Assembly (NCBI RefSeq): GCF_018704125.1 | Contig: NZ_JAGTIS010000007.1 | Coordinates: 62,001-126,000 of the forward strand | Length of the DNA: 64,000 bases | Source: Metapseudomonas boanensis | Lineage (GTDB): Bacteria > Pseudomonadota > Gammaproteobacteria > Pseudomonadales > Pseudomonadaceae | Reading direction: 5' to 3' | Shown here: positions 1 to 64,000 of the stretch, piece after piece | Numbering within the stretch: position 1 is the stretch's first letter | How the letters are laid out: each line of letters opens with the position of its first letter | Notes under the pieces: generated by a model | Told to the model about the DNA's origin: nothing | The model's database searches: none | What the model saw: only the letters and a program-made list of their open reading frames with translations | Position numbers and translations under genes: made by a program

Positions 1-801
1 GTTGTCGAGGTCGAGTCACCTGAGCTGATCCGAGGTTGCAGCGAAGGGCTGTTCGAGCAACTGGACTGGTCCAGGCTGGGTAAGCGCGAGGACTTTCTCG
101 ATGCGGCGGTGAGCGACTGCGGCGTAGGAATCTTCATCTGGTCCACCTTGCTCACCTATGACGCCAAGAAGCTGGCCCAGGCGCCCACGAGCTGGGCAGA
201 CTTCTGGGACACCGAGCGCTTTCCTGGCAAGCGCGGCCTGCGTCGTGGCGCCAAGTTCACCCTGGAGTTCGCTTTGCTCGCCGATGGCGTGAAGCTGGAA
301 GATCTGTACAAGGTGCTCGGCACGAAGGAAGGCGTGGACCGGGCATTCCGCAAGCTCGACCGGATCAAGTCCGACATCCAGTGGTGGGAGGCCGGTGCGC
401 AACCGCTTCAATGGCTGGCCGCCGGCGATGTGGTGATGACCTCGGCGTACAACGGCCGCGTCACCACCGCGCAAAAGGAAGGTCTGCCGTTCGCTATGCA
501 ATGGAACGGCAGTTTGTACGACGTCGACCACTGGGCCATCGTCAAGGGCAGCAAGAATAAAGCGCTGGCCGAGCAATTCATCGCGCTGGCCAACAAGCCT
601 GAGAACCAGAAGGTCTTTGCCGAGGCAATTCCCTATGGTCCGACCAACGTGCATACGCTCGGCCTGATCGATCCGGCGATCCGTTCCAAACTCCCCACTG
701 CACCCGAAAACCTCGAGTATGCGCGGGCCATGGATACGGAGTTCTGGATCGACCATGGCGAGGAACTGGAACAACGCTTCAACGCCTGGGCCAGCAAGTA
801 A
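1..801 (+). CDS. Polyamine-type ABC transporter substrate-binding protein (3' part)
   Basis: The frame is open from the first base of the window, so the N-terminus and signal peptide lie outside; 266 residues of the C-terminal part are visible. The sequence resembles the PotD/PotF family of periplasmic spermidine/putrescine-binding proteins, with typical stretches such as 'TSWADFWD', 'GDVVMTSAYNGR' and 'HWAIVKGSKNK'. Such proteins capture polyamines or similar cationic substrates in the periplasm and deliver them to an inner-membrane permease. It is followed after 64 bases by a kinase and a PLP enzyme on the same strand, so the transporter may import their substrate. The exact ligand cannot be read from the sequence. 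Confidence 0.85.
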   Translation, partial: VVEVESPELIRGCSEGLFEQLDWSRLGKREDFLDAAVSDCGVGIFIWSTLLTYDAKKLAQAPTSWADFWDTERFPGKRGLRRGAKFTLEFALLADGVKLEDLYKVLGTKEGVDRAFRKLDRIKSDIQWWEAGAQPLQWLAAGDVVMTSAYNGRVTTAQKEGLPFAMQWNGSLYDVDHWAIVKGSKNKALAEQFIALANKPENQKVFAEAIPYGPTNVHTLGLIDPAIRSKLPTAPENLEYARAMDTEFWIDHGEELEQRFNAWASK

Positions 802-865
802 CCCGGCAAGCCCGCCCGGCACTGCCGGGTGGGCTGTTCATGCATGATCCAATGGAGTATCCGCA

Positions 866-1933
866 GTGTCCCTGAATACCGCTGCCGTCCATGACCACCT
901 GCTGGAAGTCGCGCCAGCCCACGTCAGCCTCGAGCAGGCTGTCGCGATCGCCGCCGAACGTTTCGGCCTTCATGGTGCCGCACATCGTCTCGCCGGCGAA
1001 CGCGACCTGAACTTCCGTATCTCCAGCACGGACGGCGTGACGCGTTTGCTCAAATTGTCCCACCCGCTGGAAGATCCGCAGGTCGTGGATTTCCAGAACA
1101 GCGCCTTGCTGCATATCCAGCGCGCCGACCCAGACCTTCCGGTGCAACGTGTCTACCCGGCGCTGGACGGGGCGTACCAGTTCGTTGTCGAGGTTGACGG
1201 TCAACCCATGCTTGCCCGGATGATGTCGTTCGTCGACGGGCTACCCTTGCATCGCGTCGCTGAGCGCAGCCCGACCCTCCGACGGAACCTGGGTGACGCC
1301 CTGGGCCGCCTCGATCGTGCACTGCAGGACTTCAACCACCCTGCCTCCGGCCATGAATTGCTCTGGGACATGAAGCATGCCTCACGCCTTCGTCGCCTGC
1401 TGCCACACATCGACGAGTTGGACAAGCGGGCCCTGGTAGAACGCTTCCTCGACAATTTCGAGCAACAGGCCCTGCCGCACTTTTCGAAACTGCGAGCGCA
1501 GGTGATCCACAACGACCTCAATCCGCACAACGTCATCGTCGATGAACAGCATCCCGAGCGAATTCTCAACATCCTCGACTTCGGCGACATGGTGTATGCG
1601 CCGCTGCTCAATGACCTGGCAGTCGCTGCGGCCTACCAACTGGGTGGCCTCGACGACCCCCTGTCACCAGCAGCCGAGTTCGTCGCGGCCTATCATCGCC
1701 GCAACCCGCTGCTGCCGGACGAGCAAGCAATCCTCGCGGACCTGATTGCCACGCGCCTGGTGATGACCCTGTGCATAACAGCCTGGCGCGCCAGCCTGCA
1801 CCCTGAAAACCGCGAGTACATCCTGCGCAATACCCATCACGCCTGGCAGAGCCTGCAGGGGCTGGCCCGCTTATCCCGTACCCAGGCCCAGGCGCAGCTT
1901 GCCAAGGCCTGCCAAGAGGAATCGCACGCATGA
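866..1933 (+). CDS. APH/choline-kinase-fold phosphotransferase, likely hydroxylysine kinase-like
   Basis: 355 residues from a GTG start that has a GGAG ribosome site 8 bases upstream. The catalytic loop of the aminoglycoside phosphotransferase/homoserine kinase family is clear: H215-N-D217-L-N-P-H-N, followed by the Mg-binding D238-F-G. These proteins transfer the gamma phosphate of ATP to small amino or hydroxyl compounds in the cytoplasm. The gene overlaps the next one by four bases (ATGA), which implies translational coupling. Kinases of this fold beside a class III PLP enzyme are known as hydroxylysine kinase plus phospho-lyase (HYKK/PHYKPL in animals), so 5-hydroxylysine or a related amino alcohol is the best-guess substrate. 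That assignment is inference; antibiotic resistance is unlikely in this context. Confidence 0.75.
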   Translation: MSLNTAAVHDHLLEVAPAHVSLEQAVAIAAERFGLHGAAHRLAGERDLNFRISSTDGVTRLLKLSHPLEDPQVVDFQNSALLHIQRADPDLPVQRVYPALDGAYQFVVEVDGQPMLARMMSFVDGLPLHRVAERSPTLRRNLGDALGRLDRALQDFNHPASGHELLWDMKHASRLRRLLPHIDELDKRALVERFLDNFEQQALPHFSKLRAQVIHNDLNPHNVIVDEQHPERILNILDFGDMVYAPLLNDLAVAAAYQLGGLDDPLSPAAEFVAAYHRRNPLLPDEQAILADLIATRLVMTLCITAWRASLHPENREYILRNTHHAWQSLQGLARLSRTQAQAQLAKACQEESHA

Positions 1934-3252
1934 GCATGATCAACGGATTCAGCCCGACCGACGCCGAGCGCCTGGACGAACAGGAAAGGCGCCTGATCGA
2001 GCGCCGCGAACGCCTGCTGGGCCCGGCCTACCGACTGTTCTACGAGCGCCCGCTGCACACGGTACGCGGCGAAGGGGTCTGGCTCTTTGACGAGCAGGGT
2101 CGGCGCTACCTGGACGCCTACAACAATGTGGCCTCGGTGGGCCATTGCCACCCACGTGTGGTCGAAGCAATCTGCGCCCAGGCCGCCCGCCTCAACACCC
2201 ACACCCGCTACCTGCAGGAAGGCATCCTCGATTACGCCGAACAGTTGCTGGCGACGTTTCCCGACGGCCTGGACCGGGTGATGTTCACCTGCACCGGCAG
2301 CGAGGCCAACGACCTGGCCCTGCGTATCGCCCGTCACTTCACCGGCGGCGAAGGGGTGATCATTACCCGATTCGCCTATCACGGTGTCACCGGGGACATT
2401 TCGGAGCTTTCGCCGTCCCTCGGTGCGGGCATCACCCTGCCTGCGCACGCTCGCACCGTACGCGCGCCGGACGCCTATAGGCTAGGCGCCGAGAACGTCG
2501 CAGCAACGTTCGCCGCCGATGTGCGCGCGGCGATTGCCGACCTGCGCGCCAATGGCATCAAGCCTGCTGCGCTGCTCCTGGACGGCATCTTCGCCAGCGA
2601 CGGCGTATTCGCCGACCCCGCTGGTTTCCTCGCCGAAGCGGTAGCGGTTGCTCGCTCCGAGGGACTGCTCTACATCGCCGATGAAGTCCAGTCCGGATTT
2701 GCTCGTACCGGCGCGACTATGTGGGGTTTCCAGAGGCACGCCGTGCAGCCGGACATCGTCACCCTGGGCAAGCCCATGGGGAACGGTCAGCCCATCGCCG
2801 GAGTGGTGGCCCGCGCAGAGGTGATCGAACGCTTCGGCCGCAGCGTGCGCTACTTCAATACCTTCGGTGGGAATCCGGTTTCCTGTGCTGCCGCCAAGGC
2901 GGTGCTGGACGTCATCCAGGAAGAAGGCCTGCAGCAGCGCTCAGCGGAGATCGGCGGCTACTTGTTACAAGGTTTCCGCCGCCTCGCCGAACGCCACGAG
3001 CTGATTGGCGACGTGCGCGGAGCAGGAATGTTTTTCGGTATCGAACTGGTCAGCAATCGGGAGACAAAAGAGCCGGCAGCACTGGTTACCCGACGCATCG
3101 TCAACGACCTGCGCGAGCGCGGCGTGCTGATCAGTGCCGCAGGCCCTCGGGAGAACATCCTCAAGATTCGTCCGCTTCTCGCTTTCAAGAAGGAGCATGC
3201 CGACCTGATGCTTGACGCTCTGGATCAAGCACTCGGTATGAGCATGAATTGA
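1930..3252 (+). CDS. Class III PLP-dependent aminotransferase / phospho-lyase
   Basis: 440 residues, normal length for the class III (ornithine/GABA-type) aminotransferase fold. The PLP-binding aspartate lies in '[13 protein letters not shown]' (D251) and the Schiff-base lysine in '[10 protein letters not shown]' (K281). In the AGXT2L subfamily this fold catalyses elimination of phosphate and ammonia from phosphorylated amino alcohols (O-phosphohydroxylysine, phosphoethanolamine) rather than transamination. The coupled kinase directly upstream supports that reading: the kinase phosphorylates and this enzyme eliminates. A conventional transaminase using polyamine-derived substrates remains possible because the upstream transporter protein is of polyamine type. 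Confidence 0.82.
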
Positions 3253-3307
3253 GAGTGGATCGGCTGGTTTGTGGCTTCGCCACATTCACCCGAATTCAGC
3301 TGAAACT

Positions 3308-3347
3308 GCAGAAGCCGGTGGAGGCGCAAACCTATACCGGCTTCTGC
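3308..3347. terminator. Bidirectional terminator-like hairpin between converging genes
   Basis: A perfect 12-bp stem (3308-3319 with 3336-3347) around a 16-base loop lies between the aminotransferase (+) and glmS (-), whose 3' ends face each other. There is no long T run on either side, so efficiency is uncertain. Confidence 0.6.
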
Positions 3348-3387
3348 TTCTGTTGCTGATGGACGCTTCGACGCGGCAGTGACCGCT

Positions 3388-5223
<1,836 letters not shown>

Positions 5224-5239
5224 GCTTGTTTCTCCTATT

Positions 5240-6007
5240 TCAATCGACACTCGCGCAGATCAACTTGACCCCGCGCGCAGTGATCTGGTCGCGCGCTTCC
5301 TGCGAAAGGCGCTCATCGGTAATCAGGGTGGTGATGCTGTTCCAGGGCAGCTCGAGGTTGGGCATCCGCCGCCCGACCTTGTCCGCTTCCGCCATCACGA
5401 TGACTTCGCGGGCAACTTCGGCCATGACGCGGGACAAGCCCAGCAGCTCGTTGAAAGTGGTGGTGCCGCGCTGCAGATCGATGCCGTCGGCACCGACGAA
5501 CAGCTGGTCAAAGTCATACGACCGCAGGACCTGCTCGGCAACCTGCCCCTGGAATGACTCCGAATGCGGGTCCCAGGTTCCACCGGTCATCAACAGCACA
5601 GGTTCGTGCTCCAGTTCGCGCAGGGCATTGGCCACGCTCAGGGAGTTGGTCATGACCACAAGTCCGGGCTTGCGGCCCAGCTCCGGAATCATCGCCGCGG
5701 TGGTGCTGCCACTGTCGATGATGATCCGTGCATGCTCGCGTATGCAGCCTACAGCCGCGCGGGCGATGGCCAGCTTGTATGAGGAAACGGGATGGCTACC
5801 CTCACCAATCAGCTCCTGCGGCATGGGTACAGCCCCACCGTACCGCCGCAGCAGCAGGCCGTTCTTCTCCAGCGCAGTGAGGTCCTTTCGGATCGTCACT
5901 TCCGACGTGGAAAAAGCTCTGGCCAGTTCATCGACGCTCACTTCGCCCTGCTCATTGAGTAGCGCGAGGATTGCATGGCGACGCTGGGGAGTGTTCCGTT
6001 TCGTCAT
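5240..6007 (-). CDS. glmR: DeoR-family transcriptional regulator of glmS
   Basis: 255 residues. An N-terminal DeoR winged helix-turn-helix (about 5-60, '[20 protein letters not shown]') is followed by a DeoRC sugar-phosphate sensor domain (about 75-230). In Pseudomonas the DeoR-type gene directly upstream of glmS (GlmR) controls glucosamine-6-phosphate synthesis. The gene is in the same direction as glmS with a 16-base gap, so both are likely transcribed together and the regulator would act on its own operon. The gene name rests on position and family. Confidence 0.9.
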
Positions 6008-6082
6008 TAGCTAAGTTTCGATTCGAAAGATAATAGAGCAAATCAAAACCTAACAGCACGGATACGTCAACCCTGGAAACGA

Positions 6083-6104
6083 CAAAAGGCGGCCTGAGCC
6101 GCCT
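6083..6104 (-). terminator. Rho-independent terminator of glmU
   Basis: A 7-bp GC-rich stem (6098-6104 with 6087-6093, loop of four) is followed on the minus strand by a run of four T. It lies 18 bases past the glmU stop codon and separates glmU from glmR. Confidence 0.85.
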
Positions 6105-6121
6105 CTTGTTAGAGATAAGCC

Positions 6122-7486
6122 TTACTTCTGGATCTTTTCCGGGCGCTTCCAGCCTTCGATATTGCGCTGCTTGGCGCGGCCAACCGCCAGGGTGTTGGCC
6201 GGCACGTCCTGGGTAATGGTGGAGCCCGCCCCTGTAGTCACACCGTCACCCAGGGTCACCGGAGCGACGAGGGCGCTGTTGGAACCAATGAAGACGTCTT
6301 CGCCCATGACGGTCCGAAACTTGTTCGCACCATCGTAATTGCACGTGATGGTGCCGGCGCCAATGTTGGTCCGTGCGCCAATCTCGGCGTCACCCAAGTA
6401 GCTCAGGTGGCCAGCTTTGGCGCCCTCGCCCATCACGGCGTTCTTCAGTTCGACGAAGTTACCCACATGAGCCTTTGCACCCAATACCGCGCCAGGACGC
6501 AGGCGGGCGAACGGACCGCAATCTGCGCCTTCACCCAGCTCGGCACCTTCCAGGTGACTGTTGGCCTTGACCACGGCTCCGCGGCGCAGGGTGCTGTCCT
6601 TGATCACGCAGTTGGGACCGATCAGCACTCCATCTTCGATCACCACCTTGCCTTCGAGGATCACGTTGATGTCGATCTGCACGTCCCGGCCCACAGTAAC
6701 TTCACCGCGCAGGTCGAAGCGTGCCGGGTCGAGCAGGGTCACCCCCTGGGCCATCAAGCGGCGGCCTGCACGCTTCTGGTAGTGCCGCTCGAGCTCTGCG
6801 AGTTGGATGCGGTCGTTGGCACCCTGCACTTCCATCGTGTCGTGAGGATGCTCGGTGGCCACCACCAGCCCATCGGAAACAGCCATGGCGATGACGTCGG
6901 TCAGGTAGTACTCGCCCTGGGCATTGTCATTTGACAATCGTCCCAGCCAGTCAGCCAAACGCTTACCCGGTACCGCCAGGATGCCGGTGTTGCCCTCGCG
7001 AATGGCGCGCTGCTCCGGCGAGGCATCTTTGTGTTCGACGATGGCCTTCACTACGCCAGCCACGTCGCGGACGATGCGGCCATAACCGGTGGGGTCATCC
7101 AGCTCCACGGTGAGCAAGGCAAGTTGATCCTCGCTGACTTTCTGCAGCAGGCGCTCCAGGGTTTCCACTTCGATCAGCGGCACATCACCGTAGAGGATCA
7201 GCACACGCTCGGCACTCAATTGCTGCAACGCCTGGGCGACGGCATGGCCGGTTCCCAGCTGCTCGGTTTGCAGGACGAAGCTCAGGTCGTCTGCTGCCAA
7301 GCGCTCACGCACGGTCTCGGCGCCGTGGCCGATCACCACATGGATGCCTTGCGGCTGCAGCTTGCGAGCAGTGTCTATGACGTGACCCAGCATGGCTTTG
7401 CCGGCCACCGGATGCAGGACTTTGGGCAGCGCGGAACGCATACGCGTGCCTTGGCCGGCCGCGAGGATGACGATATCGAGGGACAT
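6122..7486 (-). CDS. glmU: Bifunctional GlcNAc-1-P uridyltransferase / GlcN-1-P acetyltransferase
   Basis: Acetylates glucosamine-1-phosphate and couples it to UTP, giving UDP-GlcNAc. Start set at '[16 protein letters not shown]', giving 454 residues, the usual family length; an upstream GTG would add four residues. The nucleotidyltransferase signature 'LAAGQGTRM' lies at residues 8-16 and the C-terminal half carries the left-handed beta-helix hexapeptide repeats ('IGPNCVI', '[11 protein letters not shown]'). It is the third gene of the UDP-GlcNAc block but has its own terminator, so it is a separate transcription unit from glmRS. Confidence 0.98.
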
Positions 7487-7522
7487 GACGTGAATCACCG
7501 AGTCAGGCTGTTAACAAACAAG

Positions 7523-7556
7523 CGGAAAAGAAAAAGGGTAGCCAAGGCTACCCTTT
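7523..7556 (-). terminator. Rho-independent terminator of the atp operon
   Basis: A strong hairpin: 11-bp stem (7533-7543 with 7546-7556, tiny AA/TT loop), followed on the minus strand by a T-rich tract. It lies 28 bases after the atpC stop codon. Confidence 0.9.
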
Positions 7557-7583
7557 AACTCGATTGCAATGAAGCCTGCGGGA

Positions 7584-8009
7584 TTAGCCGCCGAACTTCT
7601 TGCGGATCTGCTGGACGGTTCGCAGCTGGGCTGCAGCCTCGGCCAGACGAGCAGATGCGTTGGAGTAATCGAACTCCGCGCCTTTCTCGTGCAGGGCCTT
7701 TTCAGCAGCCTTGAGGGACTCCTGAGCAGCAGCTTCGTCCAGATCGCTGGCACGCAGCACGGTGTCGGCCAGGACCTTCACCATGTTCGGCTGGACCTCG
7801 AGGAAACCACCGGAGATGTAATACACCTCTTCCCCACCACCCTGCTTGACCAGGCGGATGGGACCCGGCTTGAGGTCAGTGATCAGCGGGGCGTGGCCCG
7901 GAGCGATACCCAGATCGCCCAGGTTGCCGTGCGCAATCACCATCTCTACCAGACCGGAGAAGATCTCCGCTTCGGCGCTGACGATATCGCAATGGACAGT
8001 AATAGCCAT
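7584..8009 (-). CDS. atpC: ATP synthase epsilon subunit
   Basis: 141 residues with the F1 epsilon beta-sandwich ('[15 protein letters not shown]', '[19 protein letters not shown]') and a C-terminal helical hairpin. It connects the F1 central stalk to the c-ring and inhibits ATP hydrolysis. Last gene of the atp operon, followed by the operon terminator. Confidence 0.97.
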
Positions 8010-8052
8010 ACGCTTGCCTCACGTAAGCGCCCGTTGCCGGGCGCTCAGGGGG

Positions 8053-9459
<1,407 letters not shown>

Positions 9460-10320
9460 TTAAACCGCAGCAGCGCCGCCGACGATTTCCGAGATCTCTT
9501 GGGTGATCGCAGCCTGACGGGCCTTGTTGTAGACCAGCTGAAGTTCGCTGATCAGGTCACCGGCGTTGTCAGTGGCGTTCTTCATCGCGATCATCCGCGC
9601 CGCTTGCTCGGCTGCGTTGTTCTCGACGACCGCCTGATACACCTGGGATTCCACGTAGCGCACCAGCAGCCCTTCGAGGAGCTCCTTGGCGTCGGGTTCG
9701 TAGAGGTAGTCCCAGTGATGCTTGAGCTCTTGATCCGGATCGGCCACCAGCGGAACCAGTTGGTCCACGGTCGGCTTCTGCGTCATTGTATTGACGAACT
9801 TGTTGGAGACCACGAACAGGCGATCGACACGGCCTTCCAGGTATGCATCGAGCATCACCTTGACGCTGCCGATCAGATCGTTGATCGACGGCTCTTCGCC
9901 GATATGGCTGATAGCTGCAACGACGTTACCGCCGAAGTTGCGGAAGAAGGCCGCACCCTTGCTACCAATCACGCAGAGGTCGACCTCTACGCCTTGCTCG
10001 CGATAACCCGCCATGTCCTTGACCAGGGCCTTGAACAGGTTGGTGTTCAAGCCGCCGCACAAGCCACGGTCACTGCTCACCACGACATAACCGACGCGCT
10101 TCACTTCGCGCTCGATCATGAACGGATGGCGGTACTCCGGGTTGGCGTTGGCCAGATGACCGATCACCTGGCGGATGCGCTCCGCGTAGGGACGGCTGGC
10201 AGCCATGCGCATTTGAGCTCTGCGCATCTTGCTGACCGCCACCTTTTCCATGGCGCTGGTGATCTTCTGCGTGCTTTTGATGCTCGCAATCTTGCTGCGA
10301 ATCTCTTTTGCGCCTGCCAT
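9460..10320 (-). CDS. atpG: ATP synthase gamma subunit
   Basis: 286 residues, starting '[20 protein letters not shown]', the conserved N-terminal coiled-coil of the central rotor shaft, and ending with the matching C-terminal helix ('[17 protein letters not shown]'). It turns inside the alpha/beta hexamer and drives the catalytic cycle. Fourth gene from the operon end, 50 bases after atpA. Confidence 0.98.
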
Positions 10321-10370
10321 TTGACACCTATCAGGTTAGCAGGCGGGGGTCTTGCGACCCCCGCTGCGGC

Positions 10371-11915
<1,545 letters not shown>

Positions 11916-11936
11916 TGCTCTGCTGCCCCTTCAAAC

Positions 11937-12473
11937 TCAAGATTTCAACGCTTCGGCCAGTTTCGCGAGCTTGCCGCGAACCGAGCCATCGATAACCAGG
12001 TCGCCGGCGCGGATGACGACGCCGCCTATCAGGCTGGCATCCTCCGCGGCGTGCAGACGCACTTCTCGGCTGAGCCGTGCGCTGAGAACCTTGGCGAGTT
12101 TGTCTTGCTGTTCATCGCTCAATGCGAAGGCACTGGTGACCTCCACGTCTACCGACTTCTCCTGCTCGGCCTTGTAAAGCTCGAACAGTTCGACGATTTC
12201 CGGCAGCAGCACGAGGCGGCCATTCTCGGAAAGGACGTGGATGAAATTGCCTACCTGGGCATCAAACTTGTCACCAACTACCTCGACAAAGGTGTTGGCT
12301 TTCTCTGCGCTCGTCAGTCGCGGGGCTTTGAGCACTTGCTGCATGGTGTCGTCCTGCGACACCGCAGCGGCCAGGCCTAGCATGGCCGACCAAGCGGCCA
12401 GCTGCTGATGGGCCTGGGCGTACTCGAAAGCAGCCTTGGCGTAAGGTCGGGCCAGCGTGGTCAGTTCTGCCAT
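11937..12473 (-). CDS. atpH: ATP synthase delta subunit
   Basis: 178 residues with the delta/OSCP fold: an N-terminal helical bundle beginning '[13 protein letters not shown]' and the conserved C-terminal segment '[20 protein letters not shown]'. It holds F1 on the peripheral stalk. It follows atpF by 12 bases, as expected for tight co-translation. Confidence 0.97.
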
Positions 12474-12485
12474 GATCGCCCTCGC

Positions 12486-12956
12486 TTAAATTTCGGCTGC
12501 CAGTTTGTTAACCAGCTCCGCATGCGCGTTTTGATCGATAGTGGCACCCAGGATCTTCTCGGCACCATTAACGGCCAGGCTACCCAGTTGGGCGCGCAGC
12601 GCGTCTTTGACACTGTTCAGTTCCTGCTCGATCTCGGCCTGAGCCTGCGCCTTCAGGCGCTCGCCTTCGGCACGTGCCTGATCGCGAGCTTCGTCGACGA
12701 TCTGGGTACCGCGCTTTTTGGCTTGCTCGATGATTTCAGCTGCCTGAGTCTTGGCTTCGCGCAGTTGCTGACCCACTTTCTCATGGGCCAGCTCCAAGTC
12801 ACGAGCCGCACGGTTGGCAGCGTCCAGGCCATCGGCAATCTTCTTCTGACGGTCCCGCAGAGCAGTGATGACCGGAGGCCACACGAACTTCATGCAGAAC
12901 AGTACGAAGATGAAGAAAGCAACGGACTGGCCGATCAGGGTTGCATTAATGTTCAC
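12486..12956 (-). CDS. atpF: ATP synthase b subunit
   Basis: 156 residues: one N-terminal membrane helix ('[19 protein letters not shown]') followed by a long charged coiled-coil that forms the dimeric peripheral stalk. Family length and the usual position between atpE and atpH. Confidence 0.97.
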
Positions 12957-13005
12957 GCCAACACCTCGCTCGTTCGTTGTCAGTCGAATCCTCGATCAAC
13001 GAGGA

Positions 13006-14751
<1,746 letters not shown>

Positions 14752-14831
14752 CGCGGCGAATCCTCTGGCGTCGGCGCCTTGAATCAATAACTTGGCATAG
14801 TTTGTGCCGACAAAATTGCGCGCAGAGTATA

Positions 14832-14848
14832 GGGGGGGGAATCCCCCC
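14832..14848 (-). terminator. G/C-tract hairpin between parB and atpI
   Basis: Eight G followed by AAT and six C form a short but very stable hairpin downstream of parB. No T run follows, so it may act as a weak terminator or processing structure rather than a classic intrinsic terminator. Confidence 0.4.
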
Positions 14849-14898
14849 GTTCAACTGTCGGGTAGTGAATTCCGACTGTCGCTACAGCACCAATTGTT

Positions 14899-15771
14899 TC
14901 AGCGGATGTGGGCCAGGACGCCCTGTAATTCGTCGAGGGAGTTGTAGCGAATGACCAGTTGGCCTTTGCCTTTCTGGCCATGCTTGATCTGCACGGGAGC
15001 GCCCAACCGCTCAGCCAGGCGCTGTTCAAGGCGGCTGATGTCCGGATCCGATTTGACCGGTTCGACAGCTTTCTCCTTGCTGGTCAACCAGTGCCGGACC
15101 AGTGCTTCGGTCTGGCGCACGGTCAGGCCACGTGCGACAACATGTCGCGCCCCTTCTACCTGCCGCTCAAGGGGCAGACCGAGAAGCGCCCGTGCATGCC
15201 CCATCTCGAGGTCACCGTGGGAGAGGAGGGTCTTGATCTCCTCCGGCAGGCCGATCAGGCGCAGCAGGTTGGTGATGGTGACGCGTGATTTGCCGACTGC
15301 TTCCGCGACCTGCTGCTGCGTGAGCTGGAACTCCTGCTGGAGGCGTTGCAGGGCAATGGCTTCCTCGATCGGGTTGAGGTCTTCGCGCTGGATGTTTTCG
15401 ATCAGCGCCATGGCGATGGCGGCTTCATCAGGGACTTCGCGGACCATGGCCGGAATCTTGTCCAGTCCAGCCTGGTGGCTGGCACGCCAGCGGCGTTCGC
15501 CGGCGATGATCTCGAAACGGCCGCCGCCGATCGGACGCACGACGATGGGCTGCATGACGCCCTGTGCCTTGATCGACTGGGCCAGCTCTTCGAGGGCGGT
15601 CGGGTCCATGTCGCGGCGAGGCTGGTACTTACCGCGCTGGATCAGGTCCAGCGGCACGTATTGCAGTTCACGGCTATCGACCTGAACGGCTTCTTCTTCC
15701 AGCTTTGTGACGGAACTGCCACCCAGCAGGGCGTCCAAGCCACGGCCCAGACCTCGTTTTTTCGCGGCCAT
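14899..15771 (-). CDS. parB: Chromosome partitioning protein ParB (CTPase clamp)
   Basis: 290 residues in the Spo0J family. The N-terminal CTP-binding domain carries the box 'IIAGERRWRASHQAG' (about 92-106), the middle holds the helix-turn-helix that reads parS ('TQQQVAEAVGKSRVTITNLL'), and the C-terminus is the dimer domain. ParB loads at parS and slides along DNA, organising the origin for segregation. It follows parA by 9 bases; two matching parS sites lie in recF about 12 kb away. Confidence 0.97.
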   Translation of the reverse strand: MAAKKRGLGRGLDALLGGSSVTKLEEEAVQVDSRELQYVPLDLIQRGKYQPRRDMDPTALEELAQSIKAQGVMQPIVVRPIGGGRFEIIAGERRWRASHQAGLDKIPAMVREVPDEAAIAMALIENIQREDLNPIEEAIALQRLQQEFQLTQQQVAEAVGKSRVTITNLLRLIGLPEEIKTLLSHGDLEMGHARALLGLPLERQVEGARHVVARGLTVRQTEALVRHWLTSKEKAVEPVKSDPDISRLEQRLAERLGAPVQIKHGQKGKGQLVIRYNSLDELQGVLAHIR

Positions 15772-15780
15772 GCGGATTCC

Positions 15781-16569
15781 TTATGCGGTAGCGGTTTTGG
15801 CGTTCGCGCGCTGGCGACGGACCAGCTCGCCTGCCAGCGCCAAGTAGGCGATGGCGCCACGGGATTGCTTGTCGTAGACCAGTGCCGGCATGCCATAGCT
15901 CGGAGCTTCGGCCAGGCGCACGTTACGCGGAATGACAGAATCGTAGAGCTTGTCGCCGAAGTGCGTCTTGAGCTGCGCCGACACTTCGTTGGTCAGGCTG
16001 ATGCGCGGGTCGTACATGGTGCGCAAGAGGCCTTCGATCCTCAGGCTCGGATTCAGCAACTTGCCAATGCGCTGGATGCTGTTGACCAGGTCGGACAAGC
16101 CTTCGAGTGCGTAGTACTCGCACTGCATGGGGATGATCACGCCATCAGAGGCAACCAGGGCGTTGATCGTCAGCATCGACAGCGAAGGCGGGCAGTCGAT
16201 GAGGATGTAGTCGTAGTTCTCGCGAATCGGTGCGAGGGCCTCGCGCAACCGATGTTCCTTGTTCGGCATTTCGAGCAAAGCCACTTCCGCCGCGGTGAGG
16301 TCGCGGTTGGCAGGCAGCAGCTGATAGCCCCCGTGCTCAGAGAATTGCATGGCGGTCGCCAGGTCGCACTCGCCGGTCAGGACGTCATAGACGGAGTGGT
16401 CCAGCGCGAGCTTGTCGACGCCGCTGCCCATGGTGGCGTTGCCTTGAGGGTCGAGGTCGATCAACAGCACGCGGCGCTTGGTGGCGACCAGCGAGGCAGC
16501 CAGGTTGACACAGGTGGTGGTCTTGCCGACCCCGCCTTTCTGATTGGCGATTGCGAATACCTTGGCCAT
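15781..16569 (-). CDS. parA: Chromosome partitioning ATPase ParA (Soj)
   Basis: 262 residues with the deviant Walker A 'NQKGGVGKTTT' right at the N-terminus and Walker B 'YDYILIDCPPSLS'. There is no N-terminal DNA-binding domain, so this is the chromosomal Soj type. It binds DNA nonspecifically as an ATP dimer and moves ParB-parS complexes. It lies in an apparent operon with rsmG upstream and parB downstream. Confidence 0.97.
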   Translation of the reverse strand: MAKVFAIANQKGGVGKTTTCVNLAASLVATKRRVLLIDLDPQGNATMGSGVDKLALDHSVYDVLTGECDLATAMQFSEHGGYQLLPANRDLTAAEVALLEMPNKEHRLREALAPIRENYDYILIDCPPSLSMLTINALVASDGVIIPMQCEYYALEGLSDLVNSIQRIGKLLNPSLRIEGLLRTMYDPRISLTNEVSAQLKTHFGDKLYDSVIPRNVRLAEAPSYGMPALVYDKQSRGAIAYLALAGELVRRQRANAKTATA

Positions 16570-16584
16570 GGCAGCCCTATCCCC

Positions 16585-17231
16585 TTATAGCGTGCGGCGC
16601 AGTATCAGCAGATGCCGCTGGCCTTGGCAACCTGGAACGACCAGGGCGTGTTCGGACTCCACACGGAAGTCCTCCGGCAAAGCTTGCAGTTCCTCGTCCG
16701 GATGCAGGCCTTTCATGGCCAACCAGCGGGTCTCACCGTCCCCCAGATGACGCGTCCAGTTGCTGAAGTCTTCCAGCGAACTGAAGGCGCGGGAGACGAT
16801 CCCGTCGAACGGACGTTCAGGTGTGAACGCTTCGACGCGGCTGTGGACAACTTCGAGGTTGGCAAGTTTCAGCTCCAGCTTCACCTGGGTCAGAAAACGG
16901 GTCTTCTTGCCGTTGGAGTCGAGCAGGGTGAAACGGCGTTCGGGAAACATGATGGCCAGCGGAATACCAGGCATGCCCCCACCACTGCCGACATCCAGCC
17001 AGTTATCCCCAAGTGCAGCCACATGCGGCAGGACGCTCAGGCTGTCCAGCAGGTGGCGCGAGACCATTTCATCCGGATCGCGCACTGCGGTCAGGTTGTA
17101 TGCCTTGTTCCACTTGATCAGCAGCGCCAGGTAGGCCAGCAGGTGCTCCTGCTGGACCGGGGTAAGTTCAACAGCGAGTTGTTGCGCGCCTAGGGACAGT
17201 TCGTCTGCATGGCGTTGGGTGACCAGGGACA

Positions 17232-17232
<1 letters not shown>
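16585..17232 (-). CDS. rsmG: 16S rRNA (guanine527-N7) methyltransferase
   Basis: 215 residues. The SAM-binding glycine-rich motif '[20 protein letters not shown]' marks the GidB/RsmG family, which methylates G527 of 16S rRNA. The start codon overlaps the stop of mnmG (TGATG), so the two are translationally coupled, as in most gammaproteobacteria. Confidence 0.97.
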
Positions 17233-19127
<1,895 letters not shown>

Positions 19128-19594
19128 GCACCTCGTGCCTGTTCATAGATGGGGAATAGGGAAAGGCGGCAAGTATAGGGACTTCGACTCGTTGAATGAA
19201 GCCTTCTGCACAAAAAATAGCCAGCTCCTTCTCCTGCTCTGCTTTGAGCTTTCTTTTGTCGATCGTGTCCTTTCCCTTGGGCTGATGTGGACAAGCCATT
19301 AGAAAAATAGAAGAGAAGAATTTTTAAAAAAGCTTGTTCTTATGTTTATACCTTAGGGAAGCTATTTTCTGTTGATAACTGCTATGAGAGCCTCTAAACC
19401 GGTAGTTACAGGGCAGGATAAGACTGTGCTGATCCTGCGGGAAGCGTCTGTGTATGCCGTAGGTAAGCTGTGGGCGGAATGCGTGGTTATCCACAGGAGG
19501 ATTATACCTTCCGTTTTCAACAGGCTTCCGGACTGAGTTAAACGCAACTTATCAACAGAGCTTAGGTCAACCTGTGGATGGACGCGCAGATACG
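19128..19594. other. Non-coding segment with DnaA boxes between mnmG and mnmE
   Basis: No credible gene. The segment is AT-rich around 19300-19375 and carries a perfect DnaA box TTATCCACA at 19487-19495 (+) and two one-mismatch boxes TTATCAACA at 19549-19557 (+) and 19370-19378 (-). The stretch 19330-19378 (AAGCTTG ... DnaA box) has the same first motif, last motif and 49-base spacing as 23713-23761 in oriC. It may be a DnaA-binding control region or a second origin-like element, and it probably also contains the mnmG promoter. Confidence 0.6.
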
Positions 19595-19620
19595 AAAAAA
19601 CCGCCCGGAGGCGGCTTTTT
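19595..19620 (-). terminator. Rho-independent terminator of mnmE
   Basis: GC stem CCGCC/GGCGG with a short loop, flanked by A runs on the plus strand that read as six T on the minus strand. It lies 27 bases past the mnmE stop. Confidence 0.9.
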
Positions 19621-19646
19621 GTCATGTGAGTAAGTTCGAGAAAGCG

Positions 19647-21014
19647 TTACTTGCCGATGCAGAAGCTGGAGAAGATGCGTCCGAGCAAATCGTCTGAGCT
19701 GAAGGCGCCAGTGATTTCGCCTAGTACTTGCTGAGCTTGGCGCAAGTCTTCTGCCAGGAGCTCGCCAGCGCCTGCAAGGGTCAATTGGCTACGGCCATGG
19801 TCGAGGTAGGTGGCTGCCTGGCGCAGGGCCTCCAGGTGCCGGCGGCGGGCACTGAAGCTGCTCTCGGCGGTCTGCTCGTAACCCATGCAAGCCTTGAGGT
19901 GTTCACGAAGCAGGTCCAGACCGTCGCCGGACCTAGCCGAAAGGCTGAGGGTCACATGGCCATCAGCACTGACCTCAAGTCCAACCGGATCCTGGCTGAG
20001 GTCCGCCTTGTTGCGGATCAGCGTGACCTTGGCCGGATCCGGCGTCTGGTCGAGGAATTCTGGCCATAGGGCAAAGGGGTCGGCAGCTTCCGGAGCGGTG
20101 GCATCGACCACCAACAGCACACGGTCGGCTTCACTGATGGCCTTCAGGGCACGTTCCACACCAATCTTTTCCACATGGTCGTCGGTATCACGCAGACCGG
20201 CGGTATCCACAACGTGCAGGGGCATGCCATCGATGTGGATATGTTCCCGCAGCACATCACGTGTCGTGCCGGCGACGTCAGTGACGATGGCGGCTTCACG
20301 GCCGGCCAACGCATTCAACAAACTGGATTTACCAGCATTGGGGCGTCCGGCGATCACCACGGTCATCCCGTCACGCAGTAACGCGCCTTGTCCGGCTTCT
20401 CGCAGCACTGTGGATAAGTTATCCCTAACGCCATCCAGCAAGCTCAGCACATGGCCGTCAGCAAGGAAATCGATCTCTTCCTCAGGGAAGTCGATGGCAG
20501 CTTCAACGTAGATACGAAGTTCGATGAGCCTCTCGGTGAGGCCATTTACCCGGCGTGAGAACTCGCCTTGAAGCGAGCGAAGGGCATTGCGTGCGGCTTG
20601 TTCGGAACTGGCTTCGATCAGGTCGGCAATGGCCTCGGCCTGGGCGAGGTCGAGCTTGTCATTGAGGAAGGCTCGCTCGCTGAATTCGCCTGGTCGAGCC
20701 TGGCGTGCGCCCAATTCCAGGCAGCGGTGAAGCAGCAGATCCATCACCACAGGCCCGCCGTGGCCCTGGAGTTCGAGGACGTCTTCGCCCGTAAAGGAGT
20801 GTGGGCCGGGGAAGTACAGCGCAAGCCCTTGGTCCAGGGTTTGTCCGGCGCTATCGAGGAACGGGCCGTAGTGGGCGTATCGGGGCGTGGGCACGCGACC
20901 GCAGATATCTTCGGCGATTCGCATGGCATGGGGCCCGGAGACACGGACGATACCGACGCCACCACGCCCTTGGGCGGTAGCAACGGCAGCAATGGTTTCA
21001 CGTGCAGGATTCAT
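19647..21014 (-). CDS. mnmE: tRNA modification GTPase MnmE
   Basis: 455 residues: N-terminal tetrahydrofolate-binding domain, helical domain, and an inserted G domain with '[14 protein letters not shown]' (P-loop), '[10 protein letters not shown]' and 'RNKADL'. The C-terminus 'FCIGK' is the invariant MnmE C-x-G-K motif. It works with MnmG on wobble uridine. Confidence 0.98.
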
Positions 21015-21048
21015 CTGTGGATATCCCCAGGATTCGGGCTGCGGATAG

Positions 21049-21076
21049 CAAGACGCCCCTCGATGGGGGCGTCTTG
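21049..21076 (-). terminator. Terminator-like hairpin downstream of yidC
   Basis: An 11-bp perfect stem (CAAGACGCCCC at 21049-21059 with 21066-21076) lies between yidC and mnmE. It has no T run on the minus strand, so termination strength is uncertain. Confidence 0.65.
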
Positions 21077-21099
21077 TTCAAGCTAGGTTAGCGCGGTTA

Positions 21100-22776
21100 T
21101 CAGGCGGCGGCTTTCTTGCTGGCTGCCTCGATCTGCCGTGTAATGTACCACTGCTGGGCAATCGACAGGACGTTGTTGACGACCCAGTACAGCACCAGAC
21201 CTGCCGGGAACCAGAGGAAGAAGAAGGTGAAGATGATTGGCATCAGCTTCAGCACCTTGGCCTGCATGGGGTCGGGCGGCGTCGGGTTAAGTTGCTGCTG
21301 GATGAACATCGTGGCGCCCATGATGATCGGCAGGATGAAGAATGGATCCTTGATCGACAGGTCGGTGATCCAGAACATCCAGGGAGCCTGGCGCATCTCG
21401 ACGCTTTCCAGCAGCACCCAGTAGAGGGCAAGGAATACTGGCATCTGGACCAGGATCGGCAGACAGCCGCCCAATGGGTTGATCTTCTCCTTTTTGTACA
21501 GCTCCATCATCGCCTGGGACATCTTCTGACGATCGTCGCCGTGCTGTTCCTTCAGTGCCTGCAGCTTCGGCGATACCGCACGCATGCGTGCCATCGACTT
21601 GTAGCTGGCAGCGGAGAGCGGGAAAAACGCGAGTTTGATCAGGATGGTCAAGCAGATGATCGCCCAGCCCCAGTTACCCAGCAGGCTGTGGATATGTTGC
21701 AGCAGCCAGAAGATCGGTTGGGCGATAAACCAGAGGAAGCCGTAGTCGACAGTCAGCTCGAGGCCTGGCGACAGCTCCTTCAGCTTGTCCTGCATCTTCG
21801 GACCGGCATAAAGGGTCGCACCTGCTTCGGCCTGAGAGCCAGCCGGAACGTTCAGCGAAGCACCAGTGAAGCCGACGATGTAGTTGCCTTGTGCATCCTT
21901 GCGGGTCTGGACCAGGTTTGCTTCGTCCTTGTCGGACACCCAGGCGGTCACGAAATAGTGCTGCAGCCAGGCTACCCAGCCACTCTGCACATTCTCCTTG
22001 AAGGCCTGCTTGTCCATGTCGCCCATCGACACTTTCTTGTACGGCTCATCCGGAGTCCACAGGGCGGCACCGAGGTAAGTGGAAACGCCGGTTGCGGTGC
22101 TGGAGGACGGGTCGCTGCTGCCATCGCGCTTGAGCTGGGCGAAGAAGTTTCCGCTCCATGCCTGGCCGCTCTGGTTGTCGATCTTGTAGGCGACGCCCAG
22201 ATCGTATTGGCCGCGCTTGAAGGTGAAGCGCTTGGTGTAGTTCACCCCGGCTTCGCTGAAAGTCAGTTCGACGACCAATGTGTCCTGACCATCGGCCAGT
22301 TTGTAGGCCTTTTGCGCAGCGGAGTAGAGGGGGCGACCACTGGCGCGGGCGTCAGGGCCATTGGCGCCGGTCAGGCCGCTTTGTGCCAGGTAGGTGCGCT
22401 CGTTGCCGTTGTCGAACAGTTGGAACGGCACATCCGGGTGGTCCTGGCGACGCGGGTACTGAGGCAGGGTCAGTTGGACGATGTCGCCACCACGTGGATC
22501 AATGGCCAGATTCAACACGTCGGTTTCAACGCGGATCAGTTCGCTACTGGTAGCGACTGGGGTTGCCACCGGCTCGTTGCGTTCGCTGCTTGCAGTGGGG
22601 ACGTCATCACTGGTCTTGGCGGCTGCCGTGGTGTCCGGCAGTGTCGCCTGCTGACTGCTGGCAATGTTGCCAGTCGTCGGCAATGCAGCCTGGCCGTAGT
22701 CCTGGTTCCATTGGAGAACCATCAGATAGGACACGATTGCCAGGGCGACGATCAGGATCGAGCGTTGAATATCCAT
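21100..22776 (-). CDS. yidC: Membrane protein insertase YidC
   Basis: 558 residues: N-terminal membrane anchor ('ILIVALAIVSYLMVLQWNQ'), a large periplasmic beta domain (about 60-340), then the five-helix Oxa1 insertase core ('GWAIICLTILIKLAFFPLSA', 'MPVFLALYWVLLESVEM'). It inserts and folds inner-membrane proteins, among them the ATP synthase a and c subunits encoded nearby. It follows yidD by 2 bases, so they are co-transcribed. Confidence 0.98.
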   Translation of the reverse strand: MDIQRSILIVALAIVSYLMVLQWNQDYGQAALPTTGNIASSQQATLPDTTAAAKTSDDVPTASSERNEPVATPVATSSELIRVETDVLNLAIDPRGGDIVQLTLPQYPRRQDHPDVPFQLFDNGNERTYLAQSGLTGANGPDARASGRPLYSAAQKAYKLADGQDTLVVELTFSEAGVNYTKRFTFKRGQYDLGVAYKIDNQSGQAWSGNFFAQLKRDGSSDPSSSTATGVSTYLGAALWTPDEPYKKVSMGDMDKQAFKENVQSGWVAWLQHYFVTAWVSDKDEANLVQTRKDAQGNYIVGFTGASLNVPAGSQAEAGATLYAGPKMQDKLKELSPGLELTVDYGFLWFIAQPIFWLLQHIHSLLGNWGWAIICLTILIKLAFFPLSAASYKSMARMRAVSPKLQALKEQHGDDRQKMSQAMMELYKKEKINPLGGCLPILVQMPVFLALYWVLLESVEMRQAPWMFWITDLSIKDPFFILPIIMGATMFIQQQLNPTPPDPMQAKVLKLMPIIFTFFFLWFPAGLVLYWVVNNVLSIAQQWYITRQIEAASKKAAA

Positions 22777-22778
22777 GA

Positions 22779-23024
22779 TTACTCGGCCATCGAAGAGGAT
22801 TGGGAAGTTTTGGCAGGTGGCACCGGGTCATAGCCGCCCGGATTCCACGGATGACAGCGGCCGAGCCGACTCAGGGTCAGCCAGCCACCGCGCAGGACGC
22901 CATGCTGTTCGATGGCTTCCTGCGCGTAGCAGGAACAACTGGGATAGAAACGACAGTGACTGGCCATCAGGGGGCTGATGGCGTAGCGATAGAACTGGAT
23001 CGGAGCGAGGGCCAGTTTACGCAT
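22779..23024 (-). CDS. yidD: Membrane protein insertion efficiency factor YidD
   Basis: 81 residues with the family core 'YRYAISPL', '[19 protein letters not shown]' and '[14 protein letters not shown]'. A short cysteine-rich membrane-associated protein that supports YidC-dependent insertion. It overlaps the rnpA end by 8 bases, the usual arrangement. Confidence 0.95.
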
Positions 23025-23421
23025 GGGGACTGTCGGACACCCCTGATCCGGTCTGGGGTTCAGGGCGGGTCCGGCTGCGAGCGAGGCGCTTCCAGAGCTT
23101 AGCGAACTGATGTCTCAATTCAGGATTCTCCAGGTCGCCAATGCCTCTTTTGGCCACGATCACGATATCCCAACCTGCCAACGACTCAAGGTTATGGCGG
23201 AAGGATTCTCGAATCTGGCGTTTGAGACGGTTGCGTTCGACGGAGAGCTTCACGGCCTTTTTGCCGATCACCAAACCCAGACGGGGATGATCGAGACCGT
23301 TGTCGCGCGCTAGGAGCAGGACGTGCTTGCCGGGAACCTTCCCGGTAGGTGAGTCGAAGACTGACTTGAATTGTCGGGGAACCAGCAGACGCTTTTCCCG
23401 ACCGAAGCCCTGACTCACCAC
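23017..23421 (-). CDS. rnpA: Ribonuclease P protein component
   Basis: 134 residues from a GTG start. The RNR signature '[15 protein letters not shown]' that contacts the RNase P RNA is clear, as is '[15 protein letters not shown]'. It supports 5' maturation of tRNAs. It follows rpmH by 14 bases in the conserved rpmH-rnpA-yidD-yidC order. Confidence 0.96.
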
Positions 23422-23435
23422 CCGTTCCGGATAAA

Positions 23436-23570
23436 TCAGACGGTCAGGCGCTTGCGGCCCTTGGCGCGACGACGCGACAGGACTTGGCGGCCGTTCTTGG
23501 TGGCCATACGGGCACGGAAACCGTGGGTGCGAGCGCGCTTGAGGGTGCTGGGTTGGAAAGTGCGTTTCAT
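23436..23570 (-). CDS. rpmH: 50S ribosomal protein L34
   Basis: 44 residues, '[20 protein letters not shown]' at the N-terminus and '[12 protein letters not shown]' at the C-terminus, the complete invariant L34. Preceded by an AGGTAAAG ribosome site. It is the first gene on the left side of oriC; its promoter must lie in the origin segment. Confidence 0.98.
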
Positions 23571-24097
23571 GATGCTTTACCTGGTGGTCACTACGGGCCG
23601 GAAGTGGCCCCCGTTTAAAGAGACCGGCAATTCTAGAGAAACGGCACGGTCAGGTCAATTTCCAACCAGTGTGCTTTGCGTAGAAGGATATAGAAGGAAA
23701 GGAAATTAAGAAAAGCTTGACTGTGTTTTTTATGTATTAGCGCCTTTTTTTCTGTGGATAAAACGCTGGGGCCAGCGAACCTCGCGGTCGGAGCCAGGCT
23801 GATAAGTTTGTCGACAAGCAGTGATCAGGCTGTGTGGCGCTTGGGAGGAAGCTGGGGAGTGATCGCTGATTTATGCACAGGCTGGTTATCCAGCGCCTTT
23901 TCCCCAAGCAGCCAATAGGGTTTATCAGGTGGTTATCCACAAGAATCATGCCAAGTGCAACAGCTTCTGTTGGAAGTGAATAACACGTTGATTTTACTTG
24001 CCCATTTGCGCTTCTTCGTGTGGATAACTTTTCCTCTGGAAGCTACAATGTCGGCTGATTTTTAGGTTAGACACCTTTCCGACCCTGGGGGATATCC
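23571..24097. other. oriC: Chromosomal replication origin (oriC)
   Basis: The 527-base gap between divergent rpmH and dnaA is the known oriC location in Pseudomonas. Perfect DnaA boxes: TGTGGATAA at 23753-23761 (-), TTATCCACA at 23933-23941 (+), TGTGGATAA at 24019-24027 (-). Weaker ones: TTATGCACA at 23871 and TTATCCAGC at 23886 (+). An AT-rich stretch at 23695-23750, rich in T runs, is the likely unwinding element. It also holds the divergent rpmH and dnaA promoters. Confidence 0.92.
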
Positions 24098-25573
24098 GTG
24101 TCAGTGGAACTTTGGCAGCAGTGCGTGGAGCTTCTCCGCGATGAACTGCCTGCCCAACAATTCAACACCTGGATCCGCCCGCTACAGGTTGAGGCTGATG
24201 GAGACGAACTGAGGGTCTATGCACCCAACCGGTTCGTGCTCGATTGGGTCAACGAAAAGTACATGGGCCGTCTGCTTGAACTGCTCGGTGAGCGTGGAAA
24301 TGGATTGGCCCCTGCGCTTTCGCTGCTGATTGGCAGCAAACGTAGTCCCGCTCCGCGTAAAGCGCCGCCACCACCGCCACCACCGCCGCCTCAACCCATC
24401 GTCGCACCACCGGCCGCTCCTGCTCCACGCCAGATGCGCATCGAGGCTGTGGATGAGTCGCGTGACAATCTGGACCCGTTGGCCGCCGTTGGTTCGCCGA
24501 TGCCTGCCCTGCGCACTGAGCGTTCAGTTCAGGTCGAGGGCGCCCTCAAGCACACCAGCTATCTGAATCGCACCTTCACCTTCGAGAATTTCGTTGAAGG
24601 GAAGTCGAACCAGTTGGCACGGGCCGCAGCCTGGCAGGTGGCGGACAATCCCAAGCATGGCTACAACCCGCTGTTCCTTTATGGTGGCGTAGGCCTGGGT
24701 AAGACGCACCTGATGCATGCCGTCGGCAACCACCTGCTCAAGAAGAACCCGAATGCCAAGGTCGTTTACCTGCATTCGGAGCGCTTCGTCGCCGACATGG
24801 TGAAGGCGTTGCAGCTGAACGCAATCAACGAGTTCAAGCGCTTCTATCGGTCGGTAGATGCGTTGCTGATCGACGATATTCAGTTCTTCGCCCGTAAGGA
24901 GCGTTCTCAGGAAGAGTTTTTCCACACCTTTAACGCACTGCTTGAAGGTGGGCAGCAAGTCATCCTGACCAGCGACCGCTACCCGAAAGAGATCGAAGGT
25001 CTTGAAGAGCGCCTGAAATCGCGTTTTGGCTGGGGGCTGACAGTAGCTGTAGAGCCTCCTGAACTGGAGACGCGGGTCGCCATCCTTATGAAGAAGGCGG
25101 AACAGGCGAAAGTCGATTTGCCGCACGACGCAGCCTTTTTCATTGCTCAGCGCATTCGTTCCAACGTGCGTGAGCTGGAAGGCGCATTGAAGCGGGTCAT
25201 TGCCCATGCACACTTCATGGGGCGTGATATCACGATCGATCTGATTCGCGAATCGCTGAAGGATCTTCTGGCGCTGCAGGACAAGTTGGTCAGCATCGAC
25301 AACATCCAGCGCACCGTAGTCGAGTACTACAAGATCAAGATGTCCGACATGCTGTCCAAACGACGGTCACGTTCGGTGGCCCGGCCAAGGCAGGTCGCAA
25401 TGGCCCTGTCCAAGGAACTGACCAATCATAGCCTGCCAGAGATCGGCGATGCGTTTGGCGGACGGGACCACACCACTGTTCTGCACGGCTGTCGTAAGAT
25501 TGCGGAACTTAGGGAATCCGATGCGGATATCCGCGAGGATTACAAGAATCTGCTGCGTACATTGACCACCTGA
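24098..25573 (+). CDS. dnaA: Chromosomal replication initiator protein DnaA
   Basis: 491 residues from a GTG start preceded by GGGGGA. Domain I ('[20 protein letters not shown]'), a variable linker with a nine-proline run (about residues 89-97), AAA+ domain III with '[10 protein letters not shown]' and 'LLIDDIQFF', and the domain IV DNA-binding signature '[15 protein letters not shown]'. It binds the boxes in oriC directly upstream and opens the DNA. First gene of a dnaA-dnaN-recF-gyrB unit. Confidence 0.99.
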
Positions 25574-25602
25574 TCGCAGCCCACGAGGCAAGGGACTAGA
25601 CC

Positions 25603-26706
25603 ATGCATTTCACCATTCAACGCGAAGCCCTGTTGAAACCCCTGCAACTGGTCGCCGGCGTCGTCGAGCGCCGCCAGACCTTGCCGGTACTTTCCAACGT
25701 CTTACTGGTGGTTGAAGGCCAGCAGTTATCCCTGACCGGTACCGACCTAGAGGTCGAACTGGTTGGGCGCGTGGCCCTGGAAGAGCCGGCTGAACCGGGT
25801 GAGATCACTGTACCGGCTCGCAAGCTCATGGATATTTGCAAGAGCCTGCCGAGCGACGCGTTGATCGATATCCGTGTGGATGAGCAGAAGCTTCTGATCA
25901 AGGCAGGGCGCAGCCGTTTTACCCTGTCGACGCTGCCTGCCAACGATTTCCCCACTGTTGAAGAAGGCCCGGGTTCACTCTCGTTCAGCCTGGTGCAGAG
26001 CAAGCTGCGTCGTCTGATTGAGCGAACCAGCTTTGCAATGGCGCAACAAGACGTCCGTTACTACTTGAATGGCATGCTCCTGGAAGTCAATGCAGGCATC
26101 CTGCGAGCGGTCGCAACCGATGGTCACCGTCTCGCAATGTGCGCGATGGAAGCCGGGATCGAGGGTGTGGACCGTCACCAGGTCATCGTGCCTCGCAAAG
26201 GCATCCTGGAGCTTGCTCGCCTCCTGACTGAGCAGGACGGTGAGGTTCGTATCGTGTTGGGCCAACACCATATTCGCGCGACCACCGGGGAATTCACTTT
26301 CACTTCGAAGCTGGTCGACGGGAAGTTCCCGGACTATGAGCGCGTGCTGCCGCGCGGCGGTGACAAGTTGGTTGTTGGCGATCGCCAGGCCCTGCGCGAG
26401 GCGTTCAGTCGTACTGCAATTCTGTCCAACGAGAAGTACCGCGGCATTCGTCTGACCTTGGCCTCCGGCCTGCTGAAGATCCAGGCCAACAACCCTGAGC
26501 AGGAGGAAGCCGAGGAGGAAGTGGCAGTCGATTACAATGGCAGCAATCTGGAAATTGGCTTCAACGTCAGCTACCTGCTCGATGTGCTGGGCGTTATGTC
26601 TACTGAACAGGTTCGCTTGATCCTGTCCGACGCTAACAGCAGTGCGTTGGTCCAGGAAGCCGGTAACGACGATTCTTCTTATGTCGTGATGCCGATGCGT
26701 CTGTAA
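25603..26706 (+). CDS. dnaN: DNA polymerase III beta sliding clamp
   Basis: 367 residues, the fixed length for gammaproteobacterial clamps; starts '[19 protein letters not shown]' and ends '[10 protein letters not shown]', the conserved C-terminal 'MPMRL'. Three head-to-tail clamp domains form half of a ring that tethers polymerases to DNA. It lies 29 bases after dnaA. Confidence 0.99.
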
Positions 26707-26713
26707 TCACTCG

Positions 26714-27817
26714 ATGTCCCTCAGTCGTATCACGGTCACCGGTGTGCGTAACCTGCAGCCGGTGACCCTCTCCCCCTCCCCCCGAATCAATATCCTCTAC
26801 GGCGCCAACGGCAGCGGTAAAACCAGCCTGCTTGAAGCCATCCACTTGCTTGGACTTGCCCGGTCCTTTCGCAGCAATCGTCTGCAACCCGTCATCCAGT
26901 ATGAGCAACCTGCCTGCACAGTCTTCGGACAAGTAGCGCTGGCTGAAGGCGGTCAATGCAGCCTCGGGATATCACGTGATCGCCAGGGTGAGTTTCAGAT
27001 TCGAATAGATGGGCAGAATGCGCGTAGTACTGCACAGTTGGCTGAAGCATTGCCGCTGCAGTTGATCAATCCAGACAGCTTTCGGCTGTTGGAAGGGGCA
27101 CCGAAGATACGCCGGCAGTTCCTGGATTGGGGAGTGTTCCACGTGGAACCTAGGTTCCTATCGGCCTGGCAGCGGCTCCAGAAGGCCCTGCGGCAGCGGA
27201 ACTCGTGGCTCCGGCATGGTACACTTGACCCTGCTTCGCAGGCGGCTTGGGACCGTGAATTGTGCCTTGCCAGCGACGAGATTGATCGATATCGAAGAGC
27301 TTATATCCAGGCATTGAAGCCCGTCTTCGAAAGGACGCTTGCTGATCTTGTTGAGCTCGACAGCCTTACCCTCAGCTATTACCGCGGCTGGGATAAGGAT
27401 CGGGAGCTTTCTGAAGTGCTGGTCACTTCCCTACCCCGCGACCAACAGATCGGGCATACCCAGGCTGGACCTCAACGAGCTGACTTGCGGCTGCGCTCTG
27501 GTGTACATAGCGCGGCCGACATACTTTCACGGGGTCAACAGAAGCTGGTGGTTTGTGCATTGCGCATCGCTCAAGGGCATCTGGTTAATCAAGCCAAGCG
27601 TGGCCAGTGTATCTACCTAGTTGACGACTTACCGTCTGAATTGGACGACCAGCATAGAAAGGCATTGTGCCGATTGCTGGAAGAATTGGATTGCCAGGTG
27701 TTCATCACCTGCGTTGACCATGAATTTCTGAGGGACGGCTGGCGCATGGACACGCCGGTTAGCATGTTCCACGTGGAACATGGCTGTATTACCCAGACCT
27801 TTGATCATCGGGAGTGA
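26714..27817 (+). CDS. recF: DNA repair and gap-recombination protein RecF
   Basis: 367 residues, SMC-like ATPase with Walker A '[18 protein letters not shown]' and the ABC-type signature '[13 protein letters not shown]', Walker B '[11 protein letters not shown]'. It loads RecA at single-strand gaps with RecO/RecR. Seven bases after dnaN and three before gyrB. The coding sequence also contains two parS sites. Confidence 0.98.
27135..27150. promoter_or_regulatory. parS site, ParB loading sequence
   Basis: TGTTCCACGTGGAACC matches the 16-bp palindrome TGTTCCACGTGGAACA of Pseudomonas parS at 15 of 16 bases. It is inside recF; ParB is encoded about 12 kb away at 14899-15771. Confidence 0.9.
27765..27780. 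promoter_or_regulatory. parS site, perfect palindrome
   Basis: TGTTCCACGTGGAACA, the full palindromic parS sequence, near the 3' end of recF and 630 bases from the first copy. Confidence 0.95.
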
Positions 27818-30241
<2,424 letters not shown>

Positions 30242-30310
30242 TTGATGTGTCGACGGGCATATTAATTGTCATGTTCGTGCAAGTTATTGTCATGACAAAA
30301 AGCGTCACTA

Positions 30311-30335
30311 CCCCGGCCTAGCGCCGGGGTTTTTC
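30311..30335 (+). terminator. Rho-independent terminator after gyrB
   Basis: Stem CCCCGGC (30311-30317) with GCCGGGG (30323-30329) followed by five T. It ends the dnaA-gyrB unit and marks the left border of the accessory region. Confidence 0.93.
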
Positions 30336-30582
30336 TTTATGGGCCAATGCTTTAGGGATCGCTGTGCATTACAGCAGGAGCTCGTTCTGTAGTGAACCTA
30401 CACGGAAGGCCCGGATAATCTCGTTTTTTGGGAGGTGAAAACTTAGGAGGTTTGAGAGGGAGATGCTGGCGGGTAAATTGGGTCAATCGAAGCAGCATCA
30501 CCCATCAGCTGCTTAGAATCACCGCTGATGGGTGGGCCAGTGCGACCCGCTTGCGGATTCATTTAACCGAACCGCATGCTGA

Positions 30583-30678
30583 GCCACCCTGCCACCCTGC
30601 CACCCTGCCACCCTGCCACCCTGCCACCCTGCCACCCTGCCACCCTGCCACCCTGCCACCCTGCCACCCTGCCACCCT
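30583..30678. repeat. Perfect tandem repeat, 12 copies of GCCACCCT
   Basis: Twelve uninterrupted identical 8-bp units, 96 bases in all. It lies in the 695-base gap between gyrB and hsdM. A frame running through it (30428-30721) would encode a Pro/Cys/His-rich peptide with no support as a gene. Eight bases is not a multiple of three, so loss or gain of units shifts every frame. Such arrays typically arise by polymerase slippage. Confidence 0.97.
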
Positions 30679-30760
30679 GCTGGAGGCGGGCAAAGTTATT
30701 TGCCGTTTCGGCCAGAGTTAAGCGTTTAGGACGAAGCTAATAGCCCACTGCCCTGTCAAC

Positions 30761-30795
30761 AAACCCCTGTTGACCGAAAGGTCTACCGGGGTTTT
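30761..30795 (+). terminator. Terminator-like hairpin upstream of hsdM
   Basis: AAACCCC (30761-30767) pairs with GGGG and TTT (30788-30794); an inner GACC-GAAA-GGTC helix (30772-30783) adds stability, and four T follow. No gene precedes it directly, so it may be a relic of a gene lost at this border, or it may insulate hsdM. Between it and hsdM (30796-30936) I see only a likely promoter region. Confidence 0.6.
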
Positions 30796-30936
30796 GTTAT
30801 TTTATGGGGATTGATTTTTCGGGCTCCAAGTGACGTCGACTTGTACAATCAGACCCACTTTTTCTGATGTGCCTACGCGCAATGGCAGCAATCGCCGGGT
30901 GCTGGGCGCCGTATTTTTATAGGGATTGATTTACCC

Positions 30937-32547
30937 ATGGCTGACAAGCTGTCACTCGAAACGCTGGAGTCCTGGCTCTGGGAATCCGCGAACATTCTGC
31001 GCGGTTCCATCGACTCCTCTGACTTCAAGAACTACATCTTCGGCCTGCTCTTCCTCAAACGTTACAACGACGTGTTCGATGAGCGTGTCGCTAAGCTGAT
31101 GAACGACGAAAGCCTGAGCTATGGCGATGCTCAGGAAGAAGTCGAGGACAAATGGGGCAAATTCCCTATCAGTGCCCGCTGGTTCGATCTGATCTCACGC
31201 ACCGAGAACATTGGCGAAGCCCTGGACAAGGCGTTCGCGACCATCGAGGCCAACAATCCTGAGCTGCAACATGTACTGACGGCTACTCAGTACGGCGACA
31301 AGCGGGTGCTGGCGGACGCCACCTTGCAGCGTCTGCTGCGTCACTTCAACCAGTACAAGCTGGGCAATGACGACCTTTACAAGGCCGACATGCTGGGCGA
31401 TGCGTACGAGTATCTGATCAAGCAGTTTGCCGACGACGCCGGTAAGAAAGGCGGCGAGTTCTATACGCCCAAGGCTGTGGTACAACTGGTGGTTGAGTTA
31501 ATCGACCCGCAGCCCGGCCATAGCGTGTATGACCCCACCTGTGGCAGTGGTGGCATGCTGGTGGAGAGCGCTCACCATGTATCTGGTCTGCCCAATGGCA
31601 CCTTGATGGGTAAACCCAATGTGCTGTTGTACGGGCAGGAAAAGAACTTGGGCACCTGGGCTATCGCCAAGCTCAATCTTTACCTGCACAACATGCACGC
31701 TGCCATTGAGCGCGGCGACACCCTGGTGGAGCCTAAGCACCTCGACGGCGACTATCTGAAGACCTTCGACCGGGTGATCGCCAACCCACCATTCTCGGCC
31801 AAGTCCTGGTGGACTCCGCTGGAGTTAAGCAACGAGAACGAGCAGGAGAATGGCAAGAAGGCTAAAGCGCCCAACTACAAGCAGGTCAGTGACCCTTACG
31901 GTCGACTGGTCTATGGCATCCCGCCACGGGGCTATGCCGACCTCGCCTTTGCTCAGCATATGCTGGCCAGCCTTAAGGCAGATGGTCGCATGGGGGTTAT
32001 CCTGCCGCACGGTGTACTGTTCCGTAGCGGCGAGGAGGGCAAGATTCGTGAGGGGCTGCTGTTCGGTACTGACGCTGCTAGCGGCAACCAGCCTGGTGAT
32101 CTGATTGAAGCCATTGTCGGCCTGCCCTCTGCTCTGTTCTACAACACCGGTATCCCGGCCTGTGTGTTGATACTCAATAAGCAGAAACCTGCTGCTCTGA
32201 AGGGCAAGGTCATCATCATCGATGCCAGCCGTGACTACTTGGAAGGCAAGGCGCAAAACAGCCTTCGCGTTGAAGATATCACCCGCATCGTTAGTACCCA
32301 CAAGGCCGCATTTGAGCAGCAAGTCGAGGTCGAGAGCTATTGCCGGGTCGTGACGCTGGACGAAATCCGTAGCAACGACGGTAACCTCAACATCGCTCGC
32401 TATATCGACAATGGTGAAACAGAAGAGTCCATCGATGTAGCTGCAACCTTGGCACAACTAGCAGAACTGGATGAGGAAGAAGCTCAGATAGATGTACGAC
32501 TCAGTGGCTATCTGGTTGAGTTGGGGTTGCTGGAGGCCGAGGCATGA
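30937..32547 (+). CDS. hsdM: Type I restriction-modification system, DNA methyltransferase subunit
   Basis: 536 residues. SAM-binding motif I 'DPTCGSGGM' at 199-207 and the adenine-N6 catalytic motif N283-P-P-F identify the gamma-class HsdM. The N-terminal helical domain 'LESWLWESANILRGSIDSSD' is usual for the family. With HsdS it methylates adenines in a bipartite target and protects host DNA. Its stop overlaps the hsdS start (ATGA). Confidence 0.97.
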   Translation: MADKLSLETLESWLWESANILRGSIDSSDFKNYIFGLLFLKRYNDVFDERVAKLMNDESLSYGDAQEEVEDKWGKFPISARWFDLISRTENIGEALDKAFATIEANNPELQHVLTATQYGDKRVLADATLQRLLRHFNQYKLGNDDLYKADMLGDAYEYLIKQFADDAGKKGGEFYTPKAVVQLVVELIDPQPGHSVYDPTCGSGGMLVESAHHVSGLPNGTLMGKPNVLLYGQEKNLGTWAIAKLNLYLHNMHAAIERGDTLVEPKHLDGDYLKTFDRVIANPPFSAKSWWTPLELSNENEQENGKKAKAPNYKQVSDPYGRLVYGIPPRGYADLAFAQHMLASLKADGRMGVILPHGVLFRSGEEGKIREGLLFGTDAASGNQPGDLIEAIVGLPSALFYNTGIPACVLILNKQKPAALKGKVIIIDASRDYLEGKAQNSLRVEDITRIVSTHKAAFEQQVEVESYCRVVTLDEIRSNDGNLNIARYIDNGETEESIDVAATLAQLAELDEEEAQIDVRLSGYLVELGLLEAEA

Positions 32548-33776
32548 GTTTAGTTGGTAAGCACGGATACAAAGAAACGGCTGTCGGTTGGGTGCCAGAA
32601 GACTGGAGATGTGAACAACTGGGAGGCTACCTAACCCTTCTGACCGGCGCACCATTCAAGTCTGAGCTTTTCTCATCGGATGGGGGCATTCCGCTAATTC
32701 GTATCCGTGATTTGCTGCGAGGCTTCAGCGAAACAGGTTATGTAGGCGAATACGACGACCGATACCTCGTAAATGCTGGGGACGTATTGGTCGGCATGGA
32801 CGGCGAATTCCATGTTGTGCGATGGAAAGGCTCACCGGCACTCTTGAATCAGCGAGTTTTAAAGATTTCAGAGAAGCCAGGGCATTCAGATGTAGGTTTC
32901 CTTTTTTTCCTCGTTGCCAGTGTTATAGGAAAGATACAGGACGGTATTTCGGCGACAACGGTTAAGCACCTGTCCACCAAGGACTTACAGAACCTAACCG
33001 CAGCAATTCCCCCGCTTCCCGAACAGCAAAAAATCGCCGCCGTTCTCACAGCTGTTGACGGCAAGCTGGACGTGATTGCCCGCCAGATTGAAGCCACCCA
33101 GGCCCTCAAGCAGGGTCTGATGCAAACCCTGTTCAGCCAGGGCGTTGCTAATTGGCCCTCGGTTTCGTTACAGGAGGTTGCGGAAGTTCGTACTGGTGTT
33201 GCGAAAGGCAAAAAGGGGCTGAAGGAACCTATCGAACTGCCGTACCTGCGGGTTGCCAATGTGCAGGATGGGCATATCGACCTCACTGAGGTAAAGACCA
33301 TTACGGTGGAAGCGGCCCAAGTTGGGCGGTATGCGCTTCAGTCTGGTGATGTACTGATGACCGAAGGTGGGGATTTCGACAAGCTAGGCCGTGGGGATGT
33401 TTGGGAGGGACAGATATCCCCTTGTCTTCATCAGAATCACGTCTTTGCTGTACGACCAGCTCCCTCCAAACTGAATTCCTATTACCTTGCGGCGTTAGCC
33501 GCAAGTGATTATGGCCGCCAGTATTTTCTCTCGTGCGCTAAGCGTACTACGAATCTAGCTAGCATCAACTCATCCCAGTTAAAGGCCTTTCCGGTGCTTT
33601 TGCCACCTCTGGATGAGCAAGTACGGATTGCCGATATTGTGGCTGCCGCCAATGCTCGCATTGAAATACTGAGCACGAAAAAGGCCCACTACCAAACCCT
33701 CAAGCGAGGCCTGATGAAAAAACTGTTAACCGGCGAATGGCGGGTCAAGCTCGATAGCCCTACCGGTACAGCCTGA
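32544..33776 (+). CDS. hsdS: Type I restriction-modification system, specificity subunit
   Basis: 410 residues with two target-recognition domains, each followed by a conserved helix: 'PPLPEQQKIAAVLTAVDGKL' (about 154-173) and 'PPLDEQVRIADIVAAANARI' (about 354-373). The repeat of these spacers is the HsdS signature. It dictates the DNA sequence recognised by the complex; the sequence cannot be predicted here. Coupled to hsdM by a four-base overlap; its GC content is lower in the first recognition domain, as often seen for exchanged domains. Confidence 0.95.
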   Translation: MSLVGKHGYKETAVGWVPEDWRCEQLGGYLTLLTGAPFKSELFSSDGGIPLIRIRDLLRGFSETGYVGEYDDRYLVNAGDVLVGMDGEFHVVRWKGSPALLNQRVLKISEKPGHSDVGFLFFLVASVIGKIQDGISATTVKHLSTKDLQNLTAAIPPLPEQQKIAAVLTAVDGKLDVIARQIEATQALKQGLMQTLFSQGVANWPSVSLQEVAEVRTGVAKGKKGLKEPIELPYLRVANVQDGHIDLTEVKTITVEAAQVGRYALQSGDVLMTEGGDFDKLGRGDVWEGQISPCLHQNHVFAVRPAPSKLNSYYLAALAASDYGRQYFLSCAKRTTNLASINSSQLKAFPVLLPPLDEQVRIADIVAAANARIEILSTKKAHYQTLKRGLMKKLLTGEWRVKLDSPTGTA

Positions 33777-33786
33777 GTCTTTCTTC

Positions 33787-34677
33787 ATGGACGAAATCAC
33801 CCCCCTGCCCTCGGAACCGGTACCTGACCTTCAGCGTACCGTGCAGCGCAAGCTTGGGCGCTGCATGTTGCAGTTGCAGCAGTACGAGCGGCTGCTCAAG
33901 GCCATGGTGGCCCATAGCGAGCTAAGCGGCCCAGCGGAACGACTTCAGGAACTCCGTGACGAGAAGGTCGCCTGTGCCCATAAGAAAACCCTGGGCACTT
34001 TGGTCGGGATGCTGACCGAGAGCTATCTGAAGCTGCCGGACTTGCCTGATACGCAGGATCAACCCGAAGCCGATAATGGCGACCGGATGTGGTTTAGCTT
34101 TCGGTATCAAATGGAGTTACCCGAAGAGCGCTACGTCGAGACCAAGGCTGCGCTCAAGGAGTTGGTCGACCTGCGCAATGAGTTGGTGCACCACTTCCTT
34201 CAGCGCTTCGACCTTTGGGCCGTGGATGGCTGTGTAGCCGCCGAGACATATCTCGATGAGAGTTACGAAACCATCCACGGCCACTACCTGACGTTACGCG
34301 ACTGGGCCAAATCCATGGATGAGGCTCGACAGCTAATGGTTTCGTTCATGCAAACCAAAGAGTACGAGGATGCTGTTTTGAACGGCATCTGGGTCGATGG
34401 CACCGTACACTGGCCCAGCAGCGGGATAACGGCCTGCTTGCGTGAAGCGGAAACCAAGCTCGCTCAGGCGGGGTGGACACCTCTGTTCGAGGCCATTCAC
34501 TGGATTGCCAAGACCTACCCCGAGCAGACGCCCAAACGCTATGGCTGTGGCAGTTGGCGTCATGTCATCCATGAGTCGCAGCAGTTTGAAATTCGTAAGC
34601 AAAGCCAAGCCGATAATGGCGCTACGGTGGTTTGGTATCGCAGTCGGCCGAGGGAAACCTCCAAGGAACAGGAGTAA
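33787..34677 (+). CDS. OST-HTH/LOTUS-domain protein within the hsd operon
   Basis: 296 residues. The N-terminal ~190 residues are helical and charged, without a family I can name. The C-terminal ~75 residues ('CLREAETKLAQAGWTPLFEA', 'YGCGSWRHVIHESQQFEI', 'VVWYRSRP') resemble the OST-HTH/LOTUS winged-helix domain, which binds RNA (G-quadruplex RNA in studied cases). It lies 10 bases after hsdS and 3 bases before hsdR, so it is an integral operon member, perhaps controlling or sensing for the restriction complex. The domain call comes from pattern recognition and needs a profile search. Confidence 0.65.
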   Translation: MDEITPLPSEPVPDLQRTVQRKLGRCMLQLQQYERLLKAMVAHSELSGPAERLQELRDEKVACAHKKTLGTLVGMLTESYLKLPDLPDTQDQPEADNGDRMWFSFRYQMELPEERYVETKAALKELVDLRNELVHHFLQRFDLWAVDGCVAAETYLDESYETIHGHYLTLRDWAKSMDEARQLMVSFMQTKEYEDAVLNGIWVDGTVHWPSSGITACLREAETKLAQAGWTPLFEAIHWIAKTYPEQTPKRYGCGSWRHVIHESQQFEIRKQSQADNGATVVWYRSRPRETSKEQE

Positions 34678-34680
34678 GCA

Positions 34681-37600
34681 ATGAGCCAGTCACCGGAGAA
34701 GGTCGGGGTCGAGCTGCCCGCCATCAATTGGCTGATCAAGTTGGGCTACACCCATCTGCCCGGTAACCAGGTGCAGGTTGAGCATCGTCACCTGGCACCG
34801 GTACTGGATGATGTATTGCAGGCTCGGTTGCTGACCCTCAACCCATGGCTGAAGACTGCACCCGGTGGCATCAGTGCCGCACTGATCGAGCTACGCAAGC
34901 GCGTCAACGATGAGCTGTTGCCCGCCAACAAGGCGTTCTGGGAACAGGTGGTTCACCGTTCGGATATCCAGGTGAAGGATGTCGAAGGCAAGCCGCGCAG
35001 TGTGCGCTTCTTCGACGCCAGCGATGCCAGCAACAATGACTTCCATGTGGTCGATCAGTACGTGGGGCGCAATGCGGATGGGGATGTTTTCCGCCCTGAC
35101 CTGCTGCTGTTTGTGAATGGCTTGCCGCTGGCCATCATCGAATGCAAAGCCAGCCATCACCGCCTGGATGAAGCCCTGGGGCAATTGGATGGCTACCAAA
35201 GCACCTTCCCAACCCAGTTTGTCTTCAACCAGGTCTGTGTTGGGCTGAATCGGCGTGAAGGACTATATGGCGCGATACTGACCAAGCCAGCGTATTACGC
35301 CCGCTATCGGTTGCAGGGACAGGAGACTGCTGCTGTTGCTGCCCTATTAGGCGAGGCGCCGAGTGAGCAGGAGAGCCTGCTGTGGGCCCTGTTCGAGCCG
35401 AACCGCTTCCTGCAACTGATCACTCATTTTGTGCTGTTCGAAACCCGCGACGGCAAGACGGTGAAGAAGCTGCCGCGCTATCAACAATGGCGGGCCGTGC
35501 GCAAAACGGTGGGTCGCCTGTGCGCGCCGAAGCCCATGGGCGGTGTTGTCTGGCATACCCAGGGTAGCGGCAAATCACTGACCATGGCCCTGCTCGCGCG
35601 CATGCTGCGTGCCGATAGCACGGGGCTGAACAACCCTACCGTGCTGGTACTGACCGACCGCAAAGACCTCGATAAGCAGATCTTCGATACCTTCCATGCG
35701 GTGGGCATCCATGCCATTCAGGCTGTGTCGGTTGATGGCTTGGTGAAGATGTTGTCCAACGACTACGGCAGCGTATTTACCAGCACGGTGCAGAAGTTTC
35801 AGGAGAACGATCAGCCCGGTGAACAGGCCGCCGAGACACCTGACGAAGAAGATGACCTGCAAGCGACTCGCCATCGGCGTGTTCGTGAGGACAAGGACTT
35901 CTTCATCGTGCATGAGCGCAACGTTCGCCACCTGGCGGTGGATGAGAACGGTGCGCCGGTGAAGGCCCAGTGGGAAGAGATCAGCCGGGAGAAGGTGCAC
36001 TTCCGCGTGCTGAGTACCAAGCCCAATTTCTATGTGCTGGTCGACGAAGCTCACCGCAGCCAGTACGACTTCCTCGCAGCCTTTATGCGCGCCAGTTTGC
36101 CCAACGCCAAGTTCATCGCCTTCACCGGTACGCCGCTGCTGCAAGAAGACAAACACACGCTGGGCGAGTTTGGTGGTGGCGAGTACATCGACGAATACCG
36201 CCTGCATGAAGCGGTGGCGGATGGTGCCACCCTACCGATCAAATACCACGATGCCTGGGTGGCGCTGTCGGCCAATGCTGAGTTGGATGCCGCGTTCCAA
36301 GAGCAGTTCGCCGACCAGAGTGAGGTTCGCCAGCACGAGTTAAAGCGTGAACTGCTGCGCCGCTGGCGTCAGGCCGGTGACCGCATGGAACAGGTCGCGG
36401 AACATCTAGTCGAGCATTTCCTCAGTAACGTAAAAGCCAAGGGCTTGAAGGCCATGCTGGTGTGCGATGGCCGCGACATGGCGGTACGCTACAAGGATCT
36501 GCTCGATGCGATCATGGTCGAGCGGGCGCAAACAGGGCTGCCAACCTTTGACAGCCAGGTAGTTATTTCCCTGGCCAGCATCACCTCTTCCCGTACCGGG
36601 GCTTCTGCCATGGAAGAGGCGGCAGAGTACGAGATCGAGGCCGACAAGATCCGCAGCATCGAGGAGCGGGTGAAGGCCGAGGTGAAAGCCGGAAAGATCC
36701 CGGTGGCCATGCCATCCGAGCAGATCGGCAACTTTGTCAGCAAGCTGTTTCCCCTGCCCTACGGGGAAGAAAGTAAGGGGCTCGATGGTAAGCCGCAGGC
36801 GAACAACGTCGGGCTGATCATCGTTTCCGACATGCTGCTGACCGGGTGGGATGCCCCGATTGTCGGCACCATGTACCTCGACAAGCCGCTTAAGGAACAC
36901 ACCCTGTTGCAGGCCATCGCGCGGGTGAACCGTACCCTGCCCGGCAAGAATGCCGGTTACATCGTGGATTACCACGGGGTGGTTGAGCACCTTGACCATG
37001 CGCTGAAGATTTATGGCGGCGACGTGAAGCCTTCCCAGGTCTGGGAAGGTGTTGAAACCGAACTGCCCAAACTGCAAGCCACACTCGACCGCATCCTCAA
37101 GCTGCTGCCGAAAAAGCATGACCCGGTGGCGCAGCGCGAGGCCTACAAAGACGACGCCGAGCGTTTCCTTGACCCCGCCACCCGGTTGGACATGGTCGAA
37201 GAATTCCTCGACCTGGTGAAGCAGTTCAACCGCTCGGTGGACATCATCCTGCCGGATGTCCGTGGAGTACCTTTCAAGCCCTTTTTCACCCTGCTAGGTG
37301 AGATTCGCCTGATGCTGCGCGACAAGCTTCCGGGCAGTGCCTACAAGGAACGCATCACCAAACTGGAGTCCGCGCTGCTGCAACAGCTGCTGGATGAGTA
37401 CATCGCTGCCAGTCCGGCCAAGAGCCTGCTGGGCCACGAGGTATCGATTCTGGATGCCAGTGATATGGAGCGTTTAAAGAAGCTGGCGAGCCCAGGTAGT
37501 CGCGCCCTGGTGATGAAAAACCAGCTGAAGCAGACCATCGTCACCGGCAAGGACAAGGATCCGGCATTCTTCGACAAGATAGCCGAGGAGCTGGAAAAGC

Positions 37601-37962
37601 TGCTGGAAGAGGAAAAGGCGGGTCGCATTACCCAAGCCAAGTTCCTGGAGCAACTGGAGCTGTTCAGCCAGCGGATTCAGGACAAGGACAACACCGGGTT
37701 TAATAAGCCAGCGCACTCAGCGGTGTACCACTATCTTGCTGCCCTACTGGCTGAGGACACGGCCAGAGTGGCTACGACCAAGCTGTTCGAAGATGAAATG
37801 CTGAGTCGTGCGCTGGCGACTGAAAACTGGAAGAAAATGCCGGATACGCACCCTGATTTTAGAGACCACCTGCGCGGGGTATTGATGCCTCTGGCGGGCT
37901 GGGAGCGTTCAGTGGCGCGTGATCACGCTAAGCGAATCTTCGATATCCTGCTGAAAAACTGA
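34681..37962 (+). CDS. hsdR: Type I restriction-modification system, restriction/translocase subunit
   Basis: 1093 residues, normal for HsdR. N-terminal PD-(D/E)xK nuclease: D140 in 'FRPDLLLF', E154-C-K156 in 'LAIIECKAS'. SF2 translocase with Walker A 'QGSGKS' (294-299), DEAH box at 455-458, 'FTGTPLL', and motif VI '[11 protein letters not shown]'. An acidic insertion ('[14 protein letters not shown]') lies between motifs I and II. It translocates and cleaves unmodified DNA. All motifs are intact, so the system appears functional. Confidence 0.97.
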
Positions 37963-37975
37963 CGCAGCGCCACCC

Positions 37976-38686
37976 ATGCCAGTATTGAATTACGGCCAAA
38001 CGGCTATCGAGTGGTACTTCCAGCTCGATAGCAAACTCAAGCGCCATTACGTGACGGTAGAACGGGGGCGGCCCGTTCTATTGCGCGGGCCGCAGGTGGA
38101 TGAACCTGAGCAAGAGGCTTTGGTGCTGCGTCGTGCACGCTGGATTCGTGAAAAGCTGGCACAGGTGAATCAGCCCCAAGCCAGCGAGCCCATCGTGACG
38201 GGCAGTCGCCTGCGCTACGCCGGGCGCACCTATTACACCGAAGTTCGTCATGTGCCGGACGCCCTCAAGCCGCGATTGGCCTTCACTGCGTCACGCTTCA
38301 TCGTTGATAACCCTGATGGTTTGAGTATTCACCCCGACGCGCTGATGCCCTTGTTGGAGCGGTTCTATCGGGAACGCGCTCAGGAGAAGCTCCCGCTGCG
38401 TGTTCGCCACTGGCAGCGCGAAACCGGTCTACTGGCTGCGGGTATGCGTATACGTCACTTCCAAAGCCGTTGGGCGAGCTGCGATGCGAACCATATCCTG
38501 GAGTTTCATCCTCGGGTGATGGAGCTGCCGGCCAGCGTGCAGGACTACGTCATCGTCCATGAGCTGTGCCATACGGTGGAAAAGAACCATACCAAGGCCT
38601 TCTGGGCGCTGGTGGCTAGCCATATGCCGGGTTGGCAGCGGCAGCATCAGGTGCTGGAACAAGCTGCTTTTGGGGATGCAGTGTGA
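37976..38686 (+). CDS. YgjP-like (DUF45) zinc metallopeptidase
   Basis: 236 residues of the SprT/YgjP-like family: zinc motif H195-E-L-C-H199 and a third ligand at H205 in 'EKNHTKAFW', plus 'QSRWASCDANHILEFHP', the 'RWGSC'-like family box. It follows hsdR by 13 bases. Genes of this family are often attached to type I restriction operons; their role is not known, with turnover of HsdR a reasonable guess. Confidence 0.85.
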   Translation: MPVLNYGQTAIEWYFQLDSKLKRHYVTVERGRPVLLRGPQVDEPEQEALVLRRARWIREKLAQVNQPQASEPIVTGSRLRYAGRTYYTEVRHVPDALKPRLAFTASRFIVDNPDGLSIHPDALMPLLERFYRERAQEKLPLRVRHWQRETGLLAAGMRIRHFQSRWASCDANHILEFHPRVMELPASVQDYVIVHELCHTVEKNHTKAFWALVASHMPGWQRQHQVLEQAAFGDAV

Positions 38687-38755
38687 TGGTGCCATGGGCC
38701 TAGCAAAACTTGATTAAACTTGATTTTTTGTGGCTCGCTATTACACTGGCCAGCT

Positions 38756-39877
38756 ATGCAAAATACCCTTCAAGTCGAGTCGCTCCGTGCGGCTCTAGCC
38801 GAGCGTGGCTGGACACAAAAAGACCTGGCGGATCAGTTGGGGGTTTCGGCGCAGTCCGTGACCAACTGGTTCAAAGGCAAGGACTTCCCACGGCCGGACA
38901 AGCTGCTCAAGCTGGCGACAACCCTGCACCTGACTTTTGCTCAGTTGGTCGAGCCGCCTAAGGATCAGCCCATCGTGGCTTTCCGTAAGCGAGCCGGCAC
39001 CAAGACCACTGACGCGCACATTGCTAAAGCAATCGGCATCGGTGGCCTGCTCAAGCCCCTTGTGGACTTTCTGCCAAAACTGCCGACGCTACGTACCCAG
39101 ATTTCTTCCCCTTCTACGTCCTATGCGCGGCTGCAAAGTGATGCGTTGCAGGTGCGCAGTAAGCTAGGAATAGGCGAACGTAGCGTTCTTGGTTATCAAG
39201 CGTTGATTGCCGAGTTCAAGGCGTGTGGCGCGGTGCTTGTGCCGGTGCTCTGGGGACAGAAGCAGCAGCACAAGAATGCTTTGCACATTTTGTTGCCGTC
39301 TTCAGACGTCACCTTCGTGTTCGTTAACCTGGACACCAAGCTGGAAGACTTCAAGTTTTGGATGGCCCATGAGCTAGCGCATGTCTATACCCCCGAGCTT
39401 GCCGGCAGTAATGAAGGGGAAGATTTTGCGGATGCCTTTGCCGGTGCCCTACTGTTTCCTGAGGCCAGCGCTCAACTAGCATATGCCGAAGCGGCGGGTG
39501 CGCCAGGTGCTGCTGGAGAGATTGCTGTCCTGCAAAAATGCGCTACACACCATGAGATCTCGCTGAATACGGTGTATCAGCAGGTTCAGGCCTACGCATT
39601 GGAGCATCAACTTCCGCCGCTGCGTGTGGCAGACAAGACCATTCACGCGGTTCGGAACAGCTCAGACCCTCAATGGGTGAGTGCGGTCTTGTTTGACCCT
39701 GTCCCGCCGAAGCCTGCGCAGTACATGGCAGCCGCAGAAAATGTCTTCCAGTCGGCGTTTTTCCATGCGCTGAAGTGCATGATTCGTGAACATGGCACGG
39801 GCCCTTCGTATGTTCAGCAAATTATGGACATTTCACTGGTGGATGCGATGGGGATCCATGAGGAACTGGCGAGTTGA
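38756..39877 (+). CDS. XRE-type HTH regulator fused to ImmA/IrrE metallopeptidase
   Basis: 373 residues from ATG 38756 ('MQNTLQVESLRAALAERGWT'); a TTG 36 bases upstream is rejected because the HTH domain starts at this Met. Residues about 5-65 are an XRE helix-turn-helix ('LADQLGVSAQSVTNWFKG'); the middle to C-terminal part is an ImmA/IrrE peptidase with H205-E-L-A-H209 and 'EDFADAFAGALLFP'. Such proteins repress and are relieved by self-cleavage or cleavage of a partner. It overlaps the following PIN gene by four bases, which points to a toxin-antitoxin-like pair. Confidence 0.88.
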   Translation: MQNTLQVESLRAALAERGWTQKDLADQLGVSAQSVTNWFKGKDFPRPDKLLKLATTLHLTFAQLVEPPKDQPIVAFRKRAGTKTTDAHIAKAIGIGGLLKPLVDFLPKLPTLRTQISSPSTSYARLQSDALQVRSKLGIGERSVLGYQALIAEFKACGAVLVPVLWGQKQQHKNALHILLPSSDVTFVFVNLDTKLEDFKFWMAHELAHVYTPELAGSNEGEDFADAFAGALLFPEASAQLAYAEAAGAPGAAGEIAVLQKCATHHEISLNTVYQQVQAYALEHQLPPLRVADKTIHAVRNSSDPQWVSAVLFDPVPPKPAQYMAAAENVFQSAFFHALKCMIREHGTGPSYVQQIMDISLVDAMGIHEELAS

Positions 39878-40473
39878 GTTCTGCGCATACGCTGGTGCTG
39901 CTGGATACGAATGCCTATCTCCGCCTCGCCAAGCGTATAAGACCAATGCTTGGGGTCGCGTTTGGTCAAAAAAACTATGTGCTGACCATTCTGAAAGACG
40001 TCGAGACGGAAGTGCATCGCAACGGTGCACTGAAGTTCAAGTATCCCTGGTTCGACGGCGAGGATGTGGCCGCTGAACGGGGGGCGAAGCAGGTACGCCT
40101 CAAGGCAGAAGAAAAAGCTCAGCTGGATGCAGCACAAAGCGTGCTGCACGGATGGGTCTTGATGAACCCAGTTGCCTATACCACGCGTAAGCGCTCTCCT
40201 CCGTCCTCAACAGACTGTCGAGTGCTCGCATTCGGTCAGATCAGAAATGCCATTGTGGTCACCGATGATTTGGGGATGCATCAGTTGGCCACGGACTTTG
40301 GCATTACGGTTTGGCATGGTCATGAGTTACTGAAGAAGATGCTCACGGCAAAATTGATCACCAACGAGCAGGTGAAGAGCATTTTCGAAGCCCTGGAGCT
40401 CAATGGCGATTTGACGGAAACCTGGCGCGAAGCGAAACATTCAACCTTTTCAAAGCTCTTTGGTAAGGCTTAA
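39874..40473 (+). CDS. PIN-like domain protein, probable toxin of the XRE/ImmA pair
   Basis: 199 residues from a TTG start that overlaps the previous stop. PIN-nuclease acids are visible: D in 'LVLLDTNAYLRLAKR', D in 'STDCRVLAFGQ', and 'VVTDDLGMHQLATDFGI'. PIN toxins cleave RNA. It resembles the PIN proteins (DUF4411-like) that follow XRE/ImmA regulators, where the peptidase gene is thought to be the antitoxin side. Function is inferred from domain and context. Confidence 0.75.
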   Translation: MSSAHTLVLLDTNAYLRLAKRIRPMLGVAFGQKNYVLTILKDVETEVHRNGALKFKYPWFDGEDVAAERGAKQVRLKAEEKAQLDAAQSVLHGWVLMNPVAYTTRKRSPPSSTDCRVLAFGQIRNAIVVTDDLGMHQLATDFGITVWHGHELLKKMLTAKLITNEQVKSIFEALELNGDLTETWREAKHSTFSKLFGKA

Positions 40474-40608
40474 AAGAGCGCGTCTGTAGCGCGTGTAGTG
40501 GCCGACGCACGTGTACCTATCAGCCCCCACCGAGGCATATGGTGCTGACAGCAAGGGCAGCAGCCCGGCGGTGCTTGGTGCAATGGAGTGGCGGTAGCAA
40601 CACTGGAT

Positions 40609-40839
40609 TCACAGCTCGACCGTCAGCACCTTGATCCCCATCCCTTCGCAGAAGCGCCCCACTGCCGTCAGCGAGCGCCAGACCCTCACCGGTTCGCGTC
40701 GCGAGCGCACCGGCCACCACTTGGCGCCCAGGCGCAGTTCCAGGCGCCACCCCTCCCCGTCGCGCAGTGCGCGAAACTCCCGCGCCGCCCCGGTCTCCAC
40801 CAGCGCCTGCAAGGTCTCTTGCTCAACGGCTTTTCTCAT
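40609..40839 (-). CDS. Small basic protein, ParC-like partition-associated family (copy 1)
   Basis: 76 residues: 'MRKAVEQETLQALVETGAAR' ... 'WRSLTAVGRFCEGMGIKVL' ... 'TVEL'. A second, clearly related copy is at 46956-47309. The pattern (short N-terminal 'TLQALVETG', central beta segment 'GWRLELRLG', 'R.WR.L.AVGR....GI' end) is like small proteins annotated in pseudomonad plasmids and islands as ParC-type partition-associated; I recall that name only loosely. No catalytic residues are evident. Upstream lies copy A of an interspersed repeat. Confidence 0.65.
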   Translation of the reverse strand: MRKAVEQETLQALVETGAAREFRALRDGEGWRLELRLGAKWWPVRSRREPVRVWRSLTAVGRFCEGMGIKVLTVEL

Positions 40840-40880
40840 GTATGCCCCCCCCTACTCTCGCGTCGAACCAGTCACCCGGG

Positions 40881-40989
40881 TTCTGGTATAGCGCAGGGGA
40901 AATGACCGGATGCCGCCATTGGCCAAGTGGAAACCGGCACCTGGCTAGGTGTGGGGAGCGATTGACCATAACGCCCCATTAGGCGCAGC
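40881..40989. repeat. Bipartite interspersed repeat, copy A
   Basis: Two blocks: TTCTGGTATAGCGCAGG at 40881-40897 and a 41-base block at 40949-40989 with core ATTGACCATAACGCCCCATT. The same two blocks, 68-69 bases apart, recur as copy B (44267-44375); the second block alone recurs as copy C (49765-49804). It lies between the small minus-strand gene and the HNH gene. Confidence 0.75.
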
Positions 40990-41080
40990 GCCCGGCGCGG
41001 TAGTCGCTGCGCGGATAGCTTGCCGGCCCACGTGGAGGCCGAGGCGTGGCTCTGGTCGCATGATTGCTCGCCCGGTTGGC

Positions 41081-42124
41081 TCAGCTATTCGCTACGGATC
41101 GAGCAGCCTCCTGGCGCTTGGCGATCTGTGTAAAGGCGGCCTGTAGTTCGGCCCGGTTGGCCCCGTGGTGGGCGGCCCGATGATCGTTGGCGCACAGGGC
41201 GATCATGTTGAGGGGGTGGTCAGGGCCTCCGTCCGCCAACGGCCGGATATGGTGGGTTTCCAGGTAGCGCTTGCCGTTGGCTTTGAGGAAACCGTGCGAG
41301 AGGCAGTATTCGCAGCAGCCGTGCGAGCGCAGGAGCACCGTCTGGCGGTGCGCGGGGTTGCGGGGATACACCGAGGTGGTGCGTTCTTCCGCTTGCACGC
41401 GGTCGTCAACGATGAATTGGTCGTCCAGATCGATGCCGTAGGAGTCGGTGGTGATGGCCGGTGGTAGGGCTTCCATGGGCACTTGGCGCGGTGCTGGAGG
41501 GGCGTTCGGGGCAGGCTCGGCGGCGGACACCATTGCGACGGCGTCCAGGGTGGCGGAGGCTGGGCTCCGAACGAGGACGTACGCCCCGCTGTCGCGGTCG
41601 TAGCTGTGGACGTGCCACAGTTCGTGATCCAACTCGCGCCGGTCGGCGCGTTCCCGCTCCTGCTCCTTGGGCGCCGCACGGTCGACAATCGCAACGGCCA
41701 ATGAGGCCCGTCTGCCGTAACACTGGACAATGGCGCGATTCATCTCGCGCGCGTGCCGGGCCCAGGTGCGGCCCCGCTGGTAGTCACTCCGGGCGCGTTT
41801 CTTCGCGTCTCCTCGGAGCTGCCGGTAGTCCTCGCCCATGCGCTCATACGCCAGCGCTTCGGCCTGAGCATTGCCCGCATAAACAATCAGCGAACCTTCG
41901 ACACGCATCTGGTCGTACCACAGACAGAGCAGGCTGGCCCCGCTCTGAGCGTCGATGAACGCCCAGCGGGAGCGATAGTGGGGATTCGTTCGGAAGTCTT
42001 CGACAGGCTCACCGTCCTCGTTGACGTGCCAGGGACTGACATCGAGCCCGGCCTCCGCCACGACGTCGTAAATGCGTCGGCATTGTGACGGCTTGAGGGC
42101 GCGCAATTGCTCATCGGGACTCAT
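41081..42124 (-). CDS. HNH endonuclease domain protein
   Basis: 347 residues. The C-terminal ~95 residues form an HNH nuclease: zinc cysteines in 'CCEYCLSHG', catalytic histidines in 'LETHHIRPLADGG' and 'MIALCANDHRAAHHG'. The N-terminal ~200 residues ('RSRWAFIDAQSGASLLCLWY') have no family I recognise and may recognise DNA or act as a sensor. Stand-alone HNH genes of this type are common in defence islands (McrA-like modified-DNA restriction). Monocistronic, facing away from the sRNA segment. Confidence 0.8.
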   Translation of the reverse strand: MSPDEQLRALKPSQCRRIYDVVAEAGLDVSPWHVNEDGEPVEDFRTNPHYRSRWAFIDAQSGASLLCLWYDQMRVEGSLIVYAGNAQAEALAYERMGEDYRQLRGDAKKRARSDYQRGRTWARHAREMNRAIVQCYGRRASLAVAIVDRAAPKEQERERADRRELDHELWHVHSYDRDSGAYVLVRSPASATLDAVAMVSAAEPAPNAPPAPRQVPMEALPPAITTDSYGIDLDDQFIVDDRVQAEERTTSVYPRNPAHRQTVLLRSHGCCEYCLSHGFLKANGKRYLETHHIRPLADGGPDHPLNMIALCANDHRAAHHGANRAELQAAFTQIAKRQEAARSVANS

Positions 42125-42599
42125 CAGGACTCCATGGCAGTGTGGTCACCACTTTCTGGCACGGCGCCGATCTGTCGGCGGCTCAGCCGGGTTATGTTCG
42201 CGCTGGCGTGGATCAACTTGGTGGCTGGTTGGGCGTCCAAAGGTACGAATGGAGTAGCACGACTCGCTCCCAGCCCCAAATCGTCTGCCAACACCTTGCC
42301 CTTCTCCGTGGGCGTCGCGCTAGCCGGCATGGGCCCAAGCAAAGGTAGATTGGCTGGATCCCCTGCTCAAGACGCCGGATGAATTGCTGATTCAGCAGAT
42401 TGAGCTCCCGCCTGGGAGCGACGGCGGGTGATCCAATCCGGAAGCCCACCCGTTGCGATGGTCGTTTCGCCGCCGGTGTTACGGGGCGTCTACTTTTCCG
42501 TAGCAGCTCGGGTCGGATGGGAACAAAAACCAGCGTGCGTGGCTTGTAGTGTCGACGTTGAATTTTGTTAAGGTTTGAAAAATATGTATTTTTTATTTT
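42125..42599. other. Gene-free segment upstream of the small RNA promoter
   Basis: No convincing gene. An imperfect inverted pair TGTTAC (42477-42482) and GTAGCA (42500-42505), 17 bases apart, resembles the TGTTAC/GTAACA type of site reported for the activator CbrB, and lies 120-150 bases before the predicted RNA start, a normal distance for a sigma-54 activator. From 42555 to 42600 the DNA is very AT-rich. Confidence 0.4.
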
Positions 42600-42615
42600 T
42601 GGCATGAACTGTGCT
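42600..42615 (+). promoter_or_regulatory. Sigma-54 (RpoN) -24/-12 promoter
   Basis: TTGGCATG-N4-GTGCT: GG at 42601-42602 and GC at 42613-42614 are separated by exactly 10 bases, the defining -24/-12 spacing. It agrees with the consensus TGGCACG-N4-TTGC except for two positions. Predicted RNA start at 42625/42626. Confidence 0.8.
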
Positions 42616-42624
42616 TAATCGGTT

Positions 42625-42970
42625 GCACAACAAAAACAATAGCCACAAAAACACTTCGACTCTGGCACAACAAGAACAAGACGACAGAGCGGAAGCAAAC
42701 CGATTTTTTTGGAGAGGGTGTGCCGTTTCCGGCCCCGGCGACCAGCGCAACAGAATAAAACTACCTGAAGGTAGCGCCTGCACTGGTTGGTTCAGTACAT
42801 GACAATGGCAAGGCCAGCGTCCAAAAAAATCTGTTTGCCTTCGACCCAACGTCGGGTCGGCTAAGACTGGCGCAATGCGCCCGGTCGCTAAAAACAACAA
42901 CAGATCGATAGAAGAACAACAACACACGCAATGATCTTGGGAGGGGAGCTACGGCTCCCCTCTGTGCTTT
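42625..42970 (+). ncRNA. Putative CrcZ/CrcY-family small RNA (Hfq/Crc sponge)
   Basis: About 345 bases, non-coding. It starts GCACAACAAAAACAAT, close to the start I remember for CrcZ. Five A-rich AAnAAnAA motifs, the known Hfq/Crc-binding element, lie in unpaired stretches at 42629-42636, 42669-42676, 42893-42900, 42912-42919 and 42915-42922. Several short hairpins sit in the middle (for example 42759-42772), and a 9-bp stem (42941-42949 with 42954-42962, TACG loop) forms the 3' end. A sigma-54 promoter precedes it, as in known crcZ/crcY genes activated by CbrB. Such RNAs sequester Hfq and relieve carbon catabolite repression. The presence in an accessory region is unusual. Confidence 0.75.
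42941..42970 (+). terminator. Terminator hairpin of the small RNA
   Basis: GAGGGGAGC / GCTCCCCTC perfect 9-bp stem with a TACG tetraloop, followed by a moderately T-rich tail (TGTGCTTT). Confidence 0.8.
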
Positions 42971-43004
42971 CTGCTGCCCCTGCTTTCTGCGGAGTGCTGC
43001 CCGT

Positions 43005-44168
43005 ATGCAAGACCAGTACGACCGAGCTCTATTACTCAAGGAAGTTTGGTCTGAGCCTTTGAGCGTGGTTGCCACTCGATACGGCCTATCTGACGTGGGC
43101 CTTAAAAAGCTGTGTTCCAGGTTGCAGATTCCAACCCCTTTGCGCGGCCATTGGGCAAAACTCAGGGCTGGAAAGCGAGTCGCCGGTACTCCAACCTTGA
43201 GGGACTACACGGGCCTGCCAATCCACCTGCTCAAGCCGAAAGAGCCGCAGCCGGCTACATTAGGCCGCTCAATTCAAAGCAGCGCGCCTGAGGTTCCCCG
43301 TCTTCAAGCAATTCTCGAGTACGAGCAACATCCTGATCATCGAATCGTAGTACCCCAAAGCCTGCGAAATCCCCATGTCCTAGTGGTTAAGACGCAAAAG
43401 GCCTTGGCTGATCCATACCTGGATCAACGCGACTTTCCCAGGCCCCATGGCGAGGCCTTGGATCTTCGGGTTTCCAAGGCGATGCAACCCCGAGCGCTCC
43501 GCGTCGCGGACACTTTGATCAAGGCGCTTGAAAACCGGGGCTATCCAATCACGGTCGAAAGGAAGGCTACCCATGTCGGCATCCTAGGTATTCAGATCCA
43601 GCTGACGTTTTTTGAGTCCGCGCGACGTTCCAAGTACCAGCCGACCGAGCAGCAGCTGAAGAAACTGGCGCGCGACGAATGGGTGCGAATCCCCGATTGG
43701 CAGTACCACCCGACTGGGCTGCTCCAGGTGCTGGTCGACGAGGGATATGGAGGAAAGGTCACTGACTCCACCAAAGCAACTGTTGAGGAACAACTCAATC
43801 AGGTGATCTGTGACGTCGCTCGCCGGGCCGTGCATTTCTTAGTGAGTCGCGAACAGCAAGCCATCGCCGAGGCTGAGCGCCAACGCAGGCGCGACGCTGC
43901 ATTGGCTCAGAAGGCGATGCAGGAGGCTGAGCGCAAACGACTGCTTGGCCTTTTGAAACAGGCCCGGCAATGGGAGCGGGCCTGTTTGCTACGTCGGTAC
44001 CTTGATGAGGTTGAGCAGACCTGGCGTCGGCACGGTCAACTGACCCCAGATCAGCTGGATCACCTGAGCTGGGGGCGGGCAAAAGCCGACTGGGTCGACC
44101 CCTTTACTGAGGCTGCTGATGAATGGCTGGACAAGGTGATCGAGGTACCGAGTCGATATTCGTGGTGA
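43005..44168 (+). CDS. Conserved hypothetical protein with N-terminal HTH-like segment
   Basis: 387 residues, no family I can name. The first ~60 residues ('VWSEPLSVVATRYGLSDVGL', then 'KLCSRLQIPTP..GHWAKL') look like a homeodomain-like helix-turn-helix. A middle part of mixed alpha/beta (about 150-260) is followed by a long basic coiled-coil (about 285-335, 'EQQAIAEAERQRRRDAALAQ'). It follows the small RNA by ~35 bases but has its own start. It could be a DNA-binding protein of the island; nothing more specific is supported. Confidence 0.75.
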   Translation: MQDQYDRALLLKEVWSEPLSVVATRYGLSDVGLKKLCSRLQIPTPLRGHWAKLRAGKRVAGTPTLRDYTGLPIHLLKPKEPQPATLGRSIQSSAPEVPRLQAILEYEQHPDHRIVVPQSLRNPHVLVVKTQKALADPYLDQRDFPRPHGEALDLRVSKAMQPRALRVADTLIKALENRGYPITVERKATHVGILGIQIQLTFFESARRSKYQPTEQQLKKLARDEWVRIPDWQYHPTGLLQVLVDEGYGGKVTDSTKATVEEQLNQVICDVARRAVHFLVSREQQAIAEAERQRRRDAALAQKAMQEAERKRLLGLLKQARQWERACLLRRYLDEVEQTWRRHGQLTPDQLDHLSWGRAKADWVDPFTEAADEWLDKVIEVPSRYSW

Positions 44169-44602
44169 GCGACCCATGACCCGGCGCTGATGGTGTCGTC
44201 TGCTGCACCAGAATCGGGGTAATGACATCACTGATGCCATCAAGGTCTACTGCCTTAACCGCATACTTCTGGTATGGCGCAGGCGCGCGAATCGGCGTCC
44301 AGGCCTGCGATGCAGGTGCGCCAGGGCCCGGCCCGGTGTGGAGCCTGATTGACCCTAACGTCTCTTACGCATAGCCGTCCTCCGCGACTGCACGCGAGGA
44401 CGGCATTCGCGGAGTTACCTGCGGGTTCGCTGCCGTTCACCGCATCGGTCGCGCATCACTTATTTCTGAATGATCTAGATAGAGTCCTTTCAATTTCTGT
44501 TGGCTTTACCCCTGCGGATCAGTGTGTTTAGAATGATGGCAAAATGATGCACGTCGCCAAGGACTGCTCTGCATGCTTTTCCACACACCAGGGACGTTAG
44601 AA
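44169..44602. other. Gene-free segment with repeat copy B
   Basis: 434 bases without a credible gene. It contains repeat copy B (44267-44375), a 9-bp hairpin GCCGTCCTC/GAGGACGGC at 44374-44404 directly after it, and presumably the promoter of the lipoprotein gene that follows. Confidence 0.6.
44267..44375. repeat. Bipartite interspersed repeat, copy B
   Basis: TTCTGGTATGGCGCAGG at 44267-44283 (16/17 identical to copy A) and a 40-base block at 44336-44375 with core GATTGACCCTAACGTCTC. Block spacing is 69 bases, against 68 in copy A. Confidence 0.75.
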
Positions 44603-45112
44603 ATGATGATGCTGAAACACTGTCTGGCCCTCTCCGTGGCCGCCGTTCTCGTTGGCTGCCAGGCTACCGGTGAGCAGTACCAAGCCGATGTGTTTGACGC
44701 CAGTCAGGTGAACACGCAACAAGAGGCCAAGACCGTCAAGATCATCACGGTTTCGCCCACCAAGATCAAAGTTAGCAACGAGAAGAACAAGAAAGCCGCC
44801 ATGATGGTCGGCGGGGTGCTCGGCGCCATCGGCGGTGCGGCACTGGGCAACCAGCACAATCGCGATACCGCCATAGTCGGTGGGGTCGCGGGTGGCGCTG
44901 CCGGCGCGGCCGCAGGTTCTCTGGTCAACGACACGTCCCTGGTGCCCGGTGTGCTGATCGGCTACTCCGAAAACGGCAAGATCTTCACCTCCGCCCAAGT
45001 CGGTCGTCCGTGCGAATTCCAAGTCGGCGAAATCTCCCTGATGGTCATGACCGTTTCCAACGAAACGCGCATCCAGCCGAACGCTGCTTGCCCGGAACCC
45101 AAGAAAGGCTGA
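44603..45112 (+). CDS. Glycine-zipper lipoprotein
   Basis: 169 residues from ATG 44603, preceded by GGGA. A lipoprotein signal with lipobox 'AVLVGC' (Cys about residue 18) sends it to the membrane. Residues about 65-110 are a glycine-zipper segment ('MMVGGVLGAIGGAALGN', 'IVGGVAGGAAGAAAG') as in SlyB/YMGG-type outer-membrane lipoproteins, which may cross or stabilise the membrane. It is followed 11 bases later by a periplasmic coiled-coil protein, so the two are probably one operon. Confidence 0.85.
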   Translation: MMMLKHCLALSVAAVLVGCQATGEQYQADVFDASQVNTQQEAKTVKIITVSPTKIKVSNEKNKKAAMMVGGVLGAIGGAALGNQHNRDTAIVGGVAGGAAGAAAGSLVNDTSLVPGVLIGYSENGKIFTSAQVGRPCEFQVGEISLMVMTVSNETRIQPNAACPEPKKG

Positions 45113-45123
45113 GGCCCTAGGAC

Positions 45124-45654
45124 ATGAAACGAATCGTTCTGGGTTCGGCGCTCGCCCTGATGACCCTCCCGTTACTGGCCGGTCAGTTTGACCAGCTGTA
45201 CCAGATCGAGCAGCAAACCAAGCAGGCGGAGGCGACTGCCGACGCTGAGCGCGCCCGGCAGGCCGCCATTGCGCAAGAGCGCGCGGAGGCGCGCGAGGCA
45301 GCTGCCCGCAAGGAGCGCGCTGCTACCCAAAGGGCTGCTGCTCAGCGTGCTGACGCTCAGCGCCAAGCCCAAGCTGCGGAGCAGAAGCGTGTGCGCAGCC
45401 GTGAGGAGAACTACGAGGACGAATTGCGCGCACTCGAACTGGAAGAGCGCCGCCTAGCACTGCAAGCCAAACGGGCGAAGGTGTCCCGTGCTAATGACTA
45501 CATTGATGCAGAGCTGCGCGATAGCGCCGCCCGCACTGATGTAATTCAGTCCCAAGCTGACTCCGCACGCAACGTGACTTCCGGCACCAAGTCGCTGCTG
45601 GAAGATGCCGGCAAGGCCGAGGTAAATCGCTCCAACAGCCTGTTCGGCGAGTAG
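45124..45654 (+). CDS. Secreted coiled-coil protein, DUF5384-like
   Basis: 176 residues: signal peptide ('MKRIVLGSALALMTLPLLAG'), then an Ala/Arg/Glu-rich coiled coil (about 25-120) and a conserved end ('NDYIDAELRDSAARTDVIQS', 'SLLEDAGKAEVNRS'). The layout fits the DUF5384 family as I recall it; the function is unknown. Second gene of a small exported-protein cluster. Confidence 0.75.
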   Translation: MKRIVLGSALALMTLPLLAGQFDQLYQIEQQTKQAEATADAERARQAAIAQERAEAREAAARKERAATQRAAAQRADAQRQAQAAEQKRVRSREENYEDELRALELEERRLALQAKRAKVSRANDYIDAELRDSAARTDVIQSQADSARNVTSGTKSLLEDAGKAEVNRSNSLFGE

Positions 45655-45668
45655 TCCGCCCTTCGATC

Positions 45669-45693
45669 AGCCCCGTGTTGGGGCTGATCTTCT
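45669..45693 (+). terminator. Hairpin after the DUF5384-like gene
   Basis: CAGCCCC and GGGGCTG around GTGTT form a 9-10 bp stem (ATCAGCCCC with GGGGCTGAT), followed by CTTCTCT. It probably attenuates transcription into the small lipoprotein gene. Confidence 0.6.
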
Positions 45694-45708
45694 CTGAGAG
45701 AATTCACC

Positions 45709-46038
45709 ATGCTGCGTCGTTCTACGCTGCTAGCAGCCGGGCTGTTGCTCAGCGCCTGCTCCAAGGAAGATCCCCAAGCCCAGTTTCCCACGGTCGACCT
45801 GCACGGGCGCCTGGTGGTTGACCAGGCCATGACTGACAGCCGCCAGGCCCAAGGTATCCAGGGCGATTACTACAAGCGTGTCCTCAATGTGAATGGTCAG
45901 GACATGGCCTTTGCCGACTTCATCAAGCAGTACTGCCCGGATACCAACACGCGCAACGAAACCTGCCTGAAAGCCTTCCGCATCAAGAAAATCGATGATG
46001 TGAGTGGCGCCACCAAGTTCCTGCCCAACGGACTGTGA
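45709..46038 (+). CDS. Small lipoprotein of unknown function
   Basis: 109 residues with lipobox 'LLLSAC' (Cys about 17) and two further cysteines in 'KQYCPDTNTRNETCLKAF' that could form a disulfide. No family recognised. It lies 54 bases after the coiled-coil gene, with a hairpin (about 45669-45693, CAGCCCC...GGGGCTG) between them, so it may have weaker or separate expression. Confidence 0.75.
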   Translation: MLRRSTLLAAGLLLSACSKEDPQAQFPTVDLHGRLVVDQAMTDSRQAQGIQGDYYKRVLNVNGQDMAFADFIKQYCPDTNTRNETCLKAFRIKKIDDVSGATKFLPNGL

Positions 46039-46397
46039 CAGCAAGTCAGGTCTTGGATCGTATGGCAGCGGGGGTAACCGGGTTGGGGCCAGCTCAGGTC
46101 GACTATCCTGCGCCGCCTGCTGCACGGCTTCGACGACGGCGATTGTTTCACCGGTGGCCACAAGCTGCTGGCCGGCGCCGCCAACCTGTGCTGGGCTGGG
46201 GGATGGTAAGTAGCGCTTGACCGACCTCGCGCTGGCGATGAGCAAGGCTTTCACCCTGTGCTGCACCCTCGACGAAGCGGCGCAACTGGTGCTCAGCCAG
46301 GCAGAAACGTTGTGCAAGGCGTGGTTGTCGTGTCCATCCCAGGACAGTTGCCCAGGGCGGATGGCCTGCCGAATAGAACAATTTGGGAGATTGGCAC
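46039..46397. other. Gene-free, possibly decayed coding segment
   Basis: 359 bases. Short open frames (for example 46217-46435, +) show protein-like composition ('CCTLDEAAQLVLSQAETLCK') but no start signal and no family. This looks like the remnant of a gene broken by several mutations; I cannot name it. Confidence 0.35.
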
Positions 46398-47084
46398 ATG
46401 GACAGGATGACCAGCCCGACCTGCTTGGAATTTGATCATGAGGCCTTCCGCCAGGCTTTGCTCCAGGATGAGCCGAACGCCACCTACATCGAGGATGGCA
46501 TCATCTCGCCCGAAGACTGGCACTCCTGTCAGGTCAAGGTGCTGTTCGTCCTCAAAGAGACGAATGATTACTCGGGTTCAAATCTGGCCGGTCTGATCCA
46601 TGATGCGATAGTGAGCCGGCCCAAGAGTAAGCTCTGGCGACGCCCGACTTTCCACAATGTTGGTCGCTGGGCGTATGGCTTGCAGCACTTCGCGGAGAAC
46701 GTCCCCGAGTACGAGGTCGCGCACCGCAACCGAAAGTCTGCCCTGCTCTCGTCTGCGTTTATCAATCTCAAGAAAACCACGGGGGGCCGCCGCGCGACGG
46801 ACAAGGTGAGAGCGTTCGCGCAGCAGCACCATCTCTTCTTGCGGGAGCAGATTGCCGCGATAGCGCCGGATGTCTTGGTCATGGGTGGGACGTACGACAT
46901 CATCAAGGCGTTTGTTTTTCCCGAGCTGGAGAAAGCATCTTCCCGTGTGCATCTGCTAGACGGAGTGCCCTTCATCAATGCCTTTCATCCCGCCTGTACC
47001 GTGGTGCGCAGAGCCCTGTACGAGCAAGTGTTGAAGAGCTACCGGCTTTACCGGCAGAAGGACGACGTCGCTGTGGAGCGATAG
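46398..47084 (+). CDS. Hypothetical protein, possibly uracil-DNA glycosylase-like fold
   Basis: 228 residues from ATG 46398, with GGGAGA 7 bases upstream. 'CQVKVLFVLKETNDYSG' (about 48-64), 'IAPDVLVMGGTYDIIKAF' and 'FINAFHPACTVVRRALYE' resemble the strand-loop pattern of UDG-superfamily proteins, where an Asn/His pair and a His-Pro motif sit near the active site. This is a weak resemblance and no activity is claimed. Its last 129 bases overlap a minus-strand gene. Confidence 0.6.
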   Translation: MDRMTSPTCLEFDHEAFRQALLQDEPNATYIEDGIISPEDWHSCQVKVLFVLKETNDYSGSNLAGLIHDAIVSRPKSKLWRRPTFHNVGRWAYGLQHFAENVPEYEVAHRNRKSALLSSAFINLKKTTGGRRATDKVRAFAQQHHLFLREQIAAIAPDVLVMGGTYDIIKAFVFPELEKASSRVHLLDGVPFINAFHPACTVVRRALYEQVLKSYRLYRQKDDVAVER

Positions 47085-47309
47085 CTTGACGGTTAGCAGT
47101 TTGATGCCCTGAGTGAAGTAATACCGTCCGATAGCGGTGAGCAAGCGCCAATACCGTACTGGCTCCGGTCGCGAGCGAATCGGCAGCCAGTGAGTGGCGA
47201 GGCGGAATTCCAGGCGCCATCGATCACCATGGCGCAACGCGCGACACTCTCTGGTTACTCCGGTTCCCACCAACGCCGGCAGGGTGCCCTGATCGATGGG
47301 CTGGCGCAT
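46956..47309 (-). CDS. Small protein paralogous to 40609-40839 (copy 2, extended)
   Basis: 117 residues starting 'MRQPIDQGTLPALVGTGVTR'. Residues 1-72 align with copy 1 ('GDRWRLEFRLATHWLPIRSR', 'GIKLLTVKL'). Where copy 1 stops after 'LTVEL', this copy has lost the stop codon (TCG for TGA) and reads on for about 45 residues into the 3' end of the opposite gene. The extension is therefore probably not functional. Confidence 0.6.
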   Translation of the reverse strand: MRQPIDQGTLPALVGTGVTRECRALRHGDRWRLEFRLATHWLPIRSRPEPVRYWRLLTAIGRYYFTQGIKLLTVKLSLHSDVVLLPVKPVALQHLLVQGSAHHGTGGMKGIDEGHSV

Positions 47310-47417
47310 GAGATTGTCTCCACGTGCAGGTGTTTTTGCAGCTTCGACGCAAAAAAGCTTTTCTGCACGCGGTGCATTTTTACGCTGGAGTCTCCAAACA
47401 CCCAAAGGAGCTCCACC

Positions 47418-47561
47418 ATGAGCCAGCAAGACCATCGCGCCAACCAGTCCAATCCGAATAATCCGGCCCACCAGGCTGGTCAGAACAATCGGGCCAGCCA
47501 GCTGAACCCGAACAGCCCGGCGTACCACAGCAGTCGTCAGGGTGGGAAAAAAGGCAAGTAA
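47418..47561 (+). CDS. 47-residue Asn-rich peptide with internal duplication
   Basis: Start ATG 47418 after AAAGGAG. The protein is almost only Asn, Gln, Pro, Ser and His, and consists of two similar halves, 'RANQSNPNNPAH' and 'RASQLNPNSPAYH', with a basic tail 'RQGGKKGK'. It should be disordered. Similar small Asn-Pro-rich proteins occur in Pseudomonas; the role is unknown. The strong ribosome site and repeat structure argue for a real gene. Confidence 0.75.
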   Translation: MSQQDHRANQSNPNNPAHQAGQNNRASQLNPNSPAYHSSRQGGKKGK

Positions 47562-47612
47562 CCGGACGGCCAAGGTCGGGGGAACCATTCCCCGGCCTCC
47601 AAGGAGAGAGAC

Positions 47613-49595
47613 ATGGCGAGAAAGCCTGAATCGAATGGTGTGAAAGAAACCCTGCTACGCCTGTTTGGGCATGACGATGATCGCAGCTTGCTAGCCAAGC
47701 TCGCTGGCAGAACGCCGCTCAAGAAGCATCGGCTCGACCCGGACAAGGGCTCGAATGTCTTCAAGCGCTCGACGGCGTGTGACAACCTGATCAAGAACCT
47801 GCTGGCGCTGGATGCCGTGTTCAACAGTCAGGATCTGGTCTGTGATCTGGCCGAGGGCCAGGTATCGGCAGTGGTGCTGCATCAGGAGATCGAACGCGCC
47901 AGGGCGCGTCTTGAGCAGAAGCTGTATGCCTATGGCTATTGGGTCGACCGGTTGAACTCGCTAGAGGCGGTACTCAGTGAGCAGCCGTCGCTGGAGGACT
48001 TTGCCCTGGAAGACCGGCTGTCGGTGGATGGCCAGGGCAGCACTGCGGGCAAGGGCACTCCCTATGCGCTGCGGGCCGTCCAGTTGCTGGAACGGGTTGA
48101 GGAGCAGGGCCGGAGTTCGCTGCTCAGCCCGGATCAGCTCACCGAGAAAGCCTGGGCGCTTTATCGGTTGGGGCTGTCCGACCAGGCAATGGCGGCGGCT
48201 CAACAAGCCGTCGAGGCGGATCCCGAGCATTCAGAAGCCTGGATGCTGCTGGCGATTCACTGCATCAACGAGAAGCGCTCTGCCGATCAAGAGGTGGCTC
48301 GCTACGAATTCCAGCGCGAAGAGGCCGACCCGATGTCTGGCCAGGAGCGTTGGGCCGAGGAAATGCGGGATATGGCGGAAGACCGGCGCGCCAAGGCTCT
48401 GACTGAACATCGCGCGGTGGTGTTCCCGGCGCTGCTCTACTGGCCTCGAGACCACGAAAACCCGCATCGACGCTATCGGTATCGCGAGAACTACGAGCAG
48501 ATCCGTAATTCATGCATTGACTGGTTATTTGTCCTGACTCAACCGGAAACCCGGTGTCTGTCGACCGGCGTGGACTGGCTGCGTGCCGCTGAGGCACAAG
48601 GCCGAATCTCGCCATGTTCCTGGAAGGAAAACCCGCAGAAGCATTATGACCGATGGGTGGGAGAGGCTGGCAGCGTCCGTTGCCTTTCAGACGTGGAAAC
48701 CCAAGTGGCCATGCGGATCTGCGCAGAAATGGATGAGTGGGCAGCTCAGTACCCCAACAGCTCTCCGGATTATTACTTCTTCCAGCAAGGTTGGTGGAAA
48801 TCGAACAATCATTTCACCAAGCTCAAGCTGCTGCATGTCCGCTCTGTGCTCGGGCTGCCTGGCTATGAGGCAGCGCGACAGAGCTTTCTCACGGATTTGC
48901 GCGAAGTAGCGGGATGGGATCTATTGTCGGTGATCCTGCACCAGCCGGCCCTCTTCCATGCGTTGACTTGGCACGCTGCCGCCTCGGGACTGGATGAGCT
49001 GATGAGCTATTTCAGGGGCTTGGTTGACGCGGTGGCCAAGGAGCAGCAAGGAAAGTTTTCATTGCTGAAAGGCAACCTGCTGCGTCGCGCTTACCACCAG
49101 GCCTTTGCTCGGGCCGAATTTTCAAGGTGCCTGAGTGTGGCGCGGGAGGCCCAGACCTTCCTGGAACAGGCGTCAGGCTTCGCGCCGCCAGAGTTGGGTA
49201 TGGATGAAAGCCAAAGCAATACCCTCAGTCTGAAGCACTGGAAATACCTGGAGCTGCGGGCGGCCATCGAGATCGCTCCTGAATCGGTTGAAGCCCAGCA
49301 AGCGCTGCTGTCAGTGGCGCAACCGGCGCGCTATTTTGCCGACGAGGGGGCCTACCTGATTCAGGAGGTCATGGATATTGAGTTTGGCGAGGACTGCTAC
49401 GTCGCGCCTTACGGCGAGTCGATACTCACCAGCGGCCAGTGGTTGCAGGCGGTGGAAGCGCTACTCAGTGCTGGTGTATATGCCGACCCGGAGACGAAGT
49501 CGCGCGCGCGGGAGCTGATGGCGCAGTTGACGTCGTTGGTAGAAGAGAACAGTAGCGGGTGGAGTCCGGACGTCTATTGTAAGGCCACTGACTGA
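47613..49595 (+). CDS. Large helical protein with TPR-like segment, unknown function
   Basis: 660 residues, preceded by AAGGAGAG. Residues about 180-225 ('EKAWALYRLGLSDQAMAAAQ' and 'AVEADPEHSEAWMLLAIHC') form one or two tetratricopeptide-like repeats; the rest is helical with many Trp/Tyr and no catalytic motif that I recognise. It has no signal peptide, so it is cytoplasmic. It may be a scaffold or recognition protein; the neighbourhood is not informative. It follows the Asn-rich peptide by 51 bases. Confidence 0.75.
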   Translation: MARKPESNGVKETLLRLFGHDDDRSLLAKLAGRTPLKKHRLDPDKGSNVFKRSTACDNLIKNLLALDAVFNSQDLVCDLAEGQVSAVVLHQEIERARARLEQKLYAYGYWVDRLNSLEAVLSEQPSLEDFALEDRLSVDGQGSTAGKGTPYALRAVQLLERVEEQGRSSLLSPDQLTEKAWALYRLGLSDQAMAAAQQAVEADPEHSEAWMLLAIHCINEKRSADQEVARYEFQREEADPMSGQERWAEEMRDMAEDRRAKALTEHRAVVFPALLYWPRDHENPHRRYRYRENYEQIRNSCIDWLFVLTQPETRCLSTGVDWLRAAEAQGRISPCSWKENPQKHYDRWVGEAGSVRCLSDVETQVAMRICAEMDEWAAQYPNSSPDYYFFQQGWWKSNNHFTKLKLLHVRSVLGLPGYEAARQSFLTDLREVAGWDLLSVILHQPALFHALTWHAAASGLDELMSYFRGLVDAVAKEQQGKFSLLKGNLLRRAYHQAFARAEFSRCLSVAREAQTFLEQASGFAPPELGMDESQSNTLSLKHWKYLELRAAIEIAPESVEAQQALLSVAQPARYFADEGAYLIQEVMDIEFGEDCYVAPYGESILTSGQWLQAVEALLSAGVYADPETKSRARELMAQLTSLVEENSSGWSPDVYCKATD

Positions 49596-49764
49596 CCGCT
49601 GCTCGCTGACCTCGGCATCGTCCCTGGCCGTGCGATAACTCGAAGTTTTGCTGTGCCGCTTCCCGATCAGCCAGGACGGGGTAGCTGGCGCGAACTGGCA
49701 GAGATCGTTCTGGCCCACCAGCGCCCTGGGTATGGTGGACGGGCATTAGCATCCCGGTAGTCAT

Positions 49765-49804
49765 ACGCTCAGGCCATTGACTATAACGCCCCATTACATG
49801 CAGC
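49765..49804. repeat. Interspersed repeat, copy C (second block only)
   Basis: A 40-base block with core ATTGACTATAACGCCCCATT, which differs from copy A at one base in this 20-base core. It lies between the converging ends of the TPR-like gene and the minus-strand gene beside the transposon module. Confidence 0.75.
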
Positions 49805-49823
49805 CAAGCCCTGCTGCGTCACC

Positions 49824-50873
49824 TCAGAGCTCGAGGTCAGCTTCCACCTTCAACCTTGTCAGGTACGGAGTGAGTTCATCGGCGGATGCAATGAGGTATT
49901 CGGTATAGCTGCGGCTCGATCCGGCGCGAGGAAGCTTGGGGGTGTAGCCAATCCCTAAGGCAGTCAATTCGCCAGGTTTACCGGGTGGAGCGCCGGCCCA
50001 GGTCAGTTGATCCGGTTCAAAACGTCGGTTCCCCGCCGAAACCTCCGCGAGCAGCTCCGAGCAGGCATCTTCGAAGAACACATTGAGCACCAGTCGTTCT
50101 TGGAAGTCGTGAAAATAGGCCAGGCGCAGCCAGCCGGTGTCTTCGTGCAGCGGACTGCCGCCGAGCCAGAGTGACAGCTCGGCCAAGTGCAGGAACACAT
50201 CGCTGCGTTCTGGGAAGACCATCCAGACCCTGCGGGCCATGTGCCGTCGTGCCATGGCCAGTTCGTAGAGATCCATCGCGACCCCACTGGCGGGGCGCGA
50301 GTCGCCGCCGACTTTACAGAAGAGCACGACTTGCGGGCTGCCCTGCTTGTCGAGCAAGGCGGCGGTGGGTGCTTGAAACAGGCTGGTGGTGGCGGCTTTC
50401 AGCACGGTTCCGCCTGGCGCCTCGAAGAACTCCAGCGGCGTGTGCGTCAGGAAGCTGAACAAGTCTCTGACCAAGCCTTTGGCCGTGCGGCGCTTATCGG
50501 CACGCGCATTAATAGCGTGGGCGAGAAAGGGGCTCTGGCTGCGCAGCGCGTCGAGCCGCTGCGACAGCTCGGCAATGCTGATCTGATTCACCAAGGCCGG
50601 AGGCAGTAGTTCATCCGCCAGGGGTGCGGAAATGCGCGAAATCTTGTCGAGCAACTCTATGTGCACGTAGCTGCACCGTACCTGCGGCTGCTCAATCGCC
50701 GGCAAACAGCGCTCCAGGTAGCGCCCGGCTGCGACCATGCGATTGAGGGTCTTCTGATTCATCCCCAAGGCCTGGGCGACGCTCGCCAGCGTGGCGCTTT
50801 GCCCCTGCTGCTCGAAGGCATTCTTCGCGTTGCGATACGTCTCAAACCAGCGGCTGTCGACCGTGCGCGCCAT
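49824..50873 (-). CDS. Unknown protein divergent from tnsA, N-terminal HTH
   Basis: 349 residues from ATG 50873 (GGGAG upstream); a TTG 24 bases earlier is less likely. Residues about 20-55 ('ATLASVAQALGMNQKTLNRM') look like a helix-turn-helix. The rest has mixed alpha/beta character with no recognised family. It is divergent from tnsA with a 123-base shared control region that contains repeated motifs, so it may be a regulator or accessory gene of the Tn7-like element, or the neighbour of its end. Confidence 0.7.
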   Translation of the reverse strand: MARTVDSRWFETYRNAKNAFEQQGQSATLASVAQALGMNQKTLNRMVAAGRYLERCLPAIEQPQVRCSYVHIELLDKISRISAPLADELLPPALVNQISIAELSQRLDALRSQSPFLAHAINARADKRRTAKGLVRDLFSFLTHTPLEFFEAPGGTVLKAATTSLFQAPTAALLDKQGSPQVVLFCKVGGDSRPASGVAMDLYELAMARRHMARRVWMVFPERSDVFLHLAELSLWLGGSPLHEDTGWLRLAYFHDFQERLVLNVFFEDACSELLAEVSAGNRRFEPDQLTWAGAPPGKPGELTALGIGYTPKLPRAGSSRSYTEYLIASADELTPYLTRLKVEADLEL

Positions 50874-50890
50874 GAGGCTCCCGGTAAGGC

Positions 50891-50977
50891 TTGTCAATTT
50901 ATTCGTAGCCTATTACGGGAAAAGGTTGACGGGCAAGGAAAGGCTGGCTATTACTTACCGTCAATAACGTAGCCGGT
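50891..50977. promoter_or_regulatory. Repeated motif in the tnsA divergent control region
   Basis: Two related direct sites: GTCAATTTATTCGTAGCC (50893-50910) and GTCAATAACGTAGCC (50960-50974), which share GTCAA-(gap)-CGTAGCC, plus an inverted GTTGACGG (50935-50942). They may be operators for the divergent genes or TnsB-binding sites of the transposon end. Confidence 0.5.
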
Positions 50978-50996
50978 TAACGATATTGGAGCGCAA

Positions 50997-51713
50997 ATGC
51001 ATCGCGGTCTTCAGCCTGTTCCTGTGGCACGCAACGTCTCGAAGCGCACCCGTCGTGGCAAGGCGTGTTACGTGTTCATGTCTGCCAAGGCGGGCGGACT
51101 GATCTCGCTGGAGAGCTATGAAGAGCTGAGGCGCGCGTTGTTGTTCGAGATTGACCCACGGGTTGTGCGGTTCGGCGAGCAACCCTGGACGATGGAGGTG
51201 CTCAGCGGCGAGATTCAGCCGTCTCGTGAGCATTTCAAACCAACGTCGGCTGATCGTGTGTTCTACACGCCGGATTTCACGGTGCGGCTAGCTGATGGCC
51301 GCATTCTGATTATCGAAGTGAAGAAGTCCTCCCCTTCTTCTGAGCTCACCGACAAGTACACGCTGGCGCAGCGCCAGTGTCAGCAGCACGGTTTTGAGTT
51401 CAGGGTGCTGGAGGGTGGCCAGATCACGGATGTACTTGTCCGAAACTGTGAATATCTGACGAGAACCTCGGCTGAGTACTTCAAGAAGCACCTACCTGCA
51501 ACGCTTGAGCAGTTGGTGGAACTGTCGCACCAGAAGCCGCAGTGGAAGTTCTCGGAACTGGCGGATAAAGCGCCGTACGGCGGCTTTGGCGTGTTTGTCG
51601 GTATCGCAAATGGTGTCTTTCAAGCAGATCTAAATGCCGATCTGCTGGCGGGGCGAGGGGAAATCACTCCTGCACATGGAAACCTTACTCATCTAGAGGT
51701 GGGGTTTGTATGA
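50997..51713 (+). CDS. tnsA: Tn7-like transposase endonuclease subunit TnsA
   Basis: 238 residues. The restriction-enzyme-like core has an acid in 'LISLESYEELRRAL' (E39/E42/E43), D93 in 'FYTPDFTV' and E107-V-K109 in 'IIEVKKS', equivalent to the catalytic set of TnsA. TnsA cuts the 5' strands at transposon ends so that TnsA+TnsB give cut-and-paste movement. Its stop overlaps tnsB (ATGA). Together with tnsB, tnsC and tniQ it forms a complete core operon. Confidence 0.93.
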   Translation: MHRGLQPVPVARNVSKRTRRGKACYVFMSAKAGGLISLESYEELRRALLFEIDPRVVRFGEQPWTMEVLSGEIQPSREHFKPTSADRVFYTPDFTVRLADGRILIIEVKKSSPSSELTDKYTLAQRQCQQHGFEFRVLEGGQITDVLVRNCEYLTRTSAEYFKKHLPATLEQLVELSHQKPQWKFSELADKAPYGGFGVFVGIANGVFQADLNADLLAGRGEITPAHGNLTHLEVGFV

Positions 51714-53620
51714 ACAACCGGCTGATCCAGAAGGGCGACCTGGTTGAAGACAACGGCCAGCTGTTCAATGTCCACGACATTCGCTTGCAGACCGACCAGG
51801 TCTTGCTGGAAGGGCGTGCAGGGAATCTCGTGTTCTACGGTGTGGGTGAGTTCAACAACCGTATCGCGCAGGGTGTTACCAAGCCGATCTTTTCGCGACG
51901 GGCTGCGAATGAGGAAGCGCCGACCAGGGAACTTTCTCTGACCGAGGAGGCCGCGCTCAAAGTTCGTTTGGACGTGCTTTCTAAAGTCAAAAGCCTGCGC
52001 GAGAACGGTGTGCCCTGGCAAGACATCGGGCCCATGCTGGGGAAACAGATACCGAATATCCGAACAATTCAGCGCTGGTATGCGAAGTATGAACGCGTCG
52101 TTAATAAGCAGCATGTTGCGCCGCTCTATTCAGCGCGGGGGAATCGCGGCTCAAAGCTGTCGGAGGTGTCGGAGCAAGCGCTTCAAGAGGCCCTGCTTGA
52201 GTTTTACAAAGGCACCGAACGCTTCAGCATTCAGTCGATCACAGAACTGGCGAACGCCAGAGCCAAAGATATCTGCGCGGAGCTGAAACTGCCCTTTACT
52301 GGCATTTCCAGGCGTTCGGTTACGCGAGCAATTTACAAAATTGGTAATTTGGAGTCGGTGCAAGGCCGCTTGGGGACAAGAGCGGCCAATCAAACTTTGC
52401 ATGCGGCGCTAGAGCTGTTGCTTATCGAGGCGCCCTACGAGCGCGTCGAGTATGACTCGACAGTTTTGAACGTGCATCTGGTTAACGACCAGGGTGAGGT
52501 CATCGGTAAACCTACGCTTTACCTGCTGATTGACTGTGCCACCGGCGCCATCATTGCGTTCTATCTGACCATTCAAGCGGAATCCGAGGAAGCATTTCTG
52601 CGCTTGCTTGAAATGGCGTTTATGCCGAGAGACGACGGTTTCTTGCAGCGCTACGGCGTCAAGCATGCCCTCCCGGCGCCGGCGCTATGGCACAAGATGG
52701 GTGGTGATAACAGCGCGGCCCATCACGGGCAAGGCATGTATCACGCATTGTGGTATCTCGGGGTGGCTAATGAGTTTTCGCAGGCGGGTAAACCGCAGAA
52801 ACATCCCTATGTAGAGCGCACGCACGGCTCCAGTAAGACCGGCCTGATCAAAAAACTGTGCGGGGCCAATTTGTCGGAAGAAGTTCTGGAGAAAGACCCT
52901 GAAGGGCGTGCTCTGCGCGAAGCTGCATTGACGTTGCCGCAATTGGAAAAGTTGGTGGCACGGTGGATCTGTGATGTTTATATGAACAGGCCCCTGGCGC
53001 GTCTGACATATCGCTTTGGGTACCGCTGCTCTCCCCGACAAGCCATGGATGCGCTGACGAAAATTTACCCGTTGGTACCCCCGCCAACCCCCGAAGAGTT
53101 TCGGGAGGCCTGCCTGCAATATCGCAGCAAGAAAGTTTCCCTGACCAGCAAGGGCGTCGTGTTCGACACGTTCCACTACAACAGCCAGGAGCTCTATGAG
53201 CTGTTCCTGGCGGCGCCGCGAAAATCTAAGGTCGAGATTCGTTGGCATCCCCTGGATGTCAGCGCCATTTCGGTCGTGTCGCCACTGGATCAGAAGGTCA
53301 TGATCACGGTGCCGAACAAGCTGCGTAATCTGCCGCCGATGAGCTTTGGTGAGGCGAAGCAGATTCGCCGCAAGCTCTACAAGTCAGATGCCGAGTTGAC
53401 CGAGGAGGATTATCACCAAGCTGCCGTGGAACTCTATCGAGACATCCATGCACTGAACAAAGCGGCCACGGTCGCCAAGCGCAAGCGGGCGGCCAGGGCG
53501 TCGGACAAGCAGCTCCAAACGAAAGCGCTTCAGGCGACCAAGCCAGTCCATAAGGCCGAGGCTGACGCGCCTGCAACCCTAGACTTGCAGGCGCTCACGC
53601 CTGTACCGACGCGCAAGTGA
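51710..53620 (+). CDS. tnsB: Tn7-like DDE transposase TnsB
   Basis: 636 residues, Mu/Tn7/IS481-like integrase fold. Catalytic triad D249 ('VEYDST'), D333 ('GGDNSA') and E369 ('YVERTHGS'), with a 35-residue spacing between the last two as usual for DDE enzymes. N-terminal helix-turn-helix domains bind the transposon ends; a basic C-terminal tail (from about 585) probably contacts TnsC. Intact. Confidence 0.95.
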   Translation: MNNRLIQKGDLVEDNGQLFNVHDIRLQTDQVLLEGRAGNLVFYGVGEFNNRIAQGVTKPIFSRRAANEEAPTRELSLTEEAALKVRLDVLSKVKSLRENGVPWQDIGPMLGKQIPNIRTIQRWYAKYERVVNKQHVAPLYSARGNRGSKLSEVSEQALQEALLEFYKGTERFSIQSITELANARAKDICAELKLPFTGISRRSVTRAIYKIGNLESVQGRLGTRAANQTLHAALELLLIEAPYERVEYDSTVLNVHLVNDQGEVIGKPTLYLLIDCATGAIIAFYLTIQAESEEAFLRLLEMAFMPRDDGFLQRYGVKHALPAPALWHKMGGDNSAAHHGQGMYHALWYLGVANEFSQAGKPQKHPYVERTHGSSKTGLIKKLCGANLSEEVLEKDPEGRALREAALTLPQLEKLVARWICDVYMNRPLARLTYRFGYRCSPRQAMDALTKIYPLVPPPTPEEFREACLQYRSKKVSLTSKGVVFDTFHYNSQELYELFLAAPRKSKVEIRWHPLDVSAISVVSPLDQKVMITVPNKLRNLPPMSFGEAKQIRRKLYKSDAELTEEDYHQAAVELYRDIHALNKAATVAKRKRAARASDKQLQTKALQATKPVHKAEADAPATLDLQALTPVPTRK

Positions 53621-53630
53621 GGTGATCCGG

Positions 53631-54623
53631 ATGTTTCAGCCACTCTCTACAGAGCGCGTGATGCACCAGCAGTTCCAAATGGCGTATGACTTTGCGCGAG
53701 GCATCGTCGCAAGGTCTATCGACGGTGAGCGTCTGATTGCTCTTCTGCTGGGCATCCCCCGGCTGGGGAAATCTCTGGTCAGCGACTTGTTGTTGGAGGA
53801 CTTTCCAGCGCAATCAGTACACGGTCAGCAATCGATTCCCATCATTCGTGTCGTAACGCCGACCAGTCCGACTAAAAAATCCATGGCGGAGGCCATCATC
53901 GACACGCTGGACTCGCGTCGTTATGGCCGGTTCAGCGCTGATCAGGCCACTGCACGGGCTATGTTTCTGTTGGAGAGAGCCCAGGTACGTATCCTGCTCT
54001 TCGATGAAATCCAGCATGTGGTCGAGCGCAATACCTCCAAGAGTTGGTACGAGATTGCCGACTGGCTCAAGGTCTTGTCAGATAAGCTCAATTTGTCACT
54101 GCTGTTGATCGGTTTGCCGAAAGCCCGTGAAATTTTTTCGGAGAACGATCAACTGCGGACTCGTGTCAGACCAGCTCACATTATTTATCCCTACAACTGG
54201 AACCAGCCGGGCGACATCGCGGAGTTTTGCCGCTGCCTTCTTTCCGTATCTCAGTTGCTCTCCAAGCAGGGGTACGAGCTACCCAACATGACTGACCTTG
54301 ACGTTGTCCGACGCTGCTATGCGGCTACCGATGGGCGTTACGGCATGGTGATCAAGCTGTTCGAGGAGGCCAGGCATCTGGCTAAGAAAGCGAAGTCCAA
54401 GATCATTACCCGAAACACCCTGCACGATGCATATCAAGCGAGTATTGCTGCCGATGGAGATACGAGGAATCCATTTGCGTCTGATGCTGAGCTCAGCGAC
54501 AGCGTTCTGGTACAGCGTTATGTTGCCGTGTTGAATGAAGCTGGATTGCGGGCGGCGCGCCCAAAACGAGGTCAGAAAAGCGCACCGGGGATGGCTGCCC
54601 ACGCTGATGGGGGGAGCCAGTGA
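53631..54623 (+). CDS. tnsC: Tn7-like AAA+ regulator TnsC
   Basis: 330 residues from ATG 53631 with GAGGTGA 5 bases upstream; a GTG 9 bases earlier is possible. Walker A 'GIPRLGKS' (41-48), Walker B 'ILLFDEIQH' (D125, E126), sensor-type 'LLLIGLPKA'. TnsC filaments link the target-site protein to the transposase and give target immunity. Its stop overlaps the next start (TGATG). Confidence 0.93.
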   Translation: MFQPLSTERVMHQQFQMAYDFARGIVARSIDGERLIALLLGIPRLGKSLVSDLLLEDFPAQSVHGQQSIPIIRVVTPTSPTKKSMAEAIIDTLDSRRYGRFSADQATARAMFLLERAQVRILLFDEIQHVVERNTSKSWYEIADWLKVLSDKLNLSLLLIGLPKAREIFSENDQLRTRVRPAHIIYPYNWNQPGDIAEFCRCLLSVSQLLSKQGYELPNMTDLDVVRRCYAATDGRYGMVIKLFEEARHLAKKAKSKIITRNTLHDAYQASIAADGDTRNPFASDAELSDSVLVQRYVAVLNEAGLRAARPKRGQKSAPGMAAHADGGSQ

Positions 54624-56503
54624 TGATGCAGATTCATCTGAATCCCTTTGCTGGTGAAGCGCTGCATAGCTACCTGCTCCGCCTGGCGCAAGGCTACGGT
54701 CTTCAGAACAGCAAACAGCTGCTGAAAGCGGTGAGCCTGAAGCCTCGTCTTGCTTATGACGCACAACAGCTCGGGTTGTTTGCCGAGGAGTTCAGACTGA
54801 GCGTCGATGTACTGGTGGCGATGAACCCGACACCCGAGTCCAGCACGCCGATTCTGAACCTGAAGCATCAGCGCTCAGCCGGCAGTCCGATTTGCCCCTG
54901 CTGCGTACGTGAGGCTCCTTATATTCGAGCCCTGTGGGATCACGAGCTGATCACGGCGTGCCCGCTGCATGGCGTGCTCCTGATGGATGTATGTCCAGGC
55001 TGTAGCGAGCCCATTACGCGCGAGCGTGAGTCGATCACCCATTGCCAGCATTGCAACCGCTCCTTCTCCGAAACCGTTGCGGAGTCAGCTGAGAGCTACG
55101 ACCTGGCCCTTTCTGCGTTGATTGCTGGAGCAGCGCATCCGGCTAGAGCACTGCTCCCCATGGCTTTGCAGTCCGGCAGCCCGCCTCCGGACATCGCGGC
55201 TTTCCTGGCCTACCTCGCGACCCATATTCAACCGGCCAACTCGATACCTGTTCGAGCTGGCAAGGAGCCGCGTCCTAAAACGATCCAGGAGTCTCGCGGT
55301 GTGTTGAGGCGTGCTTGGTCAGCGCTCACGCCGTGGCCGACAGGCGTTGAGGCATTCATTGAAGCACGCATTCGCGAAGGCGAGGGTCGTTCCGTGCATC
55401 AGCGCGTAGGGCGTTGGCTGGCGATATTTCAGCGGCAGTTTGATCCGAAGGTCTATGGCTTTTTTGCTGAAGTGGTCGAGCGTGTTTTGCATGAACGCTT
55501 TGATGGGAGCTTTGCTCTTAGACATAGGGGAATGTTGCTCAGATCGGAAAACGCCGATGCTTTGCAATGGTTTTCAGCCGCTGAGGCGGCGCGATTGCTT
55601 GGCATCGCTCCCGATATCCTGACCAACCTAGTGGTCAAGCAGAAGGTTCCCGGGCGAGTGCACCAAGAGGGCAGTAACCGTTTCGTTGCAATTCACCGCG
55701 AGACGATTGACCAGATTAAGGAACACCGTGGTGGCTATCTTTCCGCCACCGATGCGCGACGTCGGCTGAACATTTCAAAGACGTGTTTCGAGCGCTTTAC
55801 CCAAGCCGGTGGGCTGCGTCGCTACAAGCGCGATGAGCGTCCACTGCTGGTAGCCGGCGAATTCCGGGTCGAGGACGTCGACAAGGTGATCAACCAACTA
55901 GTGGGACGCGTCCGCAAGAAGCCTCGGCCATCCCGGTTGATCGGGCTTGAAGACATCTCGGCCAAGCACGGAATTTCTAACGCCAAGATCATATCGGTGC
56001 TGCAAGACATTCTGCACGGGACGATCTGTCCCGTTGCCCATGTGACAGAGCTGTCTGGGCTGGCTGGGCTTCAGTTCGACAAGGCCGATATCGAGACGTG
56101 CATCCGGGACAGCGACCCAGATGCTTCGTTCAGTGTTGACGATTTGGCGAAGGTGTCCGGCTGGAAAGCAGGTGTGATCAAAAAATGGATCCAAGGAGGT
56201 TTCCTCCGAGCGGTTGAAGAGCGCCATGGGAAAGCCAAGCGCGACGTCGTGCAGCTATCAGCCCTGATCAAGTTTCTGCTGACCTACACCCCGACTGCCG
56301 AGCTCTCCAGTCAACTGAACACGAAAACCCAGTACCTGATTCAGTCCTGGCGTCCTGCCCAGATCGAGATCCTGACACCGCCGCAAGACACGAGTGGTGG
56401 GCAGCGAGGCTTGCTCGTCCGAAATGCCGATCTGGCGCGGGCCGCTCAGCTCCGGAAACCGACAATCCGCGAGCTTGCAGAGCAGCTAGGGGCGTGCGCA
56501 TGA
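54623..56503 (+). CDS. tniQ: Tn7-like target-selection protein TniQ/TnsD
   Basis: 626 residues from ATG 54623 after GGGGGAG. N-terminal TniQ domain ('LHSYLLRLAQGYGLQ') with zinc ligands in 'PICPCCVREAPYIRALW', 'ACPLHG', 'CPGC' and 'CQHC'. The long C-terminal half contains several helix-turn-helix-like segments ('SAAEAARLLGIAPDILTNLV', 'LSATDARRRLNISKTCFERF', 'SVDDLAKVSGWKAGVIKKWI'), as in TnsD proteins that recognise a fixed chromosomal site. The target site is unknown; glmS is not excluded but its attTn7 here is empty. Confidence 0.9.
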   Translation: MMQIHLNPFAGEALHSYLLRLAQGYGLQNSKQLLKAVSLKPRLAYDAQQLGLFAEEFRLSVDVLVAMNPTPESSTPILNLKHQRSAGSPICPCCVREAPYIRALWDHELITACPLHGVLLMDVCPGCSEPITRERESITHCQHCNRSFSETVAESAESYDLALSALIAGAAHPARALLPMALQSGSPPPDIAAFLAYLATHIQPANSIPVRAGKEPRPKTIQESRGVLRRAWSALTPWPTGVEAFIEARIREGEGRSVHQRVGRWLAIFQRQFDPKVYGFFAEVVERVLHERFDGSFALRHRGMLLRSENADALQWFSAAEAARLLGIAPDILTNLVVKQKVPGRVHQEGSNRFVAIHRETIDQIKEHRGGYLSATDARRRLNISKTCFERFTQAGGLRRYKRDERPLLVAGEFRVEDVDKVINQLVGRVRKKPRPSRLIGLEDISAKHGISNAKIISVLQDILHGTICPVAHVTELSGLAGLQFDKADIETCIRDSDPDASFSVDDLAKVSGWKAGVIKKWIQGGFLRAVEERHGKAKRDVVQLSALIKFLLTYTPTAELSSQLNTKTQYLIQSWRPAQIEILTPPQDTSGGQRGLLVRNADLARAAQLRKPTIRELAEQLGACA

Positions 56504-56608
56504 AGAGTCTTCACAAGACAGCCAAGTTGCTGGAGGACTACCCCGAACTGGCGGCAGGTGGTGCCGCTCGTGGGCTGCTGGTGCGCAGCTGCGTCCGCCG
56601 ACCTTAGC
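56501..56608 (+). CDS. Short ORF overlapping the tniQ end
   Basis: 35 residues, 'MKSLHKTAKLLEDYPEL...', starting at the ATG that overlaps the tniQ stop (ATGA). It may be a truncated fifth gene of the transposition operon or a translated relic. No family. Confidence 0.35.
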
Positions 56609-56620
56609 AAGGAACAGCCT

Positions 56621-57019
56621 ATGGACATTCTCCAAGCCGTAATGGAGCTGCTCGACGAAGGCGGGATTCCGATGCTGGGGCCGGAACTGGCTGACGAGGA
56701 GGCTATCGCGCGGGCACGGGCATGCCAGCCCGTGATGTCGTTCTGTGTGGTGCGGCGGTGGATCTGGATTGACTTGGAAATGCCCGAGTCGGTACTGGCG
56801 GAGTTGCAGCGGACGGGACGTCAGCCGGTGATGTTGTATGCGCACCAAGTGGTTTTTGACAGCCTCGACCGGTGCCGGCCCGGGGATTGGATCCGCAGCA
56901 CGCCGCTGGTCGCGTTCCGCCAGGGCTGCTTTTTTGAGACGGTGAATACCCGCTACCTGCTGCTGGGGCGGGGCGTGCGTAAATCCGCGCAACTGTCGAC
57001 CGGGCTGCGGATTTTCTAG
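56621..57019 (+). CDS. Hypothetical protein, DUF6957-like
   Basis: 132 residues from ATG 56621 ('MDILQAVMELLDEGGIPMLG'), AAGGAAC upstream. Conserved-looking segments: 'SFCVVRRWIWIDLEMPESVL', 'YAHQVVFDSLDRCRPGDWIR', 'FETVNTRYLLLGRGVRK'. I recall this type from Pseudomonas islands under DUF6957, without a known role. It lies just past the transposition genes and is probably cargo. Confidence 0.65.
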   Translation: MDILQAVMELLDEGGIPMLGPELADEEAIARARACQPVMSFCVVRRWIWIDLEMPESVLAELQRTGRQPVMLYAHQVVFDSLDRCRPGDWIRSTPLVAFRQGCFFETVNTRYLLLGRGVRKSAQLSTGLRIF

Positions 57020-57086
57020 CGGAGTGCTGTTCTAGTCCGCCCCGCGCAAAGCAAACCCGAGTGCCTAAGCCACTCCCGAGGACACG

Positions 57087-57827
57087 ATGATGCGTCTTCA
57101 CCTGCTGTCAGATTTGCACAATGAATTCAGCCCTTTCGTACCTGAAGTGGCCGATGCCGATGTAGTCATTTTGGCTGGTGATATCGACCGCAAAGCACGT
57201 GGTGTGGCTTGGGCTAAGCAGGCTTTTCCCTGTCCGGTGCTGTATGTGCCAGGTAATCACGAGTACTACGGTGGGCACCTCTATCACAGTTTGGAGAAGA
57301 TGCGCCTAGCGGGTGATGAGCGAGTGCGGCTGTTGGATCGCGATGAAGTCATCATTAGTGGCGTGCGATTTCTGGGCGCGACGATGTGGACAGATTTTGC
57401 CGCAACGGGTAATCCGCCCATGGCATTCCTCAGTGCTCAAAATGCGATGAATGATTTTCGTCAAATTCGTACGGAAAACTATCGGCGCATCCGGCCCACA
57501 GACCTGGTGGAGCAGTCGGTAAAAACGAAAGACTGGCTGCGTGACAGGTTAGCGGCCCCTTTTGATGGCCAGACGGTGGTGATTACCCACCACGCCCCCA
57601 CGTTGCGCTCACTTCAGGGCAATCCGCACGCCGGCACCCATCTGGATGCCGCTTATGCGAATCGGTGGGAAGACCTTATGGGTAATGATCGGGTGGCCCT
57701 GTGGGTGCATGGCCATTCGCATGTGGCGGTCGACTATGACGTGGCCGGTACACGGGTCGTGTGCAATCCGCGAGGGTATCCCGGCGAAGAAACGGGCTTC
57801 AACGCAACCTTGATACTTACGCTTTAG
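57087..57827 (+). CDS. Calcineurin-like metallophosphoesterase
   Basis: 246 residues with the full metal-binding set: 'SDLHNEF' (D-x-H), 'LAGDID' (GD), 'VPGNHEYY' (GNHE), 'ITHHAP' and 'WVHGHSHVAVDY' (GHxH). It hydrolyses phosphate mono- or diesters; the substrate is unknown. Family members are common in defence and conflict loci as nucleases or cyclic-nucleotide esterases. All active-site residues are present. Confidence 0.9.
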   Translation: MMRLHLLSDLHNEFSPFVPEVADADVVILAGDIDRKARGVAWAKQAFPCPVLYVPGNHEYYGGHLYHSLEKMRLAGDERVRLLDRDEVIISGVRFLGATMWTDFAATGNPPMAFLSAQNAMNDFRQIRTENYRRIRPTDLVEQSVKTKDWLRDRLAAPFDGQTVVITHHAPTLRSLQGNPHAGTHLDAAYANRWEDLMGNDRVALWVHGHSHVAVDYDVAGTRVVCNPRGYPGEETGFNATLILTL

Positions 57828-57843
57828 TCACCAGGGGCTTGTC

Positions 57844-58200
57844 ATGAACACACTCTCTCAGTACGCGGCAGGCCGCCTGGCGCAAGCTTTTAACTACCCA
57901 TTCGGTGAGCCGGTAACCGCATACCTCACCAGCGCCACGATAGTTTCTTGCTGCGGCATCGGCGTGGTGCATCGACATGTTAAAGCTGATTCTTTGGGGC
58001 GGTTTCAGGACGGCCACCGAGTGAGAACGTCTGACATTCTCCATGCTGAGCAGCGGGGATCATTTTGGATATTGCGCACGCTCAGCGGGAGCTTTTACGT
58101 AATCGTCAGCTTCCACCCGCGTGGTGGTAGGCAATCGCTTCAGACGTTTCTCAAACTTCGCGCCCAAGGCGTGCACCTGACGCCCTGGCGTGTTCAGTAG
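57844..58200 (+). CDS. Hypothetical protein
   Basis: 118 residues, no recognised family. Single-domain, soluble, with a central beta-rich segment ('GSFWILRTLSGSFYVIVSFH'). It follows the phosphoesterase by 16 bases on the same strand and may be co-expressed with it. Confidence 0.6.
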   Translation: MNTLSQYAAGRLAQAFNYPFGEPVTAYLTSATIVSCCGIGVVHRHVKADSLGRFQDGHRVRTSDILHAEQRGSFWILRTLSGSFYVIVSFHPRGGRQSLQTFLKLRAQGVHLTPWRVQ

Positions 58201-58266
58201 TCTCTGCCTTTCGAGTCGAATCCATACGAGGGCTATGTAATCCAACCGGCCGGAGGAGGCATCGCG

Positions 58267-58365
58267 ATGCGTGAAGAGCGCGACCGGGCCAAGCTGCTGC
58301 TGGCCACGTTACCAGTACACACGATCCGAACGATTGCAGATCCAGAGTGGCGACGGGTTTGGTAA
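58267..58365 (+). CDS. Short ORF with very strong ribosome site
   Basis: 32 residues, 'MREERDRAKLLLATLPVHTI...', 7 bases after a perfect GGAGGAGG. The strong site suggests real translation; the short length suggests either a small protein or the truncated start of a longer gene. The bases after it (58366-58480) hold no continuation. Confidence 0.4.
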   Translation: MREERDRAKLLLATLPVHTIRTIADPEWRRVW

Positions 58366-58492
58366 TGCTATTCGCAACGGCGTGCACCCGCGCATGGACG
58401 GTGAGCTCAACAAGCGGGTCATCTGGATGGTGGCAGCACCAAATCCCATTCCCGAGCATTCAGGTTCCAGTCTGAAAATTCGGAGACAGACC

Positions 58493-58942
58493 ATGATGGA
58501 GATGTCGAGAGCACACTCCTCTCCCCTCAGCGCGTTGCCTGGGTATTGGGCGCAATTGGGTATTCCCGAGCCAGGTGCAGCATTGCTTGAGCACTTGCAA
58601 GCAGGGTTTGCCTTTGTGGTCTTGAAACGCTTGGCGGCGGTTTCGGGCGTTCCACAGTATAAGCTGGCCGCAATGGTGGGGCTGTCCCGTTACGCGTTGC
58701 GCCAAAGTCGCAAACGGGGAAGGTTCTCGATGGCGCATAGTCATCAGTTGTACCGCGTCGCGCGTGTTCTCGCGGCAGCCCAGACATTGTTTGAGGGCAA
58801 CTGGGAGGCGGCGAGGATGTGGCTCCAGGAGCCTCAATGGGGCCTGGGTGGGCGTCGCCCAGTGGAGCTACTTTCGACTGAGGTTGGCGCCGAGGCGGTA
58901 TGTGATTTGCTCGGGCGTATTGAGCACGGCGTGATGCCTTGA
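58493..58942 (+). CDS. MbcA/ParS/Xre-type antitoxin-like protein
   Basis: 149 residues from ATG 58493 (GGAG upstream). The C-terminal ~60 residues match the toxin-binding domain of the Xre/MbcA/ParS family ('QTLFEGNWEAARMWLQEPQW', 'GGRRPVELLSTEVGAEAVCD'), preceded by a helix-turn-helix segment ('AAMVGLSRYALRQSRKRGRF'). Relatives neutralise RES-domain NAD-degrading toxins encoded next door. No RES gene is present; the downstream gene is a tiny membrane protein. Confidence 0.8.
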   Translation: MMEMSRAHSSPLSALPGYWAQLGIPEPGAALLEHLQAGFAFVVLKRLAAVSGVPQYKLAAMVGLSRYALRQSRKRGRFSMAHSHQLYRVARVLAAAQTLFEGNWEAARMWLQEPQWGLGGRRPVELLSTEVGAEAVCDLLGRIEHGVMP

Positions 58943-59124
58943 GGCGCAAACGGCTCGGCGTCGAGGGCTTCTTGCTGTTCCTGGCGTGCCTGGCCATGCT
59001 GCTGTCATTTTCTCTGCCTGGCCAGCTCACCCGGCGCCATATCAAAGACTTGGAACCTGTTATTCGGGCTCGTCAGGAGGAGGAGATTCGGCAGCCAAAG
59101 CAGGCTGAGCCCAACGATAGGTAA
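58939..59124 (+). CDS. Small single-helix membrane protein
   Basis: 61 residues from a TTG start that overlaps the antitoxin stop (TTGA). One membrane helix ('GFLLFLACLAMLLSF') is followed by a charged tail ('IRARQEEEIRQPKQ'). The overlap implies coupling to the antitoxin-like gene. It could be a small membrane toxin or an unrelated peptide; the start codon is uncertain. Confidence 0.5.
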   Translation: MRRKRLGVEGFLLFLACLAMLLSFSLPGQLTRRHIKDLEPVIRARQEEEIRQPKQAEPNDR

Positions 59125-59212
59125 GGAATTTTGTCCGCGCGTGAGTCGCCAGTTCACTGGGCTTGGAGGTGTAGTGCGAGTGCCGTTCGGTGGGGAGAGG
59201 GCGAGGTTCCAG

Positions 59213-59698
59213 CTACAGCCCAAGGCTTTTCTTCAATCCTTCCCACGCCAAGTCTGGCCCATAGCGTTTGACCGCCTCCAGCACTTTCCCGAAGGCCTGC
59301 AATTCCTCCTCGGCGTATGGAAGGTGCAGGTGTCCGCCAGTCTTGAAGGTGAAATGCTGACTCAAGTGCTCCAGCAGGTCGGTCACGTGTTGGGGCGCTT
59401 TGCCGGCACTGTGGAACTGCACGTAGTCCACCAGGGCAATGCTCGCTAGTTGCGTACCGTCAACCTCACAAGCGCGCTCAGGATTGCCCTGCCACCACAC
59501 AGTGATCCAGTCGTCGTCCAGGCTGTCATCGATATCGTGCTGCGGTAACAGTATCGTTCCATCGCGCAGTGAGCGGGCGCACCACAGGTTGTTCACTTCT
59601 TCGTGCTGATACAGTGGCATCAGGTTGGCAATAAAGTTCACGTAACGTTGGCTGGATTGACCCACAGATATTTCCTTATCCGTATCTTTTACTCTCAC
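59213..59698 (-). CDS. Hypothetical protein
   Basis: 161 residues, acidic, no signal peptide, no recognised family. Contains 'DWITVWWQGNPERACEVDGT' and a helical C-terminal half. It is convergent with the small membrane protein gene. Confidence 0.6.
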   Translation of the reverse strand: MRVKDTDKEISVGQSSQRYVNFIANLMPLYQHEEVNNLWCARSLRDGTILLPQHDIDDSLDDDWITVWWQGNPERACEVDGTQLASIALVDYVQFHSAGKAPQHVTDLLEHLSQHFTFKTGGHLHLPYAEEELQAFGKVLEAVKRYGPDLAWEGLKKSLGL

Positions 59699-59780
59699 CC
59701 ATTGCCTTCATGTCCTTTGATTGACGAGGCTCGCCCTGCGCCGATCAGATGTTGGCAAGGGATAAAATGAAATTATGGTG

Positions 59781-60392
59781 TTAGGTAGGGCTTGAGGCCA
59801 GATATCGGATTTCGTGAGAATACATTGTTATATCACTAATTACTTGGTTCCAGTTTATTTCTTCATACTCCACCGGCTGGCCACGACCTTCCAATATAAT
59901 AGAGGGGTGTGCAAATTCGGCCCAGCAATTTGGTGAATAACTCTGGGAGGGTATTGAGAAGTATCGGTTTCCACTCTTGACATGTAACTTAATTGAGTCA
60001 GTATCGCTTTCTAGGTAGAAGTCGGGATGGCCAAATGCTTCGAGCAACGGCTGCAAGTTATTGTGCGAGCATGGCATCAGTCCAATGTGGTTTCTGAGTG
60101 TTGCAGTCGTGGGGTTTAGATCTAGGATGGCTATTTTGTGTCTAACGCCATAGGTAACTTCGTATGAAAGTCCTTTGGTGATTTTGTATGGCACCAAAAA
60201 GTCAAAGCCCCTGGGGTAGCTCTTGTTGATCAGCTCGCTAAGCAGGCGCTTATCCAAGTCCCCGTTATGAAGGAACTCTTTGTTCTCAGGAGGTATTGGT
60301 TCAAAGGAGAAATAGATTTGAATTTCTTTGTGTATCAGTTTCTTTCCGTGGGAACGGTAGAACGCGATTGGTAACGCAATGCCTCTTATCAT
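59781..60392 (-). CDS. Hypothetical protein next to a JAMM gene
   Basis: 203 residues, no recognised family; visibly lower GC content than the surrounding genes, like the JAMM gene upstream, which points to a joint origin by transfer. 'IQIYFSFEP', 'HKIAILDLNPTTATLRNHIG' and 'AEFAHPSIILEGRGQPVEYE' suggest an alpha/beta protein. It follows the JAMM gene by 119 bases on the same strand. Confidence 0.65.
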   Translation of the reverse strand: MIRGIALPIAFYRSHGKKLIHKEIQIYFSFEPIPPENKEFLHNGDLDKRLLSELINKSYPRGFDFLVPYKITKGLSYEVTYGVRHKIAILDLNPTTATLRNHIGLMPCSHNNLQPLLEAFGHPDFYLESDTDSIKLHVKSGNRYFSIPSQSYSPNCWAEFAHPSIILEGRGQPVEYEEINWNQVISDITMYSHEIRYLASSPT

Positions 60393-60511
60393 TTTAAGTC
60401 CTTTTAAGGTTTGTATTTATCGTTGATTGAGAAGGGGGTTACCTTCGCGTATGCATGATTGGTGCAGTGGTCATCTGTTTATAGATATTATTTGATGGTT
60501 TATCAAGGGTG

Positions 60512-61207
60512 CTACTGAAAACGCTTTTGCAGAGCGGGGATTTCAAGTGTCATATCGTCACTGTAGATACACTGATTTTCATCTCTCGTCATGACCATGT
60601 TGCTGGAGTACACGCGGAGCCACAGCTTTCTATAGTCGGCTGATAGCACATATCCCTTGTTACTTTCGCTATTGGCGAGACGGTCTGGGAAGGCCCAGCC
60701 CCGTTTTTGCAGTTTGGTGATAGACACAATCAGATGGCACAGAGTTGGCTGATCGGGCGCGATCTCTTTATGGAAATGCGGCCAGAATTTTTCATCACCT
60801 GGGGACGCTTGCCAGCCTTTGATCTTATTAATTTCAGCTATGCTGTCATATGGGTGTGAGTGAAATGTTCCAACCAATTCGATGTTTGGCCAATAGCGCT
60901 CGAAGAACTCTTTTTTGGCTTTTATTGAGTTGAAGTTTGGCTTGACCCAGTCCGTATGTCGAACTGCCGAAGTTTCAGTGGTGGCCATAGTCGCAATTAC
61001 GCGCGCAGGCCCTTCACCTTTTGCCGGAATAGAGTAGCCCCAAAGCAATCCGAAGGTTTCCAGTTTTGTGTAGCCTTTGGCATTTGCAGTGCTCTGGTGC
61101 GTAAATTCATATGCCTCAATGGCCGTCGTGAATAATTGTGGGACGACATGGTCTTCGATATAAGCAATTTTTGTCACGGAGGCCTCACGATCTATTCGAG
61201 CATCCAT
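60512..61207 (-). CDS. JAB/MPN (JAMM) metallo-isopeptidase-like protein
   Basis: About 231 residues if started at 'MDARIDREASVTKIAYIEDH'; an upstream ATG at 61309 would add 34 poorly conserved-looking residues. JAMM zinc site: E in 'LETFGLLWGY', H-S-H in 'VGTFHSHPY' and S-x-x-D in 'QASPGDEKFW', with a longer linker than usual. JAMM proteins cleave isopeptide bonds of ubiquitin-like modifiers or act in bacterial defence (for example CBASS Cap3). No E1/E2-like gene is seen beside it; the 203-residue downstream gene is the only partner candidate. Low GC content. Confidence 0.85.
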   Translation of the reverse strand: MDARIDREASVTKIAYIEDHVVPQLFTTAIEAYEFTHQSTANAKGYTKLETFGLLWGYSIPAKGEGPARVIATMATTETSAVRHTDWVKPNFNSIKAKKEFFERYWPNIELVGTFHSHPYDSIAEINKIKGWQASPGDEKFWPHFHKEIAPDQPTLCHLIVSITKLQKRGWAFPDRLANSESNKGYVLSADYRKLWLRVYSSNMVMTRDENQCIYSDDMTLEIPALQKRFQ

Positions 61208-61387
61208 TGCTCGAACCCAATAACCAAAGATAAAGGCTATTCGCATTGGTGGCAATTGGCCATGTTTTTGTGGCCGTTGTTGAATGCACCTAGTGAGGCG
61301 GTTAGGCATACTGGCTTCAACCCAAACCTTGGGATCTGGCCGAAGGAGGCTGCATTCTCGAGCATTGCCTGCAAACAGGAGTGACTC

Positions 61388-61852
61388 ATGATGGCGATGC
61401 GTACGTTGTATCTGGACACCGAATTCACAAGCCTAACCCTCGACCGTTGTCTGATTTCGCTAGCGCTGGTGGCAGAGGACGGTGCCGAGTTTTATGTTGA
61501 GCTGCTAGATGGCTGGTCTGAGGCCGAATGCAGTGAGTTCACGCGGGCGACAGTGTTACCCCAGCTGGATCTCGAGAGATACGGGGCCACGCGTGAAAAT
61601 GCATCAGGAATGTTGCAGGCGTTTTTGGTTCAACAGGGGCCAGTCGAGGTGGTAGGGGATGCGTTGAAATGGGATTGGCCGTTGCTTCTTGAACTGCTGG
61701 GTTCGCCCGGCCTACCTGATAATGTCGTGGGCTGCCGGGAGGTCGAGTTGACTGCCGTTGAAGACGATTCAGACGTAGAGGATGCACCTCACCATGCGCT
61801 TCTTGACGCGCGGCTGATCTGTCGAATCGCATCCAAGTCCAAGAACCTTTGA
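61388..61852 (+). CDS. DEDDh 3'-5' exonuclease-like protein
   Basis: 154 residues after GGAG. Exonuclease acids: D and E in 'LYLDTEFTSL' (Exo I), D in 'ALKWDWPLLL' (Exo II), and H-x4-D in 'PHHALLDARLI' (Exo III). Compact single domain as in small RNase T/DnaQ relatives; it probably trims DNA or RNA 3' ends. It precedes the TOTE-type gene by 134 bases on the same strand. Confidence 0.8.
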   Translation: MMAMRTLYLDTEFTSLTLDRCLISLALVAEDGAEFYVELLDGWSEAECSEFTRATVLPQLDLERYGATRENASGMLQAFLVQQGPVEVVGDALKWDWPLLLELLGSPGLPDNVVGCREVELTAVEDDSDVEDAPHHALLDARLICRIASKSKNL

Positions 61853-61986
61853 CCTAGCAGCTGGCAACAATAATGAGTCATGGCCTGCCCACCCTAGCGT
61901 TACGCCACATGTGTTCATGGACATTGATGATTGCGCCGGCAGGGTGAACAAGCTTGCATGGCACACAGACTGTTACTGGTTGACCT

Positions 61987-64000
61987 ATGAGCGACGCTGA
62001 TCTGCTGGCGCAACTCCAGGCCGAAAACGCCCGGTTGATTGCGCTGCTGGAGTCCAACGGTATCGAGTGGCGTGTCCCTGTCGTCGCTGCCAAGCAGGCT
62101 TCGCGCCCGGTAATCGAACCCGTAGCGCTAAGGCTGGCTACCGATGCAAAGCTGGAGCTCTTTAGGCGCCTGTTCCAGGGGCGAGCCGATGTCTTTCCGC
62201 TGCGCTGGGAAAGCAAGACGGGCAAATCGGGGTACTCCCCGGCCTGCGCCAACGAGTGGCGTGTTGGCGTTTGCGAGAAGCCCCGGATCAAATGCGGCGA
62301 GTGCCCCCATCGTCAGTTGATACCCCTGAGTGACCAGGTGTTGTACCGGCATCTGGCCGGTGAGATCGTCATTGGCGTCTATCCACTCATGCCGGATGAC
62401 ACCTGCCACTTCCTAGCTGTGGACTTCGACGAGGCCGACTGGCGGGACGATGTCCGAGCCTTTGCACAGTCATGCCGAGAGTTGGAGGTGCCGGTTGCGG
62501 TGGAAATTTCGCGCTCCGGTCATGGGGCACATGCTTGGATTTTCTTCGCGAGCTATGTACCCGCAGCCGATGCGAGACGCCTGGGTACCGCGATCATCAG
62601 CCACACCTGCGAGCGCACCCGGCAGCTGGCCCTGACCTCCTATGATCGGCTTTTCCCGAATCAGGACAGCCTGCCGAAAGGCGGCTTCGGAAATCTGATT
62701 GCCTTGCCATTGCAGAAGCAAGCGCGTGCGCGAAATGCCAGCGTGTTTGTCGACGAGGAGCTGGTTCCTTATCCCGACCAGTGGGCGTTCCTCGCGAGCG
62801 TTCGGCCGATGCACCGCGACGACATCGAGCCCGCGATAGTCAGGGCCATTGGGCACCGCCATCCCCTGGATGTGATCGGTGACGATACTGAAGAGCGACA
62901 GCCCTGGGAGCAGCAGGCGCCCAAGTCACGGAAGCTGACCTGTCCGCTGCCCGCCGCGTTGAATGTGACCTTGGCCAATCAGCTCTATTTCAACAAGTCC
63001 GAACTGCCCCAGCCGTTGGCCAATCAGCTCATCCGCTTGGCGGCGTTTCAAAATCCGGAGTTCTACAAGGCTCAGGCCATGCGCCTACCGGTGTGGAACA
63101 AGCCACGCGTGATTGGTTGTGCCGAGAATTTTCCTCAGCACATTGCACTGCCGCGTGGCTGCCTGGAGGCCGCCCAGGAATTGCTCCAGGAAAACGGTAT
63201 TGCCCTGGTGCTGCACGATGAGCGTTGCCGGGGTGAGCCCATCAATATCCGCTTTGCGGGTACGTTGCGGCCGGATCAGGAGACTGCCCTTGAGGCCGTG
63301 CTGGAGCATGACACCGGAATCCTGTGTGCGCCGACGGCCTTTGGTAAGACCGTGACGGCCGCTGCGCTGATTGCCAGGCGAGGCGTGAATACGCTGGTGC
63401 TGGTGCATCGCACTGAGCTGCTTCAGCAATGGAAGGAGCGCTTGCAGACTTTCCTGAGTGTTGAGAAAGGAATGATTGGCACCATCGGGGGAGGTAAAGC
63501 CAAACCGAGCGGGCTCATCGATGTCGCGGTGATGCAGTCGTTGTCGCGCCAGGGTGAAGTCAGTGAGCAGGTGAAACAGTACGGACAGATCATCGTCGAT
63601 GAGTGCCATCACCTGTCGGCCATTTCGTTCGAAGCCATCCTGAAGAGCTCCGCCGCCAAGTATGTGCTCGGACTGACCGCTACGCCGATGCGCCGGGATG
63701 GCCAGCAACCGATCATCTTCATGCAATGCGGGCCCATTCGGCACACGGCCTCGAGGCCGGCCGGTGCGCCGGTTGATCTGGTGGTCACGCCGCAGTGGTT
63801 GCGTCAGCCGATAGTGGTGGCCGAGAACGCTGGCATTCAGGAAGTCTTTCGACAGGTCGCTGACGATAACGAGCGAACAGACAGAATCATTGCGGCGGTC
63901 GAAGCGGCATTCAGGCAAGCTCGAAAAATCCTGGTGTTGACGGAGCGCACCGACCACCTGAGCGCTATCGAAGAACGGCTGGTTGGGCGGGTGGAAAATG
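61987..64000 (+). CDS. TOTE-type conflict protein: primase-polymerase plus SF2 helicase (5' part)
   Basis: The frame is open from ATG 61987 to the window edge, 671 codons, so the C-terminus is missing. N-terminal leucine-rich coiled coil (about 5-25), then an archaeo-eukaryotic-primase-like domain: cysteines C87, C96, C103 and C106, catalytic D146/D148 in 'FLAVDFDEADW', 'EISRSGHGAHAWIF' (H182). A superfamily 2 helicase follows: 'APTAFGKT' (K454), DECH at 538-541, 'LGLTATPMRRDG'. This matches the proteins annotated as TOTE conflict-system primase, thought to act against invading replicons. It stands with exonuclease and JAMM genes in an apparent defence area. Confidence 0.88.
   Translation, partial: MSDADLLAQLQAENARLIALLESNGIEWRVPVVAAKQASRPVIEPVALRLATDAKLELFRRLFQGRADVFPLRWESKTGKSGYSPACANEWRVGVCEKPRIKCGECPHRQLIPLSDQVLYRHLAGEIVIGVYPLMPDDTCHFLAVDFDEADWRDDVRAFAQSCRELEVPVAVEISRSGHGAHAWIFFASYVPAADARRLGTAIISHTCERTRQLALTSYDRLFPNQDSLPKGGFGNLIALPLQKQARARNASVFVDEELVPYPDQWAFLASVRPMHRDDIEPAIVRAIGHRHPLDVIGDDTEERQPWEQQAPKSRKLTCPLPAALNVTLANQLYFNKSELPQPLANQLIRLAAFQNPEFYKAQAMRLPVWNKPRVIGCAENFPQHIALPRGCLEAAQELLQENGIALVLHDERCRGEPINIRFAGTLRPDQETALEAVLEHDTGILCAPTAFGKTVTAAALIARRGVNTLVLVHRTELLQQWKERLQTFLSVEKGMIGTIGGGKAKPSGLIDVAVMQSLSRQGEVSEQVKQYGQIIVDECHHLSAISFEAILKSSAAKYVLGLTATPMRRDGQQPIIFMQCGPIRHTASRPAGAPVDLVVTPQWLRQPIVVAENAGIQEVFRQVADDNERTDRIIAAVEAAFRQARKILVLTERTDHLSAIEERLVGRVEN

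Follow-up and report, generated by a model that had tools for sequence, protein, structure and literature searches.

Introduction

The closest described systems to the locus analysed here are the small RNA CrcZ (Rfam RF01675; Pseudomonas aeruginosa, P. putida and Azotobacter), with CrcX and CrcY of the same family, and the Tn7-like transposons. In related bacteria, such an RNA lifts the brake on second-choice foods. The usual gene order is cbrA-cbrB-crcZ-pcnB and, to our knowledge, descriptions of CrcZ-type RNAs place them at chromosomal loci of their own; small RNAs regulating an ISPpu9 transposase have reportedly been studied. The crcZ promoter of P. aeruginosa is RpoN-dependent and is switched on by CbrB, and the A-rich motifs of CrcZ bind the distal face of Hfq, the RNA titrating Hfq as a decoy (PMC4063720). 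In P. putida, a CbrB target comprises a forward subsite and two reverse ones, set 20-25 bp from one another (PMC6296734). Tn7-like transposons combine tnsABC with a TniQ/TnsD protein (PMC8649781, PMC10293859). Their marks are the gene order tnsA-tnsB-tnsC-tniQ, inverted ends bearing repeats and a 5-bp target-site duplication. The main text of PMC10293859 mentions neither gyrB, gyrase nor sRNA, and that of PMC8649781, a large survey of Tn7-like cargo in which non-coding RNA was annotated with Rfam, mentions none of these nor CrcZ, which its supplements might list.

Here we analysed a 64,000-nucleotide stretch of Metapseudomonas boanensis DNA (hereafter the window, on contig C63); unless stated otherwise, coordinates are those of the window and features lie on the + strand. 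Its RNA resembles CrcZ in an end-to-end match to the family model, a putative sigma-54 promoter, CbrB-type subsites, A-rich motifs and a 3' hairpin. Unlike CrcZ, it does not lie behind cbrB, is carried by a Tn7-like element and holds four strict A-rich motifs, compared with six in the 12 aligned crcZ rows; it is 52.1% identical to the crcZ of its own host in an alignment that includes upstream DNA. Its likeness to CrcX and CrcY is that in the trees it groups with copies behind gyrB and away from crcZ, weakly so in one tree; it differs in forming, together with one other copy, a deep branch of its own, and the place behind gyrB is held by a different copy. The gyrB-linked copies are called crcX-type below, their equation with the CrcX or CrcY of others being an assumption. 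The element shares the gene order, ends and duplication of Tn7-like transposons, but lies behind gyrB and includes a putative sponge RNA in its cargo. The RNA family is known. Its presence on Tn7-like elements is undescribed as far as the literature was searched, and the open-access literature yielded no description of a transposon-borne CrcZ-type RNA, which is no proof of absence.

A CrcZ-family RNA gene with a putative sigma-54 promoter

An Rfam covariance search gave a full-length match to CrcZ at 42627-42995 (211 bits, E 4.8e-57, model positions 1-398; the RF01675 gathering cut-off is 95 bits). CrcZ was the sole Rfam family above its gathering score within the 64-kb window, and rescoring an 801-base stretch with the CrcZ covariance model again returned 211 bits. 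These data support the assignment of a CrcZ-family RNA gene, named crc-prime, predicted to run from 42625 to the end of a hairpin at 42963. The original prediction, made from the letters of the window, had proposed a CrcZ-like RNA at 42477..42970 with an exactly spaced sigma-54 promoter, an RNA start, an imperfect TGTTAC/GTAGCA pair 120-150 bases upstream, five AAnAAnAA motifs and a terminator hairpin at 42941-42962; each of these was recovered, except that a strict count gave four separate motifs instead of five.

The sigma-54 -24/-12 consensus has a GG and a GC at a canonical 12-base step. The putative promoter of crc-prime (TTGGCATGAACTGTGCT, 42599..42615) has its GG at 42601-42602 and its GC at 42613-42614, a spacing that is exact by inspection. 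The predicted RNA start (GCACAACA, 42625) lies 12 bases behind the GC, the distance expected for this family. Further upstream, three CbrB-like subsites occupy 42477..42525: F1 (TGTTAC, 42477-42482) and R1 (GTAGCA, 42500-42505), about 146 and 122 bases ahead of the RNA start, and an R2-like GGAACA (42520-42525). Centre-to-centre spacings are 23 bp (F1-R1) and 20 bp (R1-R2), within the 20-25 bp range of P. putida CbrB targets, and R1 and R2 each differ by one base from GTAACA. No match to a simple IHF consensus was detected between the CbrB-like sites and the promoter.

The four motifs, of the type bound by the distal face of Hfq, lie at 42629..42639, 42669..42679 (within the loop of a hairpin at 42655-42693), 42890..42900 and 42912..42922, and comprise eight overlapping strict starts (42629/32, 42669/72, 42890/93 and 42912/15). 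Several A-rich motifs are a mark of the CrcZ/CrcY/CrcX family, and at least four were reached by only 3 of 2000 dinucleotide shuffles. The copy found in P. taiwanensis xwS3 (see below) also has four, compared with five to eight in the other 35 aligned copies. The terminator-type hairpin was located at 42940..42963 (-22.9 kcal/mol for a 49-base stretch, z -2.82); the T run after it is weak, as in the other aligned copies. Three + strand frames of at least 20 aa overlap 42600-43000 (63, 25 and 43 aa); the 63-aa frame begins at 42611, ahead of the RNA start, and the 43-aa frame extends beyond the hairpin.

The RNA lies within a Tn7-like element inserted behind gyrB

The 3' part of gyrB was examined (28109..30241; Pfam DNA gyrase B domains including the C terminus; 84.8-87.8% nucleotide identity with 12 relatives). 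Six bases behind its stop codon (30239-30241), an element of 35,871 bp (35.9 kb) begins with TGTCGACGGGCATATTAATTGTC at contig position 92248, window 30248. Its left end (30248..30397) has the inverted end sequence TGTCGACGGGC and two repeats 22 bp apart that resemble TnsB sites. The inverted counterpart, TGTCGACGGGCGATAAACGTGTC, finishes at contig 128118, equivalent to window coordinate 66118 and hence beyond the window. A putative target-site duplication, TGATG, flanks the element at 30243..30247 and, on the right, at contig 128119-128123. The end-repeat motif, derived from the element ends themselves, occurs twice at the left end, twice at the right end and once in the remaining 35.5 kb, four of the five occurrences lying within 350 bp of the two ends. 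Read against the end anatomy of Tn7, the inverted ends, putative repeated TnsB-type sites and 5-bp duplication are those of a Tn7-like element; insertion close behind an essential gene is a further likeness.

The gene content agrees with this assignment: tnsA (50997..51713; PF08722, 36.5 bits), tnsB transposase (51710..53620; PF09299, 23 bits against a cut-off of 21.7, and its place in the operon), tnsC, a TniB-like ATPase (53622..54623; PF05621, 73.8 bits), and a 627-aa tniQ/tnsD-type target selector (54620..56503; PF06527, 54.1 bits, with HTH_17) follow one another. This anatomy bears out the earlier proposal that the RNA sits within an accessory island. Cargo includes a type I restriction-modification cluster at 30937..37962 (hsdM, hsdS, an OST-HTH protein and hsdR), a YgjP-like metallopeptidase, an HTH/M78 protein, an HNH nuclease and a TOTE primase-helicase. 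The protein encoded between hsdS and hsdR (33787-34677) has an OST-HTH/LOTUS domain.

A remnant of a foreign left end, of another type, was found inside the element (contig 92681-92692, from window 30681), and another left-end-like piece lies directly to its right, at contig 128124; because of these two pieces, the history of the element appears to be a patchwork. Right before the foreign remnant, CCACCCTG-type units stand in a short tandem array at 30583-30680.

The host genome has two further CrcZ-family copies at core loci

The host genome is a draft of 5.71 Mb in 65 contigs, in which an Hfq gene is present. It contains three CrcZ-family matches: C22:4570-4969 (334 bits), C63:104627-104995 (the window copy, 211 bits) and C63:129502-129884 (200 bits). 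A separate crcZ at cbrB had been suggested as a check on the prediction that the window copy is extra, and such a gene exists: the C22 copy has a poly(A) polymerase gene on one side and, on the other, first a cbrB-like sigma-54 response regulator and then a sensor kinase, and was taken as crcZ because of this poly(A) polymerase gene and cbrAB-like pair. The third copy, C63:129502-129884, lies between gyrB and an acyltransferase gene, beyond which come a HAD hydrolase gene and glyS-glyQ (the names lptA, for the acyltransferase gene, and gmhB are presumed). The second crc copy of relatives lies in this same place behind gyrB. The window copy therefore occupies neither the place behind cbrB nor the gyrB(-nmad3)-to-acyltransferase interval, and its identity with the ordinary core crcY locus of the species was ruled out, the first place being filled by crcZ and the second by C63:129502-129884. 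Since the host has both of these, the sequence data support crc-prime being an extra, element-borne CrcZ-family RNA. Among 18 genomes of the genus, the host included, three matches were found in two (the host, G000, and G015), two in 12 and one in four.

In 9 of 12 relatives (L039-L050), an Nmad3-family nucleotide-modification gene lies between gyrB and crcX. The host retains a piece of such a gene at C63:128720-128956.

A second carrier has a different element and a conserved RNA

P. taiwanensis xwS3 (G015; contig C62, NZ_QJRF01000069.1) holds an extra copy at 326724, which aligns with the window copy over 649 query bases at 86% identity and likewise lies inside a Tn7-like element. That element (296317-339130) starts five bases behind the gyrB stop and has the target-site duplication CGAAC, and the core copy of xwS3 (340357) lies outside it. 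Its end repeats (two at each end, none elsewhere) are of a different type from those of the window element, and its right end is imperfect, with TGG and 3 of 15 bases unlike its own left end. The tns proteins of the two carriers are 26-29% identical, with the same gene order. Transposase and end families thus differ between the carriers, so that the RNA may not have moved with one defined element. The TOTE primase-helicase gene (C63:123987-126374, from window 61987 past its end) is 91.6% identical between the two elements, compared with 85.9% for gyrB.

We compared the two extra copies along their length. The RNA is identical at 323 of 338 aligned positions (95.6%, five gap columns set aside) and the promoter stretch 42576-42617 at 41 of 42 (97.6%), compared with 48 of 69 (69.6%) in the spacer between the CbrB-like sites and the promoter. 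Across the CbrB-like pair (42477-42506), 24 of 30 bases are the same and all six differences fall between the half-sites. Beyond the shared block, identity drops to about 40% on either side. The crcZ genes of the same two genomes are 94.1% identical in the RNA and 71.7% in upstream DNA; by the same measure, the extra pair gives 95.6% and 77.3%, with gyrB at 85.9%. By these comparisons, the extra RNA is constrained about as tightly as core crcZ, and we take this conservation of RNA and promoter to mean that the RNA has kept its function through most of the period that separates the two copies. The same pattern might in theory result from gene conversion; no near-identical donor was present among the three CrcZ matches of the host genome.

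The extra copies form a clade of their own

In both phylogenetic trees, the window copy and the xwS3 extra copy formed one clade (100/99 and 100/100). The second tree grouped this pair with the gyrB-linked copies, the core copies of the genus and G328b, apart from crcZ (93/92); support for the same split was weak in the first tree (75/29). Joining the pair to the remaining 13 core copies was compatible with the data (p 0.39; in the second tree these 15 rows stood on one side, 65/86), as was placing it with the gyrB-linked copies of another genus (p 0.40). A recent local duplication of the gyrB-linked copy was ruled out: identity between the two C63 copies is 69.8% across 431 bases, and their sister relationship was rejected (AU p 0.0009, for a grouping chosen after seeing the tree).

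The host copy in the core place, C63:129502-129884, stood apart from the remaining 13 in the genus, which formed a 100/100 clade. Its partner in both trees was a copy of a different genus (98/95 and 99/98), on long branches, and one clade uniting all 14 core-place copies, that of the host included, was also compatible with the data (p 0.29).

Distribution of the RNA and of element-like sequences behind gyrB

Among 398 family genomes, with at most two candidates scored per genome, copies of at least 80% identity were found in two, the two carriers. None was found in 25 genomes of another genus, nor among 398 genomes of a further genus, where at most two candidates were again scored per genome and five matched at 70-74%. 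A pattern scan of genome contigs covering 84,980 species returned ten stretches. One was that of xwS3 (86%), eight showed 68-73% identity across 153-374 aligned columns, and the tenth aligned over just 66 columns. The window RNA had no match in plasmids (72,556 records) or phages (50,697), nor in an exact-pattern scan of viral contigs.

Inspected by eye, all eight gyrB ends examined (L144, L146, L097, L145, L147, L095, L133 and L135, chosen for a nearby crc copy) showed a TGT start like that of an element end 5-8 bases behind the gyrB stop. Most of 12 congeners, likewise judged by eye, were without such a start. Repeats spaced by 22 bp at the gyrB site were confirmed by pattern in two genomes (G587 and G170). 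Taken together, these observations suggest that Tn7-like elements insert at the 3' end of gyrB in several genera. For the sequences at the gyrB site in other genera, two simple searches revealed no right ends, for which reason the crc copies there cannot be called cargo. Of nine loci with gyrB-linked crc in other genera, five (L144:7417-9792, L146, L148, L135 and L094/L095) had a TOTE gene or its remnants alongside, and the TOTE gene at such a locus was complete in G707.

Discussion

We favour, with a probability of roughly 0.7, the reading that 42625-42963 encodes an additional Hfq-Crc decoy of the CrcZ/CrcX family, driven by CbrAB and sigma-54, carried on a Tn7-like element and likely to be a captured crcX. 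When carbon is poor, CbrA-CbrB of the host together with sigma-54 would activate the promoter, and the RNA, if expressed, would add a further dose of the decoy that sequesters Hfq-Crc under CbrAB control. Extra decoy dosage is the best explanation because crc-prime has the same parts as the CrcZ of P. aeruginosa. The tnsABC-tniQ element inserted behind gyrB would be the carrier, and capture of the neighbouring crcX gene is the most likely route by which the RNA entered such elements, since these elements insert in the gyrB-to-acyltransferase interval, where crcX also has its home. Expression, sequestration and this route are predictions, as are any present mobility of the element, any benefit to host or element, and any effect on host carbon control.

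That shared interval would also suit a passenger RNA. Recombination between tandem or successive Tn7-like insertions could have swept crcX into the element, where, transcribed or silent, it would have no net effect, crcZ already saturating Hfq-Crc; the patchwork of left-end pieces and the two other crc copies kept by the host fit such a history. We nevertheless regard it as unlikely, because the constraint on RNA and promoter matches that on core crcZ, in contrast to the drifted flanks. A decoy might instead serve the element, releasing transposition or defence genes of the transposon from repression by Hfq-Crc in a starving host. Its carriage beside two different tns sets and the defence-type part of the cargo (type I restriction) speak for this. 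Against it, no Hfq-Crc targets were found inside the element in 70-base stretches around called starts (ORFs of at least 80 aa, longest frame, whose true starts may differ): the sole AAnAAnAA hit belonged to a minus-strand frame that overlaps the promoter of the RNA itself. We hold an element-serving role to be very unlikely. Least credible of all is an assembly artefact, or a core locus read twice. A draft in 65 contigs invites the suspicion, but the two C63 copies, as dissimilar as they are, lie 25 kb apart on one 258-kb contig, and NZ_QJRF01000069.1 holds the same kind of extra copy plus its own core copy.

If the additional decoy is functional, a transposon could raise the dose of the main Hfq-Crc antagonist in one step, shifting the food choice of its recipient and possibly other Hfq-dependent traits too. 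The RNA would stand under a promoter expected to answer the host's own carbon-starvation regulator; as predicted from sequence, a mobile element could in this way plug into the carbon control of its host. A broader proposal is that Tn7-like elements behind gyrB have spread, swapped and lost crcX-type RNAs across Pseudomonadaceae, repeatedly re-tuning catabolite repression. This idea draws on the left-end-like sequences and TOTE cargo beside gyrB-linked crc in three genera, and on the grouping of the host core-place copy with that of another genus, and we hold it to be doubtful at present. Since gyrB would be a Tn7-like insertion site next to a crcX-type locus, capture and spread are directly testable in genome collections.

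The gene that follows crc-prime deserves a comment. It encodes a 387-aa protein (43005..44168), starts about 41 bases behind the hairpin and had no match in Pfam, PADLOC or NCBIfam; matches to its family were found in 9 of 198 family genomes searched, the host included. A fixed partnership of this gene with the RNA was unsupported: in the seven of these nine genomes that are not carriers, the CrcZ-family hits lie away from it, on other contigs (six genomes) or at least about 1 Mb distant (G135), with the reservation that draft assemblies may hide links. Just upstream of the RNA, at 42330..42430, lies the 3' remnant of a second gene of this family. In xwS3 a full gene (C62:325329-326525) occupies this place, and the remnant is identical to its 3' part at 73 of 97 aligned bases (75.3%). 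Members of the family adjoin TOTE and phosphoesterase genes in G159, and two copies are present in the xwS3 element.
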